Shown here: positions 1 through 45,170 of the stretch, one piece after another | Layout: each line of letters opens with the position of its first letter | How positions within the stretch are numbered: the first letter of the stretch is position 1 | NCBI GenBank assembly: GCA_001275005.1 | Contig: JWZX01003301.1 | Location: 1 to 45,170 of the forward strand | Direction: 5' to 3' | Length of the DNA: 45,170 nucleotides | Origin: Chrysochromulina tobinii | Taxonomy: Eukaryota > Haptophyta > Prymnesiales > Chrysochromulinaceae | The notes under the pieces: model-generated | Seen by the model: the letters and a program-made list of their open reading frames with translations, nothing else | What the model was told of the DNA's origin: nothing | Database searches by the model: none | Program-made: the position numbers and the translations under genes

Positions 1-60
1 GGGGGGTGGTGGGGGTGGTGGGGGTGGTGGGGGTGGCGGGGGTGCGGGTGCGCCAGCGCC
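1..60 (+). repeat. 9-bp GGT/GGG minisatellite at the window edge
   Basis: About five imperfect copies of ggtggtggg lie in frame with the UBA-WW coding sequence and encode a glycine run. The repeat continues to the left edge, so its full length is unknown. On the G-rich strand it could form G-quadruplex structure, which is inference. Confidence 0.8.
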
Positions 61-625
61 GGTGGTGGCGGCGCCGGTGGCGGCGCCGGCGCCGGCTCCG
101 TCGGTGGTGAGCGTACCAGATCTCCTCCAGATGGGCTTCTCTTTTGAGAGCGTGCACGCGGCGCTCACGGCGAGCGGCGGCAACATCACCGCGGCGCAGG
201 AGCTCCTTCTTGAGGCCGCCGTCGAGCCGTCGCCGCCGTTTCTGACGACGGCGCAGCAGCCGCTGCCGACGACGACGGCAGCGACACCCATAAGCGCGAT
301 GCCGTCGCCTATGCAATCTCCCACAGCGCCGCAGCCGGCCGCAGCCACACTCATGGGTGCGGCACCCTTTGGCCTCGGGCCGTTGCCACAGGGATGGCAT
401 GCGTGCACCGACCCGACGTACAACCGACCATACTGGTTCAACACACTGACGCGGCAGAGCACGTGGTCTGACCCTCGAGTCAGCGCGGCACAAATGCTGC
501 CACCAGCGGTGGCGCAGGTCCAAGCTCGACAGCAGGCGTCAGCGGCGGCGGCGGCGCGACTGCCGATGGATCCAAACCGCGGTGCCAGTGCCAGTGGGCC
601 GCCGCTCGTGCTCGATCCTGACTGA
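2..625 (+). CDS. UBA + WW domain protein, 5' end outside the window
   Basis: The frame is open to the left edge and has no ATG before the conserved part, so this is the 3' portion of a longer gene. The first 60 bases are a GGT/GGG repeat read as poly-Gly, followed by an Ala/Pro-rich stretch. Next comes a UBA-like helix bundle at about 110-210 (LLQMGFSFESVHAALTASGG, then NITAAQELL), the usual ubiquitin-binding fold. A WW domain lies near 390-475 (LPQGWHA, then RPYWFNTLTRQSTWSDPR) with both Trp residues and the closing Pro, so it should bind proline-rich partners. The rest is low-complexity Ala/Gln/Pro. The combination suggests an adaptor that links ubiquitinated cargo to a PPxY-type partner. 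That role is inference; the two domains are seen. The protein ends at a TGA at 623-625. Confidence 0.75.
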   Translation, partial: GGGGGGGGGGGGGGAGAPAPVVAAPVAAPAPAPSVVSVPDLLQMGFSFESVHAALTASGGNITAAQELLLEAAVEPSPPFLTTAQQPLPTTTAATPISAMPSPMQSPTAPQPAAATLMGAAPFGLGPLPQGWHACTDPTYNRPYWFNTLTRQSTWSDPRVSAAQMLPPAVAQVQARQQASAAAAARLPMDPNRGASASGPPLVLDPD

Positions 626-927
626 ATAGCTTGAATTGCGCGGCCTGTCGTGTGAAGTCTTAGTTTGGTCATGCACAGTCGATCATTGGCGTGGTGTCTA
701 CTGTCTCCGCTCGAGCAGTTTACCATTGACTGTGAAGTATCGGAGGCCCAAGCTTAGGATGTCCTTGGCGCTCGTGTTTCCTGTTCGCAAGAAGATCCCC
801 CCGAGAGGGGGTGGCGCACTTGTCGGTGTCGCCGACAACACTTATCAAGTTTAGCAACTCATCAGAGAATGCGACGCGGGAACGCCGACGGACTCGAGCA
901 GCCGACGCGCAGGCAGGACACAGACAC
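626..927. other. Intergenic stretch between two plus-strand genes
   Basis: Roughly 300 bases between the UBA-WW stop and the first ATG of the aminotransferase. The aminotransferase frame is open from a GTG at 811, so some of this could be 5' coding sequence if an upstream exon exists. I see no promoter motif I can defend. Confidence 0.4.
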
Positions 928-2382
928 ATGCGCCCAGGACGATGCGACGCCGTGCGAGCGGCGACGCGCCGTCTGTCGACGATGCACAGCGCGCTTGTTG
1001 ACACTGTGCCTCTGCGGCCGACGCTGAACAACTCGAAGCTCAGTAGATGCAGCCTGCCGCTGTCCAAGCTGCCACCGCTCAGTGCGGAGGAGAATAGGGC
1101 ACTTCGAGAGCGCTACCTGTCTCCTGCGCTCAAGATGCACTACGCCGATTCGGTAGCAGGGCCCATCAAGGTTGCCTCTGCCCAGGGCCAGTACATCTTC
1201 GATTCTGACGGTAACCGCTACCTCGACTGCGTCAACAATGTTTGCCACGTGGGTCACTGCCATCCCCGCGTGGTGCAGGCGGCCGCGCAGCAGCTTGCCA
1301 TGATCAATACAAACTCGCGCTACATGCACGACAATGTCGTACGGCTGGCGCAGCGGCTGGCAGATTCCATGCCCGGCCCGCTCGAAGTGTGCATCTTCGT
1401 CAACAGCGGCTCGGAGGCCAACGACCTCGCGCTGCGCCTTGCTCGCAACTATGGCCAGCGCGACGTGTACTGCGTCGACCAGGCATACCATGGGCATACG
1501 GCGGCAACGCTCGCCATCTCGCCCTACTCCAAGTACGGCCCGGTCGATCTGCCCAGTGACACGGTCAAGCTCATGCTGCCAGATCACTATCGGCTGGGCG
1601 TCTCCGCCGAGCGGATGACTGAGCTGTGCGTCGCCGAGTTCGAGTGGCTCCTTTCGAGCCGCGAGACGCCGCCGGCCGCGTTCATCGTCGAGAGCCTCAT
1701 CTGCTGCGGCGGCCAGGTGGTTCTACCGCCGGGCTACCTGCGCCAGATGCATGCGCTCGTGCGCCAGCACGGTGGCCTCGCAATTGCGGACGAGGTGCAG
1801 GTGGGCTTCGGCCGCGTTGGCGACCACATGTGGGGCTTCGAGGCGCACGACGCGACGCCCGACATCGTGACGCTCGGCAAGCCGTTTGGGAACGGATTCC
1901 CGCTTTCCGCCGTCGTCACCACTCGCGCGGTCGCCGATGCCTCCCGGGACGTGGAGTACTTCAACACCTTTGGCGGTAATCCAGTCGCTTGCGCCGTCGG
2001 GCTCGAAGTGATGCAGGTGATCGCCGATGAGGGGCTGCGCGAGAACGCGCGCGACACGGGCCGGTACACGCGCACGCTCGTGGCCAACCTGGCGGCGAAG
2101 CACGCGAGCATTGGCGACGTGCGCGGGATGGGCCTCCTCTTCGGGTGTGAATTCGTCATCGATCGGAGCACACGCGAACCCAATGCGCGTCTGGCGGACC
2201 ACTGCATGCAGTGGATGCGTGCAGAGCGGCAGGTGCTCGTCTCGACGGATGGGCCGCACCGCAACGTCATCAAGATGAAGCCACCCCTCTGTTTCACACC
2301 CGAGAATGGTGAGACTCTCGCCGCGGCCATCGACGATGCACTCACCGCCTACGCGTCTGGAATAGACTATTCACGTCGATGA
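928..2382 (+). CDS. ETNPPL: Ethanolamine-phosphate phospho-lyase-like class III aminotransferase
   Basis: A PLP-dependent fold-type I enzyme of the AGXT2L1/ETNPPL branch. That family splits phosphoethanolamine into acetaldehyde, ammonia and phosphate. Sequence signs are the N-terminal YLDCVNNVCHVGHCHP block, NTNSRYMHDN, FVNSGSEANDLALRLAR (cofactor phosphate contact) and DQAYHGHTAATLAISPY. The cofactor Asp lies in ADEVQVGFGRVG, and the Schiff-base Lys is encoded at 1879-1881 in TLGKPFGNGFP. GHCHP and NTNSRY are close to the animal ETNPPL pattern, which is why I prefer it to ornithine or acetyl-ornithine aminotransferases. The alternative is AGXT2-like activity. Two ATGs are possible, 928 and 982. 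Either leaves a 50-70 residue leader before the conserved core, perhaps a targeting peptide. The length (466-484 aa) is normal for the family. Confidence 0.87.
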   Translation: MRPGRCDAVRAATRRLSTMHSALVDTVPLRPTLNNSKLSRCSLPLSKLPPLSAEENRALRERYLSPALKMHYADSVAGPIKVASAQGQYIFDSDGNRYLDCVNNVCHVGHCHPRVVQAAAQQLAMINTNSRYMHDNVVRLAQRLADSMPGPLEVCIFVNSGSEANDLALRLARNYGQRDVYCVDQAYHGHTAATLAISPYSKYGPVDLPSDTVKLMLPDHYRLGVSAERMTELCVAEFEWLLSSRETPPAAFIVESLICCGGQVVLPPGYLRQMHALVRQHGGLAIADEVQVGFGRVGDHMWGFEAHDATPDIVTLGKPFGNGFPLSAVVTTRAVADASRDVEYFNTFGGNPVACAVGLEVMQVIADEGLRENARDTGRYTRTLVANLAAKHASIGDVRGMGLLFGCEFVIDRSTREPNARLADHCMQWMRAERQVLVSTDGPHRNVIKMKPPLCFTPENGETLAAAIDDALTAYASGIDYSRR

Positions 2383-4187
2383 TGCCTGGTGCTCTCGCGC
2401 GCGTGACACAGCCGCCACTAAACACTCTACAGCAAGGACGCGCATTCAAACACGCTGTTGGCGAGTCTCATCGTGCATGTGTGCCCACAGAGAGTGGAGT
2501 AGTGAGACATTTTGGTCCGCCACCGGTACAGGTACTGTAACCATCCGCCCGCGGAGCTCGCCGTGCGACAGGCGATCAGGCCACGCGAGGATGGTCCACC
2601 GTTTTCCGCTTGCCGGAGAGCGAGAAAAGTGGCCGGCCAACTAAATGCCAACTTTATGCCAATAGGCCATTTATCGAATGCGTGTGCCATAGCCCCCGCG
2701 GCCGACCAATGGTCGGGTCGCCACTGCCAACCGCAAAAAAGCCATAGCCCGCGGCCATCTGATCTAACCGCTCGTTTCCAGCGCCCAGCGGCCGTCTACT
2801 CTCGACCTCGCTATAGTCCTCTGTACCCTGGTACAGTCAACAGTGAGCCCGGGGCCGGGCGTTCAGGGTTCAGCTAAGGATACCGCGCGTCACTGACCGC
2901 GCGTGCACACACACCCACACCCTTGCACACTGCACCGTACAGTGCAGGGTGGTACCGACACTACTTCTCGAGCTGCAGACACAGCCAAGTCGCTCTGAAA
3001 TATACACCTTTTTACAGGAGGTCGAGGTGTATTCGGTACGGCATGTCATAGTACTATGTAGAGACTTCGGCTCCAGAGAGAGTATTATTAGCTCCGCGCG
3101 GCTCCGGAATGCGGCTCCGGAATATGGAGCTGAGCGCGGATAGGAGTTCATCAAGGCACGACAAGGGAGAACTTGTCGGCTCAGATGATAAGCTGTGCCA
3201 CATAGCGGTGCGCATTGCATCGCTGCTCAGCATGCGACCGGCCTTGTTTGAGTCCGCCATGCTGGAGGTGGGTGACCTGCAATGGTTCGGCGCATGCGGT
3301 CAGAGCCGCATGAACAAGGCGATGAGCTTTGGAGCTTATGCGCGGGGAATAACTCACCTGTGGCACAGGTGCTCACGACTATCGTGGCACTGGTTTGAGT
3401 TCATGAGCAGCACGTGCCGTGCAAGGATCTGACTTTGCTCGGGCTTCATGATGAGCGTAAGCATCAACATTAGATCACTCGACTTCATGGTGATCACTGT
3501 TCCATATGAAAGGCCAATCGAGTGCATGCGGCCCGCATAGTCTTGTGGCATCTTGAGCGAGTCGCAGAGCTCTTCCAATTCGCGGTGCATCGAACGTGGA
3601 CGTCCGCACGGTGACGCGCAGATCGCGATTTTTAGTAACCTTCCGAAATTGAAATGAACGTTTTAACAATTTGCCAAATCGGGTTCGCCATGTATGGATC
3701 CGCGAGATCCGCGAGACCCGACTTTGATGGAATCGCGTGTGGAGCATCGGAATTATGCCAGATGGTCAGGTGCTGGTCAGGGTGGGCCAAGGGGTGTTCA
3801 AGTTCAAGTTACTACATAAACAAGAAAACAACAGACAACCTAACGGAAGCCTGTCGAATGTGCTCTCGAGGCTAGCAGTGGTGGTGAGAGTCGACGGAGA
3901 TGAACTTGAACTTGAACTTGAAGGGGTGGGCCCGAGTTCCTCAATACTCTACTAGCCCTTGTTCTAGGCTACATGTATTATGTAGTGTGTAGGGCTAGAG
4001 GGCTAGGAAGTACAGGCGGGTCCGACGCGTCGTCGCCCTCCGACCCTCTGGTCGCGCCGTGGGGGACAGCGCGAGGCCTCTGGTGAGAAGAGCACGTAAG
4101 TGCTGTCGATGTGTGCGACGTGTGAACGCCCACGGGGGCGCGCGCGCGCCGCGAAAAGCGCGAAAAAGTGAAGACCTCTCTTTCGTG
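2383..4187. other. 1.8-kb region with no convincing gene
   Basis: Contains only short, weak frames apart from the minus-strand candidate at 3354-3590. It becomes less GC-rich after about 2990, unlike the flanks. It holds several GGTAC-centred palindromic words (2524, 2953, 3035) and a short hexamer repeat, gaacttgaacttgaacttgaa-like, near 3903-3922. It may be UTR plus decayed sequence. Confidence 0.45.
3354..3590 (-). pseudogene. Possible gene fragment with a SAM-like helical pattern
   Basis: A 78-residue ATG-started frame in a GC-poorer patch. It reads unlike the Arg/Ala-rich shadow frames elsewhere, with LCDSLKMPQDYAGRMHSIGL, then a Ser-Asp-Leu step and LMLTLIMKPEQSQILARH. The spacing of a Leu-rich helix, a Pro-Gln-Asp-Tyr turn and a C-terminal helix resembles a sterile-alpha-motif unit. 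I cannot confirm that by eye. No continuation is visible on either side, so it is either a relic exon, a small gene or chance. Confidence 0.25.
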
Positions 4188-4901
4188 ATGCTTGGACGTG
4201 CTCGACACCTTTGCGAAGTTCCGGCAGCGACGACCATAGCCCGAGCAACTCGGCAATGGATCCAGCAATTTGTCATTCGCGAGCGTCTCTGCCCATTTGC
4301 TGCCGCAAGCGACATTCAAGTCATCGTTGATACATTCTCCCAAGACGCCAACTGGCAAATAAACGCCGCCATCGATGCTGATCGCAGGATCATGCTAGAA
4401 GGCTTGGATCGTGCCCAGTCCGAAGTCGAGCGTTTACTTACTGACCGGGTGTTCTCTTCACCCACTGCCAATCTGTTCCTTGTGTGGCCTTATGGGTTGG
4501 CCGACATGAACACCTTTCTGCCATTTGCCTCTGCTGTGATTGCGCATGCGGACCTAGCCAGCGGCACTGGCGGACCCGAAGATGCTACGAAGCCCGCGAC
4601 CGCGTTTCCGTTTCATCCCTTCATGGGCCGGGAGAGTGCTGCCGGTGGACCCACGCTCCGGCATGCGCTGCGGCAGAAAGGTGTCGACGCCATCAACGAC
4701 TTCCGTTTCGTCTCTCCATATCCTATGCTGCACGTCATACCGCGCGCCGAGTTGCACAAATCGAGGGAGCAGCTCGGGAGCCGTGCCAAGAGTGGTGGCT
4801 TGCACTTGCTCGACCGAAATCTGAAGCGCATGCGAGACGCGTCGGATGAAGATCGGCAGCGGTGGGAGGCTCTTTTAGACCGCTGCCGCGCTGTCCACTA
4901 G
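4188..4901 (+). CDS. DUF1415 family protein
   Basis: A 237-residue protein of the DUF1415 family, found in bacteria, algae and plants and of unknown biochemical function. The conserved features are WIQQFVIRERLCPFA near the N terminus (a Cys-Pro-Phe signature), LFLVWPYGLADMNTFLPF, AFPFHPFMG and the diagnostic SPYPMLHVIPRAEL towards the C terminus. The frame is open from a GTG at 4059, but the first ATG is 4188, 19 residues ahead of the conserved block, so I start there. The Arg-rich sequence upstream could be UTR or an extended transit peptide. It converges with the GUCD1-like gene on the other strand. Confidence 0.8.
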   Translation: MLGRARHLCEVPAATTIARATRQWIQQFVIRERLCPFAAASDIQVIVDTFSQDANWQINAAIDADRRIMLEGLDRAQSEVERLLTDRVFSSPTANLFLVWPYGLADMNTFLPFASAVIAHADLASGTGGPEDATKPATAFPFHPFMGRESAAGGPTLRHALRQKGVDAINDFRFVSPYPMLHVIPRAELHKSREQLGSRAKSGGLHLLDRNLKRMRDASDEDRQRWEALLDRCRAVH

Positions 4902-5232
4902 ACTAAGACTTTCCGCGCACATCAAGCTGTATCACGTTTGACTGTAGAACCCACTAAGTTGCGTAGTCGCAGACCAGCAGAGTCGGGTGTAGGTTCATCA
5001 AGTTCACTATTGACTCTTGCATAAATAGTTATAGTTTACATTGTGCTGCCGGCGTGTGGGTGTGCGACTGGGGTCTTTGGCGTCGCCTCCGGTCCGGTCC
5101 GAGAGGCGACAAGTGAGTCGCGTCGCTAACAGTAACTCTGTCGTCGCGAACGCTCTCCACTAGGACTTCTGCATCCCGCATGAGAGGCACATAATAGTCA
5201 CCCCGCGTCGGCGATGATGTTGCAGTGGCGGT
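4902..5232. other. Convergent 3' intergenic region
   Basis: Tail-to-tail spacer between the DUF1415 gene (plus) and the GUCD1-like gene (minus). It is somewhat AT-richer around 5015-5045 (cataaatagttatag), as expected for 3' UTR and polyadenylation sequence. No gene or repeat seen. Confidence 0.5.
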
Positions 5233-6186
5233 TTAGCTGTCACTCAAATCGACGGTTCCGCACACCCTCACAATCTTCGGAGGCGAATCTTTCGGAGGCG
5301 GCTTTGGTGGTGACTGATAGACGTTGATGAGGATCATGTCCTGATCGGTGCCCGGGCTCACGCGCGCTGCCTCGAGCGAGTCCGCGTGCACAAAAGTGCG
5401 CTCGTCGTTGCGTGCGGGGTCGTTGACGACAAAGCCGCCTCGCTCGTCATCAAGACCGGTCACCAGAACGTAGTGGCCCATGAAGCCCTCGCTTTCGCCG
5501 CCGCTGCCACTGCTGCCATCATCTGCGAAGCCGCTGACCACCCGGCGGTGTATTTTGGTGACGTCGACGAGCATTATGACAATGGTCTCTTCCGCGCGCA
5601 TCAGGTTCCACAGCTCCGTCGCGCTCAAGGTACGCTCCAGCACGACCACGCCCTCCACCGCCGCCGCTGAGAAGAGCCGGCTAACTCGTCGCGAGTCTGC
5701 GGCGAGCGAGTCGTTGTAAAAGGCACTGCCCTCGTACGTGCTTGCGTCCATGGAGGCCTTCGCGGTGAGGAATTCGCACTCGACGCCGTACTCAGTGAGA
5801 AGGTACGCGAGGTCGATGCTCCACACCGAAGTCGACGCGAGCCTCTGAATCAGGTCCTCATTGCTCGGCGTGTGCCCGAGCGCCCCAAGCGCCATCTGCG
5901 TGCACGCGAGCCCACAGTCCCACGTGGTCTCCTGCTTCTTCTTCGCCACGTGCAGCCCGCTCGGCGCGCCGTACCCAACTGTGTAGCCTTCCTTCTCCAC
6001 CTCATCATCCGTCCACACGTCGTGGCCTTGCTTGCGAAGCTTGGCGACGCGCAACTTGATTTTGCGCAGCTCCGACTTCGATATGACTCTCAGATCGCCC
6101 GCAGCCGGGGCCGTCTGCTCCGCGGAGTCGGCAGCCGCTGAGGCACTCGGAGGAGACGTCAGAACGTTTACAGTCGGAGCGGCCAT
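5233..6186 (-). CDS. GUCD1: GUCD1-like protein (Guanylate_cyc_2 / C39-like fold)
   Basis: A 317-residue member of the family that includes human GUCD1 and the plant protein annotated as a guanylyl cyclase. The fold resembles C39 cysteine peptidases, and the true activity is debated. Diagnostic blocks are KKKQETTWDCGLACTQMALG (with the conserved Cys), SVWSIDLAYLLTEYGVECEF, GHYVLVTGLDDERGGFVVND (His and Asp of the C39-like site) and FVHADSLEAARVSPGTDQDM, followed by ILINVY. A frame continues 5' to 6258, but its first codon is GTG; the ATG at 6186 (MAAPTVNVL) gives an Ala-rich tail of some 60 residues before a basic helix. It is alone between two intergenic stretches. Confidence 0.85.
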   Translation of the reverse strand: MAAPTVNVLTSPPSASAAADSAEQTAPAAGDLRVISKSELRKIKLRVAKLRKQGHDVWTDDEVEKEGYTVGYGAPSGLHVAKKKQETTWDCGLACTQMALGALGHTPSNEDLIQRLASTSVWSIDLAYLLTEYGVECEFLTAKASMDASTYEGSAFYNDSLAADSRRVSRLFSAAAVEGVVVLERTLSATELWNLMRAEETIVIMLVDVTKIHRRVVSGFADDGSSGSGGESEGFMGHYVLVTGLDDERGGFVVNDPARNDERTFVHADSLEAARVSPGTDQDMILINVYQSPPKPPPKDSPPKIVRVCGTVDLSDS

Positions 6187-6895
6187 GTGAGTGGGGTCCG
6201 CTCCCAGTAGTTCAGCATGGTTCAGTACGTGTATCTCACACGTACCGGTACACTTCACACGTCACACTTAGTACTACACCATTGCATGTTCCCAGCACGG
6301 AGCTCGGAGGAGACTCAGGACACACGCTCTCCTTGAGGCACGTGTAGGCAGATCCCCATCGGCCCGCAACTCTCGACACGCACATACAGTATCTAGCGCG
6401 CGTGACACGCACGGCACACGCCGCACGCCCGGCCCGCCGCCTCGCTGCGTCCATCCCCGTTCGCGCACATCGCTCCCTCAGACGAGTGCCCTGCACACAC
6501 CCCTCGGATCCTCACCACATGCCGGCCTCACACGCACATGGACTCCAACACATGGACACTCCTGAGCGGCGCGCCCAGGACGGCGCCCGTCAGGATCTGA
6601 CGGCGCCCGCCCCGCGCATCCGCGGGGCCGTCGCGCCTCCTCCTCGACAAGTCCTCGCCCCACGCACCACGCCGTGGGAAAATCACCGCTATCGGCTCGC
6701 CAGAGGGCCGGGGGCTGCGCGCCGGTGCCCCTCTCTAGCGGCGCGGCCTCATAGCGCCAAACTCAACGCCCTCGGGGAAGCCCACCACGACGCGCGGGAC
6801 GCCACCGGGCAGCGTCGTGGTGGGCAGCCCGGGGCAGCGTCGCGCGGCAGGCCGCCCACCACGCGCCTCGCGCCGCGGCCTCGGCACGCGTGCGC
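6187..6895. other. Intergenic, no gene seen
   Basis: Very GC-rich and full of overlapping Arg/Pro/Ala frames in both directions, the appearance of non-coding GC-rich DNA. A palindromic cgtaccggtacac word sits at 6241-6254, about 55-70 bases upstream of the GUCD1-like ATG. It belongs to a set of CGGTAC words seen in several spacers. Confidence 0.5.
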
Positions 6896-7624
6896 TTACG
6901 AGCGCTTTGCCTTGCCCAGGCGCGGCTCGAGAGGCTCGTACGAGCCCGGGCCAGGCGTGTCCTGCGGAAGAAACGGCAGGGAGCGCTGAGGCGAGGTCGT
7001 CGAAAAGGCCGGCTTGATCTTGCTCGAGCGGAGGACGGCCTGCTGCGAGTCGAGGAGCAGCGTGCCCGACGTCTCCTCGTACGAGCCCGGCCCCACGCCA
7101 GGCTCAGTCATGCTCTGCTCCACACGGAAGCGGCCGCCCGCGCTCCGCAGCGACGCGCCCGAGTCGCGCTTGTTCGCGTACACGCTGGCCATGTTAGGCG
7201 AGTACGTGCCCGCGCCAGGCACGGGCGTGTCGTCCTTTGGCCGCTGCAGCGATCCCGAGCGGAACACGGAGATGTTGGGGTCAACCGCAGCGTACTGCTT
7301 CTTGGCCGACTCAGCTGCCTGGTAAGCGCCCGGACCCGGCGAGTCCTCGCCGTACAGCTGCATCGCCAGGTCGCGCGTCGACGTGGCCTGGAAGGGCTTC
7401 TGCGTCTTGTTGTGCGTGAACGACGACGTCGCCACGATGTCAGAGTTCATGTAAGGATCGTACGCGCCCGGGTCGCCCTGCTGCTCGAGCTCGAGGCCCT
7501 TCTTCATGCCATCCTTGAAGGCGGCGGTGGGTTTCCTATTGACCGGCTTCTTGCTGCGGCCGATCTCGTATTCGCCGAAGGCGACGGGCGCCCGAGGCTT
7601 GCTCCCTGTCATGACCACCGGCAT
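6896..7624 (-). CDS. Sperm-tail PG-rich (SHIPPO) repeat protein
   Basis: A 242-residue protein with at least four STPGR/SHIPPO repeats, recognisable as PGPGxY cores: DPGAYDPYM, DSPGPGAYQAAE, PVPGAGTYSPNM, GVGPGSYEE and a C-terminal DTPGPGSYEPLEPRLG. Proteins of this class (ODF3/CIMAP, STPG) bind along ciliary and flagellar microtubules, some of them inside the doublet lumen. The frame is open to an ATG at 7909, but those extra 95 residues cross a homopolymer and show no repeat, so MPVVMTGSKPRAP at 7624 is the likelier start. It lies directly downstream of IFT52 on the same strand. Clustering of two flagellar genes is notable but may be chance. Confidence 0.82.
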   Translation of the reverse strand: MPVVMTGSKPRAPVAFGEYEIGRSKKPVNRKPTAAFKDGMKKGLELEQQGDPGAYDPYMNSDIVATSSFTHNKTQKPFQATSTRDLAMQLYGEDSPGPGAYQAAESAKKQYAAVDPNISVFRSGSLQRPKDDTPVPGAGTYSPNMASVYANKRDSGASLRSAGGRFRVEQSMTEPGVGPGSYEETSGTLLLDSQQAVLRSSKIKPAFSTTSPQRSLPFLPQDTPGPGSYEPLEPRLGKAKRS

Positions 7625-7954
7625 GGTTGACGCGGGTGAAGAGCCTGTCCGCGGCGAAAAGCGCCTTTTGGCTTTGCTCGTTGTCAAGTTGGGAAACGTG
7701 TTGGTTTGGCGAAACCACTTTTCCAAAAAAAAACGGCGAAGTTTGAATCCAAAGCTCTTCGCGCACGAACACATGACGAACGCTCGAACGTAACGCGACG
7801 AGTGTGATATGTGATGAATGCACTGCGCTGGAGGCCGACGCGCTCGACATGGCGCTCCGTCGCCGATCGACGGCGACGCCCGACAAGCCACGTGCCTGGC
7901 CGGCGCCATGCATAGATGTGTCTAGGGCGCCGCCGACGCATATCTCGAGCTTGC
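7625..7954. other. Spacer between IFT52 and the PG-rich repeat gene
   Basis: Same-strand spacer of 330 bases containing a T9 run on the minus strand at about 7726-7734. It would be 5' coding sequence only if the upstream ATG at 7909 of the repeat gene were used. Confidence 0.45.
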
Positions 7955-9411
7955 TCAGGGCATGTTGTTGAGCTTCTTGAAGTGCGCCATAGCCTCTGGC
8001 TCGGAGTTGAGCTTCTTCCAAGCCGCGACCTGCTTGAAAATGTGCGCGAGCACGTGACGCGCCGTGCGGTTCTCCGGCCGGAGCACCTGGCTCACGCCGA
8101 GCAGGTCGCCCGCCTCCTTGATGAAGTACTCGAGGTCGTCATCATTGCACTTGTTGGTGAGGTGCGCGAGACGCACCTTTTCGGACGCGAACTGATCGTC
8201 GAGGTCGAACAAGTCGAGGGCAGGAGGCGGGGGCTCGCGCAACGAGGGCGGGAAGACGGCGGGTTGAAGCGGCGGTAGAGGGTGCTCAAACTGCGGCGGG
8301 ATGAGCGAGAGGGGCTCGTGCTTGACGTCGAGGGTCTCGTAGAGCTTCACAGCCTCCGGGATGAGAGAGGTGTCGAATTTGAACAGCGAGTCGTCGAAGA
8401 GCGTCGTGAAGTCCTTCGTGACCTCCTCTGTCTCCTCGAGACAGCAGCGCACCTGTGGGGAGGGGCAGAACGCCGTGGTGAGCACTTGCATGCCGTGAAC
8501 TCGACCTCCTCGAGACAGCAGCGTACCCGTTCCGCGAGGGCCTCTGAGTCAGGCAGCTGGTGGTACTCGGCCACGTCGGGGTCATCGGCGTCGATCGAGT
8601 CCATCGTGACGCCGCCGTCGTGTGTGAGCCAGCGCAAGAGCACATTCACCAGCTTCCCGTTCTCCTCCTTATCCACCCAGTCGTCCTGCAGCACGTATGA
8701 CGAGCCGAGCACACAAAGGCGGCCGCCACCCAGAGCGCCCGAGACGGCGCCCGAGCGCGCCCTCTCGCCACTCCAGAGCGCGCAGACAGGCCGGTTGAGC
8801 GGGAAGGCGAGCGGCCCCGAGGAGAGCACGGGGAAGGCGGGCTTCTGCACCGCCAGCGAGCAGCCGTACGGGTACACGAACGACAAGTTGGCCTGAGGCG
8901 ACGACTCAGAGATTGCTGGCGGCACCAGCGCACCTGTCGCGGCGGACGCCGCGCGCGGCCGCCTGCCAGAAGCGACGTTGATCTCACGGTTGAGGACGCC
9001 GTTGGCAATGTGCACCTCCTTCGGGTGCAGGTACTTGTAGTACACCGTGCGCACCACCGCGTCCTGGTTGAAGGCTATGCCGTATTCCTCGCAAAAGTAG
9101 TTGACATTGGTCGCAAACTTGCTCTCACCCTCCTCGCCGAGCGTGATGAAGATGGAGCCGCCCTCCTTCATGTACTCGTTCATCGCCTCAAACTCCGCCG
9201 CCGAGAACTTCTCGCGCGGCCCCACAATAGCAAAGACCGACGCCTCGCGCAGCACTGCAAGAGTAATCGCATCCTTGTTGACGGCGATTGTGAACTGGCT
9301 ACCCAGCTTCCGTCGGAGCCCCTTGAGCCCCTGGTTGGGGGTGAACAGCTCGCGCTTTGACACGTCGAACAGGATCGTCTTCTCCTGACGGCCCACAATG
9401 GGGGCAGCCAT
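7955..9411 (-). CDS. IFT52: Intraflagellar transport protein IFT52 (two exons)
   Basis: A core IFT-B subunit needed to build cilia and flagella. Exon 1 is 9411-8527 and exon 2 is 8452-7955, joined in phase 0 to give 460 residues (animal IFT52 is about 440). N-terminal GIFT domain signs are TILFDVSKRELFTPNQGLKG, VGPREKFSAAEFEAMNEYM, TLGEEGESKFATNVNYF, and VVRTVYYKYLHPKEV, then GVLNREI. The C-terminal part after the intron has EVTKDFTTLFDDSLFKFD, VKHEPLSLIPPQFEHPLP, LQPAVFPPSLREPPPPALDL and LTNKCNDDDLEYFIKEAGD, in the same order as animal IFT52. A roughly 25-residue Ala/Pro insertion follows GVLNREI. The start at MAAPIVG is 189 bp from the divergent ATG10-F-box-kelch gene. Confidence 0.95.
8453..8526 (-). 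other. IFT52 intron, 74 nt, with duplicated exon edge
   Basis: A GT-AG intron: donor CGG|GTACGC, acceptor CCCCACAG|GTGCGC. The first 21 nt of the intron (8506-8526) match the first 21 nt of exon 2 (8432-8452) at 20 of 21 positions. Removing it restores the family order ERVRCCLEETEEVTKDFTTL, so splicing here is well supported. Because of the repeat, an equivalent cut a few bases inside the repeats would give nearly the same protein. Confidence 0.85.
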
Positions 9412-9599
9412 CGCGCGTGCGTGCCGCGCGGCGCGCAAGCCGTTGGTCCTCTGTGCACCGCGACTGGCAGCTCGCGCGCCGAATTGAGCGGAATTTCCTT
9501 CGGCTGGGCTGGGGGTCTCGCACGATCGTGATCTTCCTGCCAAGACATGGTGTCCGGTTTTCACAGCTTCACCTATTTTACGTTGCCGCCCCCGCACTA
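9412..9599. promoter_or_regulatory. Divergent promoter region, IFT52 / ATG10-F-box-kelch
   Basis: 188 bases separate the two outward-facing start codons, so both promoters must lie here or overlap the 5' coding ends. I see no TATA-like box. Both frames stay open through parts of it, which is expected at this GC content. Confidence 0.4.
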
Positions 9600-12446
9600 A
9601 TGGAAGGTCACGACCGGCGAGGCGAACCCCGGAGTCTGTCCGCCGCCTCGTTCACCAGTCTCGGCAGGCAGTTCGCTGCCCACTCCGCGGCTTGTGGTGC
9701 GCTCACATGGGCCTGGATCGACGCGGCGCGCATCGATGGCGGGCCCTTTGGTTCGCCACCAACTGGCTACCTGCGCGCGAGCCCGCTCCTGCTACAGACA
9801 CCTGAGCGCGGCCACGACGCCTTCATGGCGGCAGCGCTGGACGATGCTGATGCCGATCCGAGCTTGGCGGCGCCGATTCTCAGCCAGGCGCCGCGGCTCC
9901 TCCTCCATATCGTGCACAGCACTACCTACAATGTGCCCGTGCTGCTCCTGCAAGGCTACCACGCGGAGGGCTCGCTATGGTCGCCTGACGAGCTGCGCGC
10001 GCACCTCACCGCCATCCCTGGGGTGTCGCCGCCGCTGACCCCTTCGATGATCACACAGATGGAGCACCCCGCGCTCCGAACGCCCTTCTGCTGCGTCGAC
10101 CCTTGCCGAACGGCTACGCTGATGGGGCATGTGCTGCCGCCCGAGGGCACCGCCGAGGGCGACGGTACGCCCACCCTCGACTACCTGAGCGCGTGGTGGT
10201 CGGTCCTCGCGCCGCTCGTCGGCGCTCGCAGCCGGGCGGCGTGGTACAGCAACGAGCCGCTGGCACCACGGCCAGTGCGCCTACTGTCCGCCAGTGTGAA
10301 TGTTGTTGATGGCCTTGATGCTGCTGCTGCTCCCGCTGCTGGTACTGGTGCGCCCGTTGCTGCTAGTGATGGTGGACCTCCGCTGCCGCCACCGCCAGCC
10401 GCACTCGCACCAGCACCCACTACAGCGCCCTCGACGGACGACGAGCCCACTACAGCGCCTCCTCCCGCCCCTCTGCGCGAGGGCCAGCTGGTGCGGCTGG
10501 TCGGTCTCCGCTCGGCACAACGCTCGGCCGCGCACAACGGTCAACACGCGGTCGGGTGTGAGCCCGATTTGGAGGTGAATCCGCAGGATCTCGTGCCAAT
10601 CTCGCATAATCTCGCGTCAATCTCGCATAATCTCGAACCAATCTCGCATAATCTCGAACCAATCTCGCATGATCTCGATCAGCTCGATCCGAGTGAAGGG
10701 GTATCGCTCTTAGAGCTGCCCTCAGAGCTGCTGCATCGGACTCTCATCGAGGCTGCTGGTATGGGAGGCACGCCCGCGGCCTTCCGACCACTGTCGCGTC
10801 TCGCGCAGACTTGCCGCGCGGCGCGTGCGGCGGTCACTGAGCTGTGGCCATCGCTCACGCTCTCGCTGCTGCCGCGCGGCACTCTCGCGCTCCCCCGACG
10901 GTTGGGCGCGCTGGCAGGCGCGGCGCCAGCAGAGGAGGCTGAGGTGAGCGCCGACGCGAGGGCGGAATGGCGTCACGCGAGTGCAGCCACCATCTTGCAA
11001 CCGGATCGATCCTCAGCGGCGCTAGCGTGCCGCGCGGCGGCGGCGATCGTGCCACTGATGCGTGGTGGGGGCGCTTGCGCGCCGTGCTGGCAGCTCGCGA
11101 ACTGGACGCTCCCAGTGGCCCTGTACGGCCACACTTCCGTCGTCTGGCGTGGCCAGCTCATTGTCTTTGGTGGGCGTACCGCGGGCGGTGTGCACACGAA
11201 TGCCGTCCACGTCGCCGAGCTCACCAAGTCGCCGCCGGTGTGGTCGCAGCCAACGACGGCAGGCGTGCTACCGCGCCCGCGCCGGTTGCACACGGCCACC
11301 CTCGATCCGCATTCGGGCCAGCTGCATGTACTCGGTGGATCGCTGTCCTCACGCACGACCCCAGAGGCCGCCTGCGGGGACGCGCACGCACTCTGCCTCG
11401 CGGGCTGGTCGTGGAACGCACAGCCGGCGCCGCCGCCGCGCGCGCCATCAGAGGAGGCGTACGGACGGCTCATAGGGCGTGAACTCCCCGGCGTGCCCCC
11501 GCCGCGAGACTGGGCTTTTTTCGCGCACTCGTGTACCTACCTGGACCCTGAGCTGCTGATGGCGGCAACGGGCAGCACGGCCAGCACGGCCAGTCCGGAG
11601 GCCACTGCAACCTCCAGCGCCCCCGGGTTACCCTGCACGCGCATGCTGTGCCCAAAAGGATGCCTGCTTGTGTTTGGTGGCCTGCGCATGAGCATGGGCG
11701 TACCGGCGAGGATGTCGGCCGCGGACGAGGCACAGGTGGTCCAAACGGGCGGCCTCGTGCTCCCTATTGAGAGTCACGAGCTCCAGCGCTATTGCCTGAG
11801 CACAAGGGAGTGGGCCGGCGTGCAGACTGCTGGCAAGAAGCCCACCGCCGCCTTCCGCCACTCCGCCACGCTCGTGCCTCAGCGCTCGCAGCTCGTCCTC
11901 TGGGGCGGCTTCGCATGGCACTCGCTCGAAAGAGAGCCGTGGACCGACGATCTGCCGTGCAACACGCTGAGCGTACTCGGACTTGGGCCACACAGCGCCT
12001 TCATGACGTGGAGCCAGCCCGAGGTCGAGCAGCGAGCGTGTTGGGCTCTTCCGCGTGGTAGCCACTCGGCCACACTGCTCGGCGACCAAATTTTTGTCTT
12101 TGGAGGCGTGTCGGTTCCAGAAGACCGCCTTGTCGACGGGGCGGTCTTTGAGTGTGACCTGGACGACGCCTTTGTCATCGACACCACTACGTGGGAATTG
12201 CACACAACTGCAACTCTCGGGTGCAATGCGCCGGCGGTGCGCTCGGCGCACAGCGCACACGTCGTGCCTAGCCGGTACGTGGATGGCAACGTGATGGGCG
12301 ATGGTGACGGCGCAGCTCCGGCCCTCGCCCTACTTGTCATCGGCGGGCGAGAGTTCATTGCGGCGGCGGATCCCGAAGATGATGAGCACCACCCACGGGA
12401 CAGCGTACACGCGTTGATGCTGTGGCCTCAGCAGCCGACGCCTTGA
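9600..12446 (+). CDS. ATG10-type E2-like enzyme fused to F-box and kelch propeller
   Basis: One uninterrupted 948-residue frame with three modules. Residues ~15-205 match ATG10, the E2-like enzyme that transfers ATG12 to ATG5: TYNVPVLLLQGYHAEGSLWS, ITQMEHPALRTPFCCVDPCR and TLDYLSAWWSVLAPLVG. The catalytic Cys is expected at residue 169 (10104-10106), close to Cys166 of human ATG10. A Pro/Ala linker and four 7-residue PISHNLE-like repeats follow. An F-box-like helix (LLELPSELLHRTLIEAAG, then CRAARAAVTELW) lies near 365-420, and at least five kelch blades near 500-945 (GQLIVFGGRTAGG, CLLVFGGLRM, QLVLWGGFAW, QIFVFGGVSV, LLVIGGRE). F-box/kelch proteins are usually SCF substrate receptors. The frame is open from 9357, but that would run into IFT52, and MEGHDRRGE at 9600 fits. 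Two abutting genes joined by an unseen intron is the alternative. Confidence 0.8.
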   Translation: MEGHDRRGEPRSLSAASFTSLGRQFAAHSAACGALTWAWIDAARIDGGPFGSPPTGYLRASPLLLQTPERGHDAFMAAALDDADADPSLAAPILSQAPRLLLHIVHSTTYNVPVLLLQGYHAEGSLWSPDELRAHLTAIPGVSPPLTPSMITQMEHPALRTPFCCVDPCRTATLMGHVLPPEGTAEGDGTPTLDYLSAWWSVLAPLVGARSRAAWYSNEPLAPRPVRLLSASVNVVDGLDAAAAPAAGTGAPVAASDGGPPLPPPPAALAPAPTTAPSTDDEPTTAPPPAPLREGQLVRLVGLRSAQRSAAHNGQHAVGCEPDLEVNPQDLVPISHNLASISHNLEPISHNLEPISHDLDQLDPSEGVSLLELPSELLHRTLIEAAGMGGTPAAFRPLSRLAQTCRAARAAVTELWPSLTLSLLPRGTLALPRRLGALAGAAPAEEAEVSADARAEWRHASAATILQPDRSSAALACRAAAAIVPLMRGGGACAPCWQLANWTLPVALYGHTSVVWRGQLIVFGGRTAGGVHTNAVHVAELTKSPPVWSQPTTAGVLPRPRRLHTATLDPHSGQLHVLGGSLSSRTTPEAACGDAHALCLAGWSWNAQPAPPPRAPSEEAYGRLIGRELPGVPPPRDWAFFAHSCTYLDPELLMAATGSTASTASPEATATSSAPGLPCTRMLCPKGCLLVFGGLRMSMGVPARMSAADEAQVVQTGGLVLPIESHELQRYCLSTREWAGVQTAGKKPTAAFRHSATLVPQRSQLVLWGGFAWHSLEREPWTDDLPCNTLSVLGLGPHSAFMTWSQPEVEQRACWALPRGSHSATLLGDQIFVFGGVSVPEDRLVDGAVFECDLDDAFVIDTTTWELHTTATLGCNAPAVRSAHSAHVVPSRYVDGNVMGDGDGAAPALALLVIGGREFIAAADPEDDEHHPRDSVHALMLWPQQPTP
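10595..10680 (+). repeat. 21-bp in-frame tandem repeat (4 copies)
   Basis: Four near-identical units of the form caatctcgcataatctcgaac encode PISHNLE-type heptads in the linker between the ATG10 and F-box modules. The unit length is a multiple of three, so copy number can change without breaking the frame. Confidence 0.9.
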
Positions 12447-12911
12447 ACATCGTACTTTTGAGCACTAAGATTAACCGCATAGGGTGGGACTGGAGACCTG
12501 CGGTACACCAGGGCGGAGACCTGGGGATGTACCGCTCTGGGTAGACCGCAAATCAAGTAATCAACGTCAAATAGAACACAGATCACAGTCGGTGTCATCA
12601 TTTCAAGATTTCATGCCCCGACCACCGTACGTAGCCTGCGTTCAATAATATAACCAAGAACTAACCTTAAACACCTTCTATTGAGTTTGCCCCGCAGGCC
12701 CTGCAATTTAACGTGAACGTGAACGTCTGAGTTCCATTTTTGGACCGTGTGCCTCACAACACGCGACGCGGGCGCGCGACGCTACGCGCCTGCGTTGCGG
12801 CCGTGTGGAGTGCCGAGCAAGCCCATGCAGTGCGCGTGCCAATCCGCGTGGCTCGCTGCGGCTCACCCGTCCGCCGCGGCTACGAAACAGTTAGGTGATT
12901 ACCACATTGCC
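12447..12911. other. Intergenic region upstream of an unknown gene
   Basis: Contains ggagacctg-type short repeats around 12490-12535 and an AT-richer patch (ataatataacc near 12645). The word GCAATTTAACGTGAACG at 12703-12719 is repeated, in the same orientation relative to the gene, upstream of the MsrB fusion gene. A frame beginning at a GTG at 12747 runs into the downstream gene. Confidence 0.5.
12703..12719 (+). promoter_or_regulatory. 17-bp word shared with the MsrB gene upstream region
   Basis: GCAATTTAACGTGAACG, about 190 bases before the ATG at 12912, is identical to the reverse complement of 16745-16761, which lies about 150 bases before the MsrB-ADF-H start. Both are non-coding. It could be a common regulatory site or a relic of a dispersed repeat. 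Confidence 0.35.
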
Positions 12912-13940
12912 ATGGCTCCTAAGAATGACCATCTCAAGCAGGACGTGGCCAAACTGTCAGAATCAGGTGCCAGTTCGCACCGCAGCGACGCCCAGAGCCA
13001 TCGTCGCGACATTCCGAGCAAGGAGTTTATGCCATCACAGTTTAGGTCACCGCAGTCTATGCCACGCATGAGAAGCCCCATCACCGGCAGTAAAGCTGCT
13101 GCAAATCAGGGTGCCGCGGTCAGCAGGGCACGCTGCCCGTTGCCTGATCAAGACTTCACACAAGTGGAGTGGCGACGCTACCTGCGCCGCGTGTACGGCA
13201 CAGGTTACCTGAATCTATCTAAGGCCGACCTCAACGTTGTCAATCTCACTACGTTGGCTAACACCTCGGCTCTCATGCACCGATACGTTGATAAGCTTCA
13301 ACGAGTCTTTCCACGCAACTTTGGCTGGAGTGGCTGCTGGAACTGTGGTCAAGGGCCGTTTGTGACCACCATGAATGTGCACACCCCTTTGGAACTTGCT
13401 TGGCGGCTGCGAGTTCACCGCAAGGTGGTGGCGAGTGGAAATGGTGGGAACACGGCGCTAAGCAACCATTCGTGGGTGGAGGTGACGCACTGTGGTGGCT
13501 CCCATTTTGAGCAGAACGCGTCGTACTTTTACCATGCCCGTGGAAGCGGAATGTGGATCCATGTTGGATACACAATTGCCTTTGGCTACCATGATGAGGC
13601 CGTGCTGCATTTTCTCGGAAAGAATTGTTCGCGGGGTGTGAGAGAGAACAATGGCAGGCTTCAGTGCGATCGCGAGCTCAACCGGATGGCGGTCGTAGCA
13701 CGCCAGAAGGGGTACGAGAGCGTGCAGTTCCTGCGACACTGCGATGCTAAGTGCGACGAGTGCTTGCACGAAATTGCTGTGCTCTATGGTGGTAGTGGGC
13801 GCTCGGCGTGCCCGAATATCGAGATGCGGCGAGGCTCCAGAGCACAATTGCCGTGCACATGCGTGCCGCGTGGCACGAGTGTCGGCACAATCGTGAAGCC
13901 AAACCGTGGGCCGTGCGCCACGTGCGCTGAGTGGCTCTGA
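12912..13940 (+). CDS. Unknown Cys/Trp-rich protein
   Basis: I do not recognise this 342-residue protein. The ATG at 12912 sits in a good eukaryotic context (gccATGg). The first ~75 residues are hydrophilic (Ser/His/Arg-rich). The rest looks folded: FGWSGCWNCGQGPFVTTMNV, a charged helix, WVEVTHCGGSHFEQNASYFY, then HARGSGMWIHVGYTIAFGYH, a Gly-rich strand pair resembling proteins in which a 'GSG-x-W-x-x-VG' segment precedes a hydrophobic strand, and finally a Cys-rich tail (HCDAKCDECLHEI, CPN, CTC, CATCAEW). There is no signal peptide or membrane span from this start. The Cys pairs could bind zinc or form disulfides. A frame extends 55 residues upstream without an ATG. Confidence 0.7.
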   Translation: MAPKNDHLKQDVAKLSESGASSHRSDAQSHRRDIPSKEFMPSQFRSPQSMPRMRSPITGSKAAANQGAAVSRARCPLPDQDFTQVEWRRYLRRVYGTGYLNLSKADLNVVNLTTLANTSALMHRYVDKLQRVFPRNFGWSGCWNCGQGPFVTTMNVHTPLELAWRLRVHRKVVASGNGGNTALSNHSWVEVTHCGGSHFEQNASYFYHARGSGMWIHVGYTIAFGYHDEAVLHFLGKNCSRGVRENNGRLQCDRELNRMAVVARQKGYESVQFLRHCDAKCDECLHEIAVLYGGSGRSACPNIEMRRGSRAQLPCTCVPRGTSVGTIVKPNRGPCATCAEWL

Positions 13941-14319
13941 CAGAGCTGCGGAGAGTGGTGGATAAATCGCTTTGGCCTTTAGCTTTACTACCACAGCTGG
14001 CTACATGTACACGCTAAATGTGAAACCGCCGCCCTGTAAGTTTGTGGCGTCGTCGTTTGTTCGCGTTTCTGTATAGAAGCGTAGTACTAGGTACTCGGTA
14101 CCCGATAATACGCGAGAGGAGAAACGCGAGGAGTGGCGACTGGGGCCGCGGATTATATTCCGGATGATTCAGCTCGGACGTCACACATAGGTCCACATCA
14201 TTCTGCACTTCGCTTACTATCACAACCTCACCTGATTTTGAAGATGAACTTCTGAGCGGTCGACTCTACGGTACAGCGTCTCACGCACGCACTTCGATTC
14301 ACAAGCCTCACGCACTTCA
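13941..14319. other. Convergent 3' intergenic region
   Basis: Tail-to-tail spacer between the unknown plus-strand gene and the methyltransferase on the minus strand. Contains GGTACTCGGTACCCG near 14089-14103. No gene recognised. Confidence 0.5.
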
Positions 14320-15282
14320 TCACAGCCTTCGAAACCATTGCATCAAGAACGGCCGGCTTCGGATGTCCAGGAACTCCTGGCCACATCTCGTTGCCTGGGC
14401 TGCCTGCGGCGTCGCCGCTGGATGCGTGGCACTCGGGTGGTGGCGGCAGCCGAAGGTGGTGCTCTCGCGAAGGTGTGCCCCGAAGGCGCCCTCGTCGCTC
14501 GAGAACTGCGCCTCGAGCGCAAACGCGCCGTCGCGGAGGAGCTCATGGGCAAGATCGCATCGGACGGGCGCGCTCACGTGCAGGAAGATGCCGCCAGTAG
14601 CCAGCAGCGCGCGCACACGCGCGCCCAGCAATCGCACATTCTCCGTGCGGTAGGCAAGGTCGGAGCCCAATACGATGTCCACAGGCTCTCCGACGATGTA
14701 GGGTTGATAGGGTTGCACTTGCGTCTTGGGCGTCGTCTTGGGCGTCGCGGGCCCCGCCGCCGCCGCCGCCGCCGCCGCCGCCCAGGACGACGCCCATGGG
14801 AGCCGGACTACCTCAACCGAACAGCCGGCTGCCGCGCACGCATCGGCGTTGGCGAGGACGTTGGCGCGCAGATTGGCCAGCGTCAGAGCGTTCAGATCGG
14901 TGAGGACCACGCGCCGAGAGCGCGCGTAGACGGCCGCGGCAAGCCCCGGAAGGCCACAGCCCGCGCCGAGCTCCACGACGCAAGCACCCTCAAGCACGGC
15001 GCGCACGCGCTCGTCGACTGCGATCCAGCGAGCGAGCACGAGAGCAGCGCCCCAGAGCTGGCAGCCAGTCTGGTCGAGCTCGATCGCATCGCGGGAGAGG
15101 GTGTTGAGCGGATCATGTGGACCCTCGCGGAGAACCAGCGCGGGCGCACCGCCATCGCCGTCGAGCAGCTGCAGCACATGCAAGTTCTCGTCCTCGTGCT
15201 TGTGCAAGCTTTCCTGCAAGCTGTCCTGCATCTCCGTGTTCGCGCGCAGATGCGTCGCGCCGCGCGCGGTGGGGTGCCACAT
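14320..15282 (-). CDS. METTL21/Methyltransf_16-type lysine methyltransferase
   Basis: A seven-beta-strand SAM-dependent methyltransferase of the family that methylates lysines of non-histone proteins (METTL21, METTL22, METTL23, FAM86 relatives). Signs in order: GCQLWGAALVLARWI (the Trp-Gly start typical of the family), VVELGAGCGLPGLAAAVYAR (SAM motif I), VVLTDLNALTLANLRANV (motif II Asp), and VDIVLGSDLAYRTENVRLL, where the family usually shows a D-x-x-Y motif, seen here as SDLAY. An Ala-rich insertion lies between motif II and the D-x-x-Y block. The frame is open to 15351 but with a GTG there; ATGs are 15282 and 15231. Its 5' end overlaps the MsrB-ADF-H frame by 170 bases on the same strand, so the true start or the neighbour's end is uncertain. 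The substrate is unknown. Confidence 0.8.
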   Translation of the reverse strand: MWHPTARGATHLRANTEMQDSLQESLHKHEDENLHVLQLLDGDGGAPALVLREGPHDPLNTLSRDAIELDQTGCQLWGAALVLARWIAVDERVRAVLEGACVVELGAGCGLPGLAAAVYARSRRVVLTDLNALTLANLRANVLANADACAAAGCSVEVVRLPWASSWAAAAAAAAAGPATPKTTPKTQVQPYQPYIVGEPVDIVLGSDLAYRTENVRLLGARVRALLATGGIFLHVSAPVRCDLAHELLRDGAFALEAQFSSDEGAFGAHLRESTTFGCRHHPSATHPAATPQAAQATRCGQEFLDIRSRPFLMQWFRRL

Positions 15283-16597
15283 GGGTAGCGAAAGGTGGGG
15301 AGAGGACGGCGGTGGCAGAAAGCACGGGAGGCAACGAGCGGCGGCGGCCACCGGGCGCGATGGCCCACGACGGCAGGTCCATCACCAGCGCCTCCGTCGG
15401 GGGGGTGGGTGTGGAGCTGTCCCGTGGAGGGCTCATCATTGGCGCGACCGTGCCCTGGACCTGTGCCCTCGCTGCCATCTTGAACGCATTGCCGCCCGAG
15501 GGCGCCAAGAAAGGTGCATCTGCCTTTGAATCTGCCTTGGAGGCCACCGCCGCCCGCGCTGCCGGCTGCGCGCGCGGCGCGCGCGCCGCCGCCGCCGCCC
15601 GTTCGGAATCAGGGGAGCGATGTGAACGCGTCGCCCTCTCCGCCACCGCGCGCGCAGCGCTCTCACTCCTCACCACCTCGACGCTCGACGCCGCCTTGCA
15701 CACGTCAAGGAGCACCGAATTCAAGTGGGCAGGAAAGAGCTCATCCGCCGCTGTGAGCGTCGGCAGCATGCCGATGGTGCCGACAAAGAACTTCTCGAGG
15801 TGCGGCGCATGCATCGCTGCGCGCCCGCGCTTCACGCCCGCGGTCCTCTCACCCACATAGCAGAAGAAGATGTGCCGCGGACGCTCGTCCACGCGCAAGG
15901 GCAGCACGCCATAGTTGATGGCGTCCTCGAGGAGCGCGGCGCGCAGGCCGTCAAAGCCGTCGGAGCCGCGCGCGATCGGCACGATCTGGGTCTTCGAGCC
16001 CTCCGCGTACGTGCACACGCACCAGCCGCTCGCCAGCGCGCGCGTCTCCGCCCATGCCGCTGCAAGCTCCGGGTCACTCAGATCGAGGTCGGAGCGCGGC
16101 CGAACGTCGGCGAGCCGGCCGTTGGGCGCGGGCACGTGCGCCGCAAGCTGCCGCTCCACCGCCGTCGTGTCGACCGTCGACTCGCCGACCGCGAGCAGCT
16201 CGGCGGGCGGGGCCGATTTGATGAACTTGATGCTGCGAGAGTTGACGCAGTGGCGCTGGTCGCTCTCGGTGTGATGCTCGCCCGAGAAAAGATGGCCCAG
16301 GTGGCCGTCGCACTGCGCGCACACAATCTCCACGCGCTGATCGCCGTGTGAAAAGTCCGGCTGCACGCGCAGGGAGCCGACGTAGCAGCGATCAAAGGAT
16401 GGCCATCCGCAGCCGCTCTTGTACTTGGCTGCGGCCGAGAACAGCGGGTTCTTGCAGCCGCGGCAGACAAAGTAGCCCTCAGTGGGGTAAAGGTCGTTGT
16501 ACTCGCCCGATCGCGCGGGCTCGGTCGCCTTCTCGCGAAGCACCCGGTACTCATCGGGCGTGAGGGTGCGGCGCCAGTCGAAGGCCGCGGTCATCAT
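15113..16597 (-). CDS. Methionine-R-sulfoxide reductase B fused to an ADF-H/coactosin domain
   Basis: One frame encodes two modules. Residues ~5-130 are MsrB, which reduces methionine-R-sulfoxide: WRRTLTPDEYRVLREKATE, two zinc Cys pairs (VCRGC and VCAQC), SGCGWPSF with a probable resolving Cys63, and QRHCVNSRSIKF with catalytic Cys117. Residues ~170-300 match coactosin-type ADF-H domains: WCVCTYAEGSKTQIVPIARG, then GLRAALLEDAINYGVLPLRV, HIFFCYVGERTAGVKRGRAA and HAPHLEKFFVGTIGMLP, with the basic VGE...KRxR actin-contact segment. The tail to residue 494 is Ala/Pro/Arg-rich and its last part overlaps the methyltransferase gene, so the stop at 15113 may not be the real one; an intron in the tail is possible. 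The frame begins at a TTG (16621); the ATG pair at 16597 fits MsrB. Actin is the likely substrate by inference. Confidence 0.82.
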   Translation of the reverse strand: MMTAAFDWRRTLTPDEYRVLREKATEPARSGEYNDLYPTEGYFVCRGCKNPLFSAAAKYKSGCGWPSFDRCYVGSLRVQPDFSHGDQRVEIVCAQCDGHLGHLFSGEHHTESDQRHCVNSRSIKFIKSAPPAELLAVGESTVDTTAVERQLAAHVPAPNGRLADVRPRSDLDLSDPELAAAWAETRALASGWCVCTYAEGSKTQIVPIARGSDGFDGLRAALLEDAINYGVLPLRVDERPRHIFFCYVGERTAGVKRGRAAMHAPHLEKFFVGTIGMLPTLTAADELFPAHLNSVLLDVCKAASSVEVVRSESAARAVAERATRSHRSPDSERAAAAARAPRAQPAARAAVASKADSKADAPFLAPSGGNAFKMAARAQVQGTVAPMMSPPRDSSTPTPPTEALVMDLPSWAIAPGGRRRSLPPVLSATAVLSPPFATHVAPHRARRDASAREHGDAGQLAGKLAQARGRELACAAAARRRWRCARAGSPRGST

Positions 16598-17011
16598 CTG
16601 GACCGATCTGTCCTTTGGCAAGACTGAGGGCAGCCACGAGCTGGCCGGCGGCCGGCCCTTTGCCTTCCATCAGGATAGTACCGGTAAAACGGTTTGAGGG
16701 CCTTCAAAAGTTTCGATGATTGTGTTGCCCATCAGGATGGATAGCGTTCACGTTAAATTGCCATCTCGGCAAGACGATTCGATGGATTGATGTTCAATGT
16801 ACTGTCTGAAAGGCGGGACCGGCAACCAATTTTTCAGATCTGAGTGACCCGGAACTCTCGACATACAGACTGGCCGCTATACAAAACAGCCCCCGGAAGC
16901 GGCGGAGCCGGAAACTGCGAGTCGCGCCCCGCGGTGTGGTTGATTGCGTGGCGGCGCGGGGAGGGACCGCGAAATAACCTGACAGACTGACTGGGTGTCA
17001 GTGTCACGAGC
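16598..17011. other. Upstream region of the MsrB-ADF-H gene
   Basis: Between two minus-strand genes. It includes gtaccggtaaaacgg at 16678-16692 and the reverse complement of the 17-bp word at 16745-16761. No gene seen. Confidence 0.5.
16745..16761 (-). promoter_or_regulatory. Second copy of the 17-bp upstream word
   Basis: Reads GCAATTTAACGTGAACG on the minus strand, the strand of the downstream MsrB-ADF-H gene, at 148-164 bases before its ATG. The match to 12703-12719 is perfect over 17 bases and stops on both sides. Confidence 0.35.
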
Positions 17012-18067
17012 TCACGACCCTACCCCCTCGAGCTCGGTGCATGTCGTCAGAAGCTGGTGGGCCAGAGCGAGCGGCTGAGGCATAAGAAGCTCCCCGTCGA
17101 TGGCGGGAGGACGTGCCGCGGCGGCCCGGAGCGCCTCGCGCACCTCAGCGAGCTCAACCCAGCGCGCACTCTCAAGCTCGCTCGTGTCGATGATGAGCGC
17201 CTCCGTGTGGGCGATCGCGACGGCGCCGAGCATGAGCTGTGGGGACGGCCCATTGGGCCACGGCTGGCTCGAGTGATAGATGACATCGCCCACGATCACG
17301 CCGGACTCTTCGCGCACCTCGCGACGCACCCCTTCCTCTAGGGTCTCTCCCGGGTCGAGGAAACCGGCGAGGCAGCTGAACCGTCCCTTGGGCCACAAAG
17401 CTTGACGGCCAACGAGGCAGCGCGTCCCGTCGGCCGAGAGCACCGCGGAGATCACGACAGGGTCCGTCCGCGGGAAGTGCTGGGTGCCGCACGAAGGGCA
17501 CAGCCGCTTCCAGCCTCCCTTTTTCGGTTCCGACCTCGACCCGCACGCCCCGCAGAACGTGTGCGAGCGGTGCCAATGCAGCACGTTCCGCGCCTGCCCG
17601 ACCATAGCGGCCTCGGCAGAGCTCGCTCGCCCCACAATGTCGCGCAGGCCAACGAATCGGCTTACGCCATGCACGGCGCGGGCAACTCCGTCAGGGTCTT
17701 GGATTGATGCCGCAAAGCACATGGTGTCGCTCGCCGTTTTCGCATACCTCTCGTTGAGGAAGGAGGGTGGCATGGCGTGCGGCTTGCGCCGACCAAGAAG
17801 AATCATTTCGTCCACGCCAATCTCACGCGCCTGCGCTGCCGATGCGTATGCGAGACCCCCGGCGGAATTCACCGCCACTGCGTTCTTCTTCAGGTCGAGC
17901 AGTATCACTGCCGACGACTCGCGCTCTGCAGCGGCCAGCCACAGAGCGTCTTCCAGCTTTGAATCTAGAGGTCGCACCAGATGGGAACCCGCATAGCAAG
18001 GCTCTGGACGACGCTTGGTGCACGCAGCGATGACGGACGAGCGCAGTCGCTCGGCAGCCGACTTCAT
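17012..18067 (-). CDS. NADH pyrophosphatase, NudC/NUDT12-type Nudix hydrolase
   Basis: A 351-residue enzyme expected to cleave NADH and related dinucleotide caps to NMNH and AMP. Domain order is as in NudC and NUDT12: a variable N-terminal half with LGRRKPHAM; a four-Cys zinc ribbon (FCGACG and LCPSCG) followed by HFPRTDPVVISAV; then the Nudix box GFLDPGETLEEGVRREVREE ending in SG. The specificity motif is SQPWPNGPSPQLMLG, where the family usually has SQPWPFPxSLM; here Phe is replaced and one residue appears inserted, so substrate choice may differ. The ATG at 18067 (MKSAAERL) is preferred; an in-frame codon at 18118 is 17 residues upstream. No C-terminal peroxisomal signal is visible. It is head-to-head with an unknown gene 117 bp away. 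Confidence 0.88.
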   Translation of the reverse strand: MKSAAERLRSSVIAACTKRRPEPCYAGSHLVRPLDSKLEDALWLAAAERESSAVILLDLKKNAVAVNSAGGLAYASAAQAREIGVDEMILLGRRKPHAMPPSFLNERYAKTASDTMCFAASIQDPDGVARAVHGVSRFVGLRDIVGRASSAEAAMVGQARNVLHWHRSHTFCGACGSRSEPKKGGWKRLCPSCGTQHFPRTDPVVISAVLSADGTRCLVGRQALWPKGRFSCLAGFLDPGETLEEGVRREVREESGVIVGDVIYHSSQPWPNGPSPQLMLGAVAIAHTEALIIDTSELESARWVELAEVREALRAAAARPPAIDGELLMPQPLALAHQLLTTCTELEGVGS

Positions 18068-18184
18068 GTGCTCAGAGAGAGAGAGCGCGCCTTTGCTAGG
18101 GGTCCACGAGGGGCACACAAAAGCCTCCTAGGGGCGTTTTGATTGTCGCGTGAACACGAGTCAAGACAACACCGCCACCCGAGG

Positions 18185-18808
18185 ATGACTGGGGCCCGTC
18201 GTGCGTGTATGTTCTTGGGGGCAGGACGTGGTGCAGGGCAGGGCTTCAAGACTTCATGCAAGAGAAGTTCACGTCCGTGGTCCGGGCGCTCGTCTGAAAG
18301 CCCGGCGTCATCCATGGACAGCTCTCTTCGAACGCGCGGATCCTGGCGTCCGGATCGACCTGCGATGGCACCGCATGGAATTGCCTGGCAGAACAAGTCG
18401 GGGGCGGCCAGCATGCACTCTCCTATGGCGCTTGCAAGCCCCCGGCCCAGTTCTTCCATGGGAGGCTCGTTTTCGGTGACCGCCGCTCGCTTTGGCTATC
18501 CGGCTCAGAACGGATATGTGGAGCCTAGGTCTCCTGATTCAATTCGCACGCTCGGCCATCAGCGCTTCGGGTGGAAGGCCTCTCGGCTCTCAGAAATGGA
18601 GCCAGTGGCGTTCAGTTCCGGACCAAGACCCCACAGGCCAGTGTTCCGAGGCACGCTCACGGGCGACTACCGCCTCGGTGACACCCCGTACAGCGCCCGA
18701 GAGCCAAGGTACAGCGAGCAAGTGCCAATGTCCTTTTCGAAGGTGCGCAGCGTAATGTACGACATCAAGCCAGGTAAAACCTCGCGAACGGTCGACTACT
18801 TTCAATGA
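18185..18808 (+). CDS. Unknown basic Ser/Pro/Arg-rich protein
   Basis: I do not recognise this frame (207 residues from the first ATG, 164 from the ATG at 18314). The N-terminal half is disordered (Ser/Pro/Met/Gly). The C-terminal half has a regular Tyr/Pro/Arg pattern: FGYPAQNGYVEPRSPDSIR, RPVFRGTLTGDYRLGDTPYS and VRSVMYDIKPGKTSRTVDYF. Such Tyr/Pro-spaced, Arg-rich short proteins are common among axonemal microtubule-associated proteins, but that is only an impression. It shares a divergent spacer with the Nudix gene. Confidence 0.5.
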   Translation: MTGARRACMFLGAGRGAGQGFKTSCKRSSRPWSGRSSESPASSMDSSLRTRGSWRPDRPAMAPHGIAWQNKSGAASMHSPMALASPRPSSSMGGSFSVTAARFGYPAQNGYVEPRSPDSIRTLGHQRFGWKASRLSEMEPVAFSSGPRPHRPVFRGTLTGDYRLGDTPYSAREPRYSEQVPMSFSKVRSVMYDIKPGKTSRTVDYFQ

Positions 18809-19136
18809 CGGGGTGGCAGGGATGCCAGCGCTCATGCTCATGCCGGTACAAAAAGGTACCGGACGAGTCTCAGCGCCGACGGCGCCCGCCCGCGCTGTCG
18901 GAGACGGGTGAGGCAGCGTGATAGAGAGAGAGAGAGATGGATTAGCAATGGAGAGAGAGATCTCATGCATGAGTAGAGAGGTTCGTGTTGTTTGTCTCCA
19001 CGTAAGAAAAGAAAATGTATGTCGTGTAGTTGTATAGGGTTCAGTTTGCATAGGTGTCCGAAGACGAGCCCGGTACGACGCCTCAAGTTGGTCACCCGGA
19101 CTTGCGTTCCGCGACGACGTGGTCTTTGTCGCCGCA
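18809..19136. other. Spacer with GA microsatellite and GGTACC palindrome
   Basis: Between two plus-strand genes. A (GA)n tract lies at about 18920-18961, and ccggtacaaaaaggtaccgg at 18841-18860 is an imperfect inverted repeat. No gene seen. Confidence 0.5.
18920..18961. repeat. GA dinucleotide microsatellite
   Basis: Two (GA) tracts, atagagagagagagaga and ggagagagaga, are separated by about ten bases, upstream of UTP18. Confidence 0.8.
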
Positions 19137-20837
19137 ATGGATGACATTTTCGAGATCGACGCCTCTGGCGACAGCGACCTCCGCCTCAAGCTGGCACGAG
19201 TGCCCAAGCCGCACAAGCTCACGCCCAAGATGACCACGAAGCAAAAGCGGCGGCGGCTGCTCGAGCATGAGAAGGAGCTCTCTGAGCTTGTCTTCCAATC
19301 CTCGGCGGACGTGCCAGACGCCGACGATGAGGAGCAGCCGGAAGCGTTGGACTCCGACGACGACGACGCTCGTAAGGATGGTCAGGACAACGAGGATGGG
19401 GAGGACGGAAAGGAGGCGTCGAGCGATGATGAGGAGGACGAGGTTGAGGAGGACGAAGCAGAGGCACCAGTACCAGTGCTCCCGCAGGCTTCGTCGCTAC
19501 AGGCCGCGTGGGTCGACGAAGACGACGAGGATCAGATCATCGATGTGTCGGGCAACGACAAGGGCAAGAGCCGGCTGCGAAAGTTGCGCACGTCGCGCGC
19601 GCAGACGGCGCTGGGCGGCGCGGAGTACGCCGCAAAGCTACGCCAACAGTTTTCGAGTGTGAATCCCGACGTGTCGTGGGCCGCACTGCCTGACAAGCCG
19701 GCACGGCGCGCGAAGCACACGCGCTTTGACGGCGAGGCGGCCGTTGACGCCGAAGGCGCGCGCGAGGAGGCGGCGGGCGTGGAGGAGGAGGAGGAGCCCA
19801 TCGACTTTCTGCGCAGCGCGGAGCCTGTGTTTGGGGTGAGCGCCACGCTGCCGAGGGATGTGCTCTCAGTGCGTCGGCTGACGGACCTGAACGCGCAGGA
19901 ACGGAACGTGTCGCTGACGCAGGCCGTCGAGTGGCATCCGAATGGGAAGCTCGCCCTGACGGCCGGCCCCGACAAAACCCTCCGCCTCTTTCGCACCGAT
20001 GGCGCCGACAACCCGAAGCTGCAGTCCATCCACCTGCCCAAGCTGCCGATCCAGTCGGCCACCTTTAGCCACGATGGCGCGCAAGTCTTCATGGTCGGGC
20101 GCGCCAAGCACTGGGCAGTCTTCGACCTTCACTCCGGCGCGGTCCATGCCATCCCGGGCCTCGCCGGCCGAACGGACAAAGCATTCCACACCGTACTTGC
20201 GTGCCCGGCGGGCGGCACGCTGGCCCTGCTTGCAGAGAGCGGCGCGGTGCTCCTCGTGTCGGCGGCGTCCAAGCAGCTGATCGCGACGCTGCAGCCCGCA
20301 GGCGGCGGCTCCAAGTTTGCGACGCAGTGCAGCTGCTTCTCCGCCGACGGAGAGTACTTGTACACGAGCGGCGAGGGCAGCACAGTGCGTGTTTGGGATT
20401 TGCGCCGTCGCTGCTGCGTGCACACGTGGTCCGACCGGGGAGGGCTGCGCGTCACATCACTCGCGGCGTCACCAGACGGCGCACAGCTCGCGGCAGGCTC
20501 CGACTCGGGGGCTGTCAACCTGTACCGCACCGCCGACGCTCAGCTGCAGGCAAAGCCACGCTCACTCAAAGAGTTCCTCAACCTAACTTCGGCAGTGACC
20601 ACGCTCGCGTACCACCCGAGCTCCGAGCTGCTCGGGTTCGCCTCCAAGTACACGAGGCGCGCGATGCGCGTGGCGCATGTGGCCGCTGGGCAGGTCTTTG
20701 CCAACTGGCCCACCGGGCGCTCGCCCCTTAACTACGTCCAGGCTACTGCGTTCGCGCCCCATTCGGGCTACATGGCCATCGGCAACGACCAGGGCAAGGT
20801 GCTCCTGTACCAGCTCAACCACTTCGCGGGGATGTGA
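19137..20837 (+). CDS. UTP18: U3 snoRNP protein UTP18 (WD40)
   Basis: A 566-residue subunit of the small-subunit processome needed for 18S rRNA processing in the nucleolus. The N-terminal third is a basic start (MDDIFEIDASGD, KMTTKQKRRRLLEHEKEL), a long Asp/Glu-rich stretch, and the UTP18-type AAWVDEDDEDQIIDV followed by RLRKLRTSR and GAEYAAKLRQQF, then WAALP. The C-terminal WD40 propeller starts at VLSVRRLTDLNAQERNVSLT and includes VEWHPNGKLALTAGPDKTLR, HLPKLPIQSATFSHDGAQVF, CSCFSADGEYLYTSGEGSTV and FAPHSGYMAIGNDQGKVLLY. Order and length fit the family. I start at 19137 rather than a codon six residues earlier because MDDIFE fits best. Single exon. Confidence 0.93.
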   Translation: MDDIFEIDASGDSDLRLKLARVPKPHKLTPKMTTKQKRRRLLEHEKELSELVFQSSADVPDADDEEQPEALDSDDDDARKDGQDNEDGEDGKEASSDDEEDEVEEDEAEAPVPVLPQASSLQAAWVDEDDEDQIIDVSGNDKGKSRLRKLRTSRAQTALGGAEYAAKLRQQFSSVNPDVSWAALPDKPARRAKHTRFDGEAAVDAEGAREEAAGVEEEEEPIDFLRSAEPVFGVSATLPRDVLSVRRLTDLNAQERNVSLTQAVEWHPNGKLALTAGPDKTLRLFRTDGADNPKLQSIHLPKLPIQSATFSHDGAQVFMVGRAKHWAVFDLHSGAVHAIPGLAGRTDKAFHTVLACPAGGTLALLAESGAVLLVSAASKQLIATLQPAGGGSKFATQCSCFSADGEYLYTSGEGSTVRVWDLRRRCCVHTWSDRGGLRVTSLAASPDGAQLAAGSDSGAVNLYRTADAQLQAKPRSLKEFLNLTSAVTTLAYHPSSELLGFASKYTRRAMRVAHVAAGQVFANWPTGRSPLNYVQATAFAPHSGYMAIGNDQGKVLLYQLNHFAGM

Positions 20838-21087
20838 GCGCGGTCTCGGAGGACACTGCGACCCGACAGGAGTGCTGCAGGATCGGATGGTGTGTGGAGT
20901 CTCGACACTCGAGACTCGCCGAAGCGAGTTTTGATTTTGGACCGAAACTGTGACGTTCCACATGTGAATGTACCTGAACTCCGCTAGCTGAATTCCGAAT
21001 CCAATGCGGCGTTTTCAACGGTGGCCGGCACCTCTGAGGCGGAGAGATCAATCAATACGGTACATGTATCCTACTATTTGTGTGATT

Positions 21088-21402
21088 TCATTTGCCAAAA
21101 AGCCGATGCGATATGAGCACAAGCGGGTTGGATTCCGGTTCCGGTTTTGTGGCCTCGTTTTCCTTGGCCCTGATCTGCGCCAGAAGCGCCGATGCACCAG
21201 CCTGGATCTCGGCGGCAGCCAGGTCCTTCGCCTCCTCCTGCTCCTGGGCCGCTTTCAGCTCTCTCTCGTTTCGAAGTCTCTCCGCCCGCTTTTTCGCCAG
21301 GTAGGCGGCCGCACCCCCCTGGATATCGGCCGCCGCTGTATCCTTCTGGACCTCCTCCTGGGAAGGCCCTTTGACCTTGGGTTTGGCACAGGCACACCCC
21401 AT
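21088..21402 (-). CDS. Small MGCxC lipid-anchored protein with two IQ-like repeats
   Basis: A 104-residue protein starting MGCACAKPKVKG. Gly2 is a textbook N-myristoylation site, and Cys3/Cys5 are placed for palmitoylation, so membrane attachment is likely; flagellar membrane proteins often use this signal. Two imperfect repeats follow, each an Ala-rich helix with an IQ-like core: AAADIQGGAAAYLAKKRAE and AAAEIQAGASALLAQIRAKE, joined by a charged coiled segment. The Arg/Gly of a full IQ motif is missing, so calmodulin binding is speculative. The frame runs 5' to 21550 with other residues ahead of MGC, but the lipidation signal only works if translation begins at 21402. Divergent from the phosphodiesterase gene. 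Confidence 0.62.
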   Translation of the reverse strand: MGCACAKPKVKGPSQEEVQKDTAAADIQGGAAAYLAKKRAERLRNERELKAAQEQEEAKDLAAAEIQAGASALLAQIRAKENEATKPEPESNPLVLISHRLFGK

Positions 21403-21603
21403 CTTGGCGGATCGAGCGGAACCTGGCGCGGGCGGTCGCCTCAGTTGTCGCCTCACCTTCCACGAGCGCTTTGCGGTCTCTGAGCTGCTGCGGACTCTGT
21501 TCTTGCGGCCCCGGACGAAATGATTTCAAACTTGCAAAAAGTTGTTCCAACGTGGAGTTTCGCAGCCTCGTGCGTCACGTCACGTTTCATGAACACGAAT
21601 TCT

Positions 21604-21640
21604 CGTCCTTGACTTGATTTGACTTGCATTGACTTGGAAA
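21604..21640 (+). repeat. ACTTG pentanucleotide repeat before the phosphodiesterase ATG
   Basis: Degenerate copies of ttgactTG-type pentamers. The same pentamer, in the same orientation relative to the gene, abuts the PRMT-like start at 42259-42279. Confidence 0.6.
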
Positions 21641-21666
21641 AGTGCGCGGGTCACACATTCACGACT

Positions 21667-23247
21667 ATGCGATATGGCACACTGACGAGCCTGTTTTCGG
21701 CGGCCACCGTCGCACTGATCGGCCTTATCAACGTGCTTCAGCCCAGCCCTGGAGTGATGGCTGCAGCCGCCACTGGTGTGAGCGATTCCATTTCAACACC
21801 GCTCCACGCCATCCGCATCTGGCACCTGACGGACGTGCACTTCAATCTGTGGCACGACCGCCGTGGCAACGTGCGAGACATGTGCCGTACGGCCGCGGCC
21901 GATGCGTCCTTGCACCCGGGCAAGTTTGGTCACTTCAACTGTGATCCGGACTTTGCGGCCGTCGAACTGGCCGTCGCGCGCATGACGGAGGCTGAGCCGG
22001 CACCCGACATGATCCTCTTCGGTGGCGACGTCTTCGGCCACGTGCCCGCATCGCACGAGAACTCCGCGTCGGTGCGCGAGTCGCATGAGGCGCTCGCACG
22101 CGCGCTCCAAAAGTACTTCCCACGTACGCCGGTGCTGCCGTGCCTGGGCAACCACGACACGATCCCGTACTTCGCGGCGGGCGTGGCCGCGGCGGACGCG
22201 CTGGGCGTTATGGCACGGCTGTACGGCAGCGAACTCGCGCCGTCGCAGCGCAGGAGCCTCGCCTCACGCGGCTACTATGTGCACAAGCACCTCTACAGAG
22301 GCGGCGGCAGCGGCGGAAGCGGCGCCGCCGACGACGACGATGGTCCTGCGGCGCATCGACGGCTGAGGCTGTGGGTGGTCGTTCTCGAGACAAACGCCCT
22401 CTCGATCGCAAGCATGGCGGCGGCCGCACAGGAGCAGCTCACGTGGTTTGTGGGCGTGCTGCGTGACGCGGCGGCCAAGGGCTCGTCCGTGCTAGTCCTC
22501 GGTCACATCGCACCGGGCGCTTCTCACATCGATTGGGATTCGATGGCCGCGTCGGGCTGGGAAGGTGGCGGATGGACGGCGAGCTCACAGTCGACCTTTT
22601 ATCGCATCTTGCGCGAGGAGCCAGCCGCCGCACGCATCAGCGCGATGCTCTTTGGCCATTTGCACACGGGCTCGATCCGGCTGCTACGCCCGAGCGACGG
22701 CGCTGCTCAACACGACGCTGCTCAACACGGCGCTGCTCAACACGACGCTGGGCCGGCGGTTGGCGATGCCGGCTCCGCACGGCTTCCCGTCATGTATCTG
22801 TCGCCGTCCCTCACGCCGCGCAATCCAACACCGCACCTGGGCGGGATGCGGCTGTACGTGCTCGCGCCCGCGCCTACACGCCGGGCGCCGCTCGCCCTGC
22901 GCGACATCTACGAGCATGCATTCGACCTGGACGCGAGCAACGCTCGAAAGGCGCCTTTCTGGCGCGTCGTCTCGGTGCGCTTGGCGTATAACTTGAGCAG
23001 TCTCTCGTATGGCGCGTGGGAGCGCTGGGCGCACGCGCTGCGCGAGGATGCGCGCTTCGCGCAGCTGATGAGCGCGCAGCGCTGCGCCGACGAGGTTGAG
23101 CCCGAATATGGCAAGTGCAAGGCGAGCGTCGTGTGCGCCCATCTCGAGCTCGAGCCGGCGCCGTACGCGAAGTGCATCCAAGCAGTGCGCGCCGAGGCTG
23201 TGCCCGGCCCCGGGTGGACACAGGCGGTGAAGCGACCTGTTGGATGA
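21667..23247 (+). CDS. Acid-sphingomyelinase-like phosphodiesterase, secreted or lysosomal
   Basis: A 526-residue calcineurin-like metallophosphoesterase of the ASM/SMPDL3 family. An N-terminal hydrophobic segment (SLFSAATVALIGLINVL) acts as a signal peptide or anchor. Metal-site blocks in order are IWHLTDVHFNLWHD, MILFGGDVFGHVP, VLPCLGNHDTIPYF, VLVLGHIAPGASHIDW and AMLFGHLHTGSIRLL, giving the D-x-H, GGD, GNHD, GH and GHxH pattern. Cys residues in the N- and C-terminal parts suit an oxidising compartment. The family cleaves sphingomyelin, nucleotides or other phosphodiesters; the substrate cannot be read here. A 15-bp repeat inserts AAQHD-type units just after GHLHTG. A pentanucleotide ACTTG repeat sits 27-60 bases before the ATG. 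The frame continues 16 residues upstream. Confidence 0.88.
   Translation: MRYGTLTSLFSAATVALIGLINVLQPSPGVMAAAATGVSDSISTPLHAIRIWHLTDVHFNLWHDRRGNVRDMCRTAAADASLHPGKFGHFNCDPDFAAVELAVARMTEAEPAPDMILFGGDVFGHVPASHENSASVRESHEALARALQKYFPRTPVLPCLGNHDTIPYFAAGVAAADALGVMARLYGSELAPSQRRSLASRGYYVHKHLYRGGGSGGSGAADDDDGPAAHRRLRLWVVVLETNALSIASMAAAAQEQLTWFVGVLRDAAAKGSSVLVLGHIAPGASHIDWDSMAASGWEGGGWTASSQSTFYRILREEPAAARISAMLFGHLHTGSIRLLRPSDGAAQHDAAQHGAAQHDAGPAVGDAGSARLPVMYLSPSLTPRNPTPHLGGMRLYVLAPAPTRRAPLALRDIYEHAFDLDASNARKAPFWRVVSVRLAYNLSSLSYGAWERWAHALREDARFAQLMSAQRCADEVEPEYGKCKASVVCAHLELEPAPYAKCIQAVRAEAVPGPGWTQAVKRPVG
22700..22752 (+). repeat. 15-bp in-frame tandem repeat (3 copies)
   Basis: Three units of gctgctcaacacgac type, with one G/A change, encode AAQHD/AAQHG/AAQHD in the phosphodiesterase after its metal-binding GHLHTG motif. 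It is likely a surface loop. Confidence 0.9.
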
Positions 23248-23370
23248 GGAAGAGGTTTTTGTTCGATCATTCACGGCCAATGTGGTTATTCACACTTCGC
23301 ATTTCGCGCTCGCCGATCGGAATCGCGGGGTCCACACCTGGAGCATGACCTGGAGGTCGTCCGCGCGCGC

Positions 23371-24042
23371 ATGGCCGATCCGGCACAGCCGCCACGCCGT
23401 CTCGCCATTTGCTCTGCCGTTGCCGAGGGCAGCACTTCGGTTCGGCTGCTTGCGTCTAGCGGTTTCATAATCCGAGCCGGTCCTCCGGGCAGCGTGGCCG
23501 ACATCGTCCTCCCAGCCACCCGCGGCGGGTCACTTGCCTTCGTTCTTCACTCAGGTGCACTGAATACCGCGGGTCTCACTCGCTTGGCGGAGCGCGCGGC
23601 GCAGGCGAGTCGCGCGGCGCGGCGGTGCTCGATCCTCTGGCTGGCCACGGATGACCTCTTCGATGATGACACGATGGAGGCACTCCAGCTGGCAAGTCCG
23701 CCAGGCGTAAACGTCATCATCTGTTCATGCCACGAGGATGCAGTCGAGCACATGCTCGCGTGTTCCCAGCGCATGACCGAGCCATATTGTGGACTCGACG
23801 ACGAGGCCGAGCAGTGCGCCGCCGACCGCGTGAGCTCCATGCTCGCAGCTCTGTGGGGTGCTGACCGGCACGCCGTCAACTTCATGCTTGCTGCACGACC
23901 GCTCAGTTCACTTGCGCGCGTGACGAGTGAGGACCAGTGGCAGCAGCTACTCCTCGAGACGGACGGCCTCCTCGATGCCGAGCTCCTCTACACGGCTGTC
24001 GACTGGCTGCAGCGCGACCAGGCGCTCCTCTGCGACCTCTGA
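23371..24042 (+). CDS. Possible SPO16-like meiotic protein
   Basis: A 223-residue protein with no obvious catalytic motif. Its order of blocks resembles what I know of the SPO16 family (C1orf146), an XPF/ERCC1-like partner of ZIP2/SHOC1 in crossover formation: an N-terminal strand-helix (LAICSAVAEGSTSVRLLASS), a second strand (GGSLAFVLHSGALN), a Ser/Leu strand (CSILWLATDDLF), then GVNVIICSCHEDAVEHMLAC followed by RMTEP, and a C-terminal helical pair (helix-hairpin-helix-like). Length and spacing agree, but residue identity is low and this is from memory of the family. Alternatives are an unrelated Rossmann-like protein or a proteasome-assembly-chaperone-like fold. The start at MADPAQPP is the only sensible ATG. 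Confidence 0.45.
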   Translation: MADPAQPPRRLAICSAVAEGSTSVRLLASSGFIIRAGPPGSVADIVLPATRGGSLAFVLHSGALNTAGLTRLAERAAQASRAARRCSILWLATDDLFDDDTMEALQLASPPGVNVIICSCHEDAVEHMLACSQRMTEPYCGLDDEAEQCAADRVSSMLAALWGADRHAVNFMLAARPLSSLARVTSEDQWQQLLLETDGLLDAELLYTAVDWLQRDQALLCDL

Positions 24043-24522
24043 TACACAGGGTGCCCGCAGGCGCTGGTCCGGCGCGGGACGCACGCACGCTCCGCTCAAG
24101 GCTCGGGATGACTGTGGCTCTGTGCAGGAGCATGTCGTGTCACGTGTGAGAAATTGACGAGGGATGCCGATCCGAGCAGTACCTTAAATTACGCACAAAG
24201 AACGTGCACACCGAAGACCGTGTACGTATCTCGACCACGCCGCACGCGTACAGTTAACGGTAAAGCGTACCGTACTACGCGGTTCACCGTCCGCGCGACA
24301 GGCCCCAGTGCAGCAGGACCCGATCTGCTGGTGAAGCGCTCGCTCACGCTCTTCTGTCGCTGCGCTCATCGCTGCGCTCATCGCTGCGCTGTACTGCGCT
24401 GTACCTCTGCACTCCGTCGCGCTCCGTCTGCCCTGTCGCTCCTGCGGCTCAACCGCCTGCAGATCAACGCCTGCGGATCAACGCCTGCGGATCAACCGCC
24501 TGCGGATCAACACCTGCGGCTC
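24043..24522. other. Convergent 3' region with two minisatellites
   Basis: Lies between the SPO16-like gene (plus) and the SBNO stop (minus). It carries an 11-12-bp repeat (gctgcgctcatc) at about 24359-24402 and a 14-15-bp repeat running into the SBNO 3' end. No gene. Confidence 0.6.
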
Positions 24523-24526
24523 TCAC
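24441..24526. repeat. 14-15-bp tandem repeat overlapping the SBNO stop
   Basis: Six units of cctgcggatcaacg type, lengths 14 or 15, end at the SBNO stop codon. The mixed unit length means it cannot be coding through its length. Confidence 0.85.
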
Positions 24527-27449
24527 ATGCTGCGAGGAAGCAGATTCCGCGCCTTGAGCGCGAGCACCTTTCCCACGTGGATGCCAGTCATCACTGCGAC
24601 GCTGTAGCGCTTCGTCTTGGCGTCGTAGTCGCAGATGTAGCCGCCGCAGAGATTGTACTCTGGCTTGGTCACGAGGTCCTGAATCGTCACCAGCGCGCCC
24701 TTGTTCTGGTGCGGCGGCGCGCCACTCCGGTACACGACCTTGGGCGCCGGCGCGGCACCTCCCAGGTTGGGCTTGACATCGGGCTTGATGTCGGGCTTCA
24801 CGTCGGGCTGGGTGCTCGACGCGGCGGCCGCGCCTGCCGGGTCGGCGCTGCCTCTCGCAAGGGCGGCCTTGAGCTTCGTGATGATGGTCTCCTGCTCGAT
24901 CTGGATGCCGACGATGCGCACCTCCTTGCCGTCCTGGTCATTGCAGCGCACGCGCACGATGCGCATACGCGAAATCTTGCGAACCTGCGCGCGATCGGAG
25001 GCCTGGTGGTACACGTAGCCGACCGCCTGCTGCATCTGCTCCCAAAAGGGAAGCACCGCACCGCTCAGCACGAACTTGGACTGGATGCGCAGGCCCACCT
25101 TGCAGTCGCCTTTTTCGCGCTTCTCCTTGCAGTTGGGCCCATGGGCACACACGGTGCGCGCGTCGTCGTACAGGCGCGTCCACGTCTTCCGGAGGAGCTC
25201 ATGGTCCTCCACCTTCTTGTAGAGGTACGCGATGTCCTTGAGCGAGGTGTCCTTACCCAGCCCAGTCGAAGGGCGCACCACCTTGAAGATGGGCACCGGG
25301 TTGAGTGCAAAGGCCTTGACGGGCCGCTGCAACAGGATCATGTGGCCGTGCAGTCCCTCCTTTTCGCGGCCGAGGATCGACTTCTCCGACCGGTAGAACC
25401 CCTCCGCCTTGCCGAGCGCGCCATCGGGGTTCGCCGCCTTCTTAGCGTCGACCATTTCCAAGGCGCGCTCATAGGAGATGCCGCGGTCGACGTCAATCCT
25501 ATGCAGCCAGAGCTCGACGCCCGACGACGGGTCGTTCGCGAGCGCGTGCGGGTAGCCCGCGGCCACGCTGAGCGACTCGCCGTGGAGATCGACGACGCCC
25601 TCGTCAAACTTGTCCTCCTCCTTTGCCTTCTTGATCTGCTCGTCCAGCTCAGCCGCAAAGTGCGAGAAGAGCAGGTTCTGCGTGCGGATGGGCAGCCCGA
25701 GCAGCCGGTTGAGGAAGGTCTTGACCGTGACCTTGTCCATGTCCCGCCCATCGGTCACACCGCACTCGATGAGCGCATCCTGCCCGATCTCAAGGTACTC
25801 GCGCCACTTGCGCTGCAGGTCGGCGTTGAGGGCAAGCCCGAGCGTCTCGCGCACGTGCTTCGGCGGCGGCGTCTGCGAGTAGAAATCTGGGCTCTCTGTC
25901 AGCTCGAGCACCGTGCGCATCGCCTTGCGCCCGTAGGACGTATCCACGTCGAAGTTGCTCAAGTCGCTCGCGTCCGCAGCCCGGCGGTCTCCCTTGGTGA
26001 GCGCTCCCATGTTCTGCAGCCGCTTGCACAGCATCGAGGCAAAGCGGCGCTCGCCGCCGGCGGCGGTCATGACGAGGCAGTACTCGGGCCCATGCAGCTG
26101 GTTGGAGCGGTGAGTGCGCCCACACTGCTGGATGCATTGGTCCGCACTCCACGGCAGCTCGAGTGTGATGTGCACGCGCACGCGCGTGTTGGGCACGCGA
26201 CGGTCGGCTTGGAGCGAGATGCCCGACGAGGCCGCCTCCGAGATGATCGCAACGAGCTTCTCGCCGTTCATGAAGGCCTTGCGCTCGGCTAGGTTGACCT
26301 TCTCCATTGTCACCTGATGATGGAGGCAATCAGTCGCACTCAGTGACCATCAGCACCCATCCTTTCGCTCGGCGAGGTTGACCCTCTCCATCGTCACCTT
26401 GTGTCCATCCGGGTCGACGAGCCCGTCGTTACGCTTGGCGTACACGGTCGCGCCGCTCGCGTCGCGCACGAGCCGCCCCTTGCGCCCGGTCATCTCGGCC
26501 ACCTGATGAGGGAGGCAATCCGGCGCACTCAGTGGCCATCAGCATGAATCAGTGGCCATCAGTGGCTGGATCGAGTCGTCCTCTCCGTCACATGCTCGGG
26601 CCCTCCAAGGGCGTGCAGCAACGAATCGAGCGGGTTGTCAGGGCACGTGAGCTTGTCGAGCCGCTTGTAGAGCTCGCGCTTGAGCTTGATGAGCTGACGA
26701 ATCTCGTGCGGGTTCTCGTGCTGGAACGCACTCGGCGGAGCGGCGTCGTCCTCGTCGTCGTCGAGCGCTTCCATGCTGTCATCCAAGCTGTCGTCCTCAT
26801 CGTCGTCAGAGGCCGCCGCCTTGCGCCGCTTGGGCGCCACCTTCTTACCTGCCGCCGCCACCGCCGCCGCCGGTGCCTTCTTGAGTGCGGCCGGCGGCGG
26901 CGCCTTGACGGCACGCTTGCTCTTGGCGGCGGCGCGATTGCCCTTGGGCCGCGAGTAGTCCGAGTCATCCTCATCAACGTAAGCGTCCTCGCTCTCCGAG
27001 TCCGAGTCCGAGGCCGAGGCCGACACGTCCGAGTCGTTGACGACGACGCGCCGACGCGGCGGCGGCCGCCGGCTCGGCGCTGCCTTGGCCTTGGCCTTGC
27101 CCTTGGCGCTGCTGTGCTGCAGGGGCTCGTTCTCGCCCTCGTCCTCGTCCTCGTCGTCCATCAAATCTGAGCCGTCCTCGTCCTGCACGACGCGCCGCCG
27201 TCTCCCTTTGGCTGCCGCGCCCGCCGCACCCGGCGCCGTGTAGCTCGCATGGAGCTTCCAACGGTCGCCCTTGCTAAGGTCGAGCCACTCCGAGGCGCCG
27301 TCGCCAAACTCGAGCTGGTGCAACGAGTTCTTCTTGACGGCGATCACCTTGCCAGTGCGCCACGCGCCCTTGGCGTTTTCGCGGACGTCGAGCGTCTTAT
27401 GGAGAAGGCCGGACGGCGCCTGGAACGCGTCGTCGTCGTCGTCCGCCAT

Positions 27450-27483
<34 letters not shown>

Positions 27484-29894
27484 TCGCTGCCGTCGATCTC
27501 AACGAACTTGGAGCGCGCCATCGTCGCCGCGTTACGGCTCAGTCGGCGGCGGCCGTTGGGCGCCTCGTCCGCATCCCGCGAGCTGCCGGCGCGCGCGCGC
27601 ACGCCAGCGCCGCCGCTGCTCCCGCCGGCGCGCCCTCTCTTCTTGGAGTCGGGTTGGTCGACGACGACGAGCACCCCAGCCTTGATGGCGAGCTCGTGCA
27701 CCGAAGGGCCGTTGGATTCGCGGTGCTTCTGCTCGATGCCCTTGAGCATCGCGTTCAGGTGCGCCTCCGACATGGCGTTCTGCGACTTGACGCCTGCCAG
27801 GTCGAGCACCCTGCGCTTCATCTGCATCGTGAGGTTCATCACCTCGGCTGGCAGCTTCACCTTGGTCGCCTTCGGCCCCTCGCCCTCGAACTCGTACTCC
27901 TCGTCCTCCTCGTCCTCGTCCTCCTCCGCTTCGTCCTCGTCAGAGCCTGCGATGAAGCCGTCCAGGTCGTCGCCCTCGTCCGAGTCCTCCGAGCGATCCT
28001 CGTCGTCGAGCCGCCCGCCGCCGCCGCCGCGCCGCTTCTTGCCCTTGCGCCGGCCGCGCGCCTGCTCCATTAAGGCAGCATCCTCGTCCTCGGCGTCGCT
28101 CAGCTCCTCGTGCTCGTAACGCCCAAGGTAGTCGCCTGTGGGGAACTTGCTGATGAGCGTGCGCAGCACCTCGCCCAGCCCACTATAGTCCTCGAGGTCC
28201 TCGCCGTTCTTCACCGCGTCCGACAGCCGCGCCTCGCCCGTCGACTGCAGGCCAATGACGACGCACTTGCCCTCCGCAAGCGCGGCCTTTGCGACTTGGC
28301 TCACGCGCGGCACCTTGATCGCCATGCAGAGCGCGCGAAAGAAGCGCTGGTGCGTGCCCCAGAACTGCGACATGACGCGCTTCGCAGGGTGTTTTTCGCG
28401 CTCTTTGACGCGCAGCATCTCGAGTGCCGTCGTGAAGCAGCCTTGCATGTCAGACCAAAATCTGGCGGCCTCGTCGTACATCTTTTGCTGCGGCTCGGTC
28501 AGGTCGATGATGAGCTGACTGTACGACGCGCTCGCGAAGCTCAGCTGGCGGCTGATGTACATGCCGCGCCGCTTCATGTCGAGCGCCACGAGCTCCATCG
28601 CTCCCGTGCCGCCGGCAGAGATCGCCTTCTCGAACTTGGTGAAATCGGGGAAGCTGGTTTGCGGCCCCCACAGTCCCAGTCGGCTCGTGTACGCGAGGTT
28701 GGCGATCGACGCGGCGCCCGTCGCCGAGCAGTACACGACGCGCGCGCTCGGGCAGAGCTGCTGCAACTCCTCGACGGCCTTGGCCATCTTCGTGCTCTTG
28801 CCCTTCGTGCCCTTGCCCCTGCCTGCCACCGGCCGGCCCGCAGCGAGGTCCGCGGCCGCCTTCTCGGCCTTCTCGTCCGCCTCGGGGTGAAGGTTCTTGG
28901 CCTTGTGCGCCTCGTCGAAGAGGATGCAGCCCTGGGCGCCGTTGCCGCCCAGCCACTCGACGATCATCTGCGTGCGCTTCTTATTGCCCGACGCGCCGAG
29001 CAGCGCCGAGTATGTGGCGAAGAGCACACCCTCGGTGAACTTGAGACCGTCGACCTTTTGTGCCTCGAGCCTGGAGGCGTAGGAGGTCTTGGTGATGTTG
29101 ATGATGCGTACGTCGGTCGCGCCAATGTCGCGCAGGTCGCGCTCCGCATCGACGCACAGGTCGGCCGAGACCGAGACCCACAGGTGACGCTTGATGCCGC
29201 GCGCCCAGTTATCGAGCACGATGCCCGCGAGCTGGCGCCCCTTGCCAAGGCCCACTCCGTCGCCCAAGAAGAAGCCGGCGCGGTTGCCGTTGGGCAGGCG
29301 CAGCTCGTGCCGCATCGCCGCGTACGCGACCGTCTCGAGCTGCGCCTTCGAGAGAGAGCCGCCGTATGGGTTGGCTGCGCTCGAGGGCTCGTGGATGCGC
29401 TTCAGTGGCGCCGAGAAGGTGTGCTTGATCTTGGGCAGCTCGGCAAAGGAGAGGGAGGTGGTCTCGACGATCGGGTCGGGGTGCGGCTGCCCGCCCACCA
29501 GGTGGCGCGGCTGGTACTCCGAGAAGAGCTCCTCGTTCTCTTCGTCCTTTTGGTCCGTCTCCTGCTGGTCCTGCTGCTGGTCATCTGCCGACGCGGACGC
29601 GGCCGACCCATCGGCGGCGGCGACGGCGGCGGCGAAACGCGCTGCCACATCGGCGGCTGGAACGGTGGACACCTTGGAGGCCTGCGCCTTCTGCTTGAGC
29701 TTGAGCCGCTCCGTCGCCCACGGCGGCGTGCCGTCGCAGACGCAGTGCGCACTCCAGTCTTTGCACTTGGTCCACACGTCGTCGCAGAGCCAGCAATAGC
29801 ACTTATCGCACGCGACCTTGCACTTGTCCGGCGTGGGCTGGGCGGGAAATTTGTGGACCAGGCAGTCGAAGCGCGCGTGGGGCATATCGCGCAT
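24523..29894 (-). CDS. SBNO: Strawberry notch (SBNO) helicase-like protein, three exons
   Basis: A nuclear DExD/H helicase-like regulator. Exons 29894-26592, 26502-26398 and 26313-24523 join in phase 0 to give 1732 residues. The N terminus has a Cys-rich module (CDKCYCWLCDDVWTKCKDWS, then HC). The helicase core follows: FFLGDGVGLGKGRQLAGIVL (Walker A, ~213), CILFDEAHKAKNL (~324), VVYCSATGAASIANLAY. Residues ~600-1090 are Asp/Glu-rich and contain a Tudor-like segment (WRTGKVIAVKKNSLHQLEFG, then SEWLDLS, RW). The SBNO C-terminal domain begins at LGGPEH and continues VAEMTGRKGR (exon 2), then IISEAASSGISLQADRRVPN, LELPWSADQCIQQCGRTHRS and MGALTKGDRRAADASDLSNF in exon 3. The central exon and both introns were placed using the family order. 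Divergent from the amine oxidase, 672 bp away. Confidence 0.93.
26314..26397 (-). other. SBNO intron 2 (84 nt), begins with a copy of exon 3
   Basis: Donor CACAAG|GTGACG, acceptor CATCATCAG|GTGACA. The first 37 nt of the intron (26361-26397) repeat the first 37 nt of exon 3 (26277-26313) with 4 mismatches. The remaining 47 nt are shared with the 3' half of intron 1. The copied stretch would read VTMERVNLAERK, so splicing could occur at several equivalent points in the repeats. Confidence 0.88.
26503..26591 (-). other. SBNO intron 1 (89 nt)
   Basis: Donor GAGCAT|GTGACG, acceptor CCTCATCAG|GTGGCC. Splicing yields LGGPEHVAEMTGRKGR, the family sequence. The first 20 nt weakly resemble the start of exon 2 (13 of 20 positions). 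The last ~42 nt are about 90% identical to the end of intron 2. It contains an internal cagtggccatcag direct repeat. Confidence 0.88.
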
Positions 29895-30566
29895 TGCCTG
29901 CGAGCCGGCGGACGCGTGTGACGGCGAGTCGGCGCGGTGAGCGGGGCGCAGGTTGTGTCAGGGCGGTGACTCCACGGGTCAATTAGGAAGCGAGGGATTG
30001 GCGCGTACGTCAACTCCCGTGGCACCCACGAGCTCGACGTCTTCATCAGCTGTGGTCGAGGATTCCATCGTCGCGTCGGCGTCCCTCGGCTTCCCTCGAA
30101 CGCACGGGCGCGGGCGCTTTCCGGCGCGAACCCCGCCTTCCGGATTAGAAACATATCGTCTTCCCACAGCCCCGTGCAGCCCGTGGTCGCAGAAGTGCTT
30201 GACAATCCATGGAATTGTCGAGCCACACCTCTGGATTGGGACGCCGCCGACGCGACCGAGGGCGGCACCGTTTCCATCCTGTTATCCTGGGTGCGGACAA
30301 AACCTGCGGCGGGGCTAGCGGGGGCGCTTATTAGGCCAAAACCGCCTCGGGTGTCCTAAAAATGTCTCGTGCTAGTCTTTCGGAAATGAATTTCACAATG
30401 ACGCCGATCCGTAGGAGCGAGCTGCGTAGAAAAGCCAAGGAATAAAAGAGGAGGGCTCACTCGAGTCCCAAGAACCTAAAAAGGAAGGAGAGGCTGCACG
30501 CGAGAGAGAATCGCGAAGCGCCCAGCGATATCTTTGCACTTCATCGTCACGGCGGCATCTCCTTCC
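29895..30566. other. Divergent intergenic region, SBNO / amine oxidase
   Basis: 672 bases between outward-facing starts. No repeat or motif seen apart from normal GC-rich sequence; less GC-rich near 30360-30480. Promoters of both genes are presumably here. Confidence 0.45.
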
Positions 30567-32568
30567 ATGAAAAACACGGTCTTCCATACGTTGGCTCTGC
30601 TCGTCACCTCCTTCGACCTGGTCGCAACTGTCAAGGTTGTCGTCGTCGGTGCAGGCACATCGGGTCTCGCGGCGGCGCGTACTCTGACCGACACGTGGGA
30701 TACTGATGAAAATGGAGGACCCCTGGAGCTGACGGTGCTCGAAGCTGGGACTCGCATAGGTGGCCGTACGTGGACGCTGAATGCTTCCGAGGCGGGAGCG
30801 GCCTGGAACACCGCCGGCGCTCTGGGAGCGCCGACGGACATGGGTGCGAGCTGGATCCATGGGAGCACTTCGACACATCCGATCACCAAGATTGCAACGG
30901 CCCTGGGCCTGGCTACTGGTTCAGGACTCGTGAGGACTAGAGATAATTTGGCCGAGCTTCGCCTCTGCACCGCCGGCAAGACCTCGGCCTGCTCGGAGCC
31001 CAACAACGATGAGTTCACCGCGTACGAGAACCTGCTCTCACAAGCACAGGAGAGTGCGGAGGATTCGGATACGGACATTTCGCTTTGGCAGGCGCTCTCA
31101 GGCCTTTCGAGCTCGGGGCAGAATCGAGAATCGAAGCTGTTCCAGTACCACCTCGCCACCGGCGCTGAGTTCAACACCGCCGGGCCGGTCACTCAGCTGT
31201 CAGCCTGGAACTATGATGATGATTCCCAATATTCTGGCACTGAGCTCGTGTGGGCACAAGGGTACAAGGTGATGTACGAGGCGCTGCAGAGCGGCGCGGT
31301 CCGGGTTAATGACGGTTCGAGCACCCTGCAGGTTGCCGCCGTGGCGTCTGCCAGCCGACAGCCCATCTTGGTCACGTACAACAAGCGCGTCACGTCCGTC
31401 ACGTACAGCAGCACGGGAGTTGTGCTGACGACTGCGGACGGCAGCACGTACAACGCTGATTACGTGATCATCACGATCCCCCTCGGGGTGCTCAAGAGCA
31501 CCGACGCGAGCTCCAGAGTCACATTCAGCCCGGCACTCCCGCCAGCCACGGCAAATGGCATCTCTCAGCTTGGTTTCGGCAACGTCGTCAAGATCGCCCT
31601 CTTGTTTCCCACCGTTTGGTGGCCGACAGGTACGCACTATTATGGCCTTGCCCAGGCGGGGACCGACCGCGGCCTCTTCACCTACTTCCTCAACGTGCAT
31701 GCGCTGTCAACCAAGCCTGTGCTCATGACGTTTGCACTGGGTGCGTCTGCCGACACGGCGGAAGGGATGAGCAACGCCGCCGTCTGGACGCAGGTGCGTT
31801 CTCCCTCGCTTCTCCAGCACACCTCTTGCGCATCTCGTGCCTGGGCGTGGTTCCGGACGAACCTGCTCGTGATCTCCCATGCATCTCCCCCTGCATCTCC
31901 CTCGCAGATCCGGGCGAATCTGGTCAAGATCTTCCCGAGGTCTGTCACGGTCCCGACGACTGCGCCTCAGATGATTCGCTCGACTTGGCGCGCCAATCCT
32001 CTTGCGAAGGGCGCGTACACATATGTTGCAGTCGGTGCGTCGACCGACCCATCGCTGCTGCCGTTGGCAGTGCCATTCTCCGACCTTCCCCTGAGCTGCC
32101 CCGAGTCTTTTTATCATGGCAGGTACGTCGAAGAACACCATCACGGCCGCCTTTGGTGGCAATGTCGGAGGGAGGCTCTTCTTTGCAGGCGAGCATACGT
32201 CCGCGGCGTACAGAGGGACTGTCCACGGCGCCTTCCAGACTGGCCAGGTGCGCACACCCCGCACCTCCCCTCATCTCCCACGCATCTCCCACACGTACCT
32301 CCCATTCACCTCTCCCTCGCCCCCGTTCGTACCTGCTCAGGTCGCGGCGCGTGCCGTCAAGGCCTGCTCAGCTGAAGCGGGCACTGACGACGACGGCGAC
32401 GATGATGACGACGACGATGATGACGACGACGACGACGACGATGACGACGACGACGGCGACGACGATGACGATGCCCCGAGCTCCAAGCGGAGCTTCCTGT
32501 TCTCCAAGCGGAGCTCCCTGATTTCCAAGCAAGAAGCGGGCAATGTGCTCGCGCCAGCGACGCAATGA
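30567..32568 (+). CDS. Secreted polyamine-oxidase-type flavin amine oxidase, four exons
   Basis: An FAD-dependent amine oxidase. Exons 30567-31793, 31908-32034, 32123-32247 and 32341-32568 join to give 568 residues. A hydrophobic leader (MKNTVFHTLALLVTSFDLVA) precedes the dinucleotide fold VKVVVVGAGTSGLAAARTL (GxGxxG at 28-33), followed by LEAGTRIGGRTWTL and DMGASWIHGSTSTHPITKIA, strong signatures of polyamine and lysine-demethylase-type oxidases. DYVIITIPLGVLKS and GNVVKIALLFPTVWW lie mid-protein. The FAD-binding end LFFAGEHTSAAYRGTVHGAF is in exon 3, joined to GAYTYVAVG of exon 2. Exon 4 encodes VAARAVKACSA and then a long poly-Asp tail and a Ser/Lys end. Spermine, spermidine or another amine may be the substrate. 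The introns hold only two in-frame lengths, so an unspliced reading misplaces the C terminus. Confidence 0.88.
31794..31907 (+). other. Amine oxidase intron 1 (114 nt)
   Basis: ACGCAG|gtgcgt ... ctcgcag|ATCCGG. It contains, at 31852-31878, a segment similar to the start of exon 2 (about 20 of 26 positions) but not at its 5' end. C-rich gcatctccc repeats precede the acceptor. Confidence 0.8.
32035..32122 (+). other. Amine oxidase intron 2 (88 nt)
   Basis: GTTGCAGTCG|gtgcgtcgacc ... catggcag|GTACGTCGAAG. Phase 1; the join restores VAVGTSKNTITAAFGG. The intron start resembles the exon 3 start (GT.CGTCGA, then AC.CCATC). Confidence 0.85.
32248..32340 (+). other. Amine oxidase intron 3 (93 nt)
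   Basis: CTGGCCAG|gtgcgc ... cctgctcag|GTCGCGG. It is rich in catctccca-type repeats like those in intron 1 and is a multiple of three, so retention would not stop translation. No clear copy of the exon 4 start. Confidence 0.75.
32382..32475 (+). repeat. GAC/GAT triplet repeat encoding poly-Asp
   Basis: About 30 nearly uninterrupted Asp codons (with two Gly) near the C terminus of the amine oxidase. The mix of gac and gat suggests it is not a fresh expansion. Confidence 0.9.
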
Positions 32569-33313
32569 GCGCCGCGGTCTCTGCTCCGCTCTTTTGCGGG
32601 TCGGTCGGGCTGGGCCCCGCTGCGCAACGCGCGGACCGCGTGGGGATACTAGCGGGCTTCACGGGCGCTTGGCACGGCGCCGGCGCCCTTGGAGACCCCC
32701 CCAGGCGCACAAGGGTATTCAAGGGCGCGGGCTCGCAGATGTTGTGAGGAAAAGGCGTGCGCGCGCGCGCGCGGCACAATGCAATTGTCTTTGGCCCGGC
32801 CGCCTTGGCACCGTTCATGTGTGGTTTCAAACGAATGTCGCTCCCTGTGTGGGGGGCGCCGCGCGTGAGTGCTGAGTTGCCGGTTGGTGTCGGGGCATGT
32901 GCCTTGTGCGTGTGACTGCGCTCTGCGCCGGGTGCGGTGGCGGCGTTCGTTTTTTCAGCCGATGTAGAACACCTCTCCCTCATCGAGGATAAACCTTCAT
33001 CCTTCAACGTACAGGCTCGTCACGCGTGCCACGGTAATAAGCCGGCAACGCGCGGCGCGAATGCGTGATGCGCGACCGCGAGACCACGATCCATGATGTC
33101 GTGTGTGGTCTGCCACGTCTCCCCCGACCCCCCGCCCGCGACTAGGTCGAGGGAACCGGGGGCGCGGTTGCCGCGGTGCGGTGCGTCTCGGCATCAAATG
33201 GCTATTTGTCACTGTGAAGTGTGAACCTTTTTTTACACCACACCATCTTCGACATGTTCAATTACTACTGACAGATTACACCATCTTCGCAATGTTCAAT
33301 TTTACTATCGTTT
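32569..33313. other. Convergent 3' intergenic region
   Basis: Between the amine oxidase (plus) and the VIT-vWA gene (minus). Holds a (CG)n-like gcgcgcgcgcgcgc tract at about 32758-32771 and two direct copies of ACACCATCTTCG..ATGTTCAATT at 33239-33262 and 33278-33301. No gene recognised. Confidence 0.5.
33239..33301. repeat. Two 24-bp direct repeats near the VIT-vWA stop
   Basis: acaccatcttcgacatgttcaatt-like sequence twice, two positions differing, in an AT-richer patch just 3' of the VIT-vWA stop. Possibly a 3' processing region. Confidence 0.6.
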
Positions 33314-35700
33314 TTATGGCATCGTCTGGAACGTACGCAGCATCCCCTGGTCCACGAAGCTCGCAAACGGAGCCGTCGAGAGCGTTGCCATATCCGCGGC
33401 GCTCAGCTTGCAGGAGCGCACGCGGTGGCTGATGTCGAGCCGCGGCGTCATCTCCACGGCGAAGGCGACGAGGAACTCGCACGAGAGCCGTTGGACGGTA
33501 TCCGTCGTCCACGCCGCCTTAGCCGTCGCGGCGAGATACTGCTCGAATGCGAGCGTCGTCGCGAGCGCAGGCGCCGTCGTGAGTCCGATCTGCTGCAGAC
33601 TCTCGAGGAGTACGCTGTCCTCAAGGAGGGTCCACTCGCCGAGCAACGCGGGCAGCGCCGCGCGGTCGACGTACGCGAGGGTATCGAGCGCGCCGCCCAG
33701 CACACTCGGCTTGCCGATGAAGGCGACGCCGTACCCCGAGGGGTCTGCATCTGCGACCGGCACGCCGGGCGCGCTCGGGTTGAGAACGATGGCGTAGAGG
33801 TCGCGGCGCACTGCAGGAGAGAAGAGGGGCGTCTGCGCTGATCGCGCGGTCACAGCGGCCGCGTACGCGGGGTCATGGACGCTCCGGATCGTGACGCCCA
33901 GGACGACGCCCAGGCCGGGGCTGCTGTTTGCCGGCGCGATGCGCGCCGTCGCTGTCCTCGACGCCGGCGTCGGCTGCTCTACGGCCATGCTCGTCACGAC
34001 CGGCGCGGCGGGTGGCCTGTGCCACGGCCAAATGGGTGCGGGCGTCACGCCTGGTAGCTCACCCGCTGCCGCGCCGAGCCCGAGACGCGCCGTCGCGAGC
34101 GCGAGTACGGGCGCGAGGTGCGCCTTTAGATCAGCCGCGCTCGCCGCCGCCTCCTGCGCCGCCTCCGCCGACGCCGCACGGGCCAACACCCATGTGCCAA
34201 AGTCGGCGGCTGGGCCATCGGCCGCGCCGCCGAGACCGAGCACACGGATACCCTCGAGGAGTCTAAGGGTGAGCGGCACGATCGGCAGCTGCATAGCCGG
34301 CGAGTGGGCTGCGGGGGGTGGCGCGGGCGGCGCCGAGAGCGCACTCACACTCACACCAATCTTGGTGGCGGCGCAGCGCTCGCACAGATCATAACGACAC
34401 GACGCGCAGTGGAAGAAGAAGGGGGCGCTCCTCTCGAGGGAGGTGCGTTGGCACTGATCGCAAGAGGTCGACTGGTAGCCCGCTGGGGTGCTTCCGACCA
34501 TCTTGGCCATCGGGTGCGCGCGCAGGCAGGGCACAGCGGGTAGTGCTGCCGCCTGTGCGGAGCTGCCTAAAGTGGGGGCTGCCCCGCCGATGGCGGCGGC
34601 GCCGCCCGTGCCGAGGGCAGGCTGCGAGGCAGAGATGCTGTTGATGACCTCGAGCGGATTGGGAGTACTCCAAATCGGGGTCGCCAGCCGTCGGTCCTCG
34701 TGAGTCCGTCCAAAGGGGCTGCCGCGGCCAAAGGGACTGCCAAAGTTGACGGGAGGGCGAGCGGCGAGCGTTGCGATGGATTGAGCGTCGAGGGTCGAGC
34801 GCACACGTGCCACCAGAATGGTCAGTGCTTCCTCGAGAGAAGCGCGTGTCAGACGCACAAGTACCTTGGTCGCCTTGGCCAAAGGAGCGGCGCCGAAGGT
34901 AATGGGGCGCCAGGGTTGCGCCGGCGCCGGAGCGGCTTCATCGAGTGCGGCCACGCTCGCCGCATACACACCGCCAAGGCTCTCTCGCAGCCAACGGCTC
35001 ATGGTAGGAGGGCTCGTGAGGAGCTCAGCGGCATCGGCGTCGTCTTCATCCACCGGCGAGCCGAAGCGGCCAGTCGGCCGGTAACGGAAGCCATAGGGCG
35101 TCGGCACTGGTGCTGCCCACGGTGGGGGCGCTCCGACCGCCGGGGCAGCAGCGGGCGCACTGAAGAGGCGGCGGCCTGGTGCGGCCTGGTGCGGAGCGCT
35201 CGAGGCAGCGCTCGAGGCCGAAGCCAGGTGTGAAGCCAGGTGTGAAGCAAGGGGCGCAGCGCTGAAGGGCGTGCATGAGGGCGAGGGCGGCGCGTATCCA
35301 AGTATGGCAGGCGAGGCCGACGGAGCACCAAAGGGCGCAAAAGGCGCGCGCGGCCCTTGACCAGCAGCACCAAAGGGCACAGCACCGATGGGCGCAGCAC
35401 CAAAGGGCACAGGCGAGGGCGCAGGCGAGGCCGGGGGAGGTCGTCTCAAGGAGGCCTCGTGAGACTTGTAGAGCCGCTCGCCGACAGCAGGTGAGGTCTG
35501 GGGCGGCGCACCGAAGGCAGGCGACGCCGATGGCGAGGGCGGTGCAGCTCCGAAGGCCGCCGTTGAGCCAAGTGGCGCAGGACCGAAGGCGCAAGATGGG
35601 GCGAAACCCCCACGGGACGCACCGAGCGGATCACCACCGCCGAAGCCGCCACCACCCTTCAGACCGAATCGGCCTCTGCAGCTGCCACCTCCGTTGCTCG

Positions 35701-35735
<35 letters not shown>

Positions 35736-38566
35736 AGGGCCGCGCGCGCCTTGTGCGCTTCGTCAAACGTGAGACGGTACGCTGAGAAGGCCGCGCGGAG
35801 AGCCGAGGGCTTGGGGCGGCAGTCCTCGGGCACGGGCGCGTGATCCGACTCGAGCTTCGCGACCGCACACCCCTTCGTGACAGAGGGCGCCACCAGCTGA
35901 CCGAGGAGCGAGGTGCGCAACGTGACAAGCGTGCGCTTTGCCGCGCACACCTCCGGCATCGCCACAGTTCCCGCCAGATGGTAGGCGGGCTCAAGGAGGG
36001 GAAGGTGGCGCAACGCCTGCTGCGTCGGTTTCAAGGCGAGCTTGGCGCGCAGCGAGGCCACCGCGCGGTCCCCATCGCTCAGGACAGGGATGCCTCCAGG
36101 AGTGCCTCGAGCCTCGCCTCGAGAGTGCCCATCACGACGCGAAAGAGAAGGTGGGGCTGTCTCAACAAGTTCCCACTCGTCTGCCGGTTCCGGCGGACCC
36201 GACGATGTAGCTGCGCGCCTGCGCGCGGCGGCAGAGGCGAGGTCTTCCGGCCCCGTGGGGGCGACTGCGGCGGCGGCGGTGCCAGCGGCCGTGGCGTTGC
36301 GTGCCTTCTCTCCAAGAGGAAAGCTGTACGTCGTGCGCCCGTCCCCGAGGGTGAGGCTCACAGACGGCCTCGCGCCGCCCTTGGCCAGGCCTTTGATGAG
36401 CTTGTCTAGGCCGCTGACGTCGTTTGGGTTACGGGGAGTGGGTGGAGTGGCGACGGCGCCCAGCGCGCCGCTTGGGTGCAAGAGGATCATCTTGAGGCGC
36501 GTGCCCGGGAGCGCACGCACGGCAAAAGTAGAATCGCTCTCCATTACCCCGTGACTAGAGAGCCCTCCGAGGGCCGCAGGCTCGTGCGCCCACTCGGGCG
36601 GCGGGGCGGCGGCGTCACTCCCATTGCGCAGCGCGAGCAGCTGTGCTCCATGCACGCGCAGCGTGAGGCGTGAGGCGGCGCGCAGCACCGAGCGTGCGAG
36701 CAACCCAAGCACTTTGGTCTGGATCGCGCCCCCCTCGAGAGACTCGACCATGAGCGCCTCGCCGCCCGTCATGCGAGCCAGCCACGAGACGCAGCTCGGG
36801 TCGAGCCACGGCCCGTACCCCAGGCAGTCGACCTGGAAGAAGCCGACGCCCGGCTGCTTGCGGATAGCATCGATCTCGCCGAAGAAGCGCTCGCGTGACG
36901 TGGCGCCGCCGTCGGTGACGAGAATGACAGAGTGGAGCGACGCCGGATTCACCGCGACGCACGCCCGCAGCTCAGCCGACCACGAGTCGTAATTGGTACA
37001 GCCCCCTGGCCGGAGCGCGCGCAGCTGCGCCTGCAGCTGTTCAACGACGTTGCCGGGCTCGGTCCGATCCGCGGGCAGCATCACGTCGGCGAGGCCCGTT
37101 GTGCGATCGTCAAAGCTCCATAACCGCACGCGCACGGGCTGCATGTTGATCAGCTGTTGATCGCGCAGTGCGTTCAAGTGCACGGGCAGTGCGTTCAGTA
37201 TGGCCCTGAGCAGATGCTTTGAGGTGTCGAGCCGCGCCACGTGGCCGCCCAGGGAATCCGAGTGCACGCTCATCGCGGTAGAGCCCGAGGTATCGATGAT
37301 GACATAGAGCTCATGCGGCGCGGATGTGGGTGCTAGCCCTGGCAGCGGCGCGAGGGGCAAGGTCAGGTCCACGAGCGTCGACGCAAGCTTAGAGCCATCT
37401 TCAGGCGCGAAACACACTCCGTCGATTGTGTCGACGGCATGGACAGCCGAGCTTAGCGCGGCTTCCGCCGCCATGGCTGGGTCTTTCTGCGCCGGCGCGC
37501 CGATGGTGAGTTTGCGAAGCTCAGCGATCTGATCGATCTGCGGCTCGGACAGGCGTACGCGTACGAGCGTCCCTCGCGCGAGGCCGGTGGGCGACCTCCA
37601 CGAGAGTCGGCGCCACGAGTCGAGCGAGCCAGCGCTGAGCAGCGTTGGCCCAAGCTGCAAAAGCTCGCTCACGGCGGGTGAGACGTCGCGCAGCCCGCGC
37701 AGGTAGCGGAGCGTCGCGCGATCGGCCTCACGCCCGAGCTTGATGACATCCTCACGTAGCACCTCATCCTCGGGCACAACGACGGCGAGTCCGGGGCCCA
37801 CATGGACCTGGAGCTCGAAGGGCACACCGACCGCGTCGAGGGGGGTGAAGCCCGGCACGATAGACACGTCCGCGATGCGCTCGGATGGCGCCTCGCCGTT
37901 GGCACCCACGCGGTCGCGCCGCCTGAGTCCGGAACCCTGTAGGAAGCGGCAGCCAAAGATGACTGTCGCACCGTCAGGGATCTTGTCGAGCTTGATCTGA
38001 AAGGCATCCTCGGCCGTGTCCGAGAGGGTGGCGCTGTGTGTCGTCGAGGAGGCCGCGGCTTCGTAGCTTGCATCTGCCTGCTCCTTCTCCATCACCTCGG
38101 GATTGTACTGGATCTTGTCGCACACGTGCTCCTCCTCGAGCAGAAGCAGGTCAGGCAGTCGCGGCACGTCGAGGATGGCGGCCGCGGTGCCGCCCAACCG
38201 GTTGGTGACGGTGACCCTTAGGTCCCAGATGACGCCCGACTCGCGCGTGACGACGGCCGTGAGCGTGACGCGCTCAGGGAGCACGCACACATTCTGACGA
38301 GTTGTTGCGCCGAGTGTGACGCGCACAGCGGCGATGAAGCCATTCGATTCGTCGATGGGAATGTAATTATTTGCCTCGACATTGTCGCCAGGGCCCGCGT
38401 TGAGTCCGGGGGCCTTGGGGTCGGTCAGCGTGCGAGGCTCCAAGCCGGTGGCCTCGCACACGGAGACTTGAACACCGCAACAGCTGGCTGGCGCGGCAAA
38501 GGCCTGCGCGGAAGCGAAGGGGTTGGTAGCAGTTGCGGTAGAGCGTGGAACCGAGAGCTCGAGCAT
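33314..38566 (-). CDS. VIT + vWA + polyQ + FG-rich + zinc-finger giant protein
   Basis: A 1750-residue single-exon protein. An N-terminal VIT domain (~60-260) shows the pattern ADASYEAAASSTTHSATLSD, then FQIKLDKIPDGATVIFGCRF. A vWA domain (~415-610) has the metal site DTSGSTAMS and continues with VRVRLWSFDDRTTGLADVML and SVILVTDGGATSRERFFGEI. VIT+vWA is the arrangement of inter-alpha-trypsin-inhibitor heavy chains and of the vault enzyme PARP4. Then come a polyGln run (~945), a long FG-rich, low-complexity stretch (FGAAPLGSTAAFGAAPP, PFGAAPIGAVPFGAAG), and a ZZ-like zinc finger (~1365-1395: CDQC, FFFHCASCRYDLCERC). The C-terminal ~330 residues are unknown. No BRCT or ADP-ribosyltransferase domain is seen. 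The FG-rich region after VIT-vWA mirrors the C-terminal half of PARP4. Cytosolic, no signal peptide. Confidence 0.85.
35703..35735 (-). repeat. CAG/CTG triplet repeat encoding polyGln
   Basis: An uninterrupted CTG run on the plus strand, read as about 11 CAG (Gln) codons in the VIT-vWA protein just before the FG-rich part. Confidence 0.92.
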
Positions 38567-38975
38567 GGTTCTGCGTTTGTGTGTCTCGTGACGCCGCGCG
38601 TGTAGACAGCAATAGCTCGCTTTCAGAGGTGTTTCAGAGGTGTTTCAAATGCACTCCAGTCCTACTCGTAAATTTCGCTAGAGAGGTCAGTCTCTCCCAG
38701 CACGCATGGTGATCTCTGGTGCTCGCTGCACTACACTGCCGGGCGGGATAGTGATAGGCAATCAGGTGGGGGTGGTCACAATGTTCAATGTTGTATAACT
38801 GAAACTGAACTGTACCTTCATAGAAGATAGAACTGAACTGAACAATGTTGTAGAGGCCTTTCTGATGAAGTTCGCATCTCGTCAGATCGCCTCATTGTCG
38901 GTACATGTACATGTTTCGATGTTGTGTGGTCATTGTGGATGAGGGGCCCATTCCGCAAATTACTGTCGGTGTTGA
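38567..38975. other. Divergent intergenic region, VIT-vWA / aldo-keto reductase
   Basis: Starts with gaggtgtttca repeated twice (38625-38650). It contains caatgttcaatgttg (38780-38794) and gaacaatgttgtag (38841-38854) around an actgaactgaac repeat. Promoters of both outward genes should be here. Confidence 0.5.
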
Positions 38976-40199
38976 ATGCGGGTTTCTTCTGCGATCGTGG
39001 CGATCTTTGCCGTCACAATCGACCAGCGCCTCCTCATTGGAGCGCAACTTGCCACACCGAGGTCGAAGACTCCCATGCGTGCGGCCGCGGCTGAGACACT
39101 CTCGTGGGTCCGCTCTCAAGTTGGTCACGCCGCTCCCTCCGTCGTGCTGCGCAATGCCGCCGCACCGGGCACCGTCATGCCCGTTGCCGGCCTCGGCACC
39201 GACTTCGACTTTTGCGAGAACGCCACCGCCTCGGGCAACCAATCGTTCGACGCGGCCCTGCTGTGGCTGCAGCTGGGCGGGCGTCGATTCGACGGCGCGC
39301 TGTCGTACGGGTGCGACCGGGGCGTGGGCGAGGCGATGCGCGCGAGCGGTGTGAATCGCAGCGACGTCTTCTTGGTCTCCAAGATCGGGCCGGGCGGGCT
39401 GCCCCTGCCACTCGGCTACAACGAGACGCTCCAGCAGGCGGCTCAGATCCTGGCCGAGCTGAACGACACGTACATCGACCTGCTCCTCGTGCACGAGCCG
39501 TTCAGCTACTGGCCGGACCCGAGCGCCGCGGCTCGCGCACCGAGCACCGACCCGGCGTGCAACCTCACGAATCCGAAGTACTCCACCAGCGGTTGCCGCC
39601 TCTCGACGTGGCAGGCCATGGTCGAGCTATGGCGCGCGGGCAAAGCGCGCAGCATCGGCGTCTCCAACTACAACTCCTCGCACGTCGACGAGATTGCAGC
39701 CGCCGGCCTGCCCCTGCCCGCCGTGAACCAGATCCAGTTCTCGCCGCACCACGGGCCGACGCACGCGCCGTGCACGTGCGGACACTCCACGTCGCGCCCG
39801 ACGCCCGACGCGTGCGGCAACTCCACGGCGGAGGTCAACGAGAGCTGTTCAGCGCTGCTGTCATACCTGGCAGCGCACGGCATTGTGGCGAACGGCTACT
39901 CGCCGTTCGAGGGCAAGGCAGACGGTGGCTCGCTACTGACCGAGCCGGCGCTGCTGGCGATCGCGGCCGCACATCCAGGCGTGAGCCCGAGCCAGGTGGT
40001 CCTGAACTGGCAGTGGCAGCGGCACGGCGTGGTGGTGAACCCAACGGCGACGACGGAAGAGTACCAGCGCCTGAACCTCGACTTCGTCGACGGCTTCGCG
40101 CTGTCCGACGCGGAGGCGGCGCAGCTCGATGCGTGGCCGCAGAACCCGCCGCCGTCCGCAACAACCACAGCGAGGAAACCTCCGCCGCGAAGAACATAG
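38976..40199 (+). CDS. Aldo-keto reductase in the secretory pathway
   Basis: A 407-residue NAD(P)H-dependent carbonyl reductase of the AKR superfamily. The catalytic tetrad is readable: Asp106 (RRFDGALSY), Tyr111, Lys136 (VFLVSKIGP) and His173 (DLLLVHEPF). Cofactor-end signs are SIGVSNYNSSHVDEIAAAG, LPAVNQIQFSPHH, ANGYSPFEGK and QVVLNWQWQRHGVVVNP. The N terminus is a short hydrophobic leader (MRVSSAIVAIFAVTI). The mature part carries nine N-x-S/T sequons (including NATA, NQSF, NRSD, NETL, NDTY, NLTN, NSTA, NESC) and many Cys, unusual for a cytosolic AKR but right for the ER lumen or outside. An insertion rich in Cys, Thr and Pro (PCTCGHSTSRPTPDACGNST) interrupts the barrel. Tail basic. Substrate unknown. 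Confidence 0.88.
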   Translation: MRVSSAIVAIFAVTIDQRLLIGAQLATPRSKTPMRAAAAETLSWVRSQVGHAAPSVVLRNAAAPGTVMPVAGLGTDFDFCENATASGNQSFDAALLWLQLGGRRFDGALSYGCDRGVGEAMRASGVNRSDVFLVSKIGPGGLPLPLGYNETLQQAAQILAELNDTYIDLLLVHEPFSYWPDPSAAARAPSTDPACNLTNPKYSTSGCRLSTWQAMVELWRAGKARSIGVSNYNSSHVDEIAAAGLPLPAVNQIQFSPHHGPTHAPCTCGHSTSRPTPDACGNSTAEVNESCSALLSYLAAHGIVANGYSPFEGKADGGSLLTEPALLAIAAAHPGVSPSQVVLNWQWQRHGVVVNPTATTEEYQRLNLDFVDGFALSDAEAAQLDAWPQNPPPSATTTARKPPPRRT

Positions 40200-40483
40200 T
40201 CGGCAGAACGGACTCGCGGAAGCCTCTGCTTGTCCTTCGTCGTCGCCGGCTCGGTTCATGACGCATTCGCCCCAGCCCCACACCACCACTTCCTGGCGAT
40301 TGGCAAACAGGCGGACCACAAACCCGCAAATGCCTACTACTCGCTGCCTGTACGTGGTCCGTTTTGCCAGCTGTGCCTGCTGCTGCCTTCGACAAGCGCA
40401 CAGGCGACCAGCCCCCCCCCCTAGATCGCCTCATTGACATTGTACGGTATCGAAGCTGGTGTCGGATGAAGGTTTTCAAACTT

Positions 40484-42259
40484 TCAATCATAGTAAGGAT
40501 ACAGGTCGCGAAATTTGATCGTCAGCGTGCGGAGCGGTACTATGGCGCCTCCCTTTGGAAGGAGCTCGAACTCGAAGGCGTACGAGGGGCGAATGCTGTC
40601 GGCTGACGAGCGGCTGCGCACGCGCAGCCGATCTCCCGCGACCACGGTCGCCGGCTGTGGCAGCAGGAGGAGAGGATTCATCCAGTTGGAAGCGTGAGTC
40701 TTCTCTCGCATAGTCTCGCTCGTGCACAGGGAGGTGAAGTCGTTGAGCCTTGCAGCGCCCGCAGCGCCCGCAGCTGCGCACCCGCCGGCGCCAAAGGGAA
40801 ACCGATGGGCGAAACCGTCGGACGAGCCCTCAGCGGGCTCCTCCTCGACGTCGGCGGGAGCTCCGATGCCGAGATCGACCCAGATGAAGACGCCAAGGCA
40901 GTTGAGCACGCCATCGCGTGTGAACAGGAAGACATGCTCGCGTGTTTGGACCTCGAGCGATGCACCGGCCTCAAGCTTGCTCTGTGCGCTCATGCCGAAG
41001 TATTGCATGTCGAGGGGGGCGCTACCGCCCGTGAGGGAAATGTCGGCGAGAGGCGCACAGGGCACTAGGATGGCCTTGGGCGAGCGGAGGGAGTCGATGA
41101 ACACGTCCTCGCAACGGTCGAGGTGCTCGGGCCCTAACTCGCACGGAGTGAAGAAGGTGCCCGAGCGCGAAGGGATGCAACGGCCGCCCACCAGAGAGAC
41201 GCGTGGCGCCAAGGCACGCTCGACACGACGCTCGACACGACGCTCGACACGACGCGGCTTCCTCCACGCGCTCTGCTCCGCGATGTGGTACATGCGGCAC
41301 AGGTCGCGCGTCGTCCTAAGCGTCGTCCGTGAGGGTGGCGGCGACGCGCGCGGCGGCACGAGGTAGTGCTCGACGCCATGGGCGAGCATCTGGACAGCCC
41401 CTTCGCTTGTCGCAAAGACTCCGAAGACTTCATGAAGAAGCACATCGAAGCGCTGTCGCGGAGGTGGGAGCAGCGCGTGGTCTGTGGAGCGGCCTACGAT
41501 AATGTTGACGCGATCCCCGTGCTCTTGTCGCACCAGGGATGCGGCCGCCGCTGCGCTCTCGGCGTTCACCTCAAAGGCGGTCACATGAAGCTTGCGGGGC
41601 CCATGAGTGAGCGCAAGCCTTGTCAGGGTGGCGGCCGCGCCGCAGCCAATCTCTAACCAGCGCGTCTGATTCACAGGCACAGCGGCGAAGGCTCGGGCGT
41701 ACGCAGCGTTGCGATGGACATCTGTATCCATCTCGTGGAACATGTCCTCGTCGTACTCCTCACACAGGCCCCATACGTCAGTCTGCGCCGGCTGCTTCTC
41801 TGGAGCGACGGTGCTGCAGAGTTTCAGCGACCGTCGGCGGCGCAGAAGGCTGCGCACGAAGCGGTCCGGCCCGACGAGACGCTGCTGCAAATCGTAGTAT
41901 GCAGCATCTGGCAAGGTCCCGTCTCCATGCTTCAGACGTTGAGCTTCTGACTTGTTATCATCCTCTTCGTCCTCTTCACTGGGTCGCTCTTCGTCAAGCT
42001 CCTCTGCATGGAACTCGATCCCGTGCTCACGTAACAAACGCTCGGCGTTGCGCGCACGAGCGCGCCAGTGCTCCACCTCGTCCATCGCCTCGTCGCCGAC
42101 GCGGCCGACGCGAGGTGGACGAACTGGTGCCGCACACACAGGGGCGCGTGGTTTCCTCGGGGCTGTTTCGGACGATGTGAACGTCGAACTTGACGAATAA
42201 GGATCAGACGTAGAGACGGGGCGTGTGAGTCTTTTCTGAAACGCCGAGCACGTTCGCAT
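40484..42259 (-). CDS. PRMT-like SAM-dependent methyltransferase
   Basis: A 591-residue protein resembling protein arginine methyltransferases. Signs are the helix before the core (WGLCEEYDEDMFHEMDTDVH), motif I WLEIGCGAAATLTRLAL, motif II VTAFEVNAESAAAAASLV, and DVLLHEVFGVFATSEGAV, where PRMTs carry the double-Glu loop (only partly matched here, Glu in HEVFG and SEGA). A C-terminal beta-barrel-like half follows (KAILVPCAPLADISL, FLFTRDGVLNCLGVFIWVDL, and a closing TLTIKFRDLYPYYD). An RRVE-type 12-bp repeat inserts three RRVE units mid-protein. An acidic N-terminal part (AEELDEERPSEEDEEDD) precedes the core. Start 42259; an internal ATG at 42085 is also plausible. Activity on arginine is inference. 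Divergent from the IQ-PH gene, 162 bp apart. Confidence 0.75.
   Translation of the reverse strand: MRTCSAFQKRLTRPVSTSDPYSSSSTFTSSETAPRKPRAPVCAAPVRPPRVGRVGDEAMDEVEHWRARARNAERLLREHGIEFHAEELDEERPSEEDEEDDNKSEAQRLKHGDGTLPDAAYYDLQQRLVGPDRFVRSLLRRRRSLKLCSTVAPEKQPAQTDVWGLCEEYDEDMFHEMDTDVHRNAAYARAFAAVPVNQTRWLEIGCGAAATLTRLALTHGPRKLHVTAFEVNAESAAAAASLVRQEHGDRVNIIVGRSTDHALLPPPRQRFDVLLHEVFGVFATSEGAVQMLAHGVEHYLVPPRASPPPSRTTLRTTRDLCRMYHIAEQSAWRKPRRVERRVERRVERALAPRVSLVGGRCIPSRSGTFFTPCELGPEHLDRCEDVFIDSLRSPKAILVPCAPLADISLTGGSAPLDMQYFGMSAQSKLEAGASLEVQTREHVFLFTRDGVLNCLGVFIWVDLGIGAPADVEEEPAEGSSDGFAHRFPFGAGGCAAAGAAGAARLNDFTSLCTSETMREKTHASNWMNPLLLLPQPATVVAGDRLRVRSRSSADSIRPSYAFEFELLPKGGAIVPLRTLTIKFRDLYPYYD
41217..41258 (-). 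repeat. 12-bp in-frame tandem repeat (3 copies)
   Basis: Three copies of cgctcgacacga (plus strand) encode RRVE units in the PRMT-like protein. The unit length preserves the frame. Confidence 0.9.
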
Positions 42260-42280
42260 CAAGTCAAGTCAAGTCAAGTC
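42256..42280 (-). repeat. ACTTG pentanucleotide repeat at the PRMT-like start codon
   Basis: Four perfect ACTTG copies on the minus strand end directly at the PRMT-like ATG at 42259. Matches the degenerate run upstream of the phosphodiesterase. It lies in the divergent spacer with the IQ-PH gene. Confidence 0.75.
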
Positions 42281-42421
42281 TGCTGCTCATCACATCTCCG
42301 CGTCCCGCCTCTCGCTCGCTCCGCTCGCACACACAGGCGCGTCCCCCCTCCTCGGCGGAGCTCGTGGCGCAGCCGCCGGTGCGTCCGTCGGCACCGGCGG
42401 CGCATCGCACCCTCGCGGCAC

Positions 42422-43011
42422 ATGCTCCAAAGCAGGAACCTCGTCGAGCGCGCTACGCAGGTCCCGGAGGCTCGGGTACGAGCTGCCACCATGCTGCAGC
42501 GCATGGTCCGTGGACGTGCAGCTCGGCGCATCCATCTGCTGCTCAGGTTGGCAGCCCGCGTGCAGGACACCTACAGGAGGGAGCAGCCCGCATACGAGAA
42601 CGAGACGTCCATCAACGCGGGCGGTGTCGCGCGGCGCCTCGAGGGCACGCTCTTGAAGCTCTCCGGCATCGTCTACCAGCAGCGGAACGTCTATGTTTCC
42701 CAGTTGCACTTTCGGGTACGTTGCTCTCCCGTTCTGCTGGCACTGCGCACGCGCATGCGCCCATTCACCGCGTGCCTGTGCTCGTCCGCAAGCAGTACAG
42801 CTCCCGGCAGAGCGATGTCTACAAGGCGGTCGATCTGGCCGACCGGTGCGAGCTCCTGATCCTCTCGAACGATCGCTTCGAGTTTGCGCTGTCGCTGCGC
42901 GGCGGTGCCAAGGAGATCAAGTTCCGTGCACAGTCGCGCGAGTCATTTGATCGATGGACGAGCGGCTTGGCTCGATACCTGAGCATGGCCCAGGCATACT
43001 ACACGTTGTGA
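42422..43011 (+). CDS. IQ motif + PH-like domain protein, two exons
   Basis: A 170-residue protein. Exon 1 is 42422-42715 and exon 2 is 42793-43011 (acceptor caag|CAG; a second AG three bases on would drop one Gln). The N terminus carries an IQ-like helix (RAATMLQRMVRGRAARRIHL). A PH-like domain begins at RRLEGTLLKLSGIVYQQRNV and crosses the intron (YVSQLHFR joined to QYSSRQSDVYKAVDLADRC). It ends in the typical C-terminal helix SFDRWTSGLARYLSMAQ, whose Trp is the hallmark PH Trp. IQ helices bind calmodulin or EF-hand chains, and PH domains bind phosphoinositides or proteins; membrane-linked Ca signalling is a guess. Sequence upstream is open without ATG, so the N terminus could be longer. 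Confidence 0.65.
42716..42792 (+). other. IQ-PH intron (77 nt)
   Basis: Donor TTTCGG|GTACGT, acceptor CCGCAAG|CAGTAC. The frames on either side differ, so splicing is needed to complete the PH-like domain. The intron start (GTACGTTGCTCTCCCG) resembles GTACAGCTCCCG found two bases inside exon 2. Confidence 0.7.
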
Positions 43012-43737
43012 CGTGCATTTTTCGGCAAGCGTGAAGTGAGCCTTGAGCCATGTGGATGGTGGGATTCGGAGATGTGATTGACTGCGACGACACGTGTGGA
43101 TGTGCCGCGACCGTGGGATGCCCGTGCCACTGCCGTGCCGGCGTATAATCTAAAATGCTTGGAAAATAGATGGGTGAAGCACTGGCGACTGGGGCGGGCC
43201 GGATTGAGCTTTGAGGCGGCTGTGCCCTGTGCCACGCGCCACCGCGCACCGGCGCGGCGTGCGCTGCACACGACAGACGATGCGACAGACCCACCTGAGC
43301 TCTCGACCTACTCGAGACTGGTTGGCGCATCACGGCATCGCGCGATGGCGGGGCCGGGATCACGATCGTTATCCACCGGGGACGGACCACGCGACGTGTC
43401 GTTCGGTTTCTTATCCGGACCGGGGGAGCGCGTCCCGTCCGATCGTGTTGCCCTCTCGGGCGACGAATCTCGCGTCTCCTCTGGAACCGCGAATGGCGAG
43501 CCGGAGCGCTGGAACCAGGAACGCCGCGCGCTCTCTCTCCGCGGCCGGGTGTCTCTGCGCTCGACGCACAAGCGCGGCCATCGGACTACCCAGGTGAATC
43601 ATACACAAACTCGCAAGACATGAGATTGAGAAGAGCACGACGCCACGACCCGCACCGATCTGCGAGACGGCAATGCAGCGCAGTCTAGAGTCTTGCGCGC
43701 AAAAAGAGTCGTCCTGACGTACATTTTTGCCACGGGC
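43012..43737. other. Convergent 3' intergenic region
   Basis: Between the IQ-PH gene and the dehydrogenase. A 181-codon plus-strand frame (43078-43623) has no recognisable domain and an Arg/Ser-rich, shadow-like composition, so I do not call it. Nothing else seen. Confidence 0.5.
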
Positions 43738-44917
43738 TCAAGCATTGGTGCGATTGCGCACAACGTGCTCGAGAGGCTCCTGCCTGGCCAGATGGTCCAG
43801 ATTCGCTGAGACCTGCCTTAGGGCCTCCTGTTGTGACTCGGGGGTGAAGCCGCTGTCGTGCGCGCTCATGATCACATTGGGCAGCAAGTCGAACCGGTAT
43901 TGACTTGGCCAGGCGCTAGGCTGAGCAGGGAGAGACTCGAACGTGCTCCGGTCATCTTTGCCCGATCTTTCAAGGCCGCTAAGCAGGCATTTGAGCAGGA
44001 GGTTGGCGTGGGTAGGAAGACTTGGACTTCAAATAGCATGCAGGTGCTCTCACCCCATATCCCTCCGGAGGGCCAATGTCTGAACCGGTGGCAGTATTCC
44101 ACCAGACATCGAGGAGGGCGCCTCCAATTGCCCCCGACGCGAGGCTGTCGTACAGCGGCTTCTCCTGCACCACTGGGCCGCGCGCTATGTTCACCAGGAC
44201 CGCGCGCTTGGACATCTGCGCGAGCAGCGTCGCGTCGACGAGGCCCTGGGTGGTCGGGAGCAGCGGAGTGCACACGATGACAAAGTCGGACTCGGAAAAG
44301 AGTTTGGGGTTCATCGAGTCGTCGCCTATCCACGCGAGCGGGGCTGGTGGCTGCTGCGGTGGGTTCAGCGTGGTTGCGCCGATGCGCATGCCGAAGGCAG
44401 CAGCACGCACGGCGATGGCTTCCCCGATGTTTCCATATCCCAAGATGCCCAACTTCATATCGCTCAGCTGCCCGTGCATCATTTTCGCGGCTGAGCAGTT
44501 GGCGCCAGGGGGGCCTTCCTTCCATGTGCAGCTACGCAAGGCGGCGTCCATCTGAGGCAGCTTTACGACCCACTGCAGCATGCCAGCGAGCACGTACTCC
44601 GCAATGGCGATGGAGGACTGATGGCAATTCGCGACGGTGAATTGAGCTGGAATGCTTTGCAACTCAGCTTCTGGATAGCCCGTGTAATCGTACTGGTAAA
44701 GCTGCCCACTCGTTGCTCCAGACAGTTGTGCCACCGGCGTCTGCACAAATGCCACTGCCTCTGCCACGTCGCTCGCACTCGCATTGGCGACCGGAAGCAG
44801 GCGCCACGTGGTCTGTAACAGGGCCTGAATATCTGCAACAGTGCGCCCAGGTTGCAGCTCGCCGATGATAGCGAGAGGAGTAGCCGATGATAGCGAGAGG
44901 AGAAGCAACATGTGCAT
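43738..44917 (-). CDS. Secreted D-isomer 2-hydroxyacid dehydrogenase, two exons
   Basis: A 348-residue NAD(P)-dependent 2-hydroxyacid dehydrogenase. Exon 1 is 44917-44054 and exon 2 is 43920-43738, phase 0. The Rossmann core is MKLGILGYGNIGEAIAVRAA (GxGxxG), then VIVCTPLLPTTQGLVD, AVLVNIARGPVVQEKPLYDS (Arg of the active site) and GGALLDVWW. Exon 2 supplies the missing end SQYRFDLLPNVIMSAHDSGF (catalytic His region) and the final helix. The N terminus has a hydrophobic leader MHMLLLLSLSSATPLAIIGE, so the protein may be secreted or organellar. Usual relatives are cytosolic or plastid glyoxylate/hydroxypyruvate reductases; the substrate is not readable. A first codon at 44950 is TTG. Three ACCTTTCTCAAAG-type repeats lie just upstream. 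Confidence 0.85.
43921..44053 (-). other. Dehydrogenase intron (133 nt)
   Basis: Donor GGATATGGG|GTGAGA, acceptor CTCTCCCTGCTCAG|CCTAGC with a good pyrimidine tract. Splicing links GPPEGYG to PSAWPSQYRFDLLPNV, as the family requires; without it the frame ends in 24 unrelated residues. The longest intron here; no copy of exon 2 at its start. Confidence 0.8.
44871..44912 (-). repeat. 22-bp tandem duplication inside the dehydrogenase leader
   Basis: gccgatgatagcgagaggag occurs twice, 22 bases apart. Because 22 is not a multiple of three, the two copies are read in different frames: one gives the LLSLSS hydrophobic leader, the other PLAIIGE. Confidence 0.85.
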
Positions 44918-45170
44918 GAGTAGTTCTGGAGCTGAGCTGACCTTTCTCAAAGTTTAGGTCGATTCAACTGACCCTTTCTCAAAGTTTAGGCGACCGCTGC
45001 GTGGCAGTGTCTCGTGTGGTAGAGGTCGAGTCGGCGCTCGTTATGAGCTGACCTTTTCGCAAAGGCGCACCATCTGTAAGGATGTGTGTGTGTGTGAATT
45101 AGAAACAGGACCACACAGTACAGCGGCGCTCATGCAGGCGCGTCCCCGGGGGGCGCGCTTACATGACTAC
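44918..45170. promoter_or_regulatory. Upstream region of the dehydrogenase with direct repeats
   Basis: ctgacctttctcaaagtttagg occurs at about 44937-44962 and 44968-44993, with a shortened third copy (ctgaccttttcgcaaagg) at 45047-45064. A (TG)n tract lies at about 45083-45096. No gene to the window edge. The repeats may be a regulatory array. Confidence 0.45.

Follow-up and report, generated by a model that had tools for sequence, protein, structure and literature searches.

How could an enzyme that repairs oxidised methionine be brought to the place where actin is oxidised? MICAL oxidises Met44 and Met47 of F-actin, residues that are conserved in all actin isoforms according to a review, and MsrB/SelR reverses the oxidation, acting on G-actin (PMC9982024). 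The accessible part of that review describes animal MsrB/SelRs as broadly localised and names no actin-binding domain fused to them. The question is raised here by a 45,170-nucleotide stretch of Chrysochromulina tobinii DNA (contig JWZX01003301.1, analysed over its whole length and called the window below), where an earlier note had claimed that an MsrB and an ADF-H domain share one open reading frame. Both domains were indeed found in the minus-strand frame that begins at ATG 16597; all window coordinates given below are on the minus strand.

The first half of the protein is an MsrB (SelR) domain at 16220..16564 (residues 12-126), which scored 134.7 bits against PF01641 (1.8e-39; curated cut-off 24.9) and was found again, as C2142:16220-16564 minus, in a profile search of the genome assembly. 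A sequence search of the PDB with this half matched 21 MsrB entries (best 3.6e-31). What we take to be the MsrB signature, i.e. a catalytic Cys in R-[HY]-C-x-N-S together with zinc CxxC pairs, is present in both its parts. Cys117 in QRHCVNS (16247..16249) lies at the catalytic position and is kept in 10/10 alignment rows, and the sequence and alignment place the four zinc cysteines within 16310..16465, namely Cys45 (16463-16465), Cys48 (16454-16456), Cys93 (16319-16321) and Cys96 (16310-16312). Cys63 in SGCGWPSF (16409..16411), presumably at the position of the resolving Cys of 2-Cys MsrBs, is kept in all nine rows that reach it. The MsrB was therefore rightly described as complete, with two zinc Cys pairs and Cys117, and from the conservation of its catalytic residues this half is predicted to be active.

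A connector (16109..16219, residues 127-163) of low identity, with low pLDDT at its end (below 50 at residues 163-168 of the structure model), leads to an ADF-H domain of the drebrin/Abp1/coactosin-like kind (15689..16108, residues 164-303), recognised by sequence, fold and model. The Pfam match is sub-threshold (PF00241, residues 190-273, 0.0028, 17.8 bits against a cut-off of 22.4), so that the domain search that the earlier note had proposed bore out the MsrB domain and fell short for ADF-H. The sole match of the second half in a PDB sequence search was drebrin (0.0017). The structure model nevertheless has the ADF-H fold, with drebrin (Z 18.0) and drebrin-like (17.2) leading the fold search, coactosin and cofilins only about 1-2 Z lower, and the low-ranking rows being near-ties. 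The domain had been called coactosin-like; ADF-H it is, but by sequence drebrin/Abp1 is nearer and coactosin comes second. The long helix, whose beginning we take to be the site where ADF-H proteins bind actin, opens with K256-R257-G258-R259 (15821..15832), of which R257, G258 and R259 are invariant in all ten rows and K256 is kept at 90% or more; the model is least sure around this basic motif (pLDDT 66 for the R-G-R block). Taken together, the second half is predicted to be of the actin-binding kind. Searching the genome with this ADF-H domain returned only itself and one 31% identical match on contig C332, and hence no second MsrB-ADF-H copy. That match (L013:1363-2661 plus), the genome's nearest other ADF-H, is followed by proline-rich sequence.

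Three protein database searches, one of which scored just the 7,992 candidates with most shared words, gave 13 different proteins (P0001-P0013). P0004 is the NCBI model of the window's own gene (methionine-r-sulfoxide reductase, Chrysochromulina tobinii), P0001 shows no difference from the window in the part that matched and P0002 is a close relative, whereas the ten distant relatives (P0003, P0005-P0013), which we infer to be haptophytes, align with the window at 54-70% identity. MsrB followed by a full ADF-H domain occurs in eleven other database proteins (P0001-P0003, P0005-P0012; P0007 starts inside MsrB). PF00241 passes its cut-off in six of the 13 (P0006, P0008-P0012), stays below it in five (P0001, P0002, P0003, P0005, P0007) and is absent from P0004, whose model skips half the domain, and from P0013, which stops within the domain at the corresponding position; read by eye, this break suggests an intron in the species concerned. 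In the ten-row alignment (A4 and A5, without P0013) mean pairwise identity over the 45 pairs of A4 is 71% in MsrB, 43% in the connector (128-163) and 61% in ADF-H, and the ADF-H slices of the nine distant relatives other than P0013 are 52-73% identical to the window. Many relatives carry N-terminal extensions ahead of MsrB.

Long chance frames are frequent in this DNA, and one could suppose that the fusion arose artificially, from GC-rich sequence, read-through or assembly. This we regard as hardly credible: the earlier note had allowed that the order might be absent from every relative, and the opposite was seen, eleven other proteins having it, which in effect refutes an artefact for MsrB-ADF-H. 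A chance or read-through origin was rejected because the same domain order recurs in relatives. The fusion is thus confirmed, at the level of sequence, as real and conserved, and it is probably one of haptophyte-type algae. Viral spread was considered and rejected, since none of 32 and 52 matches from two pattern scans of viral contigs was confirmed; nor was any of 40 pattern matches in prokaryote genomes.

The right-hand end required revision. The last ~80 codons of the 494-aa product claimed earlier overlap a methyltransferase ORF in another frame, and we rejected that product beyond about residue 414 on the frame comparison with P0001 and on codon bias. The ORF (14320..15351), a separate gene or a possible third domain overlooked in the earlier note, is Methyltransf_16 (EEF2KMT/METTL21-like; PF10294 2.9e-16, 60.1 bits against a cut-off of 21, domain at 14788-15075), and its nearest PDB sequence is EEF2KMT (1.2e-9). 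Between it and ADF-H lies an Ala/Pro-rich C-terminal extension (15353..15688) seen only in the C. tobinii-like P0001 and P0002 and absent from nine distant relatives. Codon bias is strong in the MsrB/ADF-H frame to ~15720 and weak to ~15360, being uneven in the extension (at 15660 and 15600 another frame is ahead); from 15300 downward it follows the methyltransferase frame. The 2,014 training codons came partly from this gene's own MsrB and ADF-H, and therefore only the values for the linker and for the methyltransferase count as independent.

The C. tobinii protein could accordingly be a three-part enzyme, in which a METTL21/EEF2KMT-like methyltransferase joined to MsrB and ADF-H would tie protein methylation on the cytoskeleton to the repair of methionine. 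P0001 (757 aa; 41 member sequences, 16 contigs) is a single frame through all three domains, equal to the window in both frames and crossing between them at 15353-15354 by a one-base difference, and P0002 (784 aa) is likewise one chain. Identity between the two is 97% for MsrB, ADF-H and the core of the methyltransferase; it is 90% for the linker (94/104 aligned residues, with in-frame indels) and 84% for the segment that precedes the core. P0004 also links MsrB to the methyltransferase, by a different route. Weighing against a single chain are the one-base frame break in the window at ~15353, the weak coding signal in the linker, and a Met at the junction of P0002 which, with later Mets, could start a separate gene. 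The methyltransferase is also missing from nine distant relatives, eight of which end 6 residues past the ADF-H slice and the ninth (P0007) 13 past. Moreover, a profile search found 72 Methyltransf_16 matches in the genome, so that such a neighbour is unremarkable and may well be there by chance. The junction region is single copy in the assembly. On balance, we give the three-part enzyme slightly less than an even chance; it can hold together with an actin-tethered MsrB. Since the distant relatives end shortly after ADF-H, the older unit is probably MsrB-ADF-H without the methyltransferase. We did not accept P0004, which skips from mid-ADF-H to the methyltransferase, as the main product, since relatives conserve the half that it leaves out; this skip could explain why the fusion had been overlooked. 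As an aside, 72 is strikingly many for a single methyltransferase family, the count being from this genome alone.

The 53-Mb genome that we searched (2,253 contigs, the window being C2142) was assembled from 454 and Illumina reads, and its authors, in the part of the paper available, infer a haploid alga (PMC4580454). It holds nine matches over cut-off to the MICAL Rossmann domain PF25413 (contigs C986, C2029, C1686, C142, C807, C1919, C2010, C1692 and C493); both frames that were compared with the PDB match MICALs, and monooxygenase activity is predicted for them. None of the 19 CH domain matches in the genome falls on these nine contigs, though such match counts are lower bounds and introns could hide exons. 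A 1,156-codon open frame on C142 (L050:2323-5790 minus) combines a tropomodulin/leiomodin-like repeat domain with a MICAL-type monooxygenase domain, and together with MsrB-ADF-H it therefore makes a candidate oxidiser and a candidate reverser, both beside actin-binding-type modules. The N-terminal 489 residues of L049 had no match at 0.01 in a PDB sequence search. The conventional actin gene runs into the end of contig C737 and is incomplete, its C-terminus lying there (DNA read by eye). An actin-stretch query gave 11 matches in the genome, the best of which (53% identical) was rejected as conventional actin and read as an actin-related protein; Arp-like genes are present.

Besides the window's own, the genome has 11 MsrB matches. 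In one of them (L014, C1725:29157-29498 minus) the catalytic codon itself is TGA (RH-TGA-VNS), which makes a selenoprotein the probable product; an Rfam search for a SECIS near it found none, with a single sub-threshold match to a different Rfam family. Another (L003:121-1887 plus, C1900) follows a long formin-FH1-like proline-rich stretch and starts with an acylation-signal-like MGTCC (both by eye), and in L017:860-2434 plus (C2068) a diverged MsrB precedes an apparent MsrA (the latter by eye). The fusion's upstream neighbour (17012-18118) is an NADH-pyrophosphatase-type NUDIX hydrolase with a zinc ribbon.

With moderate confidence, we favour the view that the fusion is an active MsrB held on actin by its drebrin/coactosin-like ADF-H domain, reducing methionine-R-sulfoxide on actin or actin-bound proteins and so favouring reassembly. 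Observed are the single frame, the conserved order and catalytic residues, the ADF-H fold and the MICAL-type domains in the genome; from these we infer catalysis, actin binding, actin as the substrate and opposition to MICAL. The interpretation offered in the earlier note is borne out in part. The ADF-H domain would attach MsrB to the actin cytoskeleton, with the ~40-residue connector as a flexible link, and would retain the reductase where oxidised subunits arise and leave, giving more local repair. There MsrB would reduce methionine-R-sulfoxide on actin or on proteins bound to it, and reassembly would be favoured following oxidative disassembly. The MICAL-type domains in the same genome lend new support to such a tether. 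ADF-H domains of the drebrin and coactosin type bind to filaments, and there is some tension between this and the action of MsrB/SelR on G-actin, with MICAL acting on F-actin; a tether to filaments would suit a reductase that prefers G-actin only in an indirect way. Against the tether one may also set the sub-cut-off ADF-H match in the window and in four relatives besides P0001, the 11 other MsrB matches, which could do any actin repair, and the relatives' N-terminal extensions, possibly for targeting. A further point against is that no CH domain is seen in the algal MICAL-type frames.

Two other readings place the substrate or the partner elsewhere. Algae make oxidants by photosynthesis, and the protein might sit on actin and yet repair sulfoxides of other proteins there, such as Arp2/3 subunits, or sulfoxides produced by general oxidants rather than by MICAL. 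MICAL2 is reported to oxidise Met293 of Arp3B (PMC8193582), and the Arp-like genes in the genome would also agree with this. The observations do not tell this reading apart from the favoured one; we nonetheless consider it unlikely. Some ADF-H domains have other partners, as in 5y1z, where the drebrin ADF-H is with ZMYND8, and the present one may no longer bind actin, serving as an interaction module for another partner of a general MsrB. The weak Pfam match in the C. tobinii-like proteins and the low certainty of the model around the basic motif point the same way. We find this more unlikely still, as R-G-R, along with further ADF-H residues, does not vary among the ten rows.

To our knowledge, drebrin and coactosin have no reductase domain; the algal ADF-H is joined to one, unlike that of drebrin, mAbp1 (drebrin-like) or coactosin. 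Animal MsrB1 and Drosophila SelR belong to the same enzyme family and reportedly undo the oxidation of actin by MICAL (PMC9982024), whereas the algal protein has ADF-H in the same chain. MICAL [F-actin]-monooxygenases resemble it in that a redox domain and actin-associated modules share one chain; they have no fold in common with it, and MICAL oxidises where the algal fusion would reduce, as the proposed opposite arm of the pathway. Its possible third domain matches the EEF2KMT/METTL21 family (Methyltransf_16) and stands outside the fusion in nine distant relatives. Msr domains are also fused in MsrA-MsrB (PDB names) and, according to the accessible part of an algal selenoproteome study, in GST-MSRA of Emiliania huxleyi (PMC7539508), but to redox or detoxification enzymes. 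A 2012 survey turned up no MICAL class member in any of the non-animal genomes that it covered, haptophytes not being among those named in the part available (PMC3305314). The earlier note knew of no described natural MsrB/ADF-H fusion, and our literature search, which went by titles and the openings of abstracts in a library with few subscription papers and no preprints, likewise found no report of one, nor of a haptophyte MICAL; a "cofilin domain" that came up as a possible fused domain was discarded, as in the text seen it means a stretch of filament. MsrB and ADF-H are known families, and it is their union and its conservation that appear to be new.

It is possible, though we say so only tentatively, that haptophytes run a complete actin methionine redox switch, with actin-binding modules in cis on both arms (MICAL-type oxidisers, one of them sharing an open frame with the tropomodulin/leiomodin-type repeat domain, and an MsrB-ADF-H reverser), in which case MICAL-MsrB control would either long predate animals or have come together on more than one occasion. 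The MICAL-type domains in the same alga make the age of such a switch testable outside animals, and the fusion might be put to use as a tool for repairing oxidised actin locally. A reductase fixed by evolution to an actin-binding-type domain offers localisation as a direct and testable answer: MsrB and ADF-H in one protein suggest a repair enzyme made to stay on the cytoskeleton.
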